This document shows, piece after piece, positions 1-45,928 of a DNA stretch of 45,928 bases (positions are counted from its first letter, which is position 1; every line of letters starts with the position of its first letter). Source of the DNA: Bryobacterales bacterium (GTDB taxonomy: Bacteria > Acidobacteriota > Terriglobia > Bryobacterales > UBA6623); contig JAJDZN010000133.1 in the NCBI GenBank assembly GCA_022824585.1, positions 1-45,928 of the forward strand, given 5' to 3'. A program made the position numbers and the translations under genes. The notes under the pieces were generated by a model that worked only from the letters and a program-made list of their open reading frames with translations, did not search any database and had not been told where the DNA came from.

Positions 1-356
1 TGCGGCACGCTAGCGGGGCGGGGTACTACGCGATGGCTGGCCAGGGGTTCGATCCGGAGTTCATTTTTGGCTGGCCAACGGCCCGGGTCGGCGTCATGGA
101 AGGCGAATCGGCCGTCCAGGCGATGTTCGCGAGCGAGTTGCGGGCCTTGGAGGAAGACGAGTCCGGCCCGCCGGAAGACTTGCGGCGCGAGATCGAGCTC
201 ACTCGCGAGCGCTATGACCGGACCCTCGACGCCAAATGGTGCGCGTCCCACGGGCACGTAGATGCCATCATCCGCCCCGGGGCTACGCGAGATGTCTTGA
301 TCAGCTGCTTGGAGGCCGTCCACGGCCACGGGTATGCGCTAGCGACGAAGGGCTGA
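1..356 (+). CDS. Acyl-CoA carboxylase carboxyltransferase subunit, C-terminal fragment
   Basis: The reading frame is open from the first bases (codons begin at position 3) to a TGA at 354-356, so only the last ~118 residues are present. The pattern AMAGQGFDP..FIFGWPTARVGVMEGESAVQ, followed by a DAIIRP..TRDVL segment, is the conserved C-terminal end of the biotin-dependent carboxyltransferase beta subunits (propionyl-, methylcrotonyl- or geranyl-CoA carboxylase). These transfer CO2 from carboxybiotin to an acyl-CoA in the cytoplasm. The short C-terminal half does not allow the acyl-CoA substrate to be named. The glutaconyl-CoA decarboxylase alpha subunit has the same fold and is an alternative. 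The next gene starts 87 bases downstream on the same strand. Confidence 0.85.
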   Translation, partial: RHASGAGYYAMAGQGFDPEFIFGWPTARVGVMEGESAVQAMFASELRALEEDESGPPEDLRREIELTRERYDRTLDAKWCASHGHVDAIIRPGATRDVLISCLEAVHGHGYALATKG

Positions 357-443
357 TTGCCGTTCCGTTGGCTGTCGAGAAACGGGAGTCAGAACGCGAG
401 CGTCCAATTTTTGGGGCCTGTGCAAGAATCAAGAACTGGCGCG

Positions 444-3400
444 ATGAGAGGGGTGGGCATCTTCGCAGCCGTTGGCGCTCTTGCCTTAGCGCCCGTCGCT
501 GCCGGCCCGGCCTTCGCGGCACCCGCGCACTTCGACAAGGTCGCCTGCGGGAATCCGCGCACTGCCCAGGAAGCTGTTTTCTTGGCGCAGCAGCGGGGGC
601 TGTCCGAGGGAAAGGAGCGCTTCAGCGCTCGTGCCCAGACCGGACCGTCGGTGCCGACCAGCGTGGACGGCATCGCGATCGTCGAAGCCACGCATGAAGT
701 GCTCTCGCCGCCACACCCGTTCGACCTGGCCAACTCCTCGATTACGATCACGCCCGAGCAGGACAGTTTCCGAGTCGCAGTTTCTACGTTTCCGGAAGGC
801 GCGCCGCTGCCGGAAGAGGGTACGCCTTTGGATCTGGAGGACGACGACTTCAAGCTCGTCGAGTTGCCGTTTGAGTTTCCCTACTACGGCTCTTCCCATG
901 ACAGTCTCTTCGTCAATTCCGACGGCAATCTCACCTTCGTGTACCCGGAGGCGAGTTCTCGGCCCAGAAACTATTCGCGGGCTGCCTACGGCCCCGCCCG
1001 GATCGCCCCCCTGTTTCGCGATCTAGATCCGAGCCGCGGAGGAAGCGTCCGCGTCGCGGCGACATCCGAAGCGCTGACCGTGGCGTGGCACGCCGTGCCG
1101 CTGTTTACCGAAGGCCCCGTGGGAGACCCGCAGACCTTCCAGGTGACAATCCATCGAAACGGCGACATCGAGTTCCGCTACGGGGACCTAACCCTCCTCG
1201 ATGCAGTGGTCGGCTTGTTTAGCGGCGAGGCCTTGAGCGGTGTCACAGCGGTCGATTGGAGCTCGGTCGAGTCCGAGCTATTCGACGCGGACAGCATTCT
1301 TGCCGAGGTTTTCGTGAGCGATCCTGTGATCGACGAGTTCGCCGTGGTGCATTCGTTCTATCGCAACCACGAGGATGCTTATGACACGGTGATCGTCTTC
1401 AACGATCTCGACATGGATGCCAGCGACTTTTCGCTCGCCCACGCTTACACCGTGCGGAACGAGATTCGCGGGATCGGCGAGTTCATCTACGATAGCGGCC
1501 GCGTGTTCGGCTCTCCGCGGCGGCTCTCGTCCTTCGTCAATATGGGCGCGCTGTCCGGCTACCCTTCCAGCCCGGCCGCGCCGATCCGGGGGCTGCCGCA
1601 TTCTTCGATGCTGACGATCCTGGCGCACGAGATCGGGCACCGGTTCTTGGCTTACACGCCGTTCAAGGATCCCGAGACCGGCGAGCTGTCCGATGCACTG
1701 CTCGGGCGGCAGTTCGCACACTGGAGCTTTTTCTTGAACTCTAGCGCTTCCGTGCTCGAGGGCAATGCCATCAGGGACAACGGCGAGGGTACGAGTCCCC
1801 GTTTCGAGACCACCGCTGCCACGCAGACTTACAGTCTCCTGGACCAGTACTTGATGGGACTGCTGGACCCGTCGGAGGTGCCGCCTACATTCTTGGTCAC
1901 GAATCCCACGTCGACGACCGGGTCGCTCGGCAATGCGGCGCGCACGCCGGAAGTCGGCGTGGAGTTCGACGGGGTCCGCAAGGAGATCCGCGTCGAGGAC
2001 ATCATCGAGGCAGTGGGTCCCCGCCGGCCCGACACATCCGTGTCTCAGAGACAGTTCCGCCAGGCGTTCATCCTGTTGGTGGACGAGGGTGCCCAGCCCA
2101 AGCCGGAATCGCTGCGCACGTTGAGACAACTCAGGAGGTGGTGGCTCTCCTTCTTCGATTTGCATTCCGAATCCAAGGCTTCAAGCTCCGCCGACCTCGC
2201 ACGGATGCTCCATTTGTCAACGTGGCCCGCAGGCGGGCTGCTGATCGGCTGTACCGGCTCGGCACGGGTCATGATTGCCGAGTCCCGCGACACAGACCTC
2301 GTCGTGAACCTCCGGCTTGACGGTGCCATAGCCGAAGTCCCCGCCACGGTGACGATCCCCGCGGGGGAAGTATTGGTCGAGTTCGAGGCTCGCGGACTGG
2401 AATCTGGCACGGCAACCCTGACCGCCGAGGCGGCCGAGGCTGGGTACGACCGCTTGGAGACCCGTTTAGTGGTGCGTGCTGACGCCACGGAACTCAGCTT
2501 GGAGCAGCTGCACTTTCCGGAGTGGTACGGCGTTGCAGGGTCGAGGCTGAGCGAGCCGCTGGACTACCGCGTTCGCGACGAGAACTTGGTGCCTTACAGC
2601 GGTGTCGAGCTTGCGTTCACAGTGACCGGCGCGGATGCCGCCGAAATCCAGTCCAGTCAGACCGACGCGTTCGGGCGAGCCGAGATCGAGTGGCCACTGG
2701 CGTCTTCAGCGGGCAGCCAGACACTGACGGCAACCATCAGCGGCGTGCCCGATAGCGCCGTGGAGACCCAAGCGGTCGTGTCGGAGAATCCGCCCGCCGT
2801 GATGGCCGCTCTCACGGCCAATGCCGCCAGTGGCGAGACTGCTGATGGCGGCCGGGGCTTCGCCCGCGGGAGCTTGGTGACGATCTACGGAAATGCATTG
2901 GGGACCGAGCCGTCCGAAGCTGACACGATCCTGACCTTCGACAATCCGGCTCTTCCGGTCGATCTGGGCCTGACCAGCGTGCATGTCGCTGGAGTGGCGG
3001 TTCCGTTGGTGAAGGTGTCCCAGACAGAGATTACCTTTCAGTTGCCCTTCCAGATCCCCGCGGATGCCGCGGATATCGTGGTGTCGTCACCGTTTGGGCG
3101 GACAGATCCTGTAATGATCCCCTTGGGGCCTGCACAGCCGGGAATCTTTCCCGATCGGGTGAGCGGGGGAGCGCGCGCTGCCGTGGTCGATCCGGACAAT
3201 CCGGGAGGCGGCGTGCTGCCGCGCGCGGGGGGCTTGCTGGAAGTCTATGGCACCGGACTCGGAGCGGTTAGCCCTCCCGGGCGCACCGGGCGGCCAGGCC
3301 TCTCCATGCCTAGGCAGAATGTAGTCGCAGAAACGGAAGCGTGGGTGGACGAACAGCCCGTCGAGGTCACCATGAGCGCGCTGGCATCTTTCGAGGCGGG

Positions 3401-3512
3401 CGTCTATGTGGTCACGCTAGACCTGCCCGCAGATCTCGAACCCGGCGATCACACGGTCAAGATCGCGGTCGGCGGGCACGAGAGCAATTCGGTCGCGTTC
3501 GAGTCGGAATAG
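444..3512 (+). CDS. Secreted HExxH protein with Ig-like and TIGR03437-type C-terminal domains
   Basis: A 1022-residue exported protein of unknown substrate. The frame extends upstream to a TTG at 357, but the ATG at 444 is preferred because it directly opens a typical signal peptide (MRGVGIF, a hydrophobic core, then AFA-AP). Residues ~130-180 resemble the 'LPFEFPYYG...VNSDGNLTF' module of extracellular proteins. A zinc-binding HEIGH motif lies at H395/E396/H399, with H426 a possible third ligand, followed by a LLDQYLMGL segment. One or two Ig-like domains follow at ~600-785. The last ~230 residues carry the 'GSLVTIYGNALG...' domain (TIGR03437), abundant in Solibacter-like Acidobacteria. Metalloprotease activity is inferred from the motif only. 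It stands alone, 30 bases before the VTT gene. Confidence 0.8.
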   Translation: MRGVGIFAAVGALALAPVAAGPAFAAPAHFDKVACGNPRTAQEAVFLAQQRGLSEGKERFSARAQTGPSVPTSVDGIAIVEATHEVLSPPHPFDLANSSITITPEQDSFRVAVSTFPEGAPLPEEGTPLDLEDDDFKLVELPFEFPYYGSSHDSLFVNSDGNLTFVYPEASSRPRNYSRAAYGPARIAPLFRDLDPSRGGSVRVAATSEALTVAWHAVPLFTEGPVGDPQTFQVTIHRNGDIEFRYGDLTLLDAVVGLFSGEALSGVTAVDWSSVESELFDADSILAEVFVSDPVIDEFAVVHSFYRNHEDAYDTVIVFNDLDMDASDFSLAHAYTVRNEIRGIGEFIYDSGRVFGSPRRLSSFVNMGALSGYPSSPAAPIRGLPHSSMLTILAHEIGHRFLAYTPFKDPETGELSDALLGRQFAHWSFFLNSSASVLEGNAIRDNGEGTSPRFETTAATQTYSLLDQYLMGLLDPSEVPPTFLVTNPTSTTGSLGNAARTPEVGVEFDGVRKEIRVEDIIEAVGPRRPDTSVSQRQFRQAFILLVDEGAQPKPESLRTLRQLRRWWLSFFDLHSESKASSSADLARMLHLSTWPAGGLLIGCTGSARVMIAESRDTDLVVNLRLDGAIAEVPATVTIPAGEVLVEFEARGLESGTATLTAEAAEAGYDRLETRLVVRADATELSLEQLHFPEWYGVAGSRLSEPLDYRVRDENLVPYSGVELAFTVTGADAAEIQSSQTDAFGRAEIEWPLASSAGSQTLTATISGVPDSAVETQAVVSENPPAVMAALTANAASGETADGGRGFARGSLVTIYGNALGTEPSEADTILTFDNPALPVDLGLTSVHVAGVAVPLVKVSQTEITFQLPFQIPADAADIVVSSPFGRTDPVMIPLGPAQPGIFPDRVSGGARAAVVDPDNPGGGVLPRAGGLLEVYGTGLGAVSPPGRTGRPGLSMPRQNVVAETEAWVDEQPVEVTMSALASFEAGVYVVTLDLPADLEPGDHTVKIAVGGHESNSVAFESE

Positions 3513-3542
3513 GACGAAACGCCATGTCGCTAGACTCGTAGG

Positions 3543-4220
3543 GTGCTGGGTGCGGTGCTTCGCTGGAGCCTCTTCACAAGTATCGTCCTCGTGCTGGTCT
3601 TAGTGCCGTTCTGGCTCCTCGAGGAGAGCATCGCGCGTCTCACCGTAGCGTTGCTGCAAGACTCCTCAGGCCGGGTCTCGGTCGGTGCGGCCATCGTGCT
3701 GTTGCTGGCCTCCGACCTGTTCGTGCCCGTCCCCTCGAGTCTGGTGGCGACAGCTTCGGGAATGTTGTTGGGTCTGGTGCCGGGCATGGCGGCCACTTGG
3801 GTCGGAATGCAATCCGGGGCGCTCGCCGGTTACGGCGTCGGCCGCTGGGCCGGCAGGCGGGTTGCGGCCCGAATAGTGGGCGAATCCGAGCTTCGGCGCG
3901 CCGCCGGCGCTCATGCCCGTTGGGGCGGCCTTTTCCTGATCGCGTCACGGGCCGTGCCGGTTCTCGCCGAGGGTTCCGTCGTGATCGCGGGGGTGGCAAG
4001 CATGCCGCTGCTACGCTTCTTCGCCTGTGTCGGCATGTCCAATCTCGCGATTGCGACGGTCTATGCGGGTGTGGGAGCATACGTCCGCGACGTCAACACA
4101 TTCTTGATGGCGTTTGCGGCTTCTATCCTGCTTCCCGGGACTTTGATGCTGGCGCACCGGGCACTTGCGGCGCGAGCGGCTCGCCGCTCCGCGGCTGCGC
4201 AATGGGGACGGACCGTCTGA
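3543..4220 (+). CDS. VTT-domain (DedA/TVP38-type) membrane protein
   Basis: A 225-residue polytopic inner-membrane protein starting at GTG 3543. Hydrophobic segments lie at about residues 7-27, 45-90, 120-150 and 155-205. The central stretch DLFVPVPSSLVATASGMLLG, the following Gly-rich GYGVGRWAG, and the later SRAVPVLAEGSVVIAG are the hallmark re-entrant helices of the VTT domain (SNARE-associated Golgi/DedA superfamily). Related proteins act in lipid scrambling or flipping and in membrane homeostasis; the substrate here cannot be read from sequence. The gene lies 22 bases before the SAM hydrolase start and is probably co-transcribed with it. Confidence 0.75.
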   Translation: MLGAVLRWSLFTSIVLVLVLVPFWLLEESIARLTVALLQDSSGRVSVGAAIVLLLASDLFVPVPSSLVATASGMLLGLVPGMAATWVGMQSGALAGYGVGRWAGRRVAARIVGESELRRAAGAHARWGGLFLIASRAVPVLAEGSVVIAGVASMPLLRFFACVGMSNLAIATVYAGVGAYVRDVNTFLMAFAASILLPGTLMLAHRALAARAARRSAAAQWGRTV

Positions 4221-4242
4221 TCGTCGGGCAGGGAGAGCGAGT

Positions 4243-5031
4243 ATGTCCCAAGGGTTGCCCGGTGTGCTGACGCTCACAACCGACTTTGGCTACCGCGACC
4301 ACTATGTCGGGGCGATGAAGGGCGTGGTGGCCAGTCTCGCTCCGGGCGTGCAGGTCTTCGACATCACCCACGACGTGCCGAGCTTCGACGTCGCCGAGGG
4401 CGCGTTCGCGATCGCGCAGGCGTGGCGGAGCTATCCCGACGGCACTGTGCACGTGGTGGTTGTGGACCCCGGGGTCGGCTCGTCGCGGGCGCCCATCGCA
4501 GCCGCGGCGGGCCGGCACTTTTTCGTGGCGCCGGACAACGGGGTGCTGTCGCAGGTCTTGGAGTCGGTCTCGGCGTCCAGCGTCCGACGGGTCGAGACCC
4601 GGCACGGACTGGGGGAGATCAGCCGGACGTTTCACGGGCGCGACCTGTTTGCCCCGGTTGCGGCTAGGTTGGCAGCCGGCCTGAAGTTCGAGGACGTCGG
4701 CCCTGGCATGGCCGAACCGGTTCGGCTTTCCCCGGTCGCTGTCGCCGCAGGCATCGGGGCCGTGCTCCACGTGGACCGGTTCGGGAACGTCGTGACCAGC
4801 TTTCGTCCGGAGGACCTGGCAGACGGTTCAGGGCTCGAGGTCGGCGGAAGGGTCGTTGGCTCGCGAGCCGATTCGTATGCCGATGCTGCCGAAGGCGAGC
4901 CGTTCCTGATTTTGGGTAGTTCTGGATATGTGGAGATTTCGTTGAACCGGGGCAGCGCGGCGGCTTCGCTGCAAGTGCGGGCGGGAGCGCCCGTGGCGCT
5001 GGCGTGCCTTCAGTCTGGCCAGGGAGTGTAG
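4243..5031 (+). CDS. S-adenosyl-L-methionine hydrolase (adenosine-forming), DUF62/SAM_HAT family
   Basis: A 262-residue soluble enzyme. The ATG at 4243 is chosen over an upstream in-frame ATG at 4165 because it follows a GGGAGAG ribosome-binding site and begins right before the conserved TLTTDFGYRDHYVGAMKG motif. DPGVGSSR and APDNGVLS, the other family signatures, follow at about residues 80 and 102. The C-terminal beta-barrel part (DRFGNVVTSF, GSSGYVEISLNRGSAA) is complete. Family members cleave SAM with water or hydroxide to adenosine and methionine; some relatives are halogenases, but no halogenase-specific feature is apparent. Confidence 0.88.
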   Translation: MSQGLPGVLTLTTDFGYRDHYVGAMKGVVASLAPGVQVFDITHDVPSFDVAEGAFAIAQAWRSYPDGTVHVVVVDPGVGSSRAPIAAAAGRHFFVAPDNGVLSQVLESVSASSVRRVETRHGLGEISRTFHGRDLFAPVAARLAAGLKFEDVGPGMAEPVRLSPVAVAAGIGAVLHVDRFGNVVTSFRPEDLADGSGLEVGGRVVGSRADSYADAAEGEPFLILGSSGYVEISLNRGSAAASLQVRAGAPVALACLQSGQGV

Positions 5032-5082
5032 CCCTTCCAACGCTGAGCCGCGCGGTGCGCGCTTGAATCTATCGCTCCGCAG

Positions 5083-5460
5083 CAAGATACGCTGATGACG
5101 CGAACGCTCCAAGCGTAGTTCGTTGTCGGCATCAAGGTCGAGCAGCGGCACGTTTGCCAGGAGCAGCAGGCCAACCAGCGCATGGATGAGCGTGGCCTTG
5201 CCTGGGCGAGCCAAGCTCATGACGGGGACGTCGTGGCGGTCGCGCATGCATGCGACGCAGGCCCTGAGCACTTCGGGCGGCAGCGTGCCGGAATCAACAA
5301 GGTCGCCGACCGTGAGGTGTGCCAAGGGGCTCCAGCGTAGGCTGCAGGCGCGGCTGGCGCAATTCCACGCAAGTCTCGGCAACGATCGCTTTCACGACAG
5401 ACTTGAGATCGGGGAGTCGAACTCGGTTCTGCGGATTCCGCGCTTGGGTCTGTCTGCGCC
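5083..5460 (-). pseudogene. Decayed CpaF/TadA (VirB11-like) secretion ATPase fragment
   Basis: Read on the minus strand, 5322-5083 encodes SPLAHLTVGDLVDSGTLPP..LRACVA, then a hydrophobic strand, ARPGKATLIHAL and DADNELRLE. The order matches the core of CpaF/TrbB-type ATPases of Tad pili and type IV secretion: 'LTLDDLV..GTLTP..LRACVAAR..ILVSGGTGSGKTTL..AL' then 'EDTAELQLQ'. The upstream part (VRLPDLKSVVKAIVA, matching the family's 'ARLPDGSRVNAI') is in another frame, so a frameshift lies near 5340. The Walker A motif has lost residues around GSGKTT. The Walker B and arginine-finger parts are absent. This is therefore a dead remnant. The match is by eye, and a TrbB relative is equally possible. 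Confidence 0.45.
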
Positions 5461-5534
5461 GCGGGTCGATAATGCAGCGGAAGGGATGCAGCGGAAGGGA
5501 GGGGCCGAGTCCGAACTTCTGCTAGGCTACGGGC

Positions 5535-5828
5535 GTGAGCGCCGAGTTGATCGGCATTCTAGGCGTTGGCGTGGCCCTGACGGTCGGGCTCGGCGGGCTG
5601 ATCCTCACCATCAGCGGCTGGCTGCGCGGCGATATCCGGGAGCCGGCCGGGCGGGTCGCGGCGTTGGAGCGCGGGGTCGGCGGGCTGGAGCAGCGCGTGG
5701 CTCGCATCGAGGGGCTGTTTGAGGGCGCGGGCTTGTCCCGCGCGCGCGAGCCGGCCGAAGTCACGGGAGCTAGTGGGGCCGCGAACCGATCCTTTCGCGG
5801 GCAGCGGGCCAGCGCCTGCCGGAACTAG
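5535..5828 (+). CDS. Small membrane-anchored coiled-coil protein of unknown function
   Basis: A 97-residue reading frame starting at GTG 5535. Residues 5-28 form one strong transmembrane helix (IGILGVGVALTVGLGGLILTI). A heptad-patterned segment follows (RVAALERGVGGLEQRVARIEGLFEG, broken here only by its own sequence), predicted as a coiled coil. Short proteins of this plan, one helix plus a 'LE.R..RIEGLLEG' tail, recur in environmental symbiont genomes without known function. The last ~25 residues look unstructured and could result from a frameshift beyond the usual stop. It sits between the ATPase relic and fhs. It is a plausible but not certain gene. Confidence 0.5.
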   Translation: MSAELIGILGVGVALTVGLGGLILTISGWLRGDIREPAGRVAALERGVGGLEQRVARIEGLFEGAGLSRAREPAEVTGASGAANRSFRGQRASACRN

Positions 5829-6017
5829 GCCGCGCAGCTGTACAGCGAAGCGTCGGGGAGTGAGACGGCTTCCCATGCTGCGACCCTCTCCGGAACCGAT
5901 CGTTTTCGAGACGATCAGCGCGGTATTGATCCCGAGCGCCCTTACTTTGCCGCGAGCAGCACCTTCCGGCCAGACCCCTTCCTAGCCGCCGCTACGGCCC
6001 TTGCCTGTCCGGCTGGA
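5829..6017. other. Intergenic space between the small membrane protein and fhs
   Basis: No gene is supported here. A short inverted repeat GATCGT-n7-ACGATC lies at 5898-5916, but no T-run follows, so it is not called a terminator. Confidence 0.4.
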
Positions 6018-7697
6018 CTAGCCCAGGCCTTCCACCAAGCCGTCGTCCGTGACGCGGATGGATTCCGCGGCGGGCACCCTAGGGAGCCCGGGCATCGTCA
6101 TGATCTCACCGCAGATTGCCACGACGAAACCGGCACCGGAGGCCAAGCGAACCTCCCGGACGGGCACGGAATGTCCGCTGGGCGAGCCCAGCAGCTTGGG
6201 ATCGGCAGAGAAGCTGTACTGTGTCTTGGCCATGCATACCGGAAGCTTGCCGTAGCCGGACTCGTCCCAGCGACTCAGCTGGCCGCGAACCTTTTTGCCC
6301 GCCTCAATGCCGTCAGCATGGTAAATCCGCCTCGCCACGGCTTGCATTTTCTCTAGCAGGGGCATTTCGTCCGGATAGAGCGGTGCGAATCGGCTGTTGC
6401 GCTTCTGCAGCATTGCGATGACGTGACGAGCAAGCGCCTCCGCTCCCGCCGATCCGTCTGCCCAGTGAGTGCAAGGTGTCGCTTCGATGCCGTGGGCGCT
6501 CGCGTAGGACTGGATGGCGGCAACCTCGTCATCAGTGTCCGTAGGGAAACGGTTGATTGCCACGGTGGTCGGCACGCCGAACTGCCGGAGGTTGTCGATG
6601 TGTCGCCCTAGGTTGGCGCAGCCCTTCTCGACTGCGGCGGCGTTCTCGACAGCGAGGTCGTTCTTGTCGACTCCGCCGTTCCACTTCAGGGCGCGCACCG
6701 TGGCGACAATTACCGCTGCCTCGGGATTCAGCCCAGCGCTGCGGCACTTGATGTCGAAGAACTTCTCGGCTCCCAGGTCCGCGCCGAACCCGGCCTCGGT
6801 GACGACGTAGTCCGCGAGCTTCAGCGCTGTCTTGGTTGCAATGACGGAATTGCAGCCGTGGGCGATGTTCGCGAACGGGCCGCCATGGATGAACGCGGGG
6901 GTGTTTTCGATGGTCTGCACCAGATTCGGTTGCATCGCGTCCTGCAAGAGCACGCTCATGGCGCCATCCGCGCGAAGGTCGCGGCAATGCACGGGGGAGC
7001 GGTCGCGGCGGTAGCCGACGATGATTTCGCCGAGCCTTCGCCTCAGGTCGCGCAGGTCGCTTGCCAGGCACAAGATGGCCATGATCTCGGAGGCGGCCGT
7101 GATATCGAATCCGGTCTCGCGGGGGAACCCGTTGCGAACGCCTCCCAGCGAGCTGACGATCTGGCGCAATGCGCGGTCGTTCGTGTCGAGAACGCGCCGC
7201 CAGACCACACGCCGGGTGTCGATACCTGCCTTGCCATGCCAGTGGATGCTGTTGTCAACCATTGCGGCGAGCAAGTTGTGAGCGGCGGCGATCGCGTGAA
7301 AGTCTCCCGTGAAGTGGAGGTTTATGTCCTCCATCGGCACGACTTGAGCACGCCCGCCGCCGGTGGCCCCTCCCTTCATCCCGAAACACGGGCCTAGCGA
7401 AGGTTCGCGCAAGCAGATCGCAGTCGTATTGCCTAGCTGGCTCAGGGCGTCGCCTAGGCCGACTGTGGTCGTGGTCTTGCCCTCGCCGGGAGGCGTCGGG
7501 TTCACCCCGGTGACCAAGATCAGCTTTCCGTCCGGTCGCCCTCCCAGCGAGTCCGTGAACTGCCGGGACAGTTTCGCCTTGTCGCGACCGAACGCGAGGA
7601 CATGCTCGCTTGGGATTCCAAGCTTGGCCCCAACCTCGTGTATTGGCCTAAGTCTTGCCGCGCGCGCTATTTCGATGTCAGTGTTGAAAGAAGCCAT
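6018..7697 (-). CDS. fhs: Formate-tetrahydrofolate ligase
   Basis: A 559-residue protein of the usual family length. It catalyses the ATP-dependent ligation of formate to tetrahydrofolate, giving 10-formyl-THF for purine synthesis and one-carbon metabolism in the cytoplasm. The signature [20 protein letters not shown] contains the P-loop at residues ~69-75. [30 protein letters not shown] is intact, and the C-terminus keeps the family's [13 protein letters not shown] pattern. The ATG at 7697 fits the family N-terminus, although no good Shine-Dalgarno is seen. It is a single gene; the neighbours on both sides are unrelated. Confidence 0.95.
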
Positions 7698-8123
7698 AGG
7701 AAGCAGTCCGCTCTAGATCGACGAAGATTGTCGGATTGCGCGCTGGCAGGACTGGCCACTGCCGGGATCGAGGGGCGGCGAGCAATCGGCCGTCCGCTGC
7801 GAACTGCTAGGGCGGGGCATTTGTGGCCAGCCATCTCGGCGAAGGCAGGCCTGCCTTCCAGTGGATGTCATTGCACGAGAGCGTCCTTGATATCTCGGAT
7901 TGTAGCCGACCGGTTGGAATCTCGACATTCGGGGCCGGTTGGCGCGCTGCACTAGGCCGATCCTGCTGCGTCAGTTCCGATCTCGGTCTCGGCTCCGCGA
8001 TGCGGTGGCCGGGGAGCGCCCGGAGAATGCGCCGGTTGGGGTGGTTCTCATCAGCGCCGGAAGTAGTGCTTCGGACGACGCTACAAGATTGGCCGGGCTG
8101 CTGCGCCGGATTTCGTTCTAAGT
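7698..8123. other. Intergenic region, 426 bases, no supported gene
   Basis: Six-frame reading gives only short, low-complexity Arg/Ser-rich frames that resemble no protein family, and no tRNA-like cloverleaf was found. It should hold the fhs promoter on the minus strand, but no convincing -35/-10 pair was recognised. Confidence 0.5.
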
Positions 8124-8987
8124 CTAGTCGGCGCGAAGAACGGGGTATGTGCTTGGCTTGCTCTTGAGATAGCGGTAAGGATTGACGGTCAGACCTCTGG
8201 AAGTCACCTCGTAGTGGACATGAGCGCCCGTCGTGCGCCCTGTCGATCCCACTAAACCGATCAGCTCGCCACGCTGTACCGGCTGGCCTGGCCGAACAAG
8301 GCATTCCTTGAGATGTCCGTAGGTGGTGCTGAAGCCACCCTTGCCGTGAAGTATCTTCACGCAGTTTCCAAGTCCTGCATCCCAGCCCGTCATCGAGACG
8401 AATCCGTCCGCCGTCGCCAGAACCGGGGAACCATACGGCGCGCTAATGTCTATCCCGCGGTGAAAGGTGCCCTTGCCGTGGAATGGGTCTAGGCGCCTTC
8501 CATAGGTGCTCGTGATGTGGCCCTTTACTGGCCAGATCGACGGAGTGCTGTTCGCCAGCAGAGCCGGGCCGCCCACCGAGGAGCGGTCCAGCGCGCCCTG
8601 AAGGCGGTCATATTGGTTCAGCGACGCGTAGTAGGCCGGGGCGAGATCCGAACCGAAGGCATCTTCTGCCCCAAAGGCGTCGCGTTGAATGCCGTAGGCG
8701 ATCGAGACTTGGTACGCCAAGCCACTCAGCGAAGCCAGATGTTCCTCGCGCTCTTGCGAGGTCAGCACGAGGCTCTCGTACTCCTCGCGCAGCGCCTCGC
8801 TCTGGGAAAGCAGCCGCTCTGCCTCTTGCGACTTCTTGAAGTATCCGGCCGCTAGGCCGATGGTTGCCAGCAGCGCGACCGCTACAACGCTAGCGGCGGC
8901 CTGCAATCCTAGGTGCGAGACCTCGAAGCGCCCAAGACGGCCCAGCCTAGGGTGGGCAATAATGACTAGGAATCGTTTGTCTCGCAT
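8124..8987 (-). CDS. Membrane-anchored M23 peptidase (peptidoglycan endopeptidase)
   Basis: A 287-residue protein with a short cytoplasmic N-terminus, one membrane helix (~residues 29-50) and a coiled-coil linker (~52-90). An M23/LytM domain (~150-280) carries the zinc ligands H176/D180 (HRGID) and the HVH motif at 256-258. Such proteins cut peptide cross-links in peptidoglycan, or act as degenerate activators of amidases. The metal site is intact here, so it is probably active in the periplasm. It is the first gene behind the promoter at 9066-9093 and is not followed by a linked gene (fhs is 426 bases away). Confidence 0.9.
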   Translation of the reverse strand: MRDKRFLVIIAHPRLGRLGRFEVSHLGLQAAASVVAVALLATIGLAAGYFKKSQEAERLLSQSEALREEYESLVLTSQEREEHLASLSGLAYQVSIAYGIQRDAFGAEDAFGSDLAPAYYASLNQYDRLQGALDRSSVGGPALLANSTPSIWPVKGHITSTYGRRLDPFHGKGTFHRGIDISAPYGSPVLATADGFVSMTGWDAGLGNCVKILHGKGGFSTTYGHLKECLVRPGQPVQRGELIGLVGSTGRTTGAHVHYEVTSRGLTVNPYRYLKSKPSTYPVLRAD

Positions 8988-9065
8988 GCGGAACCTAGTG
9001 CTGGCTCAGTGAACTGACCGATGCGCACGAGCGTCATTGCGCGATTTTGGGCCCCAAATTCCCAA

Positions 9066-9093
9066 ATTACACGAGGATGGACAGCATTGTCAA
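9066..9093 (-). promoter_or_regulatory. Sigma70-type promoter for the M23 peptidase gene
   Basis: On the minus strand TTGACA (9093-9088) is followed after 16 bases by TGTAAT (9071-9066). This is a full -35 match and a 5/6 -10 match. The expected start of transcription near 9059 gives a leader of about 70 bases before the ATG at 8987. Confidence 0.5.
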
Positions 9094-9137
9094 GTAACAA
9101 TTCGGTCAACAAGGCCTTGGCGATGTGCGATTTAGCT

Positions 9138-9149
9138 CGAATCGATTCG
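9138..9149. repeat. Perfect 12-bp palindrome ahead of thiL
   Basis: CGAATCGATTCG reads identically on both strands and ends 9 bases before the thiL ATG. It could be an operator or a small hairpin over the ribosome-binding region. No Shine-Dalgarno-like sequence is visible at this start. Function is unproven. Confidence 0.35.
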
Positions 9150-9158
9150 CGCTAGGCC

Positions 9159-10091
9159 ATGGAAGATCAGGTCATCCGGGCTATTCAGGCCCTTTGGGCC
9201 GGCCAGGGCAATTCTCGCATCGCCGTCGGCGGAGGGGACGACTGCGGCGTGCTGCGCGTGCCCGACGGCGCGGTTGACTGGCTGGTGACGTCGGACCAAC
9301 TGATCCAAGACCGCCATTTCGTCCGGGACAGGCATCCGCCGCGGGATCTGGGCCGCAAGGCGCTTGTCCGATCACTCAGCGACATAGCCGCGATGGGGGG
9401 CAGGCCGCTGTGCTTCTTGCAAACCGTCTGCCTGCCCGACTGGGCGGCTAGTTCGGAGTGGCACGAGGAATTTCAGCAGGGAATGCGGGCAGCAGCCGAC
9501 GATCTCGGTCTCCCCGACCTAGCGCTGCTGGGAGGGGATGTCGCTGCCGGTGATGTGTTCGTCGCGACGGTGACGGCGATCGGGCAGGTCGCCGCGGGAA
9601 CCGCCCTGTTGCGCAGCGGCGCACGCCCGGGCGACCGGCTCTGCGTCTCGGGCAGCTTGGGCGGATCCGGGCAGGGCCTGAGACTGCTCCTCGGCGAAAC
9701 GCCCCCTCCGTTCGACCATCCTGCCGTTCGGCGGCACTGTGCGCCAAGTCCACGGCTACCTTTGGGATGTTCGCTGCGGGAGCTTCCCGCAACGGCGGCG
9801 TTGGACCTCAGCGACGGGCTCGCGATCGATGCCAACCGCCTGGCCGACGCTAGCCGCGTGGCGCTCGTGATCGAAGCGTCCCGCGTACCTCTATTTCCCG
9901 GTTCGGAGCTAGCCGATGCGCTGGTCTCGGGCGAAGAGTACGAATTGCTGTTTACGTGTGCAGCCGGATCCGCTGGGTTGAGCGGGCTGGATGTGACTCC
10001 GATCGGCACGGTGGAAAGCGGGTCGGGCGTTTGGCTCCAGACCGATCAAGGCCGGCAACGGCTCGCCCCGCGGGGATTCAGCCACTTCTAG
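9159..10091 (+). CDS. thiL: Thiamine-monophosphate kinase
   Basis: A 310-residue enzyme that phosphorylates thiamine monophosphate to thiamine diphosphate, the last step of cofactor synthesis in the cytoplasm. The AIR-synthase-like N-domain has GGGDDCGVL (D27/D28, Mg-ATP binding) and SDIAAMGGRP. The C-domain has SGSLGGSGQGL, ALDLSDGLAID and SGEEYELLF. All are diagnostic for ThiL, and the length matches the family. No TPP riboswitch motif was seen upstream. It converges with the symporter gene, leaving 16 bases between the ends. Confidence 0.93.
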   Translation: MEDQVIRAIQALWAGQGNSRIAVGGGDDCGVLRVPDGAVDWLVTSDQLIQDRHFVRDRHPPRDLGRKALVRSLSDIAAMGGRPLCFLQTVCLPDWAASSEWHEEFQQGMRAAADDLGLPDLALLGGDVAAGDVFVATVTAIGQVAAGTALLRSGARPGDRLCVSGSLGGSGQGLRLLLGETPPPFDHPAVRRHCAPSPRLPLGCSLRELPATAALDLSDGLAIDANRLADASRVALVIEASRVPLFPGSELADALVSGEEYELLFTCAAGSAGLSGLDVTPIGTVESGSGVWLQTDQGRQRLAPRGFSHF

Positions 10092-10107
10092 ATCTGTGGT
10101 GAGTCCC

Positions 10108-11580
10108 CTATACGTCAAGTAGCGCATCGATCTCGCGGCTGAGCCGGGGCCGCGGAGTGGCCAGCGAGACCAGGACGAATACCACGGTCGATGCCAGCAG
10201 GGCGACCGCGCCGACCGCCAGGCCGGGTGGCAGAAGCGCGTAGCCGTGGCGCGCCGACATCTCCAAGATGAAATTCAGCGCGATGCTGGTGCTGATCGAG
10301 GCCACGCAAGCTTGTCCTGTGGCTCGCTTCCAGTTCATGCCTATGCATATGCTGGGAACGATCGCGGCCGCGAACGTTCCCCAGCCAAACGTTCCGAGCA
10401 GGGCGATCAGGCTTTCCATGTAGAGCGCAAACACAGCTGACACGACCAGCAGCGCCCCTGTCACGATCCTGGACCACAGCAGCTCGCGCTCCAATGGCCT
10501 GCCGCGGAGCGCGATGGGAATGTCGCGCACGACCGCGGCCGCGCCTAGGTTGAGGAACGAGTCCGCCGTCGACATGATTGCCGCTAGCAGGCCAGCGAAG
10601 ACGATGCCTGCCAGCAGTTCCGGTGTGTACTGGAGCAGGAACGTGGGCGCTGCTAGGTCGGGATTCTCCAGCTCCGGGTGGTCGCCTCTGGCAACCAGCG
10701 TGCGCATGGCGAGACCGATCCCCATCCACAGCATGGCCAGCACGAGGTAGCTCGCGCCGGTCGCGAGGGCGCTCCACTTCAGCTGCCGGATATCCTTGAG
10801 CATCATCAGTTTGGTGACAGCGTGAGGCTGTCCGGATGCCCCGATCCCGAACAGCAGCATCCAGCTCAGGGCGGCCATGTCGCCCCGCGAGCCCCACGGC
10901 CCGAAGTAGTCCGGTTCCATGGCCCACAGCGTCTGGCTGATGGACTGCATGCCCCCGCCCACCTTGAGGCACTGCAGCAGCACCGCGATGGCCGCGCCCA
11001 GCATCAGCAGGCCTTGGAACAGATCCGTATAGACGCCTGCTACGATCCCGCCCGCGATGGAATAGAAGGCAAGCACCCCCAGCCCGATGCTCAGGGCCAC
11101 CAGCAGATCGATGCCCAAGACCGCCTGCAGCACCGTGCCGATGGCAAGGATTTGCGTGCCGAGGTATCCGATGACGCCCAGAAATATAGCGGCGCTCATC
11201 GCCAGCGCCGGCCACATGCCCCCGTAGCGAGCCGCGATGGCTTCCGGCAACGTAAGGATGTCGCGCACTTCGACGAGCAGGCGCAAGCGCTTGCCTGTCA
11301 GCAGGAAAACCACCGGCAGGCTGAAGGCCGATACGAACACCATCCAAAGCGAGCTCGAGCCGGATTCGTAGACTAGGCCGGGGCCGCCGACGAAGCCGAA
11401 CCCGCTCATCACGCTCGAGATCGTGGCCATGACCACGACGACCGGTCCCAGAGACTTGCCGGCGAGGAAGAAGTCGGCCGCCGAAGAGGTGCGGCGCATC
11501 GCCCACACGCCGATCACTGCGCAACTCGCTAGGTAGACGACCACACAGGTGATGATGAGTTGCGAATCGGCGGTCGGCAT
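10108..11580 (-). CDS. Sodium:solute symporter (SSS family)
   Basis: A 490-residue inner-membrane transporter with about 13 hydrophobic helices. The N-terminal region (ADFFLAGKSLGPVVVVMATISSVMSGFGFVGGPG) and the central GIGASGQPHAVTKLMM are typical of the PutP/PanF branch of the SSS family, which couples sodium influx to uptake of an organic solute. The substrate cannot be assigned. It lies 15 bases downstream of a small membrane protein gene, which itself overlaps a sulfatase gene. The context suggests uptake of a product released by desulfation, but this is inference. Confidence 0.9.
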   Translation of the reverse strand: MPTADSQLIITCVVVYLASCAVIGVWAMRRTSSAADFFLAGKSLGPVVVVMATISSVMSGFGFVGGPGLVYESGSSSLWMVFVSAFSLPVVFLLTGKRLRLLVEVRDILTLPEAIAARYGGMWPALAMSAAIFLGVIGYLGTQILAIGTVLQAVLGIDLLVALSIGLGVLAFYSIAGGIVAGVYTDLFQGLLMLGAAIAVLLQCLKVGGGMQSISQTLWAMEPDYFGPWGSRGDMAALSWMLLFGIGASGQPHAVTKLMMLKDIRQLKWSALATGASYLVLAMLWMGIGLAMRTLVARGDHPELENPDLAAPTFLLQYTPELLAGIVFAGLLAAIMSTADSFLNLGAAAVVRDIPIALRGRPLERELLWSRIVTGALLVVSAVFALYMESLIALLGTFGWGTFAAAIVPSICIGMNWKRATGQACVASISTSIALNFILEMSARHGYALLPPGLAVGAVALLASTVVFVLVSLATPRPRLSREIDALLDV

Positions 11581-11595
11581 GAGTCGCTCCGGTGC

Positions 11596-12006
11596 CTACG
11601 GCTTGGAGGAATGGCGCTCAATGAACGCGCGCTGCCGGTCAGGCGGAAGGACTTCGCGATCGAAGATCAGGCCGTAGAGCACGCCGAGCATCAATCCCAG
11701 CGGAGCGATGCCGTACACGAGCAGAGCCGTTCCGGCAGGGAACCCGCCGATGGTCCGGAGCGGCCCGGCCGGATCGTGCAGGTGGAACTGAAGCGCCAGC
11801 AGGCAGCAGAATCCGACCCCGAACGCCAGCACGGCCGCAACGGTGAGCCTGGACGGCCGCCCGGGCGAGCGCAGGCCGATCAGGCACAGCACCACGATTA
11901 GCGCCACCGAGGCCATGCCGAGCAGCGCCGCGTTCCCGGCGAATCCGCCGGCCAGCGCGATCAAGCAAATGAGGGCGGCCAGAGCCGCCAGCGGGGAGTT
12001 ATTCAC
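11596..12006 (-). CDS. Small four-helix membrane protein, probable symporter companion
   Basis: A 136-residue protein starting at a GTG (12006) that overlaps the sulfatase TGA in a GTGA arrangement, so translational coupling is likely. Hydrophobic helices lie at about residues 6-24, 28-45, 57-75 and 92-113. A GGFPAGTALLVYG motif precedes the last one, and the tail is hydrophilic (DREVLPPDRQRAFIERH). SSS transporters of other groups (PanF with YhdT, DUF4212 proteins) are often paired with small membrane partners, and its place directly before the symporter suggests such a role. No sequence family was firmly recognised. A longer frame from 12138 is rejected because it runs through the sulfatase gene. 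Confidence 0.65.
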   Translation of the reverse strand: MNNSPLAALAALICLIALAGGFAGNAALLGMASVALIVVLCLIGLRSPGRPSRLTVAAVLAFGVGFCCLLALQFHLHDPAGPLRTIGGFPAGTALLVYGIAPLGLMLGVLYGLIFDREVLPPDRQRAFIERHSSKP

Positions 12007-13439
12007 TTCCAAGGGGACTCTCGGTCCTCCAGGATCGAATATGCCTCGGTGTATACCTCCGCCATGCGCTCGTCCCACGCCGCCGCGATAGACGGATCCT
12101 CCGGCTGTTCGCCCATGTCGCCCGTGTGTTGCACCCACAGGTCGAGCGCGGATGCCATGCGCGTGAGGATCTGCTGGTGTTCCGGCGACTCCGCAAGGTT
12201 GTGCAGTTCGTCCGGATCGGTCTCGGTGTCGTAGAGCTCTTCTTCTGGACGGCTGCGGGCGAGGAACGGATTCTCGCCGGCGCTGAGCTGCCCCTCCTTC
12301 TCCAGCCTGAGCATCTGGCGCCAGATGGGATAGGAGGTTTCCTTGTACCGGTTCAGCTGCATGTAGGGCCGGTCGGGGTAGTAGTTGCGGATGTACTTGT
12401 AGCGCTTGTCGCGAACCGCGCGAATGCGGTCAACTGTCTCGTCGCAGCGATCGCGCGCTGCGAACACGTATTCCCGCGAAGCCGCCTTGTGCTCGCCGAG
12501 GAAGACCCGCCCCTCCAAGTGGGAGGGCACTTCAATGCCGGCGATCGCCAGCGACGTCGCTGACAAGTCGATGCTGCTCACCAGTTCGTCACGCACGCTG
12601 CCGGGCTCGAGCTGCCCCGGCCAGCGGATCACCAGGGGCACCCGGATGCCGCCGTCGTAGAGGAATTGCTTGTCGCGGGGCATCGGCCGCCCGTGGTCTC
12701 CGAAGAACATCACGACCGTCCGGTCCGCGATGCCGTCCTCCTCTAGGCGGTCGAGCACGCGGCCGACCTTCTCGTCGAGCATGCGCACGGCGTCCAGGTA
12801 TCCCGCCCAGTCTTTCTTGGCGATTTCGCCCTGCGGATAGTACGCCGGAGGCGCCACGGCCGATGGGTCTGTCGGCGAGTCGATGCCAGCGGCGAAGCCC
12901 CATGGCTCGGTCGCCTCGCCCCGGTGCGGTTCGAAGATGTTGACTTGGGCGTAGAACGGCTGCCCTGCTGCGCGGTCACGCCAGTTGCTGCCGTCGAACG
13001 GCTTCTTGTACTGGAAATTGAAATCGGTCTTGTTGCGCCCGCCGAGGCCGCTCTGGTGGTCGTTGGCGGTGTAGTAGCCTGCTTCGCGAAAGTAGTCCGT
13101 GATCAGTCGCACAGGCTCCGGCAGCGCATAGCCGTCGCCGCGATGGCTGCGGTGCGCGTGCGCGCCGATGCTCGTCTGGTACATGCCGGTGATGAGCGCG
13201 GACCGGGACGGCGAGCAGACCGGACACGTCACGTAGGCATTGGTGAAGCGGGCGCCCTCAGCGGCAAGGCGGTCAATGTTGGGCGTGCTGACCTCGGTGC
13301 TGCCGTAGCACGATAGATCCGGCGATAGGTCGTCGGCGATGATCCAGACAATGTTCCACGGGTCCGGCGCCGAAACGCCGCATCCGATCGCGCCCGCGGC
13401 GGTCACGCCTCCGAGGAATTGCCTGCGTGTAGTGGTCAT
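12003..13439 (-). CDS. Tat-exported lipoprotein sulfatase (type I, formylglycine-dependent)
   Basis: A 478-residue alkaline-phosphatase-superfamily sulfatase. The N-terminus MTTTRRQFLGG is a twin-arginine signal, and A-I-G-C20 forms a lipobox, so the mature protein may be a membrane lipoprotein. The metal-binding DDLSPD segment is followed by C75-S-P-S-R, the motif in which Cys is converted to formylglycine. YTANDHQSGLGG, FFGDHGRPMPRDK and the C-terminal LYDTETDPDELHNLAE complete the family pattern. It hydrolyses sulfate esters, probably of a glycan. The ATG at 13439 follows an AGAGG ribosome-binding site. It is the first gene of the sulfatase/small membrane protein/symporter operon. Confidence 0.92.
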   Translation of the reverse strand: MTTTRRQFLGGVTAAGAIGCGVSAPDPWNIVWIIADDLSPDLSCYGSTEVSTPNIDRLAAEGARFTNAYVTCPVCSPSRSALITGMYQTSIGAHAHRSHRGDGYALPEPVRLITDYFREAGYYTANDHQSGLGGRNKTDFNFQYKKPFDGSNWRDRAAGQPFYAQVNIFEPHRGEATEPWGFAAGIDSPTDPSAVAPPAYYPQGEIAKKDWAGYLDAVRMLDEKVGRVLDRLEEDGIADRTVVMFFGDHGRPMPRDKQFLYDGGIRVPLVIRWPGQLEPGSVRDELVSSIDLSATSLAIAGIEVPSHLEGRVFLGEHKAASREYVFAARDRCDETVDRIRAVRDKRYKYIRNYYPDRPYMQLNRYKETSYPIWRQMLRLEKEGQLSAGENPFLARSRPEEELYDTETDPDELHNLAESPEHQQILTRMASALDLWVQHTGDMGEQPEDPSIAAAWDERMAEVYTEAYSILEDRESPWK

Positions 13440-13515
13440 GGTTGCCTCTGGAGACCGCACGCTGATGCGGCCGGGCGGGACGCCGGCCGGGCGGCCAAGA
13501 ATCCGGGCATGCGGC

Positions 13516-14898
13516 TCAAGGATTTCGGATATTGTACAGGAACGTGAACTGCAGGCGAATGTCCCCGCCGAGGTATTCCTTCGGCAGAGGAGGGAAGGGA
13601 TTCGAAGCGCTCACGCCGGCGACGGCCGCGCGATCCAGCGGCGGTGCCCCGGAACTCCTGGCGATCACCAGCTTCGGCACGCTGCCGTTGCGTGCGACGG
13701 AGAACTGGATCAGCGTGCGCCCGCGACTCATGCCGAGTCGTGCGCTCTCGGGGATCACGGCGAACCAGTTCCGTCTCACCGCTGCTAGCACCTGGGTCAG
13801 ATAGGGCCTGAAGTCGACACCGCGCGGGTCGCTCAGCAGTTCTACGAGGCTGCCTGATTCGGCCGGGCTGTTCGGCAGCGTCACCCTGGAATTGGAGCCA
13901 CCGACGCTATCGCCCACCGCCTGTCTCGGAGGCCCGCTGCGCTTCATCTGTTCGATCGCGCCGGAGATGACATCTCCGGGCCTGGGAGTTAGTTCCAGCG
14001 TTCCCAACTGGGCGCTGCCCTGGCGGCTGGGCATGCGCGCCGGGGGATTTTCCAGCTTCAGGACGGCCCGCTTGCGAGTGGGTGCCGCGGGCATGGGCAA
14101 CAGCCTTGGGTCGCGCGCTTGCGCGAGCTCGGACCCCTTGCGAAACTCTCCCGGATCGGGGCTTTGCGCTGGAGGCGGCTCCGGTTCTGGAGGCTCCTCT
14201 TTCTCCTCGAGTGCTGGGTTCTCGGGTTCAGGGTCGGGCTCCTCGACCTCGACCGGCTGGGGCACCTCGGCGACTTCCTCGGGCTCCGGCTCTGGGGCGG
14301 GCTCGGCCTCGGGTCCGGGACCCGGCTCCGGCGCGGGCGCGGGCAGGCCGCGAAACCCGTCCTGGCCCTGGCCTGCGACGGCATCTTGTCTCTCGAGCGG
14401 CGGCAGGTCATCCAGCGACGGGGTCATCAGAGTGATCTGCACCGTGTTCCAATCCGCCGGCTCGTTGAGCTCCAGTTGCATAGTCCCCGGTATGACCAAG
14501 ACCATCAAGCCGACCGCATGCAGCACCACCGCGGCTGCTTTCGTCAGAGTGGCGCGCGATTGCAGCCCCCGCCGTTCCCATGCAACCTGCAGATCGAGGT
14601 CGGTCCCGGCGTCGGGCGGCCATACGCCGCTTCCCGCGGCGTCGTCATATCGACGCCGGGGATCGAAGCGTTCCGCCCGGAACTCCGGGGCTGGGCCGTC
14701 CGGGCGTAGCCGGTGCGGATTCGCAGCGCCGTGCGCCCGCTGCCAGGCGAGCCGCCCTTCGAACTCGGCGACCTGCAGGTGCAGTGGATGGGCGCTGGGC
14801 TGCAGCCCAGCCCCGCGCCCTTCCGAGGCCCGGGCGGCCAAGCTCTCGGAATAGTCTTCGAGCAGGAAATGAAGTCGGAATTTGTCCGGGCCCGGCAA
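13516..14898 (-). CDS. TonB-family energy transducer with a long cytoplasmic N-terminus
   Basis: A 460-residue protein. Residues 1-115 are charged and presumably cytoplasmic. One membrane helix lies at ~117-138 (KAAAVVLHAVGLMVLVIPG), followed by a Pro/Glu-rich periplasmic spacer (~190-260) and a C-terminal domain at ~365-455 (YLTQVLAAVRRNWFAVIPE..., RTLIQFSVARNGSVPKL, NPFPPLPKEY) of the TonB/TolA C-terminal type. It should transmit proton-motive force to outer-membrane receptors or act as a TolA-like protein. The start is a TTG directly abutting the stop of the preceding gene. Usual TonB proteins lack the long N-terminal extension, so a later start is possible, but the frame shows consistent coding character throughout. 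Confidence 0.78.
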   Translation of the reverse strand: MPGPDKFRLHFLLEDYSESLAARASEGRGAGLQPSAHPLHLQVAEFEGRLAWQRAHGAANPHRLRPDGPAPEFRAERFDPRRRYDDAAGSGVWPPDAGTDLDLQVAWERRGLQSRATLTKAAAVVLHAVGLMVLVIPGTMQLELNEPADWNTVQITLMTPSLDDLPPLERQDAVAGQGQDGFRGLPAPAPEPGPGPEAEPAPEPEPEEVAEVPQPVEVEEPDPEPENPALEEKEEPPEPEPPPAQSPDPGEFRKGSELAQARDPRLLPMPAAPTRKRAVLKLENPPARMPSRQGSAQLGTLELTPRPGDVISGAIEQMKRSGPPRQAVGDSVGGSNSRVTLPNSPAESGSLVELLSDPRGVDFRPYLTQVLAAVRRNWFAVIPESARLGMSRGRTLIQFSVARNGSVPKLVIARSSGAPPLDRAAVAGVSASNPFPPLPKEYLGGDIRLQFTFLYNIRNP

Positions 14899-15864
14899 TT
14901 ATCTGTGGGCGGCCAAGGTCTTTGTGACCAAGTGCGAGTGCGCTTCGATCGCCTGTCTTATTCTAAGTGCGAGTTGTAGCGCTCCGAGGGCGTCTTGCCC
15001 CGTCACGCGGGGCTGCGAGCGATCCCGCACGCAGCGCAAGAAGGATTCTAGCTGCCGTCGCAGCGGTTCTCCGTCGTCCGCGGCCAGGGGCAAGATGCGC
15101 AGCTCTGCCGCGCTGTCAAGTCCGATGCGGACCCCCTCGCGCTTGATGTAGTCCAGCGAGATGTATTCGCCCGGCTGGAAGAAGCGCAGCTTGCGGATCT
15201 TTTCGGTGGAAACCCTGCTGGCTGTAAGGTTTGCAACGCAGCCGTTCTCGAACTGGATGCGAACGTTCGCGATGTCGGTCGTGTCGGAAATCACGGAAAG
15301 GCCGCTGGCGGACACGTCGCGCACCGGCGAGTCGACCAGCCTCAGCACGATGTCGAGGTCATGGATCATCAGATCCAGCACGACGTCGATGTCCAGGCTT
15401 CGCGGGCTGAACGGGCTCATGCGGTGAATCTCGAAGAAGAGGGGCAGGGTGGCCGCTTCCGCCGCCTGCTCGACGGCCGGGTTGAATCGCTCCAGGTGCC
15501 CGACCGTCAAGACACGGCCGGCCTCTTGAGCTGCCGTCACCAGGTCTCTCGCCGACTCGACATCCGGGGCGATCGGCTTCTCGACCAGCAGGTCCACGCC
15601 CTGCGCCAGCAGCGCCAGCCCGACGCGAGCGTGGTGCTGCGTCGGCACCGCGAGGCTCGCGGCGCGCACGCCGCGCGGGAGGGACGCCGGGTCCGACAGG
15701 GCCTCGCCGCCGTACTCGGCGGCAACCCGCCGGGCGCGCGCCATGTCGGGATCGACTACGGCGAGGAGGTCTGCCTCGCGCAGGTCGGCGAAGACGCGGG
15801 CATGCTGGCGCCCGAAGTTTCCGGCACCAACGACAGCGACCGGGATCGGCTCGACTGCGCTCAC
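14899..15864 (-). CDS. Gfo/Idh/MocA-family NAD(P)-dependent sugar dehydrogenase
   Basis: A 321-residue oxidoreductase. The GTG at 15864 is chosen because it lies directly before the Rossmann motif VAVVGAGNFGRQHA (residues ~9-22); upstream in-frame sequence overlaps the next gene. LLVEKPIA (residues ~95-101) holds the catalytic Lys of the family, and HRMSPFSPRSLDIDVVLDLMIHDLDIVL provides the conserved His/Asp region. Proteins with this SPRS..DIDVVLDLMIHD pattern resemble UDP-sugar 3-dehydrogenases (GnnA-like) often found near lipid A genes. That substrate is inference, because no lpx gene is present here. It lies 28 bases after the propeller gene and directly before the TonB-like gene, within one operon. 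Confidence 0.85.
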   Translation of the reverse strand: MSAVEPIPVAVVGAGNFGRQHARVFADLREADLLAVVDPDMARARRVAAEYGGEALSDPASLPRGVRAASLAVPTQHHARVGLALLAQGVDLLVEKPIAPDVESARDLVTAAQEAGRVLTVGHLERFNPAVEQAAEAATLPLFFEIHRMSPFSPRSLDIDVVLDLMIHDLDIVLRLVDSPVRDVSASGLSVISDTTDIANVRIQFENGCVANLTASRVSTEKIRKLRFFQPGEYISLDYIKREGVRIGLDSAAELRILPLAADDGEPLRRQLESFLRCVRDRSQPRVTGQDALGALQLALRIRQAIEAHSHLVTKTLAAHR

Positions 15865-15892
15865 TAGGGTTTCGTCCGCCTGGCCGGGCCGG

Positions 15893-17350
15893 CTAGCGCA
15901 GGTCGTAGGCCACCAGCTCCGTTTGGTTGCGAACGAACAACAGGCCGTCCGCCATCGCCGGCACGTTCCAAGTCTTGCCCTGGACGGAATCGAAGCGAAC
16001 CAGTTCCCGGTACTCGGCAGGCGTGGCCTCCACCAGGGCCAGCTCACCGTCCTCGCTAATGATCACCAGGTGGCCGGACGCATACAGGAGCTGGCCGTAG
16101 CGGTAGCGGCCCTTCTTCCAGAGACGTTCGCCGGTGCGCACGTCAACCGCCGCAAGGATCCCCTCGTCCAGGCCGTAGACCACCCCGTCAACCAGCACCG
16201 ACGGATTGAACTTGTTTTTCATGTTGAGGTTAAACCAGACCTCTTCGACCGAGAAGCCGCTGTCGGCCTGCGAGATCTGCAGCAGGGCCGCCCCGTGGCC
16301 GTAGCCGGACGAGACGAATACGTGGTTCGCATCCACGACAAGAGGCTGAGCGCAATTGGCGTCGTAGCTCGTCTTCCAAGGGTGGCTCCAGAGCTCGGAG
16401 CCGTCGTCCAACGACGCGCCAAGCACCCGCGTCCCGCTCACGATCAGCAGTTGCCGGCGCCCGGCGAGCGTCGCCACCTGCGGGGAGACGTACCCGGCCT
16501 TGTCGTCGAGGTTCGACCAGAGAACGTCGCCGGTAAGCTTGTCGTAGGCGAAGATGGACTTCCCGCCCCTTCCGCCGGGCAGGGCGATGACCATCTCGTC
16601 AACCACCAGCGGGGCCGCCGCCATGCCCCAGGTCAGGTTCGAGGCGTTGGCGTCCCTGAGGATGTTTCGCTGCCAGAGCACGTCCCCGTTGCCGGCAGCC
16701 AGGCACAGCAGCTCGCCGTTCGCGCCCTGCGCGTAGATCTTGCCGTCTGACCAGGTTGGCGTGGCGCGGGGCCCGTCGCCTCCCATCGATTCGCTGAACC
16801 GAGATTTCCACGAGTGCTCCCAAGCTTGGCGGCCGTCCTCGATCCTGTAAGCTGCTACGACTTCCCGGTCGCGTCGCTGCTCGATCGTGAACAGCAGCCC
16901 GTCGGCTACGACCATCGAGGCGTAGCCGCCGCCGATCTGCTCGCGCCAGAGTTCCTCCGGGCCATCGGACGGCCAGTCGGTATTGATCGGCGATTGATCA
17001 TATACTCCGGCGCGTCCCGGTCCGCGGTACTCGGTCCAGTAGTTCGCCGTCGCGGGAGCCTCGTCGGGGGGGCTCGCGGCGGAAGGCCTCGCCATGACGG
17101 GGGCCGTGGCTTGGGAGGTGTCTTCCTCCGCTCGGGCCAATGAAGCAGTGTCCAGACGCCGGTCTGCTTCCAGATCCTCCATGCGCGACTCGGAGTCGAC
17201 ATGCTCGATGACCAAGCCCCGGCCGGAACCGGAGAGACCGATCGTCGCTCCTGACCAGAGCAAGTACAGTCCGCCCGCCAGCGCCACGGAGAAAATCGCT
17301 ACAAGAACGTACAAGGCGGTCTGCGTTAGCCTCTTGGCAAGCAACAGCAT
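15893..17350 (-). CDS. Membrane-anchored PQQ-like beta-propeller protein
   Basis: A 485-residue protein with an N-terminal membrane helix (~residues 13-33) and a low-complexity linker (~45-100). The remainder is WD/PQQ-type repeats (GRQAWEHSWKS, NGDVLWQRNI, TGDVLWSNLD, GSELWSHPW, TGERLWKKG). These repeats build a seven- or eight-bladed propeller outside the cytoplasmic membrane. The start of the domain (YWTEYRGPGRAGVYDQSPI..DWP) is the usual opening of this family, frequent in Acidobacteria and Planctomycetes. No calcium/PQQ catalytic residues are evident, so a scaffold or BamB-like role is as likely as enzymatic activity. The ATG at 17350 follows a very strong GGAGGAGGGAGG ribosome-binding site. 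Confidence 0.85.
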   Translation of the reverse strand: MLLLAKRLTQTALYVLVAIFSVALAGGLYLLWSGATIGLSGSGRGLVIEHVDSESRMEDLEADRRLDTASLARAEEDTSQATAPVMARPSAASPPDEAPATANYWTEYRGPGRAGVYDQSPINTDWPSDGPEELWREQIGGGYASMVVADGLLFTIEQRRDREVVAAYRIEDGRQAWEHSWKSRFSESMGGDGPRATPTWSDGKIYAQGANGELLCLAAGNGDVLWQRNILRDANASNLTWGMAAAPLVVDEMVIALPGGRGGKSIFAYDKLTGDVLWSNLDDKAGYVSPQVATLAGRRQLLIVSGTRVLGASLDDGSELWSHPWKTSYDANCAQPLVVDANHVFVSSGYGHGAALLQISQADSGFSVEEVWFNLNMKNKFNPSVLVDGVVYGLDEGILAAVDVRTGERLWKKGRYRYGQLLYASGHLVIISEDGELALVEATPAEYRELVRFDSVQGKTWNVPAMADGLLFVRNQTELVAYDLR

Positions 17351-17393
17351 GGGCCTCCCTCCTCCGCGAACCGTACGGACCGCTGCTCTTAGC

Positions 17394-19052
17394 CTAGCGG
17401 ACATGGCGCTGTGCGATCGGGAATCGGCGGCCCATCCCGAATGCCTTCGATGTCACGCGCAGGCCCGGAGCGGCTTGCTGGCGCTTGTATTCGTTGCGGT
17501 CCACCATGCGGGCGATTTCCCGCACCATTTCGAGCGGATGGCCCAGGCGCTCGGCGATTTCCGGCGCGGACAGGCACTCTTCGACGTATAGCCGCAGGAT
17601 TGGGTCTAGAACCTCGTAGGGCGGCAGGGAATCGGAGTCCTTTTGATCGGGCCTGAGTTCGGCCGATGGCGGCTTGTCCAGCACCGCTTGAGGGATGCCG
17701 CCGGGATGCCGCTGATTGGCCACTCCCGCCAGCTTGTAGGCTAGCGTCTTGGGCACGTCGCTGATGACTGCCAAGCCCCCGCACATATCGCCGTAGATCG
17801 TGCAGTAGCCAACGGCCAGTTCGCTCTTGTTTCCGGTGGTGAGCACTAGGCTGTTGAACTTGTTGGACAAGGCCATCAGGGTCGTTCCGCGCAGGCGGGC
17901 CTGAAGGTTCTCCTCGGCGATATTCGGGGCCAGGCCGTGGAAGGCGGGCGCCAGCTGGGCTTCGAACGCCCGGTATGCCGGATTGATGCCGATGGTCAGG
18001 AATTGAATCCCCATAGCCTCTGCCGTGCCCCGCGCGTCGATCAGGCTGCCTTCGGACGAGTATGGTCCCGGCATGGCCACGCCGGTAACGTTGCTCGCGC
18101 CCAGTGCCTCGGTCGCGATCACTGTCGTGAGGGCAGAGTCGATCCCGCCGCTCATGCCGACGATCGCTTTGCTGAATCCGCACTTCCTGACGTAGTCGCG
18201 AGTTCCCAGCACGAGCGCGTCGTACACGGCGCCGGTGTCGCCAGCGGCGCTCTCCCCCGACCACGTGTCTTCCGGCGCCTCGCCGGCGGAGCCCGGCTCC
18301 CAGCAGACTACATCCTCCGCAAACGACAACGCCCGCGCCCGGAGAGTCCCGGACCCGTCAACGGCGAAGCTCGACCCGTCAAAGATCAGTTGGTCATTGC
18401 CGCCGACTTGGTTCACGAGGGCCGCGGGCACGCGGTGGCGCGCTGCCATGGCCTTGAACATGGCCAGCCGGAATCCGCGCCTGCCGACGTGGTACGGCGA
18501 CGCGGAAATGTTGACTAGCAGGTCGATTCCCTGCCTGGCCAACTCCTCGACCGGATCCGTCGAATACCGGGAGCGCTCCCAGAACTGCTTGTCGTTCCAA
18601 GCGTCCTCGCAGATCGTGAGGCCGATCCGCCGCCCCCGGAACTCCCACACCGCGGCCCGCTCTCCGGCTCGGAAGTAACGCGCCTCGTCGAAGACGTCGT
18701 ATGTCGGCAGCAATAGCTTGCTCTGGCGGAAGACGACGCCGCCCTGGTCGAGGCAGGCCAGGCAGTTTGCCGCCTTGCCCGACTCGCCGGATTCGCCGCA
18801 GTAGCCCACGACCAGAGCTGTGTCCAGGCTGGCGGATTCCCGCGCCAGCCGCTGCAACTGGGCCTCGTTTGCGTCGCGGAAACCTGCCGTGGTGACGAGG
18901 TCAAGCGGCGGGTAGCCGCAGATCGACAGTTCCGGAAATACAGTTAGATCCGCGCCTAGGTCGTTCGCCTCGCGGGCGCTCCGCAGGATGCGATCAGTAT
19001 TGGCCTCTAGATCCCCAACGGTGAAGTTGAGTTGCGCGAGCGCTAGCCTCAT
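17394..19052 (-). CDS. nadE: Glutamine-dependent NAD+ synthetase
   Basis: A 552-residue two-domain enzyme. The N-terminal nitrilase-like glutaminase (~1-260) has E41 in [14 protein letters not shown], a Lys in [15 protein letters not shown] and the nucleophile in [10 protein letters not shown]. The C-terminal synthetase (~275-545) has the PP-loop [11 protein letters not shown] and [22 protein letters not shown]. It amidates deamido-NAD using glutamine and ATP, the last step of NAD synthesis. It heads the minus-strand operon with the propeller, dehydrogenase and TonB-like genes, 43 bases before the propeller start. Confidence 0.95.
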
Positions 19053-19169
19053 CGATCCTAGCTTTACTCTATCGCCTGGCTAGGACGAGGCCGGGCGCGG
19101 CTCGGCACGCCCTCGTGGGGCTTTGTAGCGGCAGCGGCCCACGGCCCGCCACCGAATTTCACCCAGTGG

Positions 19170-20390
19170 CTAGAAAATGTGCCCGTCGGTCAGAGTGAGA
19201 CGGAACGGGCTCTTGGAGAGGCCGCTGGCAACGCCATCGATGGTCAGCATGGATCCGGTTCGCAACCCCGAGCGGCGGCGGTTCTCAAGGTTCAGCACGA
19301 CCTCCGTGCTGCCGCCGGGCTCGCTGGTCAGGTTGACAGTCGCCGGCCTTTCGGGCGGACTTGCCGAGACTACATAGAGGCCCATCTTCGGGGTCAGCTT
19401 GCCGTTGAGGTCAGCCCAAATGGCATCCCCTGTGGGCTCGAGCAGACGCGTCTTGAGATCCTTGAAGACCCACAGCTCCGGGTTCTCTTTGCGGGACTTC
19501 TGGTCGGCTTCGAATTGCAGCTCCTCGGAAGACTTCAGCTCGATGCGGCCGGTCGGCAGAGCCCCTGCCTTGGCCATTTCCTCGATCTCGGGCCAGTAGA
19601 GGTCGAAGGCTTGGTCGCCGTAGTTGCTCTTCAGCAGGTTCTGCACGTAGTCCAGGACCTGCGTGCGGCCCTCAGCGGCCATCGAGTTCGGGCCGTCATA
19701 CAGCGCCGCGCGCGCAAACGAGATGAATGCGAGATCGTACTTCGCCGCATCCTGCTGCGCCAGCACCTCCTGGCCGAGCCAGTAGGAAACCTGGCCGCGC
19801 GACGGATCGATCGTGAGCACTTCGCGGAAAGCGTTCTCTGCGGCTGTGTGGTCCTTTTGCTGCATCCGCCCCCAGCCGACGGTCAAATGCGACGATGCCA
19901 CGGCTTGCTGCTTGGCGTTGTCCCACGCCTCTTGCGCGACCGTGTCAGGCTTGTTCGCAAACTGCTTGTCGACTAGCTTCAGCACGGCATTGGCGGCATC
20001 GATGCCATCGTTCACCGTCTGCTCGTCGGCTTTGCCCAGATACGGGCTCGAAAGCGTGATGACGTAGTGCGCGGTGAAGTCATCCGGCACCTTGGTCAGG
20101 AGCGTCTTCGCGGCTTCCACGGCTTCCGCTGTCTGGCCGGTCTTTTGGTAGCTGTCGAGGTAGAAGCGCGCGCGCTCCACGTGGTAGTCCGTCTCGGGGT
20201 ACTTCTCGGTCCACTCGTCGAGCACCAAGAGCTTCGCCGCCGGATCTGCCTCGCCGTAGACCTTGGTGATCACATCGTACTCAGCCCGGTCCTTGTAGTT
20301 CTTCTCCTGCGGATTCGGGATGGCGACAGCGGCCACCATCAGAAGCAGACACGTTGTGAGCGCGTAGTGCGCAGCTTTCTTCAAGATCAT
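19170..20390 (-). CDS. Secreted TPR-containing protein of unknown function
   Basis: A 406-residue exported protein. The ATG at 20390 opens a signal peptide (MILKKAAHYALTTCLLLMVAAVAIP). Longer frames reach 20423 and 20459 without a better ribosome-binding site. Residues ~30-260 contain helical repeats of TPR type (AAKLLVLDEWTEKYPETDYH..., HLTVGWGRMQQKDHTAAENAFREVLTIDP). The C-terminus (~330-406) is a small beta-domain (GLYVVSASPPERPATVNLTSEPGGSTEVVLNLENRR). The combination is common in Acidobacteria proteins with no assigned function; a scaffold role in the periplasm is a guess. It lies behind the promoter at 20505-20534. Confidence 0.75.
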   Translation of the reverse strand: MILKKAAHYALTTCLLLMVAAVAIPNPQEKNYKDRAEYDVITKVYGEADPAAKLLVLDEWTEKYPETDYHVERARFYLDSYQKTGQTAEAVEAAKTLLTKVPDDFTAHYVITLSSPYLGKADEQTVNDGIDAANAVLKLVDKQFANKPDTVAQEAWDNAKQQAVASSHLTVGWGRMQQKDHTAAENAFREVLTIDPSRGQVSYWLGQEVLAQQDAAKYDLAFISFARAALYDGPNSMAAEGRTQVLDYVQNLLKSNYGDQAFDLYWPEIEEMAKAGALPTGRIELKSSEELQFEADQKSRKENPELWVFKDLKTRLLEPTGDAIWADLNGKLTPKMGLYVVSASPPERPATVNLTSEPGGSTEVVLNLENRRRSGLRTGSMLTIDGVASGLSKSPFRLTLTDGHIF

Positions 20391-20504
20391 TCCCTGAACT
20401 CCGAAGCCATCGTCTGACGGCATAGAGAAAATGATGGCACACTTCCGCAGGTGGCGCAACGGCTCCGATCAAGCGGAAAACGAGCACTTACTCATCTTTG
20501 AGAA

Positions 20505-20534
20505 AGTATAGCCGTCCCGGGCCGCGGCATGCAA
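20505..20534 (-). promoter_or_regulatory. Probable promoter for the TPR protein gene
   Basis: On the minus strand TTGCAT (20534-20529) and TATACT (20510-20505) are separated by 18 bases. The -10 matches 5/6 and the -35 only 3/6. Transcription would begin near 20498, giving a leader of about 108 bases. Confidence 0.35.
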
Positions 20535-20596
20535 GTGAATGCGCGCAACGCGGCAACCGGCCACGTTCCGGGGCTGGGCGGGTTTGCTGCGCGGTG

Positions 20597-20699
20597 CGGC
20601 TCTCCTGCGGCGAGCGCGCGGGTCTGCGCCCCGAATTCCTCGCCGCCAAGGCGCGAACCGCTCCTAGGAACGCCGATCGCTCAGGTCCCCGGAGAGCCG
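20597..20699 (+). ncRNA. Candidate structured RNA, glycine-riboswitch-like
   Basis: A 9-bp closing stem (CGGCTCTCC at 20597-20605 with GGAGAGCCG at 20691-20699) encloses about 85 bases. Inside, GAGCG (20612-20616) can pair with CGCTC (20678-20682), followed immediately by the CTCAGGT element (20680-20686), as in the GGAGAG/CUCUCAGG pairing of glycine riboswitches. A short GC hairpin lies at 20616-20629 (GCGC-GGGTCT-GCGC), and a GCCGCCAAGGCGC stretch is reminiscent of the conserved CCGAAGG. The conserved core is not exact, and no glycine-cleavage or glycine-transport gene lies downstream; the next plus-strand gene is 380 bases away. It may be a degenerate or severed riboswitch, or chance. Confidence 0.25.
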
Positions 20700-20711
20700 G
20701 AATGCGATCTT

Positions 20712-20751
20712 GCCCGCGGTTCGGCTCAGGCCGAAAGCGGTTCTGGCGGGC
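20712..20751 (+). other. Nested stem-loop downstream of the candidate RNA
   Basis: GCCCGC (20712-20717) pairs with GCGGGC (20746-20751), and inside it TTCGGC (20720-20725) pairs with GCCGAA (20730-20735) around a TCAG loop. No U-tract follows, so an intrinsic terminator is not claimed. It could be the 3' part of the preceding structured RNA. Confidence 0.3.
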
Positions 20752-20855
20752 TCAGGTGCTAGTCGCTGGCAGCCATCACATTGGCAAGGCGGCCGGTCAC
20801 TATCCGGCTGGTTGGCACTGAGCGCTGCCCGGTCCAACGGGGCGCTTGATTGTTA

Positions 20856-20901
20856 CAAGTTTGACCCTGTCTGGCGTGCAAGTTTGAGCCCGTGTCTGCG
20901 A
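20856..20901. repeat. Two tandem 23-bp repeats resembling an IS21-type end
   Basis: Two adjacent copies begin CAAGTTTGA (20856 and 20879) and share a GT-rich remainder with several mismatches. Repeated CAAGTTTGACCC-like units are characteristic of IS21-family ends. No IstA/IstB gene or second end was found nearby, so at most a solo end relic remains. Confidence 0.35.
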
Positions 20902-20916
20902 GTAGAAAATCATTGC

Positions 20917-20946
20917 TTGACAACCCACTGGATTTCCTGTTATTTG
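20917..20946 (+). promoter_or_regulatory. Possible promoter for the 82-residue protein gene
   Basis: TTGACA (20917-20922, 6/6) is followed after 18 bases by TATTTG (20941-20946, 3/6). The weak -10 lowers confidence. The leader to the ATG at 21080 would be about 125 bases. Confidence 0.3.
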
Positions 20947-21079
20947 TGGGACTAGCACATGCCTGAGGGTCTACTTGGCCCAACGTTTGAAACACGGGTA
21001 TCCACTCCAAGAATTCCATTGATCAAGTCGATCTGAGTGACTGGGCGGATCCCACTCTAGAAGGAGCAACAGCCTCACA

Positions 21080-21328
21080 ATGGACATCAACAAAATCCTC
21101 AACGAGTTGAAGACCGAGCTGGACCAAAACAGCACCGCAATCGCGGCTCTGAGCGGCCTGCCAATGAGCCGCGAGACCAAGAAGGTTCTCGATTACTTGG
21201 AAAGTAATCGCGCGTTGGTCGAAGACGCGGTCGTCGCCCTCGCGAACCTCGAGCGCAGCCGCGGCAAGCGTCGCGGCCGCCGCCCCGCTTGGATCGAGGA
21301 AGTCATGGGATCCAGAGGCGCCAGCTAG
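21080..21328 (+). CDS. Small conserved protein with basic GRRP tail, function unknown
   Basis: An 82-residue protein opening MDINKILNELKTELDQ. The N-terminal half is amphipathic helix, and the C-terminal part is basic with an AT-hook-like KRRGRRPAWI segment. Short proteins with a helical start and a RGRRRGRPP(K/A)W tail are widespread in Acidobacteria and lack an assigned role; DNA binding is conceivable but unproven. A GAAGGAGC ribosome-binding site lies about 13-20 bases upstream, rather distant from the ATG. The gene stands alone between the IS-like repeats and the NamZ fusion gene, which runs toward it. Confidence 0.7.
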   Translation: MDINKILNELKTELDQNSTAIAALSGLPMSRETKKVLDYLESNRALVEDAVVALANLERSRGKRRGRRPAWIEEVMGSRGAS

Positions 21329-21402
21329 GGCGTCTTAGCTAACCAGCCGCGAGCCTTCGGGCTTCGCCGTTGACAGCCTGCGGGGTTTGCCGACAGGTGG
21401 GC

Positions 21403-23748
21403 TTAGTACAGCAGGAACGCTCGCCGCCTCGTCCGAAAGTCGCTGATTGATTCGTCGATACGGCCCCAAATCGCTGCCGTGTCTTGGCCCTTATTCAAAG
21501 CCTCTACAGTTTCCGAATTGCCGACCAAATTCTTGGCCGGTCCAAAGTCTACTTTGTTGGCGTGAGTCTTGGCTAGCGCGTTGGCCACCACCAATCCTAG
21601 GCGAGTTGGCTGAAGAGCGTTCCTGTCTATGATCGAAAACTGCACGCCATCGATTTCCGTGCCGCTGAACACCGAAGCGGCGGGCTTCTGTCGGCGGGCG
21701 TACACCCTCACGCCCGGCAAGGAGGCTTGGCGGATAGCGTCCGCCAGAGCCGCGCCGTCAATCCAGTCCGCGCCGACGAACTGGAACGGAGTGTCGGTTC
21801 CCCGGCCTACCGAGTAGTTCGGCAGGTGTTCCAGCAAGGCGATGCCGGGATACAAGATGGCCTGGTCGAGTGTCCTGATGTTCGGCGAGGGGTTGACCCA
21901 CGGCAGGCCGGTTTCGTCAAACCACAGGCTGCGCTCCCAGCCCTGCATGCGGACAACCTCGAGCTTGGCGCCGATCTTCCTCTCCGCGTCGAACATTCCG
22001 GCAAGCTCTCCCACCGTCATCCCGTGGCGCACCGGGATGTTGTGGTAGGCCACGAAGGACTCCAGCTCGTCATCCCTCGGCGGTCCCTCAACGTCCACCC
22101 CGTTAATCGGGTTGGGCCGGTCCAGCACGTAGAATTCAATGCCCGCTTCGGCCGCGGCCTCCAAGGCGTATCCCATCGTCGTGATGTAGGTATAGAAGCG
22201 CGCGCCGATGTCTTGGATATCGAACACGAGCGCGTCGAGGCCCTGCAACTGTTCCGTCGCGGGCCGCTTGCGGTCGCTGCGATAGAGGCTGTGGACGGCG
22301 ATTCCACTGCGCTGGTCGACGCCATCGGCAATGTCCGGCTGGTCCAATTCTCCGCCCAGCCCGTGCTCGGGCGTGAAGATCGATTCGAGGCTGACATCTG
22401 GCGCCGCGGCCAGCAGGTCGATGTTGCGCCGCCGCAGGCGGTCGATCCCCGTGTGGTTGGTCAAGAGCCCGATTTTCTTGCCACGCAGGCGTGCGAAACC
22501 CTCGGATGCAAGCACATCCAGCCCTGTCTTTACGGGCGAAAAAACAGCTCTGTCGCGAGTTTGATCGGCTTCGACCGATGGGTCTGTGCCACTCGCGTTG
22601 AGGTTCGCCGCGACGATGGTTGCGACAAGGCTCCGCAGTCGGACCACGGATGTGTTGACGGTCGGATGGACGCGATTCGTCATCAACACGACAAACGAAT
22701 GACTGACAGGGTCAATCCACAGTGACGGCCCCGTATAGCCGGTATGTCCGAACGACGCAGTGCTGAACAGGTCACCGCGGGGCGAGGAATAGGGCGTATC
22801 GATATCCCACCCGATTCCCCGGGCGACCGTTCCGTCAGGGCTTTGCGAGGTGCGCATGCGCAGCACGCTCAACGGGCTCAAGATCCGCGTCCCGTCCAGT
22901 TCCCCGCCGTTCAGCATCATGCGCGCGAATGTGGCGACATCTCTGGCGGTAGAGAATACCCCGGCTTGTCCCGACACCCCCGCCATCCTGCGTGTCGTGG
23001 GATCGTGAACAATCCCCCGTAGGAAGCTGCCATCTGCCAGCCGCACGGTCGGCGCGATGCGCGAGCGCAATTCGACTTCCGGGCGGAAGGAGGTATCGTG
23101 CATTCCGAGAGGTTTGAAGATGCGTTCTTCCGCGAACTTGTCCAGGGTTGTTCCGCTGATTCTGCGGACGATTTCCGCCAGGAGAATATAGTTCACATCG
23201 CTGTAGACGAACTTCGTGTCGGGTGCGATCGCCGGCCTCTCCTGCAGTGCGAGATCGACACCCGCTTGATAGCCACGCCACGTGGATTCGAGCGGTAGCG
23301 TGGGGCGCAGGCCCGAAAAATGGGTGAGTAACTGTAGGACTGTGATGCGCGTGCGGTCTTGGAAATCAGGCAGATATACCTGAATCCTGTCGTTGAGACG
23401 GACTTGGCCCTCTTCCGCCAGCATCATGATCGCCGGGGCCGTGACCATTACCTTCGTAAGGGACGCGCAATCGAAGATGGTGTCGACTTCCATCGGCTCG
23501 CGCCGCGGCGCTACGCTCTTGGCCCCGTAGCTGGCGAAGTGCAGAAGCTGCCCGCGGGACTCGATCCACGCGACCGCCCCGGGCGTGATCCCGTCCTCGA
23601 TCGCCTGATTGATCGTGGTGTCGAGGATCTGTGAGCCTTTCCACTCCGCTGGCGTCGCGGTGGGTACTTGCGTAAGCACGCCCGCAGACGCGAGGGCGAG
23701 GACTGCGAGCGTGGCACCGCGAAGTCCGGAGCGGGTCGAGGTCTGCAC
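21403..23748 (-). CDS. Serine hydrolase (beta-lactamase fold) fused to NamZ-type exo-muramidase (DUF1343)
   Basis: A 781-residue exported protein with a GTG start and a signal peptide at residues 1-33. Domain 1 (~40-395) is a class C beta-lactamase/PBP-like serine hydrolase: S96-L-T-K99, YSDVN and a C-terminal GHTG (HTG in place of KTG). Domain 2 (~405-781) is DUF1343, the NamZ family that removes terminal N-acetylmuramic acid from peptidoglycan fragments: LLTNHTGIDR, FTPEHGLGGE, DALVFDIQDIGARFYTYI, DRPNPINGVDVEGP, WVNPSPNIRT and YSVGRGTDTPF. One polypeptide would thus cut peptide bonds and glycan ends during wall recycling or feeding. In Bacteroidetes the two activities are usually separate, clustered genes. 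Confidence 0.9.
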   Translation of the reverse strand: MQTSTRSGLRGATLAVLALASAGVLTQVPTATPAEWKGSQILDTTINQAIEDGITPGAVAWIESRGQLLHFASYGAKSVAPRREPMEVDTIFDCASLTKVMVTAPAIMMLAEEGQVRLNDRIQVYLPDFQDRTRITVLQLLTHFSGLRPTLPLESTWRGYQAGVDLALQERPAIAPDTKFVYSDVNYILLAEIVRRISGTTLDKFAEERIFKPLGMHDTSFRPEVELRSRIAPTVRLADGSFLRGIVHDPTTRRMAGVSGQAGVFSTARDVATFARMMLNGGELDGTRILSPLSVLRMRTSQSPDGTVARGIGWDIDTPYSSPRGDLFSTASFGHTGYTGPSLWIDPVSHSFVVLMTNRVHPTVNTSVVRLRSLVATIVAANLNASGTDPSVEADQTRDRAVFSPVKTGLDVLASEGFARLRGKKIGLLTNHTGIDRLRRRNIDLLAAAPDVSLESIFTPEHGLGGELDQPDIADGVDQRSGIAVHSLYRSDRKRPATEQLQGLDALVFDIQDIGARFYTYITTMGYALEAAAEAGIEFYVLDRPNPINGVDVEGPPRDDELESFVAYHNIPVRHGMTVGELAGMFDAERKIGAKLEVVRMQGWERSLWFDETGLPWVNPSPNIRTLDQAILYPGIALLEHLPNYSVGRGTDTPFQFVGADWIDGAALADAIRQASLPGVRVYARRQKPAASVFSGTEIDGVQFSIIDRNALQPTRLGLVVANALAKTHANKVDFGPAKNLVGNSETVEALNKGQDTAAIWGRIDESISDFRTRRRAFLLY

Positions 23749-24063
23749 AGGCTCATCGTATCAAGCAAAGGCATGCCTGAATCGGGCAGGAGCCGACGCA
23801 CGAGACGACCGCCGTACAGGCACGGAATCCGGCGTCCCGGCCGCCTCCTCGACGCCGACGGACGGCTGAGCCCGCCTGTTCCAACCTGCATCGGCATCGT
23901 GGCTCGCATGTGCCCTGCCTCGGGGCATCCATCATGCAGGCGCCCAGCGGCGGGCCGATTTGCGGGCGTGTCATACTAGCTCTGAAAGGTGCGCGGGCGC
24001 CGCTAAGGCTCGCGTTTCACTCTGGTCGGTGCGTCCCGCTGGTCGCGGCTTGCCCTCTATCTC
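23749..24063. other. Divergent intergenic region between the NamZ fusion gene and serS
   Basis: 315 bases with no supported gene. It must contain both divergent promoters, but none is convincing. A 10-bp palindrome AGGCATGCCT lies at 23769-23778. No T-box-like specifier or antiterminator was recognised ahead of serS. Confidence 0.4.
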
Positions 24064-25356
24064 ATGCTTGATCGCGCCTACTTGCGACAACATTTCGATG
24101 AAGCCAAGGCCCGCTTGGCAGATCGAGTCGAGGTGGACGTGCTTGAGCAGTTCGCCGAGACAGACGCCAGACGGCGTGCCGCGGTCACTGAGATGCAAGC
24201 ATTGCAGGGGCAGCGCAACGAACTCAGCGCCAATGTGGCCAGGGCAAAGCGCGCCGGCGAGGATGCCTCCGCGATGGTCGCGCAGTCTCGCGACGTGCAT
24301 GCGCAGATCGGCAAGTACGAGGCCTCGGTGCATGAGCTGGACGAGGCTCTGAACTCGGTCTTGAGCCAGATTCCCAACGTTCCCCACGAGAGCGTGCCGG
24401 CCGGGGCCGACGAGTCCGCCAACCGCGAGGTCAGCCGTTGGAGCGAGCCCGGCGAGTTCGCCTTTCAACCCAAGCCGCATTGGGATCTCGGCGTGCAACT
24501 GGGGATCGTCGATTTCGAACGGGCGGCCAAGCTGGTCGGCTCGCGCTTCGCGGTGTATTGCGACGCCGGGGCCAAGCTCGAGCGCGCACTGATGAATTTC
24601 ATGCTTGACGTACATACTGCCGAGCATGGCTACCGCGAGATATTGCCGCCCTTCATCGCGAATTCCCGCAGCCTGTTCGGCACCGGCCAGCTGCCGAAGT
24701 TCGCGCACGACCTGTTCAAGCTCGAGCGCACCGACTACTGGCTGGTGCCTACGGCCGAAGTGCCCCTGACGAACCTGTACGCCGGCGAGACGCTTGCCTC
24801 TGACGACCTGCCGATATCGCTCACGGCATTCACGCCGTGCTTTCGGAGCGAGGCGGGCTCCTACGGCCGGGACGTGCGTGGCGTCATCCGCCAGCACCAG
24901 TTCCAAAAGGTCGAACTGGTCAAGTTTGCCAGCCCGGATACCAGCTACGGCGAGCTCGAGCGCCTGACCGCGGATGCCGAAGACATCTTGCAGCGCCTAG
25001 GACTGCCGTATCGCAAGGTCCTGCTCTCGAGCGGCGACATGGGCTTTAGCGCGGCCAAGACCTACGATCTGGAAGTCTGGCTGCCCGGGCTCGGCGAGTA
25101 CAAGGAAATCTCGTCGTGCAGCAACTTCGAAGCGTTCCAAGCCCGTCGAGCAAGAGTTCGCTTTAGGAGCACCGAAGGCGGTCGCAACAAGCCCGACTTC
25201 GTGCACACGCTCAACGGGAGCGGCCTGGCCATTGGGCGCACTTGGCTGGCAATCTTGGAGAACTACCAGCAGGCCGATGGCAGCGTGGTCATGCCCGAGG
25301 CGCTGCGTAGCTACTTGAACGCCGAGCGCATCGACCCCAGCGGCGAACTGGGCTGA
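24064..25356 (+). CDS. serS: Seryl-tRNA synthetase
   Basis: A 430-residue class II aminoacyl-tRNA synthetase of the usual bacterial length, charging tRNA-Ser. The N-terminal antiparallel coiled-coil arm (residues ~25-100) contacts the long variable arm. Motif 2 ([25 protein letters not shown], broken here into its family form) and motif 3 ([15 protein letters not shown]..) are intact, as is [14 protein letters not shown]. The ATG at 24064 gives the standard [15 protein letters not shown] start. No Shine-Dalgarno is evident. It converges with the glycosyltransferase gene, leaving 9 bases between the ends. Confidence 0.95.
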
Positions 25357-25365
25357 CGCGGCGCG

Positions 25366-26103
25366 TCAGGAGTATGCTCCCTTCAGGTCGTTCCATCTGA
25401 CTCTCCATACGTCGGCGAAGGCCGTCAGCCCGTCACGGAGCCCAACGGAAGAGTCAGGCTGATTGTTCCAGCGCACCGGGACTTCGGCGATCGAGAAGCC
25501 GAGCTTGCGCGCAATGTAGAGCTGCTCCACGTCGAAGCCGAAACGTTCGATCCGCTGCTTGGTCGCGATTCGTTGGGCTGCTTGCCGGACGAACAGCTTG
25601 AAGCCGCACTGCGTGTCCGCGACGCGCAGTCCCGTGGCCAGCCTCACGTTGAGGTTGAACAGGCGGCCTACGCACTCGCGGTACTTGGGCTGGTGGATCC
25701 CGATCAGCGAGCGGTCCAACGCCCGCGAGCCGATCGCGACCGCATGGCCGCCGGCTTCTGCAGCGTTGACGAGCTTCTCCACTTCCGCGATCGGCGCAGA
25801 CTCGTCGGCATCGCAAGACAGCACCCATTGGTGGCTAGCCTCGCGCATGCCGCGGCGCACGCTGTAGCCCTTGCCACGGTTGGCATTGTTGCGGAAAACC
25901 AGCAGCGCGACACCGCTGGCCGCCAGCGCCGGCCCTTCTGACCGCGCGGATTCTGACGTGCCGTCGCGGGACCCGTCGTCAACCACGATGACCTCGGCCT
26001 CGTCAAACGGAGAGCCCGGCAGATAGCGCGACACGTTGCGCAGCGTCGTCGGCAGGCGGCGCGCTTCGTTGAAGGCCGGGATTACTAGGCTGAGGGACGG
26101 CAC
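25366..26103 (-). CDS. Family 2 glycosyltransferase, dolichyl/polyprenyl-phosphate sugar synthase type
   Basis: A 245-residue GT-A enzyme. The GTG at 26103 lies immediately before SLSLVIPAFNEARRLP; the long upstream frame is discarded because it overlaps the sulfotransferase gene. The nucleotide-sugar site VIVVDDGSRDGT, the DADES pentad replacing DXD, the acceptor region NRGKGYSVRRGM and DTQCGFKLFVR fit the DPM1/ALG5-like branch. That branch transfers mannose or glucose to a polyprenyl phosphate at the membrane. There is no C-terminal membrane helix pair, so the protein is probably peripheral. It starts 5 bases after the sulfotransferase stop, so the two are likely co-translated. Confidence 0.85.
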   Translation of the reverse strand: MPSLSLVIPAFNEARRLPTTLRNVSRYLPGSPFDEAEVIVVDDGSRDGTSESARSEGPALAASGVALLVFRNNANRGKGYSVRRGMREASHQWVLSCDADESAPIAEVEKLVNAAEAGGHAVAIGSRALDRSLIGIHQPKYRECVGRLFNLNVRLATGLRVADTQCGFKLFVRQAAQRIATKQRIERFGFDVEQLYIARKLGFSIAEVPVRWNNQPDSSVGLRDGLTAFADVWRVRWNDLKGAYS

Positions 26104-26108
26104 GGGGG

Positions 26109-26837
26109 TCAGGCGCGAAGGGCTCGCTCTTGCAGCCTGGCGTAATACGGACGGCACTCCTCCAAGAGCGGCCGGAGCGCGCCTGGAAACGGTCCGGGTT
26201 TCGGCCGGTAGGGACGGAACTCGGTGCTTTGGTGGGCGCTCGCGTACCATTCCGACGCCCATGCGCCATCGAATTCCTTGGGCCCGTCCGGCCAACTTAG
26301 CATTGCCTGTTCGAACGGTATTTCGAGGTACTCGCAAAGCGCCGCCAAGGCGCCCGGGGGGTCCGTCAGCAGATCGCGGGCATCCAGCACGGCGGGATTC
26401 TGGCCCCAATCCTCCAGCATTTCGATGAGTTCGCACTGCCGTGCGAAGCCCGCGTCGCGCATGCGCGGCTGCCCGATGCGCAGCAGCAGAGACGGCAGTA
26501 CCTGTTCCGGGTCTCGCGTGAGGAACACGTTGCGCGTGCTCTTCATGAAGTCTAGGTTCAGGCCGACCAAGTGGTGGGCCATCTGTTTGAAGAACACCAC
26601 GGGACTGGCCCACGGCCCGAGGATCGATTCGCGGGCCACGCGATCGCCATCGGGGTCTTGGGCGGCCAGACAGGCCTCGCGCATTGGGTGCTGCGCGCCG
26701 CTGACCCGCAGGAAGTGAGCGTATAGGGGCTCGTCAACGACCGTGGTGTCGCTGCGCTGGGAGAACGAGTACATCAAGGCCGTGGACACGTTGCGCGGTC
26801 CGGACCATAGACAGATCCGTTTCGTTGAATCAGTCAT
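26109..26837 (-). CDS. Sulfotransferase-family protein
   Basis: A 242-residue protein. The ATG at 26837 precedes RICLWSGPRNVSTALMYSFSQR, in which SGPRNVSTAL is the P-loop-like 5'-phosphosulfate binding loop of sulfotransferases. VFLTRDPEQVLPSLLLR supplies the 3'-phosphate-binding Arg/Ser region. The family transfers sulfate from PAPS to an alcohol or amine; the acceptor is unknown. Together with the glycosyltransferase 5 bases downstream, this could make a sulfated glycolipid or glycan (inference). An in-frame extension up to 27023 is rejected because it is Arg-rich and lacks family similarity. Confidence 0.78.
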   Translation of the reverse strand: MTDSTKRICLWSGPRNVSTALMYSFSQRSDTTVVDEPLYAHFLRVSGAQHPMREACLAAQDPDGDRVARESILGPWASPVVFFKQMAHHLVGLNLDFMKSTRNVFLTRDPEQVLPSLLLRIGQPRMRDAGFARQCELIEMLEDWGQNPAVLDARDLLTDPPGALAALCEYLEIPFEQAMLSWPDGPKEFDGAWASEWYASAHQSTEFRPYRPKPGPFPGALRPLLEECRPYYARLQERALRA

Positions 26838-27043
26838 GAGCAGGGTATTCGCCGCCGAGGCCGGTCGATTCCGTCGACGCCGGCCGTTGGCGCGGGCGTG
26901 CCGAACAATCGGGGGCGGAGCTCGCCGTCGGCACGCCGTCCATTTTGGCACGCGCCTCGCCGGCCGGGCGCGACCCGTGCGAGGGCGAGCGGGTCCGGAG
27001 CTGCTCGAGCAACATTGCCGCAACGCTCTGCCATGATGGATTC

Positions 27044-28927
27044 ATGGCAGACGCTGTCGGCCGCGGCGCCCAGGTGATTGAGCCGGGAACCGTGAACGCT
27101 CCGGAGTTTCCGCGCGGGCTGGAATGGCTCAACACGGACACGGCGCTGTCCATCAAGGACCTGCGCGGCAAGATCGTGCTGCTGGACTTCTGGACCTATT
27201 GCTGCATCAACTGCATGCACGCGCTCGAGGACCTCAAGCGCCTGGAGAGCAAGTACCGCGACGAGCTCGTCGTTATCGGCGTCCATTCGGCCAAGTTCGA
27301 CGCCGAGAAGCACACTGACAGGATTCGCGAGGCGATCCTGCGCCACAGCATCGACCATCCGGTGGTGAACGACGCCGAAATGCGCGTGTGGCAGGAATAT
27401 GCAGTGCGGGCGTGGCCCACGTTCATGCTGGTCGACCCCCTGGGCAAGGTCTTCGGGACCCATTCCGGAGAACAGGTTTTCGACCTCTTCGACAAGGTTA
27501 TCTCGCAGATGGTCCAGCACTACGACGCTGGCGGGGCATTGCGCCGCGGCCCGTGGCAGAATGTCTCCGAGGCCAGCCGCGTTCCGGATTCGCTGCTGTC
27601 GTTCCCCGGCAAGGTCCTCGCCGATGCGGCTGGCGGCAGGCTGTTCATCGCCGACTCGAACCACCATCGGATCGTGGTGGCCTCGCTGACGGATGGCACG
27701 GTTTGTCAAGTCATCGGCGGCTGCGAGCCGGGATTCGCGGACGGTACAGCCGAGGCGGCGCGCTTCTGCCAGCCGCAAGGGATGGCTCTGAGCGCAGAAA
27801 GGCTGTACGTTGCCGATACCGGCAATCACGCGATCCGCGTGGTCGATTTGGACGGGCCAGCCGTGTCCACTCTCGCGGGCGACGGCCAGCAAGACACCGA
27901 GTGGAACAGCCGGCCCGGATCGCTGGAAGGCCGGAGGTTGAACTCGCCTTGGGACCTGCATCACGCGCACGGCGTGCTGTTCGTCGCCATGGCCGGGAAC
28001 CACCAGATCTTTGGCATTGACCTGGATGGAGGGTATATCGCGAGCCACGCAGGAAGCGGTCGCGAGGACCACGTTGACGGCCCTTTGATGGCCGCGGCTC
28101 TGGCGCAGCCCAGCGGCTTGACCTCAGACGGGGAGAGCCTGTTCGTCGCCGATAGCGAAGTCAGCTCGATCCGGGCCGTTTCGCTCGACCCGAGGGGAGG
28201 GCACGTTCGCACGGTCGTAGGGAAGGGACTGTTCGACTTCGGAGATGTCGATGGCGTGGGGCAAGAAGTCCGCCTCCAGCACCCGCTCGGAGTTGCGTAC
28301 GCAGACGGCAAGCTGTTCGTCGCCGACACCTACAACAACAAGATCAAGTCCATCGCGCTGCCGGTGCTCCACGCGAAGACAGTGGCCGGCAGCGGAGAGG
28401 CCGGCTGCCGGGACGGGGCCGCCAGCGAGGCGCGCTTTAACCAGCCGGGCGGCCTGAGCCATGCGGATGGCAGCCTGTACGTCGCCGACACGAACAATCA
28501 CGCCATACGCAAGGTCGATCTCCGGACCGGAGCCGTCTCAGCGTGGTCTCTGCGCGAGGCGGCCCGGCTGGTGCCTCCGCGACGGGCCCTGCGGACGCTT
28601 CCCGAACGCTCGGTCAGGCCCGGGATCGTAACCGTTAGGGTTGGCGCGGAATTGCCCGCGGACCGAGTTCTCGCTCGTGAGGCATCGTCAGGGGTGACTG
28701 TTCGCGTCGGAGAGCGCGTTTTTCCGGCAGTCTTTCGGGACGGAATCGCGGAGACGTCCCTTGAGATCAGCCAGGACGAGATGCTCCATGTCGAGGCGGT
28801 CATCTACTACTGCAGCACTGGACGAAGCGGCGCCTGCTATTGCCACAGCTCGACGCGGGTCGTGCCGCTGCGCACCGATGAGGCCGGGCCTTCCGAGATT
28901 GAGCTCGGATTTGCGGTCAGCGCCTGA
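27044..28927 (+). CDS. NHLRC2-like thioredoxin/NHL-repeat protein
   Basis: A 627-residue protein. The ATG at 27044 gives a short leader before the thioredoxin-like domain (~15-165), which has the active-site pair C54-I-N-C57 (FWTYCCINCMHAL) and a cis-Pro in RAWPTFMLV. Residues ~180-540 hold six NHL repeats (RLFIADSNHHRIVV, RLYVADTGNHAIRVV, LFVADSEVSSIRAV, LFVADTYNNKIK, LYVADTNNHAIRKV). The last ~90 residues form a beta-domain with cysteines (YYCSTGRSGACYCHS). The order Trx-NHL-beta is that of animal NHLRC2. Its bacterial biochemical role is unknown; disulfide exchange is suggested by the CxxC. No signal peptide is seen. Confidence 0.88.
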   Translation: MADAVGRGAQVIEPGTVNAPEFPRGLEWLNTDTALSIKDLRGKIVLLDFWTYCCINCMHALEDLKRLESKYRDELVVIGVHSAKFDAEKHTDRIREAILRHSIDHPVVNDAEMRVWQEYAVRAWPTFMLVDPLGKVFGTHSGEQVFDLFDKVISQMVQHYDAGGALRRGPWQNVSEASRVPDSLLSFPGKVLADAAGGRLFIADSNHHRIVVASLTDGTVCQVIGGCEPGFADGTAEAARFCQPQGMALSAERLYVADTGNHAIRVVDLDGPAVSTLAGDGQQDTEWNSRPGSLEGRRLNSPWDLHHAHGVLFVAMAGNHQIFGIDLDGGYIASHAGSGREDHVDGPLMAAALAQPSGLTSDGESLFVADSEVSSIRAVSLDPRGGHVRTVVGKGLFDFGDVDGVGQEVRLQHPLGVAYADGKLFVADTYNNKIKSIALPVLHAKTVAGSGEAGCRDGAASEARFNQPGGLSHADGSLYVADTNNHAIRKVDLRTGAVSAWSLREAARLVPPRRALRTLPERSVRPGIVTVRVGAELPADRVLAREASSGVTVRVGERVFPAVFRDGIAETSLEISQDEMLHVEAVIYYCSTGRSGACYCHSSTRVVPLRTDEAGPSEIELGFAVSA

Positions 28928-28968
28928 CTAGGGCTCGGCTCGCCGCCTGTCCTTGGCCGGATCCGCGA

Positions 28969-29151
28969 TCACTCGTCCTCGACACGGAAGGTGCCGACCG
29001 GCTGCTCCTCGGCGAGGTCGGCGTCCCACGCCGCGCGGCACACAGCCAGCAACTGATCCAAGACTTGTGCGGCCTGCGCTGCCTCATCGGCCGTGACTGG
29101 CTCGCCAGTGGCGCCATCTCTCTTGGATGAACTTGGAACGGGGTCGCTCAT
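28969..29151 (-). CDS. Small acidic hypothetical protein
   Basis: A 60-residue frame beginning MSDPVPSSSKRDGATGE and continuing as an Ala/Glu-rich helix (ADEAAQAAQVLDQLLAVCRAAWDADLAEEQ). Codon use resembles the neighbouring genes, but no homologous family is recognised and no Shine-Dalgarno is visible. It is antisense to the space between the NHL protein and the acyl-CoA ligase, so it may be a real orphan or a spurious frame. Confidence 0.4.
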   Translation of the reverse strand: MSDPVPSSSKRDGATGEPVTADEAAQAAQVLDQLLAVCRAAWDADLAEEQPVGTFRVEDE

Positions 29152-29159
29152 CAGAATCG

Positions 29160-29173
29160 CGGGACTTGTCCCG
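29160..29173. repeat. Inverted repeat CGGGAC-TT-GTCCCG
   Basis: Perfect 6-bp arms with a 2-base centre lie between the divergent small gene (ATG 29151) and the acyl-CoA ligase (ATG 29254). The position suits an operator for either gene. No regulator gene is adjacent. Confidence 0.35.
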
Positions 29174-29253
29174 GTGGGTCCATTATGCGCCTGTTCGGCC
29201 GAAGGATCGACCGCCGGTGCCGTGCTAACATCGTCCGAACGAGGACCGACGGC

Positions 29254-31017
29254 ATGGCTGAAACCATTGCAAGGCTATTTCAAGACGTGATCGCGTATGG
29301 CAAGGCAGACGCGATTCTCACCAAGGATTCCGGCACCTACGAGCCCATTTCGTCAGCTGAGCTGGAGCGGCGTTGCATCCAGCTGCAATCCGCCTTGGCC
29401 GAGGCGGGCCTGCGGAAAGGCGACAAGTGCGCCCTGATCTCCGAGAACCGCTGGGAGTGGGCCGTGGCCGACTTCGCGATGATGACGGCGGGCATCATCA
29501 GCGTCCCGATCTATCCGACGCTGCTGGCCGACCAGGTGCGCTACCTGCTCGAACACTCCGAGTCCAGGGCGATCTTTTGCTCGACCGAGGGCCAGCTGGA
29601 GAAGATTCTCTCCGTTCGCGACCAATTGCCCAACCTCACTCTTGTGATCGGTTTTGACAGGACCGATCAGGAGGGAGTGGCGAGCTTGGCCGATCTCATC
29701 GGCGAGGCCAGCCCCGACGCCGCCGCCCGGCAGCGCTTCGACGCAGCGTTGGAGGCGGTCGATCCCGGCGATTTGGCGAGCATCATCTACACGTCGGGCA
29801 CGACGGGCGTGCCCAAGGGCGTGATGCTGTCGCACTCCAACATCTGCACCAACATTCGTGACTCGAAGATCGACACAGAAGCGGACGATGTGGCCCTGTC
29901 GTTCCTGCCGCTGTGCCATATCGCCGAGCGCCTAGCGGACTATGTCTATTTCGCCGGAGGTGTCACGGTGGCGTATGCGGAGTCGATGGACACTGTTGCC
30001 GCCAATATGGGCGAGGTCAAGCCCACCATGGCGGTCGGCGTTCCGAGATTCTTCGAAAAGGTCCACGACCGCGTGATGGCGGCCATGGCCGCCGCGCCTG
30101 CCATCCGACGAAACCTGTTCCACTGGGCGGTTGGCGTGGGCAAGGCCGCGACGCCTTACCGCTTGCAGGGCAAGCCGCTGCCGGGGTTGCTTGGCATCAA
30201 GCACGGCGTGGCCGACAAGCTCGTCTTCACCAAGCTGCGCGGCCGGCTGGGCGGCAGGATCCGCTTCTTTGTTTCCGGGGCTGCCCCGCTGGCGAAACAC
30301 TTGGCTGAGTTCTTCTATGCGCTGGGACTGCCGATCCGCGAGGCCTATGGCCTGACCGAAACGTCCCCGTTGGTCTCCATCAACCCAATCGACGCACTCA
30401 GATTTGGCACGGTCGGTACGATCATTCCCAATGTTGAGGTGCGCATTGCCGAGGACGGCGAAATCTTGGTTCGCGGCCCGAACATCATGCAGGGCTACTT
30501 CAAGATGGAGGAGCAGACCGCGGAGGTCATGGATGGCGACTGGTTCCACACCGGGGACATTGGCCACTTGGACGAGGACGGGTACCTGTCCATCACCGAT
30601 CGCAAGAAGGACTTGTTCAAGACCTCTGGCGGGAAATACATCGCGCCCTCGCCGATCGAAGGCCGCCTCAAGAGCAGCCCGCTCATCGAGCTCGCGGTGG
30701 TTGTGGCCGAGCGGCGCAACTTCCCCAGCGCCTTGGTGGTGCCGGCGTTCGAGGCCCTGCAGGCTTGGGCGGGGGCCAACGGCATCGAGGCTGCCGACAA
30801 TGAGGAACTCTGCGCGAATGCGGCCGTGCAAGAGCACGTCATGTCCGAGGTGGCATCGCTGTGCAGCGACATGGCCGGCTACGAGCAGATCAAGAAGATC
30901 GCGCTGATTCCGAGTGATTTCACCATCGGAGGCGGGGAACTCACGCCGACAATGAAGGTGCGACGGGGCGTAGTCTACGAAAAGTACGCCAGCCAGATCG
31001 ACGCGATCTACTCGTAA
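29254..31017 (+). CDS. Long-chain fatty acid-CoA ligase (AMP-forming)
   Basis: A 587-residue adenylate-forming enzyme of the long-form FadD15/ACSL type. Motifs: YTSGTTGVPKGVMLSH (AMP-binding P-loop, ~residue 180), YGLTETSPL (ATP site, ~365), DGDWFHTGDIGHLDEDGYLSITDRKKDLFKT (hinge region, split here across its motif) and the final TPTMKVRR Lys region. It activates fatty acids to acyl-CoA via an acyl-AMP, at the membrane face. The ATG at 29254 is preferred over the frame opening at 29185 because family similarity begins there. It lies 32 bases upstream of the POTRA gene. Confidence 0.9.
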   Translation: MAETIARLFQDVIAYGKADAILTKDSGTYEPISSAELERRCIQLQSALAEAGLRKGDKCALISENRWEWAVADFAMMTAGIISVPIYPTLLADQVRYLLEHSESRAIFCSTEGQLEKILSVRDQLPNLTLVIGFDRTDQEGVASLADLIGEASPDAAARQRFDAALEAVDPGDLASIIYTSGTTGVPKGVMLSHSNICTNIRDSKIDTEADDVALSFLPLCHIAERLADYVYFAGGVTVAYAESMDTVAANMGEVKPTMAVGVPRFFEKVHDRVMAAMAAAPAIRRNLFHWAVGVGKAATPYRLQGKPLPGLLGIKHGVADKLVFTKLRGRLGGRIRFFVSGAAPLAKHLAEFFYALGLPIREAYGLTETSPLVSINPIDALRFGTVGTIIPNVEVRIAEDGEILVRGPNIMQGYFKMEEQTAEVMDGDWFHTGDIGHLDEDGYLSITDRKKDLFKTSGGKYIAPSPIEGRLKSSPLIELAVVVAERRNFPSALVVPAFEALQAWAGANGIEAADNEELCANAAVQEHVMSEVASLCSDMAGYEQIKKIALIPSDFTIGGGELTPTMKVRRGVVYEKYASQIDAIYS

Positions 31018-31049
31018 CGCCTCGCTGGCAGGCCCTGTCTAACTGAGCG

Positions 31050-32351
31050 ATGGGCAGGATGCATCTCAGATCCGGCAACGCCCGCCTTGGCGGGCTGGCC
31101 GCGCTGTGCGTCTTGGCTGCGGCCGGCCTCGCCGGCCAGACCGCGTTTCCGCTGCGCGCCGTCGAGTTCGAGGGCAACGCCAACTTCCCCAGCGAGGACT
31201 TGGCTGCGGTCACCGGCTTGGAGATCGGGCAGCCTGTGCGCAAGCCCGATTTCGACCGAGCGCTGCGCAAGCTGAACGAGACCGGGCTGTTCGAGTCGCT
31301 GCGCTATCGCTACGAGCCGCTCGGCGGGGGATACCGGCTGACCATAACGGTGCAGGAGCTCGCGGAACTGTACGGAGTCCGCTTCCAGGGTTTCGATGAC
31401 CCCGCGGAAGATCCCGCGAAGCTGCTGCGCGAGAGGTTGCCGCTGTACGTCGGCTTGGTGCCTGCCGGCGGGCCCATGGTGAGGATGATGGTCAACGCGC
31501 TGCAGGCCTGGTGGGAAGGGCAGGGCGGCGAAGCGGAGATCGTGGCCGATCTCGTACCGACCACGGGGGGCGGGTTCGAGATGCTGGTCGGGCCTGAGCG
31601 CGAGACAAGCAACATCGCCTTTACCACGTTTCGCAACACCGGCGACGTGGATCCGCTTGAGTTGCAGCGGACCTTCAACCAAGCCGCGATCGGCGAGCCG
31701 TACTCCGAGCCCCGGCTGCTCGAGCTGCTCTATCACAACGCTCGTCCGCTGTATACCGAGCGCGGTTACATGAACGTAGAGTTCTGCCCGTGCGATGTCA
31801 GTCCCGACCCCGACACGGCCGGCCTGCTAGTCGAGGTCGAGGTGCAACAGGGCGAGGTCTACCTGTTCGGTGACTTGGCGTGGCCCGAGCCTCTGCCGAT
31901 CGATCCAGAGAGCTTGGCGAGGGTGAACCAGATCGGCCCGGGCCAGGTCGCCAACATTCGGGCGGCCTACGACACGATGGCAGCCATCGGAGAGGGCATG
32001 AAGCGCCAGGGTTACATGAAGGCCCACGCGCGCTTCGACGAGCGGACCGATCATGACGAACGCTTGGTGCATCTGGACATCGAAATCAGTCCCGGCCAGC
32101 AGTATCTGTTCTCGCGGCTGATCGTGAAGGGGCTGGACATACTCTCCGAGCCGGCCGTGCGCAAGCGCTGGGGCATGCAGCGGGACCAGCCCTTTGACGT
32201 GCGCTATCCCGCCTACTTCTTGGACCGCGTCAAGGCGGACGCGATGTTTGAGGGTCTCAAGCGAACCTCGTGGAGCGTCGATATCGACGAGGCTGCAGGA
32301 CGGGTCGACGTGACGCTGGTCTTTTCCGGACTCGCCGAGGAGAGTCGCTAG
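31050..32351 (+). CDS. Exported POTRA-domain protein without a beta-barrel
   Basis: A 433-residue protein with a signal peptide (~1-29, AAAGLAGQ) followed by POTRA-type modules (FPLRAVEFEGNANFPSEDL..., GEPYSEPRLLELLYHNARPLYTERGY, QYLFSRLIVKGLDILSEPAVRKRWGMQRDQPFD). POTRA domains normally precede the barrel of BamA/TamA/FhaC proteins and chaperone outer-membrane proteins. Here the protein ends right after the last module (VDVTLVFSGLAEESR), so no barrel is present. It may be a periplasmic partner in outer-membrane assembly; the exact role is unknown. A second in-frame ATG at 31059 could be the true start. Confidence 0.75.
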   Translation: MGRMHLRSGNARLGGLAALCVLAAAGLAGQTAFPLRAVEFEGNANFPSEDLAAVTGLEIGQPVRKPDFDRALRKLNETGLFESLRYRYEPLGGGYRLTITVQELAELYGVRFQGFDDPAEDPAKLLRERLPLYVGLVPAGGPMVRMMVNALQAWWEGQGGEAEIVADLVPTTGGGFEMLVGPERETSNIAFTTFRNTGDVDPLELQRTFNQAAIGEPYSEPRLLELLYHNARPLYTERGYMNVEFCPCDVSPDPDTAGLLVEVEVQQGEVYLFGDLAWPEPLPIDPESLARVNQIGPGQVANIRAAYDTMAAIGEGMKRQGYMKAHARFDERTDHDERLVHLDIEISPGQQYLFSRLIVKGLDILSEPAVRKRWGMQRDQPFDVRYPAYFLDRVKADAMFEGLKRTSWSVDIDEAAGRVDVTLVFSGLAEESR

Positions 32352-32379
32352 CGGGCGCGTTGCGGCCGGACCGAAGCGC

Positions 32380-33333
32380 TCATGCGCGGGCCTTGTACAT
32401 GCCGTGTCGGTAGACCATCGCTCGGCTCGGAATCGCCGGGTCGTAGAGCACCGTCACGGTCTGGCCGTTGCGCAATTCAGGGTTGCGCTCCCGGGCCCTG
32501 AGCGTCTGCCGCTTGCCGCTCGCGTCGTAGTTCACCAAGAAAGACCGGACGCCGCCTCTGCGGCGAACGTCCGCGGTGAACCCGGACACCGCCTTGCCTG
32601 ACGCTGCCAGCCTGCGGTGGAGCCTGCGCTGGGCTTCGGCGAATCCGGCCGCGAGCAGGAGCACGGCGGCGATGAACACAACCATGGCCGTGGTGACCGG
32701 CGAGGTGAGTTCTGGCAGGTAGTGCTGCTCCGGATTCAATGGCATGTACACGACCTCTGTGGTGTCGCCCTCGCTGACACGGGCGTACACCCGCTGCGGG
32801 ACGCTCTGGTTCACGCGCATCGGCGTTCCGGCGTCGGCGCTAAAGCTGTAGCCGAGAAAGTGCAGCGTCCGGCCGTCTTCGAGGCTGCGCGCGTCGCGCG
32901 AGTGGACCGTGGCAGACGCTGAGACGCCTTCTTGGTCGAGCAGCTTCTTCGAAGGCGGTGCGGGCAGGTACCCGAAATGTTGGTGCGAGAGCAAGGCGAA
33001 CACTGCCAGCACCGCGACCCACACGGCTAGCACCAGCTTGCCTCGGGTCGTCAGCGTCACGTTGCGAGGGCCGGGAGCCCGCAATTCCGGCTCGATATTG
33101 GAATCGTCGGCACTCGCGCTGGGGGCCGCTTCGTGCCGGGGGGTCGATCGGGCCCCCTGATCGGCACCTGCCAGGCCCCGGCGCAGTGCAAGCGAGCCGG
33201 CTGCGATCAGGCCGACTCCCAGCCACAGGACCTCACCGCCTTCGGGCAGGGACATCACGATGGCAAAGCCCCCCGAGATTGCCAGCGATGCGCCTAGGGC
33301 GAGCCAGATCTTGCCTGCCTGACCGGATTGCAC
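32380..33333 (-). CDS. Membrane protein with two DUF3592-like modules
   Basis: A 317-residue protein starting at GTG 33333. Four membrane helices are visible (~9-28, 35-52, 98-116 and 208-230). Each of two extracytoplasmic segments resembles DUF3592: ~135-205 (ASATVHSRDARSLEDGRTLHFLGYSFSADAG...GDTTEVVYMPLNPEQH) and ~240-310 (AVSGFTADVRRRGGVRSFLVNYDASGKRQ...GQTVTVLYDPAIPSRAMVY). The GDTTEVVY/GQTVTVLYDP motif is the family mark. Function is unknown. The gene converges with the POTRA gene and is upstream-flanked by the insertion sequence. Confidence 0.7.
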   Translation of the reverse strand: MQSGQAGKIWLALGASLAISGGFAIVMSLPEGGEVLWLGVGLIAAGSLALRRGLAGADQGARSTPRHEAAPSASADDSNIEPELRAPGPRNVTLTTRGKLVLAVWVAVLAVFALLSHQHFGYLPAPPSKKLLDQEGVSASATVHSRDARSLEDGRTLHFLGYSFSADAGTPMRVNQSVPQRVYARVSEGDTTEVVYMPLNPEQHYLPELTSPVTTAMVVFIAAVLLLAAGFAEAQRRLHRRLAASGKAVSGFTADVRRRGGVRSFLVNYDASGKRQTLRARERNPELRNGQTVTVLYDPAIPSRAMVYRHGMYKARA

Positions 33334-33397
33334 AGCAGCGCTATTACCCCCAGCACTTCAGTCTATGACAGCGGGAGTCGCCGAACAGCCGTGCCTT

Positions 33398-33407
33398 TGT
33401 CGAGCCG
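33398..33407. repeat. Target-site duplication, left copy
   Basis: TGTCGAGCCG, an exact match to the copy at 35512-35521, lies immediately outside the left inverted repeat of the insertion sequence. Confidence 0.85.
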
Positions 33408-35511
33408 CACCGCTGATTCCTTTTCAGGATTGGGGGCTTTGACGCACACTGGGGGCCAAAAGGTGGTTTCCAGAGCGAGATGCTGAGCAAGATAGGGCGT
33501 CAGGCCCAGCATGGATGGAGGTTTGACGCCGCCGAACACAGTGCTGGGCGGTGCCGATCCACGGCCCGGACGCAATGCGGCCGCCACTAGGCCGCGCTAA
33601 GCCGAGCGAGGGCGCAGGAGAACCCGCCTAGGCGGGGTCTAGCAGCAGTTGCAGCGCTTCGTCGCGGTTTCCGGCGTAGTAGATTTGGGCCTCCGGCACC
33701 GTCTCGAACGGCCGCTGCGACAGCAGCAGCGCCAGCGCCAAGTTGTTCAGCGCCGCGGCGTTGGCCGGGCCGTGGCCCGTGCGCACGCGGCTGCTGTCCT
33801 CGGCGAAGGTCTTGTCCCGGCGATAGTGGTTGGCACTCTCGACCTGCCAGTGACCACGCTGCAAGTCCAGCAACTGTTGGGGCGTGGCCTCGCTCGCCGG
33901 CAGCGAGCTGAGGCCGTAGCTGTAGCTGCGCTTGACCGCTCCGCCGAGGCTCTGGCAGCTCTCGTGGGTGATCCGATAGGCCTGCCGGGCATGCGCGAAG
34001 GGCAGCAATTTCGGATGCGGCGTGAACACCTCGATCGAGCGCCGCTCCCAACTGCTGCGGTGGGTGCGCTGCCAGCGCCGCTCGCTCCAACTGCGCTCGC
34101 AGCCCAACTTCCAGTTCAACTCCTCCAGCGTCTGGTAGGTCTGCGGACAATTCCCCTTGATGCGCACCAAGATGTGCCCGCCGTGCTGCTCCACGATCGC
34201 CCGCTCGGTTTCCTTGCCCGCATGCCCGGCGTCCAGGGTCACCACTCGCCCGCGCAGATCCACCTCCTCCAGCAAGGCCCGCAACGCGGCCTGCTCGCCG
34301 CCTTCCTCGCGATAGCTGCGACTCGCCACCGGCATCCCCGTGGCGTGCTCCACCAGCGTGACCGTCTCCCAGTGCTGCCCCGGCGGCGTGAAGCGGTTCG
34401 CTCCGCGAATGCGCTTGCCGTCCCCGGCCAAGGCCTGCGACTGCGCCAAGCGCGGCTGCGTCCACTGCTGGATGATGCGCTCCAGCGAGGCCGGATCGGT
34501 CCGCTCCATGACCCGCTGGAAGGTCGTGTCCGAAGGTATCTCGTACTCTCCCGTGGCTGGCCCCCGGCGACACCCCAAGGCGCGTAACTCGTCTGGCTTC
34601 AACGTCTTCGAGTAGGCTTCCGCCGCCCGTCCGCCCATCTTGCCGGCCAGCCGTGCCAGCACCAGCAGCGCCAGCACCAGCCCCAGCGCATGCCGCTTGC
34701 CGTGGCGCCCCCGGCCGTCCTCCACTGCGTCCAACTGCGCTCGCAACGAGCGCAGATCCTGCGCCCCGTAGCGCACATCGACCGGCCCGCAGCGCCACTC
34801 CGGCTGGTCCTGCGGATCCGCCAGCCGTTGCCGCGCAGCCCGCCGCAACTCATACACCAGCATCACCTTCTTTTGCCCGTGCTTGGCCGTGTACTGCCCG
34901 TTCGAACGCGCATACCCCTTGCTCAATCCCAGTTTGATCCAGTTCGCCGCCAGATACGACGTGCCCCGATACTTGCGCGGGTCCACGAACGTTTCCGCCA
35001 GTTCCAACGCATGCCCCCAGTGCGCCTGCCAGTCCGCGCTCAGCCGCCGCAGGTTCTGCCCCAACACGCGCGAGGCCAGATTCTTCAGCCCCTGGCCCTC
35101 CGCTAACACCAAGAAGCGCGTGTTGTTGGCGCACAGGTGCAAGCGCCGGAACTGCACCGCCTTGTGCCAGCCCAGCCAGCGGTCGCGCGGGCGGCACTGG
35201 AACACCCCCGTCTGCCAGCCCACCAAGGCCAGCCACTTGCCCCGCCATTCGGCGACGTAGCGCAGTCCGCGCCCCGCGAACTGCTTGAATCCCAACTCGT
35301 GGTGGGTGTCCATCAACGTGTCCCAGCGCAGCCGCTCCTCCGGCCGCGCCAGCCGCACCACCACTTCGCTGACCACCGGAACCGGCTCCGCAGACTCTGC
35401 CGACGTTTGCACCGCCATACTCCCTGCATACACGATTCCGGCCAAAAAAGCCACCCCCCGCGCTAACTTCTTGCCCCAAAGGGTACAACCTCAGAAAACG
35501 AATCAGCCGTG
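33408..35511 (-). mobile_element. Insertion sequence of the ISAs1 family with an added DUF4338 domain (2104 bp)
   Basis: Terminal inverted repeats start CACCGCTGATTCC at 33408 and, on the other strand, CACGGCTGATTCG at 35511. They match at 17 of the first 20 positions (33408-33427 and 35492-35511). A perfect 10-bp direct repeat TGTCGAGCCG flanks them, which matches the 8-10 bp duplications of the ISAs1 family. A single ORF on the minus strand fills most of the element. About 220 bases between the left end and the transposase stop are non-coding. The intact repeats and ORF indicate a recent and probably active insertion. It is longer than ordinary ISAs1 members (about 1.2-1.5 kb) because of the extra N-terminal domain. 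Confidence 0.88.
33628..35418 (-). CDS. DUF4338 (DruA-like) - ISAs1 family transposase fusion
   Basis: A 596-residue protein. The ATG at 35418 follows an AGGGAG ribosome-binding site; a GTG at 35454 is an alternative. Residues ~20-190 are DUF4338, the domain of the Druantia defence protein DruA: MDTHHELGFKQFAGRGLRYVAEWRGKWLAL (split form), the RDRWLGW motif, NNTRFLVL, LASRVLGQNLRRLSADW and ETFVDPRKYRGTSYLAANW. Residues ~220-570 are an ISAs1 (IS4-like DDE) transposase: GKRHALGLVLALLVLARLAG, IPSDTTFQRVM, AGDGKRIRG, TLDAGHAGKETERAIV, VRIKGNCPQT and the final HWQVES...TFAEDSSRVRTGHGPANAAALNNLAL. The DDE residues D, D and E are present. The N-terminal half is unusual for the family. Confidence 0.88.
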   Translation of the reverse strand: MAVQTSAESAEPVPVVSEVVVRLARPEERLRWDTLMDTHHELGFKQFAGRGLRYVAEWRGKWLALVGWQTGVFQCRPRDRWLGWHKAVQFRRLHLCANNTRFLVLAEGQGLKNLASRVLGQNLRRLSADWQAHWGHALELAETFVDPRKYRGTSYLAANWIKLGLSKGYARSNGQYTAKHGQKKVMLVYELRRAARQRLADPQDQPEWRCGPVDVRYGAQDLRSLRAQLDAVEDGRGRHGKRHALGLVLALLVLARLAGKMGGRAAEAYSKTLKPDELRALGCRRGPATGEYEIPSDTTFQRVMERTDPASLERIIQQWTQPRLAQSQALAGDGKRIRGANRFTPPGQHWETVTLVEHATGMPVASRSYREEGGEQAALRALLEEVDLRGRVVTLDAGHAGKETERAIVEQHGGHILVRIKGNCPQTYQTLEELNWKLGCERSWSERRWQRTHRSSWERRSIEVFTPHPKLLPFAHARQAYRITHESCQSLGGAVKRSYSYGLSSLPASEATPQQLLDLQRGHWQVESANHYRRDKTFAEDSSRVRTGHGPANAAALNNLALALLLSQRPFETVPEAQIYYAGNRDEALQLLLDPA

Positions 35512-35521
35512 TGTCGAGCCG
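35512..35521. repeat. Target-site duplication, right copy
   Basis: TGTCGAGCCG directly outside the right inverted repeat is identical to 33398-33407. Confidence 0.85.
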
Positions 35522-35551
35522 CGGCGTATGTCCTAGCGCGCGACCTAAGCC

Positions 35552-35956
35552 TCAGTCAACCGTAAACGGGACCCGCTCGACGCGCAATGGCGTGTGCCGC
35601 GCAAGCGCGTCAAAGTCGGTATCGCAGTGCAGCACTGGCAGGTCGGCTCGGATGGCTAGCGCGCCAATAAGGCAATCGATTAGAACGCGAACGGTCTCGC
35701 CGCGACTGCGGCACAGCCCGTAGATCGCGGCCGCCTGGTCATAGTCTCCGGGCTGCATCGGAACGAGTGCGGCGCGCGCGATGAGTCGTCGGAGATCGCG
35801 CCGGTGTCGCTCGTCACGGGCTCCAGCTAGGAGTTCCATTCGAACGACATCGCATGTCGCGATGTCAGCGTCGAGCAACTCTCCGACCCGAATACATGCC
35901 GGCGATCGGGTGTCGCGGAGATACTCCACCCAGGCGGAAGTGTCAACGAGGACCAT
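35552..35956 (-). CDS. vapC: VapC-type PIN-domain toxin (ribonuclease)
   Basis: A 134-residue PIN-domain protein. The acidic metal-binding residues are present: D5 (VLVDTSAW), E41 (RMELLAG), D94 (LIDCLIGALA) and D112 (HCDTDFDALA). VapC toxins cleave tRNA or rRNA when released from their antitoxin. Its ATG at 35956 lies inside the end of the antitoxin gene (14-base overlap), the usual vapBC order. The stop is 31 bases from the insertion sequence's target duplication, so the IS landed just downstream without harming the gene. Confidence 0.92.
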   Translation of the reverse strand: MVLVDTSAWVEYLRDTRSPACIRVGELLDADIATCDVVRMELLAGARDERHRRDLRRLIARAALVPMQPGDYDQAAAIYGLCRSRGETVRVLIDCLIGALAIRADLPVLHCDTDFDALARHTPLRVERVPFTVD

Positions 35957-36152
35957 CTACGCGCCCGCGCATTTTGTCGAGATCGCCGTCCCAGCCGGCT
36001 CCGCGCATTTGGCGGGCTTCATCGAGGCTGAATGGCTCCGATGCAAGCGAGCGCAAGGCGAAATTTATCGCTTCCCGCTTGGTCGCGAAGCAGTATTGCC
36101 TCATGACCGCTGCACAAGCTTCGTCGTCGACGTCCACGTTAGTGCGTGCCAT
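35943..36152 (-). CDS. vapB: VapB-type antitoxin (ribbon-helix-helix)
   Basis: A 69-residue protein. The ATG at 36152 (MARTNVDVDDEACAAVM) gives the typical length; an upstream in-frame start at 36170 adds only MVYDWC. The RTNVDVDDE beta-strand, followed by a helix with TKREAINFALRSLA, is the MetJ/Arc-like DNA-binding fold of VapB. The C-terminal ARQMRGAGWDGDLDKMRG is the peptide that wraps around VapC. It should repress its own promoter, where the tandem repeats at 36150-36169 overlap the start codon. Confidence 0.88.
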   Translation of the reverse strand: MARTNVDVDDEACAAVMRQYCFATKREAINFALRSLASEPFSLDEARQMRGAGWDGDLDKMRGRVDGPR

Positions 36153-36169
36153 ACACCAATCATACACCA
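36150..36169 (-). promoter_or_regulatory. Tandem repeat, possible VapB operator
   Basis: CATACACCA occurs exactly twice on the plus strand (36150-36158 and 36161-36169) with an 11-base period, close to one helical turn. Read on the minus strand these are two TGGTGTATG copies covering the vapB start codon and the bases just upstream, a position suited to autoregulation by VapB or VapBC. They are direct rather than inverted repeats. Confidence 0.45.
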
Positions 36170-36286
36170 CGACGGTGCCGGATTTTTGCAGCGCCCCGGC
36201 ACTGGAAGCGTTCTGAAGTGCTTCGTCTCGATGGCGTACCCTAGATTGGGCGCGCGCCTTGGGCTTGGCAGCGCAACCACAGAACC

Positions 36287-36997
36287 ATGAAACTCAGAAC
36301 CCTACACTTCGCGGTTGCTTGGGCCTTGGTTGCCCTCGTGCTCGCGGCCCCTGGCATCTCACAAGTAGGCGAGAATCGCACTCCTCAGGCCCCCGCGACG
36401 CAGCAGGCGGACGCCGACCGCTGGGAAGCTACTATCCGATCGTTCGAAGAGAGCGACCGCAAGAATCCTCCCCCGGAGGGTGGCATCGTCTTCCTCGGAA
36501 GCTCGAGCTTTCGGCGCTGGGATCTGGAGAAGTCGTTTCCGGGCCAGGGCTTGATCAACCGTGGTTTCGGCGGCTCGCAGATGGCCGATGCCATACGCTA
36601 CCTAGATCGCATCGTGCTGCCGCTCAAGCCGCGGAAGATATTCCTGTACGAGGGCGATAACGACACTGGCAGTGGCAAGACGCCCGCGACGGTCGAGCGG
36701 GAGTTTCGCCAGTTGGTGGCGATCGTACACGAGGCCTTGCCGAAGACCAAGATCGTGTTCGTCAGCATCAAGCCCAGCATCCGGCGCTGGCACCTGATCG
36801 ATGTGGCCCGCGCCGCCAATGCCCGCGTCCGCGCCGTCTGCGAAGAGAATGACCTGCTCGAGTACGTTGATGCGGGCAGTCCGCTGCTGGGGGGCAACGG
36901 CGAGCCGCGCGCCGACCTCTTTGTAGACGACGAGCTCCACCTCAACGATGCCGGCTACGCCATTTGGGCGGAACTGATCGCACCGCACTTGGATTGA
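36287..36997 (+). CDS. Secreted SGNH/GDSL-family hydrolase
   Basis: A 236-residue exported hydrolase with a signal peptide at ~1-26 (AWALVALVLAAPGIS). Block I is VFLGSSSFRRW (nucleophile Ser in GSSS), block II INRGFGGSQ (oxyanion Gly), block III LYEGDNDTGSG (Asn of the oxyanion hole) and block V DELHLN (Asp and His of the triad). Such enzymes de-acylate lipids or sugars; the substrate is unknown. Its TGA overlaps the priA ATG by one base (TGATG), so the two genes are probably translated together, although no functional link is evident. Confidence 0.88.
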   Translation: MKLRTLHFAVAWALVALVLAAPGISQVGENRTPQAPATQQADADRWEATIRSFEESDRKNPPPEGGIVFLGSSSFRRWDLEKSFPGQGLINRGFGGSQMADAIRYLDRIVLPLKPRKIFLYEGDNDTGSGKTPATVEREFRQLVAIVHEALPKTKIVFVSIKPSIRRWHLIDVARAANARVRAVCEENDLLEYVDAGSPLLGGNGEPRADLFVDDELHLNDAGYAIWAELIAPHLD

Positions 36998-39432
36998 TGC
37001 GCTCGTCGGCCTCGAGCGACAACTCGGTCGAGTATTGCCAGATCGCCCTTCCAGTCCCGCTGGACCGGACATTCACCTATCTGGTGCCCGAGGGGCTGCG
37101 CGACCGGGAATTGGTCGGGTGCCGGGCACTGGTCCCCTTTGGGCGGCGCAGGCATGTCGGTGTCGTGCTGTCTGTCGACCGCGTCGCCCCGGACTTTGAA
37201 GTCCGACCCCTAGCCAGGCTGCTAGATGACAGCCCGGTGCTGAATCCCGAGTTGCGCGAACTGGCGATGTGGGTGGCCGAATACTACTGCACTCCGGTCG
37301 GCGAAGTCCTCAAGGGCATGCTTCCCCTTGGGGGAGAGACGCATTCGAAGAAGATAGTCTCGATCACCTCCGAGGGCGAGGCCGAGCTGGGCGCCCGGCT
37401 CTTGCCTAGCACGGCCGATGAAGAGGTGCTGGCGGCGCTGCTCCGCAAGCCGCTCACGCTCCAGGGCCTGTCCAAGAAGATTGCCGGCGGGGCCGATGCG
37501 GTATGGCGCCTCCGCAACCGCGGCTTGGTCACGGTCGAGGAAGTCGTACAGGAGCGTGACCCCACGATGGCGCGCGGGGCCGCTCTATTGGTCGAACTGG
37601 GGGACGCATCTGCGGCACCGGCCAGGCCGAAGGCGGCCGAGCGATGGCTTCTGGACTACTTGCGGCGCAATCCGGGCCGCCATGATATCCGGGCGCTGGC
37701 TATCGAGCGCTCCGACGCGGTTCCGACTGCGCGCAGGCTTTCGAAGTCCGGGTCGGTGCGACTAGAGGTCGTCCATACGCCAACGCACACCGGCCAGCCA
37801 GCGGCCGCGCTGGAGCTGAATCCGGCCCAGGCGAATGCCTTGGCTGAGATCCGGTCGGCGGTCAGCGCAGGGCGGTTCGAAACGTTCCTGCTCCACGGAG
37901 TGACCGGCTCGGGCAAGACGGAGGTCTACCTCAGGGCCATCGAGGAGGTGCTCGACCGAGGTCGCTCCGCATTGCTGCTGGTGCCCGAAATCGGGCTCAC
38001 TCCCGCGGTTGCATCGAACTTCTTCGGCCGTTTCGGCGACCGGGTGGCAGTGCTGCACAGCGGCCTGAGCGATCTTCAGCGAGCCGACCAGTGGCGGCGC
38101 ATCCAGTCCGGGAAGGGGCGCGTGGTGCTGGGCACTCGGAGCGCCGTCTTTGCTCCGTTGCGCGATCTCGGCTTGGTGGTGGTGGACGAGGAGCATGATG
38201 GCAGCTACAAGCAGGGCGAGGCCCCTCCGCGCTACAACGCTCGCGATGTCGCCATCGTCAGAGCGCGGTCGGCGAAGGCGGTCGTAGTGCTCGGCTCAGC
38301 CACGCCGGGCTTGGAGACGCGCAGGAACGCCGAACTGGGCAAGTACCGTCAGCTGTCCATGCCGGAGCGGATCTTGAAGCGGCCGCTGCCCGCTGTCCGG
38401 ATGGTGGACATGCGGCGCGAGTTTGCGGAGATCGGACGGGCACAGTTGTTCTCGCGAGAGCTTCAAGCGGCGGTCCGGGCGTGCTTGGAGCGCGACGAGC
38501 AGGCCATGATCTTCCTAAATCGGCGCGGCTATTCCACCTACGTGCTGTGCCGCTCGTGCGGCGCGCGGGTCGAATGTCCCAACTGCTCGGTCACGCTGAC
38601 CTACCACAAGCGCGACCGCCAACTGCTGTGCCATTTCTGCGATCACGGCGAACCGGTGCCGTCCGCGTGTGAGGACTGTGGCAGCAAGTACCTGGATTTT
38701 CAGGGCAGCGGTTCGGAGCAAGTCGAGGATGCTCTGCGCCAGGCTTTCCCGCAGGCTCGTATCGCCCGCTTGGACCGTGACACGGTGCGAGGCCGGAATT
38801 CGTTCGAGCGGATCCTGGGGTCGTTCAAGGACGGCGACTGCAATCTCTTGGTGGGGACCCAGATGATCGCCAAGGGCCATGACATCCCCAATGTCACGCT
38901 GGTCTGCGTCGTCAACGCCGACGTCGGTCTCGGCCTGCCGGATTTCCGTGCCGCGGAGCGCACGTTTCAGTTGCTCACGCAAGTGGCTGGCCGCGCCGGT
39001 CGCGGAGAGAAGCCCGGCGAGGTCTTGATTCAGACGGTGAATCCAGAGCACTATGCTGTCGAGCTGGCTGCGAGCCAGGACTATGACGGGTTCTATGCGC
39101 GCGAGTCGGCCTTTCGGCGGGACCTGTGGTACCCGCCCTTTACGTCGATCGCGCTGATGCTGATCCGCAGCCCCAAGCTCCAAGACGCCTTGGAAATGAG
39201 CCGCGACCTGGGTGAGCACCTCCAGCCAGTCCCAGAGGGCCTGAGGCTGCTCGGACCTGCGTCGGCCCCTGTCGCCAAGTTGCGCACCGAGTACCGATTC
39301 CAATTCGTGGTCAAGTCCGCGAGTCGCAAGGGCCTCGCCCGCTTGCTTGCGAGTGCCCGCGCGCATGCGCTGGAGCGGCAATGGCCAGCGACGGCGCTCA
39401 CCGTTGATGTGGATCCGCTCAGCTTCCTGTAG
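36997..39432 (+). CDS. priA: Primosomal protein N' (PriA replication-restart helicase)
   Basis: An 811-residue helicase. The N-terminal 3'-DNA-binding domain (ALPVPLDRTFTYLVPEG) is followed by Walker A GVTGSGKTEVY (~301-309), DEEH (~395-398), a zinc-binding region with paired CxxC (~517-565: CRSCG, CPNC, CHFC, CEDCG) and helicase motifs V/VI (LLVGTQMIAKGHDIPNVTLV, LTQVAGRAGRGEKPG). It restarts stalled forks by loading the replisome. The ATG at 36997 follows directly from the SGNH stop. The final 14 bases overlap the convergent unknown gene on the other strand. Confidence 0.95.
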   Translation: MRSSASSDNSVEYCQIALPVPLDRTFTYLVPEGLRDRELVGCRALVPFGRRRHVGVVLSVDRVAPDFEVRPLARLLDDSPVLNPELRELAMWVAEYYCTPVGEVLKGMLPLGGETHSKKIVSITSEGEAELGARLLPSTADEEVLAALLRKPLTLQGLSKKIAGGADAVWRLRNRGLVTVEEVVQERDPTMARGAALLVELGDASAAPARPKAAERWLLDYLRRNPGRHDIRALAIERSDAVPTARRLSKSGSVRLEVVHTPTHTGQPAAALELNPAQANALAEIRSAVSAGRFETFLLHGVTGSGKTEVYLRAIEEVLDRGRSALLLVPEIGLTPAVASNFFGRFGDRVAVLHSGLSDLQRADQWRRIQSGKGRVVLGTRSAVFAPLRDLGLVVVDEEHDGSYKQGEAPPRYNARDVAIVRARSAKAVVVLGSATPGLETRRNAELGKYRQLSMPERILKRPLPAVRMVDMRREFAEIGRAQLFSRELQAAVRACLERDEQAMIFLNRRGYSTYVLCRSCGARVECPNCSVTLTYHKRDRQLLCHFCDHGEPVPSACEDCGSKYLDFQGSGSEQVEDALRQAFPQARIARLDRDTVRGRNSFERILGSFKDGDCNLLVGTQMIAKGHDIPNVTLVCVVNADVGLGLPDFRAAERTFQLLTQVAGRAGRGEKPGEVLIQTVNPEHYAVELAASQDYDGFYARESAFRRDLWYPPFTSIALMLIRSPKLQDALEMSRDLGEHLQPVPEGLRLLGPASAPVAKLRTEYRFQFVVKSASRKGLARLLASARAHALERQWPATALTVDVDPLSFL

Positions 39433-39988
39433 CCGGGTCGGGCGCGCCGTCCCTCGATTCGGCTTGTCGGGCGCGGGACCGCTCGCGCACCTCCACCCAA
39501 GCCTCGAACACGGTCGGATTTTCCAGCCACGCCGTCAGCCATCGGATTGCCTCCCGCTGAGTGCTGAGCTTGTTTGGGGACCTGGCCCGTCTCAGCGCTA
39601 GTCCGAGGTGGTCCTTGGTGCGCCGCACCGCCCGGCGGACATCGCTGGCCCGCAACGGATCGGCGGCGTTGCGGTACTGGCGAGCGAGTTCGATCAACGA
39701 TTGCTTGCAGGCGGCGAGGTCGCCGACCGGGATTTTCGTCCGCAGGTCCACAGGCAAGCCGCCGATCGCACGGTCCACCTCCGCGCTCGTCTCGAGCAGG
39801 ATCGAGAGCAGGTAGCTGTCAGACGGTGCCTTGGGCCGTTTCACCTGGGAAAGTACGTGCCGGCGAATCTCGAGCAGCTCGCCGCGGCCGACCACTGCGG
39901 GCTTGCGCACGGCGAGATACTCGAGCACTGCACCGCGGACCGACTGGCGCTTGGCCGAGGCCGTCGTCTCAGCGTCTGGACCGCTCAT
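39419..39988 (-). CDS. Unknown helical protein, third gene of the ruvX-mltG operon
   Basis: A 189-residue predicted soluble, mostly helical protein with Arg-rich segments (SDVRRAVRRTKDHLGLALRRARSPNKL, shown split in the family sense). The ATG at 39988 (MSGPDAETTASAKRQ) lies 20 bases inside the end of mltG, which favours translational coupling and argues that this is a real gene. No family was recognised, there is no signal peptide and no motif for catalysis. The 3' end overlaps priA by 14 bases. Confidence 0.62.
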   Translation of the reverse strand: MSGPDAETTASAKRQSVRGAVLEYLAVRKPAVVGRGELLEIRRHVLSQVKRPKAPSDSYLLSILLETSAEVDRAIGGLPVDLRTKIPVGDLAACKQSLIELARQYRNAADPLRASDVRRAVRRTKDHLGLALRRARSPNKLSTQREAIRWLTAWLENPTVFEAWVEVRERSRARQAESRDGAPDPATGS

Positions 39989-40979
39989 ACCGGCGCAATG
40001 CTTGGACGGCGAGGTTGTGGTCACGCAAGCGCGTCGAAAAGGTATGCCCTTGTCCGTGGCCGGGTTTGGCGCAGAAGAACAGATAGTCACTCTCGTCGGG
40101 AGCGAATGCGGAATTGAGCGACATCAGGCCCGGATTCGCGATCGGACCCGGCGGCAATCCATCATGAATATACGTGTTGTAGGCGTGCGGATCAGACAGG
40201 TCGGAGAGGTAGATCTTGCCGCGATAGCGCCCGTCGAGCACCAGGCCGTAGATGATGGTGGGGTCGCATTGCATCAGCATTCCGCGCTGCAAGCGATTGT
40301 GAAACACCGAGGAAACTAGGCCGCGCTCGTCGGGCTGCTCGGTCTCCTTCTCGACCATTGAAGCCAGCACCAGCGCGTCCCAGTCCGAAATCTCCGCAGT
40401 GCGCTGGCTGCGCGCCTTCGCCAGCGCGTCGCGAAATCCGGCAAGCATGGCCTCGAGCAGGTCATGCACGGTGGATGTCTTAGCCAGGTTGTAGGTCTCT
40501 GGAAACAGCAGTCCCTCCAATGTCTCCGCTTCGGGGAAGATGTCTTTGGCTAGGCCCGGATCCTCCGTCCGGGCAATGAACTCTTCCTTGGTGCTCCAGC
40601 CCTCGGCTGCCACGATCTCGGCGATCTCAAAGCGGTTCAGGCCCTCGGGAATCGTGAGCGGGTAGAGAATCACCCTGCCTGAAGCCAGTTTCTCGAACGC
40701 TGCAGCAGCAGATAGCGGCCCCTCGAACGCATACTCCCCGGCCATCAGCGTTGCAGATCGACTCCACAGGCGCTCCCACAGGAAGCCCCACTTGGACTCG
40801 ATGACACCAGCCGCTTCGAGCTTCTCGGCGATTTCCATCGACGACAGGCCGCGTCCGATCTCGACCACGACGGGCTCTTCGAATGCATCCACAGAGCCTT
40901 CGTGGCCAGCGCCTCCGCAGCTGGCGGTGAGCAGCGCGGCCAGCAGCACCGCGGCGGCGCTACGACTGTCTCGCGGCAA
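39969..40979 (-). CDS. mltG: Endolytic murein transglycosylase
   Basis: A 336-residue MltG/YceG-family protein that cleaves nascent glycan strands to end synthesis. A TTG at 40979 is chosen: it follows a GGAGAG ribosome-binding site and opens a signal-like segment (LPRDSRSAAAVLLAALLTASC), probably with a lipid-modified Cys. The family core is GRVILYPLTIPEGLNRFEIAEIV, then LEGLLFPETYNL and the catalytic Glu in VLASMVEKETEQPDERGLVSSVFHNRLQRGM. QCDPTIIYGL and NTYIHDGLPPGPIANPGL complete it. The start overlaps ruvX by 20 bases and the end overlaps the unknown gene by 20. Confidence 0.93.
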   Translation of the reverse strand: MPRDSRSAAAVLLAALLTASCGGAGHEGSVDAFEEPVVVEIGRGLSSMEIAEKLEAAGVIESKWGFLWERLWSRSATLMAGEYAFEGPLSAAAAFEKLASGRVILYPLTIPEGLNRFEIAEIVAAEGWSTKEEFIARTEDPGLAKDIFPEAETLEGLLFPETYNLAKTSTVHDLLEAMLAGFRDALAKARSQRTAEISDWDALVLASMVEKETEQPDERGLVSSVFHNRLQRGMLMQCDPTIIYGLVLDGRYRGKIYLSDLSDPHAYNTYIHDGLPPGPIANPGLMSLNSAFAPDESDYLFFCAKPGHGQGHTFSTRLRDHNLAVQALRRYERSRR

Positions 40980-41361
40980 GGTAGCTCTCCAGCAGAAGCA
41001 CGGCAGCCATGCGGTCGATCTCGCCCGGGTCTTTCGGTTGCGGCCCGAGGATACTCTCAGCCTCCCAGCTGGTGAGCCGTTCGTCCCACATCTCGACTGG
41101 GACTCCGGCATGCCTCGCGAGCTGGAAGGCAAACCGTTCCGCCCGGTTTGACGAACCGCTCTTGGTGCCGTCGAGATGAAGCGGGTCACCGACGATGACC
41201 GTTTCGATGTCGCGTTCTTTGATCAGGCCGATCAAGGCTTCGAAATCCTGTCGATTGGTGGTGCGGACCAGCGTGCGGAGGCCGTGAGCAGCGATTCCAA
41301 GGCCGTCGCTGACGGCAATCCCGATGCGCCGCTTGCCCCAGTCCAGCGCCATCACCCGCAT
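40960..41361 (-). CDS. ruvX: Putative pre-16S rRNA nuclease / Holliday-junction resolvase-like protein
   Basis: A 133-residue RNase-H-fold YqgF family protein. LDWGKRRIGIAVSD supplies the first Asp, VIVGDPLHLDGTKSGSS is the middle motif, WDERLTSWEAE has the Glu, and GEIDRMAAVLLLESYL has the final Asp. The family processes the 5' end of 16S rRNA; an older idea of Holliday-junction cleavage explains the name. It starts 55 bases after the sulfatase stop and overlaps mltG by 20 bases. Confidence 0.93.
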   Translation of the reverse strand: MRVMALDWGKRRIGIAVSDGLGIAAHGLRTLVRTTNRQDFEALIGLIKERDIETVIVGDPLHLDGTKSGSSNRAERFAFQLARHAGVPVEMWDERLTSWEAESILGPQPKDPGEIDRMAAVLLLESYLAARQS

Positions 41362-41416
41362 AGGTCCAGTAATCCAGTGTAAGGCGGGCCCGGCCCGCCC
41401 AGCCGTTTCTGCGGCT

Positions 41417-42811
41417 CTAGCGGCGCATGTCTGCGATGGTCTTGTCCCACGGTTGCGGCGGCAGCGGGTCGTACCTAGGCCTCGAGTCCTCGGCCGGCAT
41501 GGATCGAACTACTGCGCTCAGCTTGGCGAGAGCCTGGCGGTGTTCGGGCTTGGTGCTAGCGAGCAGGTTGCTCTCTTCGCCGGGGTCGGCATGCAAGTCG
41601 TACAGTCCCCGGACCTCCGCCTCGTAGACGTGGACCTTGTAGCGCTTGTCCCGGATCACTCTCGGGGCGTAGTCCAGCAGACCCCGCACGCCTCGTTCGT
41701 CCAAGATGGCCGGACCGAATCCCATCGCTAGGATCCAGTCTCGCGGGCCGGCACGCCGCTTGCCCAGAATGACGTCGGCAATCGACTTGCCGTCGAGCTG
41801 CACGCTTTCGGGCAGGGGAGCGCCCGCCAATTCGCAGAAGGTGGGCAGCAGATCTGAGAAGTCGGTTAGTTCACCGCTCAGGACCCCGGCCGGCACCATT
41901 CCCGGACCGTTCACGATGAAGGGCTGCTTGGGGCCGTTCTCGGTCAGCTTGGCCTTGCCGCCCCGCACGGGGCGGCCGTTCAAGCTGCCGTGGATCGCGC
42001 CGGACGTTCCGTTATCGGTAGTGAAGATCACGATCGTGTTGGAACGGACGCCGGAGTCATCGAGCGCCTTCACCAGCCGGCCGACTAGGTAGTCGGTGTA
42101 GCGCACCATCGCCTTGTGCTTCTCAAGCTTGCTCTCGGCGAACGGCTCGTGAGGTGTCGACACGAGCGGACCGTGGGTGAGAGCCATCGGGTAGTAGAGG
42201 AACATGGGGCGGTCGTGGTGACGCTCGATGAAGTCCGTCAAGAAGTCGTTGAAGATGTCGGGGCCAAACTCCCCCGCGTAAGTCCGGCTGCCAGACTTGC
42301 TGGTGTAGACGTACGGGTCCCAGTACCGTTCGTTGCTAACCGGGTTGCCGCCCTCGCCTCCCGTCCAGACCGACCACTCGTCGAATCCATGCCGGTCGAG
42401 AATGTCGGGCTGCACGCGGAAATCGTTGATTTGCCACTTGCCCGCAATTGCGGTCGCATAGCCAGCCTCACGCAGCAGGCGAGCTACCGAGATGTTGTGC
42501 TCAGGGTCGAAGTGGCAGCCCGCCCCCCAGCGCGGCACGTCCCAGTGGTTCGTCCATCCGTGGCGGAACGGGTACTGGCCGGTCAGCAGCGTGACTCGAG
42601 TCGGCGTGCACTGCGGCATTGAGTAGGCGTTGCTGAAGCTCATCCCACCCTGTGCGAGCTTGTCGATATTCGGCGTCTCGATGCCTTCGCCGCCGTAGCT
42701 GGAGATCCATTCCGGCCCTAGGTCGTCCACCATGATGAAAACGATGTTGGGGGGTGCCGCCCAAAGGGGAACGGCAAGCAGCAAGATTGCGAGGCAGAGC
42801 ACGAGTGGCAT
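41417..42811 (-). CDS. Secreted sulfatase (type I)
   Basis: A 464-residue formylglycine sulfatase with a signal peptide (MPLVLCLAILLLAVPLWAA). The ATG at 42811 follows a GGAGAT ribosome-binding site; the longer frame runs into the S9 peptidase gene and is not supported. DDLGPEW (metal-binding) and C68-T-P-T-R (the formylglycine motif CxPxR) are intact, followed by FTTDNGTSGAIHG and LYDLHADPGEESNLL. Unlike the sulfatase at 12003, it has a Sec-type signal and no lipobox. The substrate is unknown. It is separated from the S9 peptidase stop by 98 bases. Confidence 0.92.
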   Translation of the reverse strand: MPLVLCLAILLLAVPLWAAPPNIVFIMVDDLGPEWISSYGGEGIETPNIDKLAQGGMSFSNAYSMPQCTPTRVTLLTGQYPFRHGWTNHWDVPRWGAGCHFDPEHNISVARLLREAGYATAIAGKWQINDFRVQPDILDRHGFDEWSVWTGGEGGNPVSNERYWDPYVYTSKSGSRTYAGEFGPDIFNDFLTDFIERHHDRPMFLYYPMALTHGPLVSTPHEPFAESKLEKHKAMVRYTDYLVGRLVKALDDSGVRSNTIVIFTTDNGTSGAIHGSLNGRPVRGGKAKLTENGPKQPFIVNGPGMVPAGVLSGELTDFSDLLPTFCELAGAPLPESVQLDGKSIADVILGKRRAGPRDWILAMGFGPAILDERGVRGLLDYAPRVIRDKRYKVHVYEAEVRGLYDLHADPGEESNLLASTKPEHRQALAKLSAVVRSMPAEDSRPRYDPLPPQPWDKTIADMRR

Positions 42812-42909
42812 GACGATGATCTCCAGAGTAACCCGCCTCGGCCCCGGGGCGATATCCGCCGGCAGGCCGGGGTGCTGGGGATCGGGGGGACGCCATTGAA
42901 ACGCCCTCC

Positions 42910-44982
42910 TCAGTCGCTCTCGGAGCTCCCCGTCCGGTAGCGCTCGAACCACTCCAAGATGTTTGCGACCTTGGCAATCAGGTTGGACGGACTGCTGCTC
43001 GCGATGCCGTGATAGGCGTCCTGTATCCGAACCATCTGCGTCGGCACCTTCCGGATCTGCAGCGCTTGGTAGAACTGCTCGGTTTCTCCCATCGGCGTGC
43101 GCAGGTCCCGTTCCCCGGTGATCAGCATCGTCGGGGTCGTGACGTTGCCGACCAGGGAGAGGGGCGAGCGGGCCCAGTAGTGCTCCAGCATGCCGTCCTC
43201 CCAGACCGGGCCGGGGAACCAGTACTGGTAGTAGGTCGCGTACCCGTCCGACGTGAGCGAGAAGCTGATCCAGTCGATGACCGGCTTCTGTGACACCGCC
43301 GCGCGAAAGCGGTCGGTCTTCCCGACGATCCACGCCGTCAGCACTCCGCCGCCGCTCCCGCCGGTCACCATCAGGTTGTCCTCGTCGATGTAGCCTCGGT
43401 CGATCACGGCATCGACGCCCGACATCAGGTCGTCGTAGTCGTGGCCCGGGTAGGCGTGGTGGATCAGGTTGCCGAACTCTTCGCCGTAGCTCGTGCTGCC
43501 GCGCGGGTTGGTGTAGAAGACGACGTAGCCCGCAGCCGCATAGAACTGCAGCTCGGCCGCAAAGCGGGGGCCGTAGTTCGCGAACGGCCCGCCGTGGATC
43601 TCGAGCACGAGCGGGTACTTGCGCGCGGGATCGAAGTCCGGGGGCTTGGCGATCCAGCCCTGCACGGGCCGCTCGTCGTGCGAGGATTCCCACCAGATCT
43701 CCTCGACGGCGGCGAGCTTCTTGTGAGCAAGAAGATCCTCGTTGAGGCCGGTAATCCGGCGCGGTTCGGTCCCTGCCCGGCCGATCGCGACATCGGCCGG
43801 GCGCGTCGGCGAATTGGCGGTGAATGCAAAGCTCCCGTCACGGGCCACCGTGTAGGAGCCGCTGCTGTAGGGCCGCCCGAGGTCGACACCGCCGACGTCG
43901 GCGGCAACGTCGGAGACACCGCCCTCTAGGGTGATGCTCGCGACCTTGGTCGTGCCCTGGTCGTCGTACTGAACGAAGAGAGAACGACCATCCGCTGCCC
44001 AATTGAGGTTGCCCACATCACGGTCGAGGCCGCCCACGCGGCGGACGCCGCCGCCGTCCCGATCCATGACGTACAGGCGGGAGATCTGGTAGCCCTGGTG
44101 GCGATCGTCGAAACCCGTGTATGCGATCCGGGAACCGTCTGGCGATACGGCCGGGCTGACATCGGGGCCGAAGCGGTCGGTAAGCTGCCGCAGTTCCCCC
44201 GTCTCGACCGATATCTCGAAAACTTCGCTGTTGCGGACATCGAAATCAGGGTTGTCCCGGTTGGCACTGAAGATGATCGAGCGGGAGTCGGGCGACCAGG
44301 ACAGTCCGCCGCCGTGGTTGTACGAACCGCTCGTCAGCTGGCGCGGCGTGCCCCCGTCCGCCGGAAGCACGAAAATGTGCGTGTGGCCGTCCGGGAGGTA
44401 TCCGCGTCCGTCCGCCCGGTAGCGGAGCTTCGAGATCACCCGTGTCGGCGTCGTCCACTCGGCGCCCTCGGGTTTGGACGGCATCTTCGCAAAGGCGGGA
44501 GCCTCTTCCGGCACGAACATCGTCAGCGCGATCCAGTTTCCGTCGGGTGACCAGGCGATGTTTCCGGGAGACTCGGTCACATTGGTGAGTTCCGCCGTCT
44601 GGCCGGTGTCCATCCAGCGCACGAACAGCTGTCTCTTGCCACCATCCGAGGCCGCGTACAGAAGGCGGTTTCCCTCGGGAGACCAGCGGGGTGAGCTCAC
44701 CGCGCCGCTTCCGTCCGTGAGCGCGCGGTGATTCGAGCCGTCCGCGTCGACCACCCACAGTGCGGAGCGCCCCTTGTCCGTCATGATGTCGAAGCCGCGC
44801 CGGACGTACGCGACCCGGCCGCCGTCGGGCGATATGCGGGGATCGTCGGCAACCTCCAGTTCGAAGACATCCAGGTACTGGAGCCTGTCGGGATCGGCGG
44901 CCTCTTCGTTGACCTGGGCGGCCAGCGGCCCGACCCCCAGAACGAGAAGGAGAGCAAACAGCGATGGGTGTCTATACGTCAT
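42910..44982 (-). CDS. S9-family serine peptidase (prolyl-oligopeptidase/DPP type), secreted
   Basis: A 690-residue protein with a signal peptide (~1-22, ALLLVLGVGPLAAQ). The N-terminal half is a WD/PD40-type seven-blade propeller (ISPDGGRVAYVRR, WSPEGNRLLYAAS, WSPDGNWIALTM, WSPDSRSIIFSA, VSPDGSRIAYTG). The C-terminal alpha/beta hydrolase (~440-685) has the oxyanion strand [12 protein letters not shown], the nucleophile GGSGGG (~541), an Asp in TGERDLRTP (~627) and His in QDAYHGI (~658). It degrades oligopeptides in the periplasm or outside the cell. Its promoter should lie in 44983-45050. Confidence 0.92.
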   Translation of the reverse strand: MTYRHPSLFALLLVLGVGPLAAQVNEEAADPDRLQYLDVFELEVADDPRISPDGGRVAYVRRGFDIMTDKGRSALWVVDADGSNHRALTDGSGAVSSPRWSPEGNRLLYAASDGGKRQLFVRWMDTGQTAELTNVTESPGNIAWSPDGNWIALTMFVPEEAPAFAKMPSKPEGAEWTTPTRVISKLRYRADGRGYLPDGHTHIFVLPADGGTPRQLTSGSYNHGGGLSWSPDSRSIIFSANRDNPDFDVRNSEVFEISVETGELRQLTDRFGPDVSPAVSPDGSRIAYTGFDDRHQGYQISRLYVMDRDGGGVRRVGGLDRDVGNLNWAADGRSLFVQYDDQGTTKVASITLEGGVSDVAADVGGVDLGRPYSSGSYTVARDGSFAFTANSPTRPADVAIGRAGTEPRRITGLNEDLLAHKKLAAVEEIWWESSHDERPVQGWIAKPPDFDPARKYPLVLEIHGGPFANYGPRFAAELQFYAAAGYVVFYTNPRGSTSYGEEFGNLIHHAYPGHDYDDLMSGVDAVIDRGYIDEDNLMVTGGSGGGVLTAWIVGKTDRFRAAVSQKPVIDWISFSLTSDGYATYYQYWFPGPVWEDGMLEHYWARSPLSLVGNVTTPTMLITGERDLRTPMGETEQFYQALQIRKVPTQMVRIQDAYHGIASSSPSNLIAKVANILEWFERYRTGSSESD

Positions 44983-45378
44983 TCCAGTTGCCCCCGTGGC
45001 GGAGCGTCCTAGGATCGGCGGCGCGTGATCCGCACTAGGTCAGGCCAGAAAAGTGATCCGCCGGCCGGACTGACCGGTCCCAGTACTGATCCGGCCATTC
45101 CGGCACCGACCGGCAGGTGGGCGAAACAGGCAGAAAATCGCCTAACAGGGTATCAGATTCAGGAATCCTGTTGCCCAGAAGAAGTCTCCTTTTCCAGTCC
45201 CGTAGACGCATAGAAGCGAGCCGTAACTACTCGGGCCCTGTCTTGACTATGTACTTTTTCGCCTGACATCAAAGGGTTTTTCTTGGCAAGAATCCGACGC
45301 GGAGTGGGACCCGCCCGGACTGGCCAGCGGCGGCCTTGCGGACTCGGCGGATGGCTCGCACGCTCGCAAGCGGTTCGC
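44983..45378. other. Divergent intergenic region between the S9 peptidase and the methyltransferase
   Basis: No gene is supported. An inverted repeat CAGGA-A-TCCTG lies at 45160-45170. Local composition near 45240-45285 is AT-richer than the surroundings, as often seen at the edges of acquired DNA. Confidence 0.4.
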
Positions 45379-45407
45379 TTGACAACCGCACTGGGACCGC
45401 CTATGCT
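45379..45407 (+). promoter_or_regulatory. Near-consensus sigma70-type promoter of the methyltransferase gene
   Basis: TTGACA (45379-45384) is followed by exactly 17 bases and TATGCT (45402-45407). That is 6/6 and 4/6 matches with optimal spacing. Transcription would start near 45414, about 29 bases before the ATG at 45443, which has a GGGAGA ribosome-binding site. Confidence 0.6.
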
Positions 45408-45442
45408 GCGGGTTAAGCACTCCTGCGGGAGACGACGCGGCG

Positions 45443-45928
45443 ATGGGAGCTTGGTACGGATCGAAGGCGACCTCGGGTCTGTGCCAGCCACTGATCGCGG
45501 CCATGCCGCCGCATGCCACCTATATTGAGACCCATCTCGGCGGCGGCGCGATCATGCAGCGCAAGCCGCCGGCCCTGCGCAACATCGGCATCGACCGCAA
45601 TGTCCGCTCGATCCGAGCGTTCCGCTGCGACTACGAGGTGGAACTGGTGCACGGCTGCTGCCACCGCTTTCTGGCCCAGTTCCCGTTTGCGGGCGACGAG
45701 CTGGTCTACGCCGACCCGCCCTATCTGCAGGCGGCGCGCAAGTCGCAGCGCCGCTACCGCTATGACTACACGCAGGCCGATCACGAGCAACTGCTGGAAT
45801 TGCTCACAGGCCTGCCCTGTGCGGTGATGCTGTCCGGCTACCCCTCCCAGTTGTACGAGCGGGCGCTGGCGGGCTGGCACAGCCTGTCGCTGCAGGTGAT
45901 GAACCAGGCCGGGGTGGTGACCGAGAAG
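45443..45928 (+). CDS. D12-class N6-adenine DNA methyltransferase, N-terminal part
   Basis: The frame is open from ATG 45443 to the end of the window, 162 residues with no stop. MGAWYGSKATSGLCQPLIAAM contains the FxGxK-like start of the D12 class, and IETHLGGGAIM is the SAM-binding motif I (usual form FxEPFxGxGa/s). VYADPPYL has the catalytic DPPY motif IV. It would methylate adenine-N6 in DNA (Dam/M.DpnII-like, or phage-type). No restriction enzyme partner is in the window, so it may be an orphan methylase from a phage or other mobile element. The C-terminus, and thus the specificity region, is missing. Confidence 0.85.
   Translation, partial: MGAWYGSKATSGLCQPLIAAMPPHATYIETHLGGGAIMQRKPPALRNIGIDRNVRSIRAFRCDYEVELVHGCCHRFLAQFPFAGDELVYADPPYLQAARKSQRRYRYDYTQADHEQLLELLTGLPCAVMLSGYPSQLYERALAGWHSLSLQVMNQAGVVTEK

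Follow-up and report, generated by a model that had tools for sequence, protein, structure and literature searches.

The closest characterised relative that we found for the N-terminal domain of the transposase described here is the DNA-modification enzyme Mom of phage Mu, rather than a defence protein. Mom makes methylcarbamoyl adenine and shields phage Mu DNA from restriction. The insertion sequence that encodes the transposase is complete and occupies positions 33408-35511 (2104 bp) of the window, i.e. the whole 45,928-nucleotide stretch of DNA that was analysed, and it is virtually certain that its one protein combines a DruA/Mom-type GNAT domain with a DDE transposase. The domain is most likely a Mom-type enzyme acting on DNA, or else a DNA-recognition module, that serves transposition.

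The insertion sequence and its single protein

The element ends proposed in a first-pass annotation of this DNA are real: the terminal inverted repeats are identical at 17 of 20 positions, including 11 of the first 12, and a perfect 10-bp target duplication (TGTCGAGCCG) lies on either side (Table 1); the repeat finder reports an 11-bp direct repeat because the next base also matches. Related multicopy elements of 1.9-2.15 kb have 9-10-bp duplications, and the structure of the element is therefore not due to chance. In a mobility sample of 20 ISAs1-type copies from five groups (Accumulibacter, 8; A. marinus, 5; genomes G419 and G004, 3 each; the element here, 1), the duplications, as read by eye from the flanks, measure 10 bp in 18 copies and 9 bp in two (L121 and L096), the usual duplication length of the ISAs1 family being 8-10 bp. 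The element ends begin CAGGG in the related copies and CACCG/CACGG in the 33408-35511 element.

The sole gene is one uninterrupted ORF, encoding 608 residues from a GTG or 596 from the ATG at 35418 (active-site residues follow the 596-residue numbering). Assignment of the N-terminal half to DUF4338/DruA, as annotated, is borne out by a Pfam PF14236 match at residues 30-189 (65.4 bits, the cut-off being 27; E 6.2e-18) that spans only profile positions 51-231 of 297. The C-terminal half is, as was also proposed, an ISAs1 DDE transposase, scoring 139.8 bits with the NCBIfam family profile NF033564, i.e. about twice the cut-off of 70, and its catalytic residues are intact (Asp333, Asp396 and Glu527); in a 26-row alignment the triad columns hold D in 18, D in 18 and E in 17 rows, the remaining rows being gaps. 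Structural prediction, which had been suggested for both halves, gave a GNAT fold for the DruA domain (pLDDT 93.9) and a Tn5-like fold for the DDE half, with 8-10% identity to Tn5/IS50 transposase in the structural comparison. That the DruA domain simply replaces another N-terminal transposase domain is ruled out, PF13808 and PF14706 being retained.

A search of the same genome found one intact copy of the element. A second DruA-ISAs1 copy is 68-72% identical in its two halves, between which lie about 4.3 kb (L077 3713-9889, contig C158 of genome G000), with the break at about residue 300. Of the 10 other genomes of the genus, 8 contain a match to the right flank of the element; the left flank matched nothing at the eight loci examined, and a search via both flanks for an empty insertion site in the genus found none. 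To the right of the element (35552-36170, minus strand) are two short ORFs that by eye resemble a PIN-domain toxin and an antitoxin; this stretch was likewise matched in 8 of the 10 other genomes.

Table 1. Positions of features of the element (window coordinates) and of related loci (locus coordinates, preceded by the locus name); conservation is given for 98 transposon domains
Feature	Position	Strand	Basis or conservation
Left target duplication copy, 10 bp, TGTCGAGCCG	33398..33407		Repeat search and end inspection
Left terminal inverted repeat	33408..33427		17/20 identical to right one
Right terminal inverted repeat	35492..35511		17/20 identical to left one
Right target duplication copy, TGTCGAGCCG	35512..35521		Repeat search and end inspection
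DruA/Mom-like domain and ISAs1-type DDE transposase, single ORF	33628..35454	-	Pfam, NCBIfam
DruA PF14236 domain, Mom-like GNAT fold	34822..35343	-	Pfam, predicted structure
DDE_Tnp_1-associated domain PF13808, aa 241-332	34459..34734	-	Pfam
DDE_Tnp_1 domain PF01609, aa 366-574, Tn5-like fold in model	33733..34359	-	Pfam, model
His40, opposite Mom His48	35299..35301	-	H 98/98
Arg101, opposite Mom Arg101 by inspection; hhalign gap adjoins	35116..35118	-	R 98/98
Ser116 (NLAS), opposite the Mom serine replaced by Ala in 8bv8	35071..35073	-	S 97/98, T 1/98
Asp146 (ETFVD), aligned to Mom Asp139	34981..34983	-	D 74/98, E 18/98
Tyr155 (GTSYLAANW), aligned to Mom Tyr149	34954..34956	-	Y 93/98
Asp333, first D of DDE triad	34420..34422	-	Alignment
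Asp396, second D of DDE triad	34231..34233	-	Alignment
Glu527, E of DDE triad	33838..33840	-	Alignment
IS66-type element with DruA gene inside	L270 809-4326; also L271, L272
A_AAA_AAG sites	L121 6005, L118 6005, L133 2919, L154 1518, others
+1-direction splits, C runs after TT	L093 6214-6248, L056 4232-4269, L098 2434-2450, L091 6190-6230, L102 4091-4269

Phage Mu Mom and Druantia DruA as relatives of the domain

The GNAT fold of DUF4338 is not in itself new, because the domain is already so named in an earlier report (PMC10853773); methylcarbamoyl transfer by GNATs is mentioned in another (PMC8072286). The predicted DruA domain gave 253 PDB matches with E <= 0.001, and the 50 listed are all Mom or acetyltransferases. 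Two aligners gave phage Mu Mom (8bv8, 'Methylcarbamoylase mom') as the best match, and it ranked first of 997 aligned chains, with a lead of about 2 Z units over the second. GNAT folds are common, many of them have proteins or small molecules as substrates, and this largely holds for the non-Mom GNAT structures among the matches listed, which would suit an enzyme acting on a protein, tRNA or other molecule, e.g. a host factor or its own transposase; the lead of Mom in the structural ranking and the sequence families, which point to Mom, speak against such a substrate, and we regard it as improbable.

Profile comparison of the 98 transposon DruA domains with Mom gave an hhalign E of 6.4e-12 (the E of one single comparison), and 95 of the 98 match PHROG 1384 at E <= 0.1. 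The element's own domain alone reached PHROG 1384 at E 0.031 only and did not match the Pfam Mom profile; its link to Mom rests on the family profile and the fold. A 25-domain profile searched against PDB sequences gave only two weak matches, both to plant defensin-like chains, and the Mom structure was thus reached by fold only.

The transposon domain and Mom (PF25680, PHROG 1384) have in common the fold, the motif order, the serine that is mutated in the inactive crystal (8bv8 is the S124A mutant, in which Ala replaces the second serine of NSES in the Mu protein) and the His, Arg, Tyr and Gly/Ala positions. They differ in that identity is 17%, the transposon domain is fused to a transposase, and the RDxWIGW and ETFVD motifs conserved in transposon domains are not seen in the Mom alignment. 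Besides the residues in Table 1, the Gly residues at Mom G146 and G158 and the Ala at A151 are kept in 98/98 transposon domains, and the Asn at N153 in 93/98. The Tyr at Mom Y49, the second residue of a His-Tyr pair, is present in 87/98 and is Glu in the element's domain, in which all the other listed Mom-aligned residues are present.

The fusion had been read as a possible evolutionary link between a defence protein and transposition. The relationship stands, as seven full-length-type DruA proteins (386-426-aa frames, classed by a near-complete PF14236 match), the type to which Druantia DruA belongs, match the transposon domains with an hhalign E of 1e-10; what has changed is that the closest characterised relative is Mom. 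The seven did not match Mom (hhalign probability 2.2, E 0.022), and PHROG 1384 was not listed for the five of them compared with PHROGs (one as a fragment). Since full-length DruA matches the transposon domains but not Mom, these domains form a link between Mom and the full-length type, and, on sequence comparison, Druantia DruA is a more distant cousin of the transposon domain than Mom. Druantia DruA and the transposon domain share their Pfam family and the RDxWIGW and GxTxG motifs, whereas the full-length type is longer and, by eye, lacks the ETFVD..GT.Y.AANW motif.

In type I Druantia, DruA is part of a five-gene defence system (PMC7251935). The Druantia gene set (druA and others, including the helicase druE) is absent from the element, which has one gene only, and PADLOC gave no match for its protein, so that a defence role for the element, which the first-pass annotation had raised, finds no support. 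Membership of the same Pfam family as Druantia DruA, and the protection from restriction that Mom gives Mu DNA, would be in keeping with a Druantia-like defence or counter-restriction cargo that protects host or element and takes no part in transposition. Against this stand not only the lack of any other gene and of a Mom match for full-length-type DruA, but also covalent fusion of the domain to ISAs1, IS4/IS50, IS4_1 and IS701 transposases, a sign that domain and transposase work in one complex; we therefore think cargo of this kind quite improbable.

Transposase partners and spread

A scan of the 25-domain alignment against named bacterial and archaeal genomes gave at least 563 relatives; the best 80, together with other fetched loci, yielded 146 ORFs with a complete domain, repeat fetches of one place included. 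According to custom profiles, 64 of these are fused to ISAs1 transposases and 3 are adjacent to them, 44 have an IS66 neighbour on the same strand no more than 600 nt away, 15 are fused to IS4/IS50-type transposases and 2 to the IS4_1 type, and 18 have no assigned partner. Removal of near-copies left 104 domains (ISAs1, 38; IS66, 39; IS4/IS50, 8; others, 8; without assigned partner, 11). These partner counts reflect a query of transposon type and the choice of the best 80 of at least 563 and are not natural frequencies. In this transposon-biased sample 128 of the 146 complete transposon-type domains have a transposase partner; a DruA/DUF4338 match alone is therefore a poor marker of Druantia and weak evidence of a defence system, the queries being of transposon type and thus giving no rate.

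Among ten proteins scanned, fused partners above the NCBIfam cut-off were IS4_3 with a Tn5-type DNA-binding domain (4/10, some with a Tn5 dimerisation domain) and IS4_1 (1/10). Ten of the 18 loci without an assigned partner were scanned further and showed a fused IS701 transposase (one), also above cut-off; adjacent to DruA were ISKra4 (two) and IS1634 (one), at or above cut-off, and IS1182 (two) and IS701_3 (one), below it. Related domains thus perhaps also occur beside IS1182 transposases. In three of the ten loci the scan found no transposase, one showing a dCTP deaminase and two nothing. To our knowledge, Tn5 transposase has no DruA domain.

Two of these other partnerships belong to delimited elements. 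In genome G004 an IS66 unit of 3518 bp is present in three copies, with inverted ends identical over at least 36 bp and 8-bp duplications; its ORFs are one of 614 residues and, after the transposase gene, a separate DruA gene of 307. An IS4/IS50-type DruA fusion forms a 2416-bp unit in four copies (L057, L058, L081 and L082), also with 8-bp duplications, three of which are CCCGCACC or its complement, a recurrence that perhaps reflects a target preference. A fifth copy was not delimited with the end sequence used.

On a quick tree of the 104 domains, built without bootstrap, the partner label changes 10 times (minimum 7 for 8 families; mean 41.6 when shuffled, and as low in 0/200 shuffles), with 9 changes for the IS66-linked domains. 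The ISAs1-linked and the IS4/IS50-linked domains each form one side of a branch, with SH-aLRT values of 94 and 91, respectively, both just under the starred level. Judging from the single ISAs1 branch and the changes of label, the domain was probably joined to ISAs1 only once and has been exchanged several times among transposon families. The annotated fusion is real; it is not local, being part of one wide ISAs1 branch with related domains on or beside several transposase families.

Canonical ISAs1 elements were expected to lack the domain, and indeed none of the nine canonical rows in the transposase tree has it in its locus. On that tree, DruA-linked and canonical ISAs1 are separated by one change (four broken rows unlabelled). 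Eight of these nine rows group together with 100/100 support; with the ninth, support is 19/14. The fused and canonical proteins (NF033564) share the DDE residues, the DDE_Tnp_1_assoc plus DDE_Tnp_1 layout, terminal inverted repeats and a target duplication. They differ in that canonical ISAs1 proteins (376-465-aa frames in the phylum) do not have the N-terminal DruA/Mom-like domain of about 200 residues and score 304-447 bits with the ISAs1 profile, compared with about 140-192 for near-complete fused proteins.

By record title, the ISAs1-linked loci come from Proteobacteria, Nitrospirae, Bacillota, Acidobacteria, Aminicenantes, Desulfobacterales and Chlorobiaceae; most of the records are metagenome bins, in which a mobile contig may be misplaced. 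The Thiodictyon copy is annotated in RefSeq simply as 'ISAs1 family transposase'. Plasmid searches with the element's DruA domain and with an IS66-type DruA each returned two Candidatus Thiodictyon syntrophicum records and none else, and a phage search with the IS66-type DruA gave no match. PF14236 was matched in 22 of 100 relatives. In a sample of 396 genomes from the phylum it was matched in 32 (above cut-off in 31), and ISAs1 in 21 of 396 (above cut-off in 16). No earlier description of a DUF4338/DruA or Mom-like domain with transposases was found in the open literature, a scope outside which preprints and most subscription papers fall; a prophage paper on Mom-like genes concerns phage genes only.

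That only one intact copy is present in this genome would fit a decayed or accidental fusion without function. The 38 ISAs1-linked domains on one side of a branch, in records of several phyla, with motifs kept and with recent multicopy expansions, make this very improbable indeed.

Probable frameshifting and a proposed role of the domain in transposition

Unlike the element here, with its single ORF, many DruA-ISAs1 relatives are split over two frames inside the transposase. An in-frame A_AAA_AAG lies within the ORF overlap at 13 of the 17 split loci examined (4/17 are without it), and occurs in frame once only in the first ORF of those 13 loci. The domain tree includes eleven of these 13 loci (L121 via its near-copy L122), all on one starred branch of 13 rows. 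The conserved heptamer points to programmed -1 frameshifting within the transposase, as far as sequence can tell. No conserved hairpin follows the slippery site in the 13 sequences (z -2.2 to 1.2, mononucleotide shuffles), and a conserved stimulatory hairpin was rejected on this basis. Another set, comprising A. marinus, Thiodictyon, L091, L098 and L102, has a +1 split at runs such as TTT CCC CC; the split recurs in the repeated A. marinus copies, and L090, which is close to L091, is in one frame. Single +1-split copies may reflect slippage at the C runs or sequence error.

A complete element of an ISAs1-related branch, with a working DNA-directed transferase half and a cut-and-paste DDE half, is a reading to which we give even weight. 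The DDE half would cut and paste the element, and the N-terminal half would be a working DNA-directed acyl- or carbamoyl-transferase that acts, within the transposition complex, on bases of the DNA bound there, be it transposon or target. Host Dam methylation gates the use of ends and the timing of movement of IS10 and IS50, and the proposed modification could do likewise; alternatively, it could protect the element's DNA against restriction, the part that Mom plays for Mu. In many relatives the frameshift signal would, in addition, give rise to a truncated protein that contains DruA, a product in keeping with a regulatory role.

The domain could be an active base-modifying enzyme rather than a pure binding module, a reading held at slightly less than even weight, with the Glu at the second position of the His-Tyr pair and the Asp at the Mom Asp139 position in only 74/98 domains weighing against it. 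If the domain were instead a non-catalytic module for DNA recognition or target selection, its Mom-type face would grip the element ends or the target, with the conserved residues maintaining the fold or touching DNA. Such a module would accord with the location of the domain inside a transposase, with the truncated DruA product expected from frameshift elements (IS3-type elements make regulatory DNA-binding products) and with variation at the Mom-site Tyr and Asp positions in some members, the element's own domain being without the Tyr of the His-Tyr pair. However, the Mom serine is kept in 97/98 domains and the His and Arg in 98/98, across several transposase partners, the other N-terminal transposase domains are still present, and no sequence preference was visible by eye among the ISAs1-type duplications; we hence consider a pure binding module rather unlikely.

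We suggest, tentatively, that a Mom-type base-modifying enzyme may be a built-in and repeatedly exchanged part of DDE transposons, present in insertion sequences of many families either fused or as its own gene, that marks DNA during transposition. Druantia DruA may stem from this pool as well, in which case the transposon domains would bridge Mom and DruA. The results join three subjects that have been treated apart, i.e. insertion-sequence transposases, the DNA-modification enzyme of phage Mu and a biochemically uncharacterised defence protein. Should the domain prove active, transposons would write their own DNA marks, so that the ways in which they time their movement or escape restriction could be tested directly, and Druantia DruA would gain a testable biochemical ancestry.
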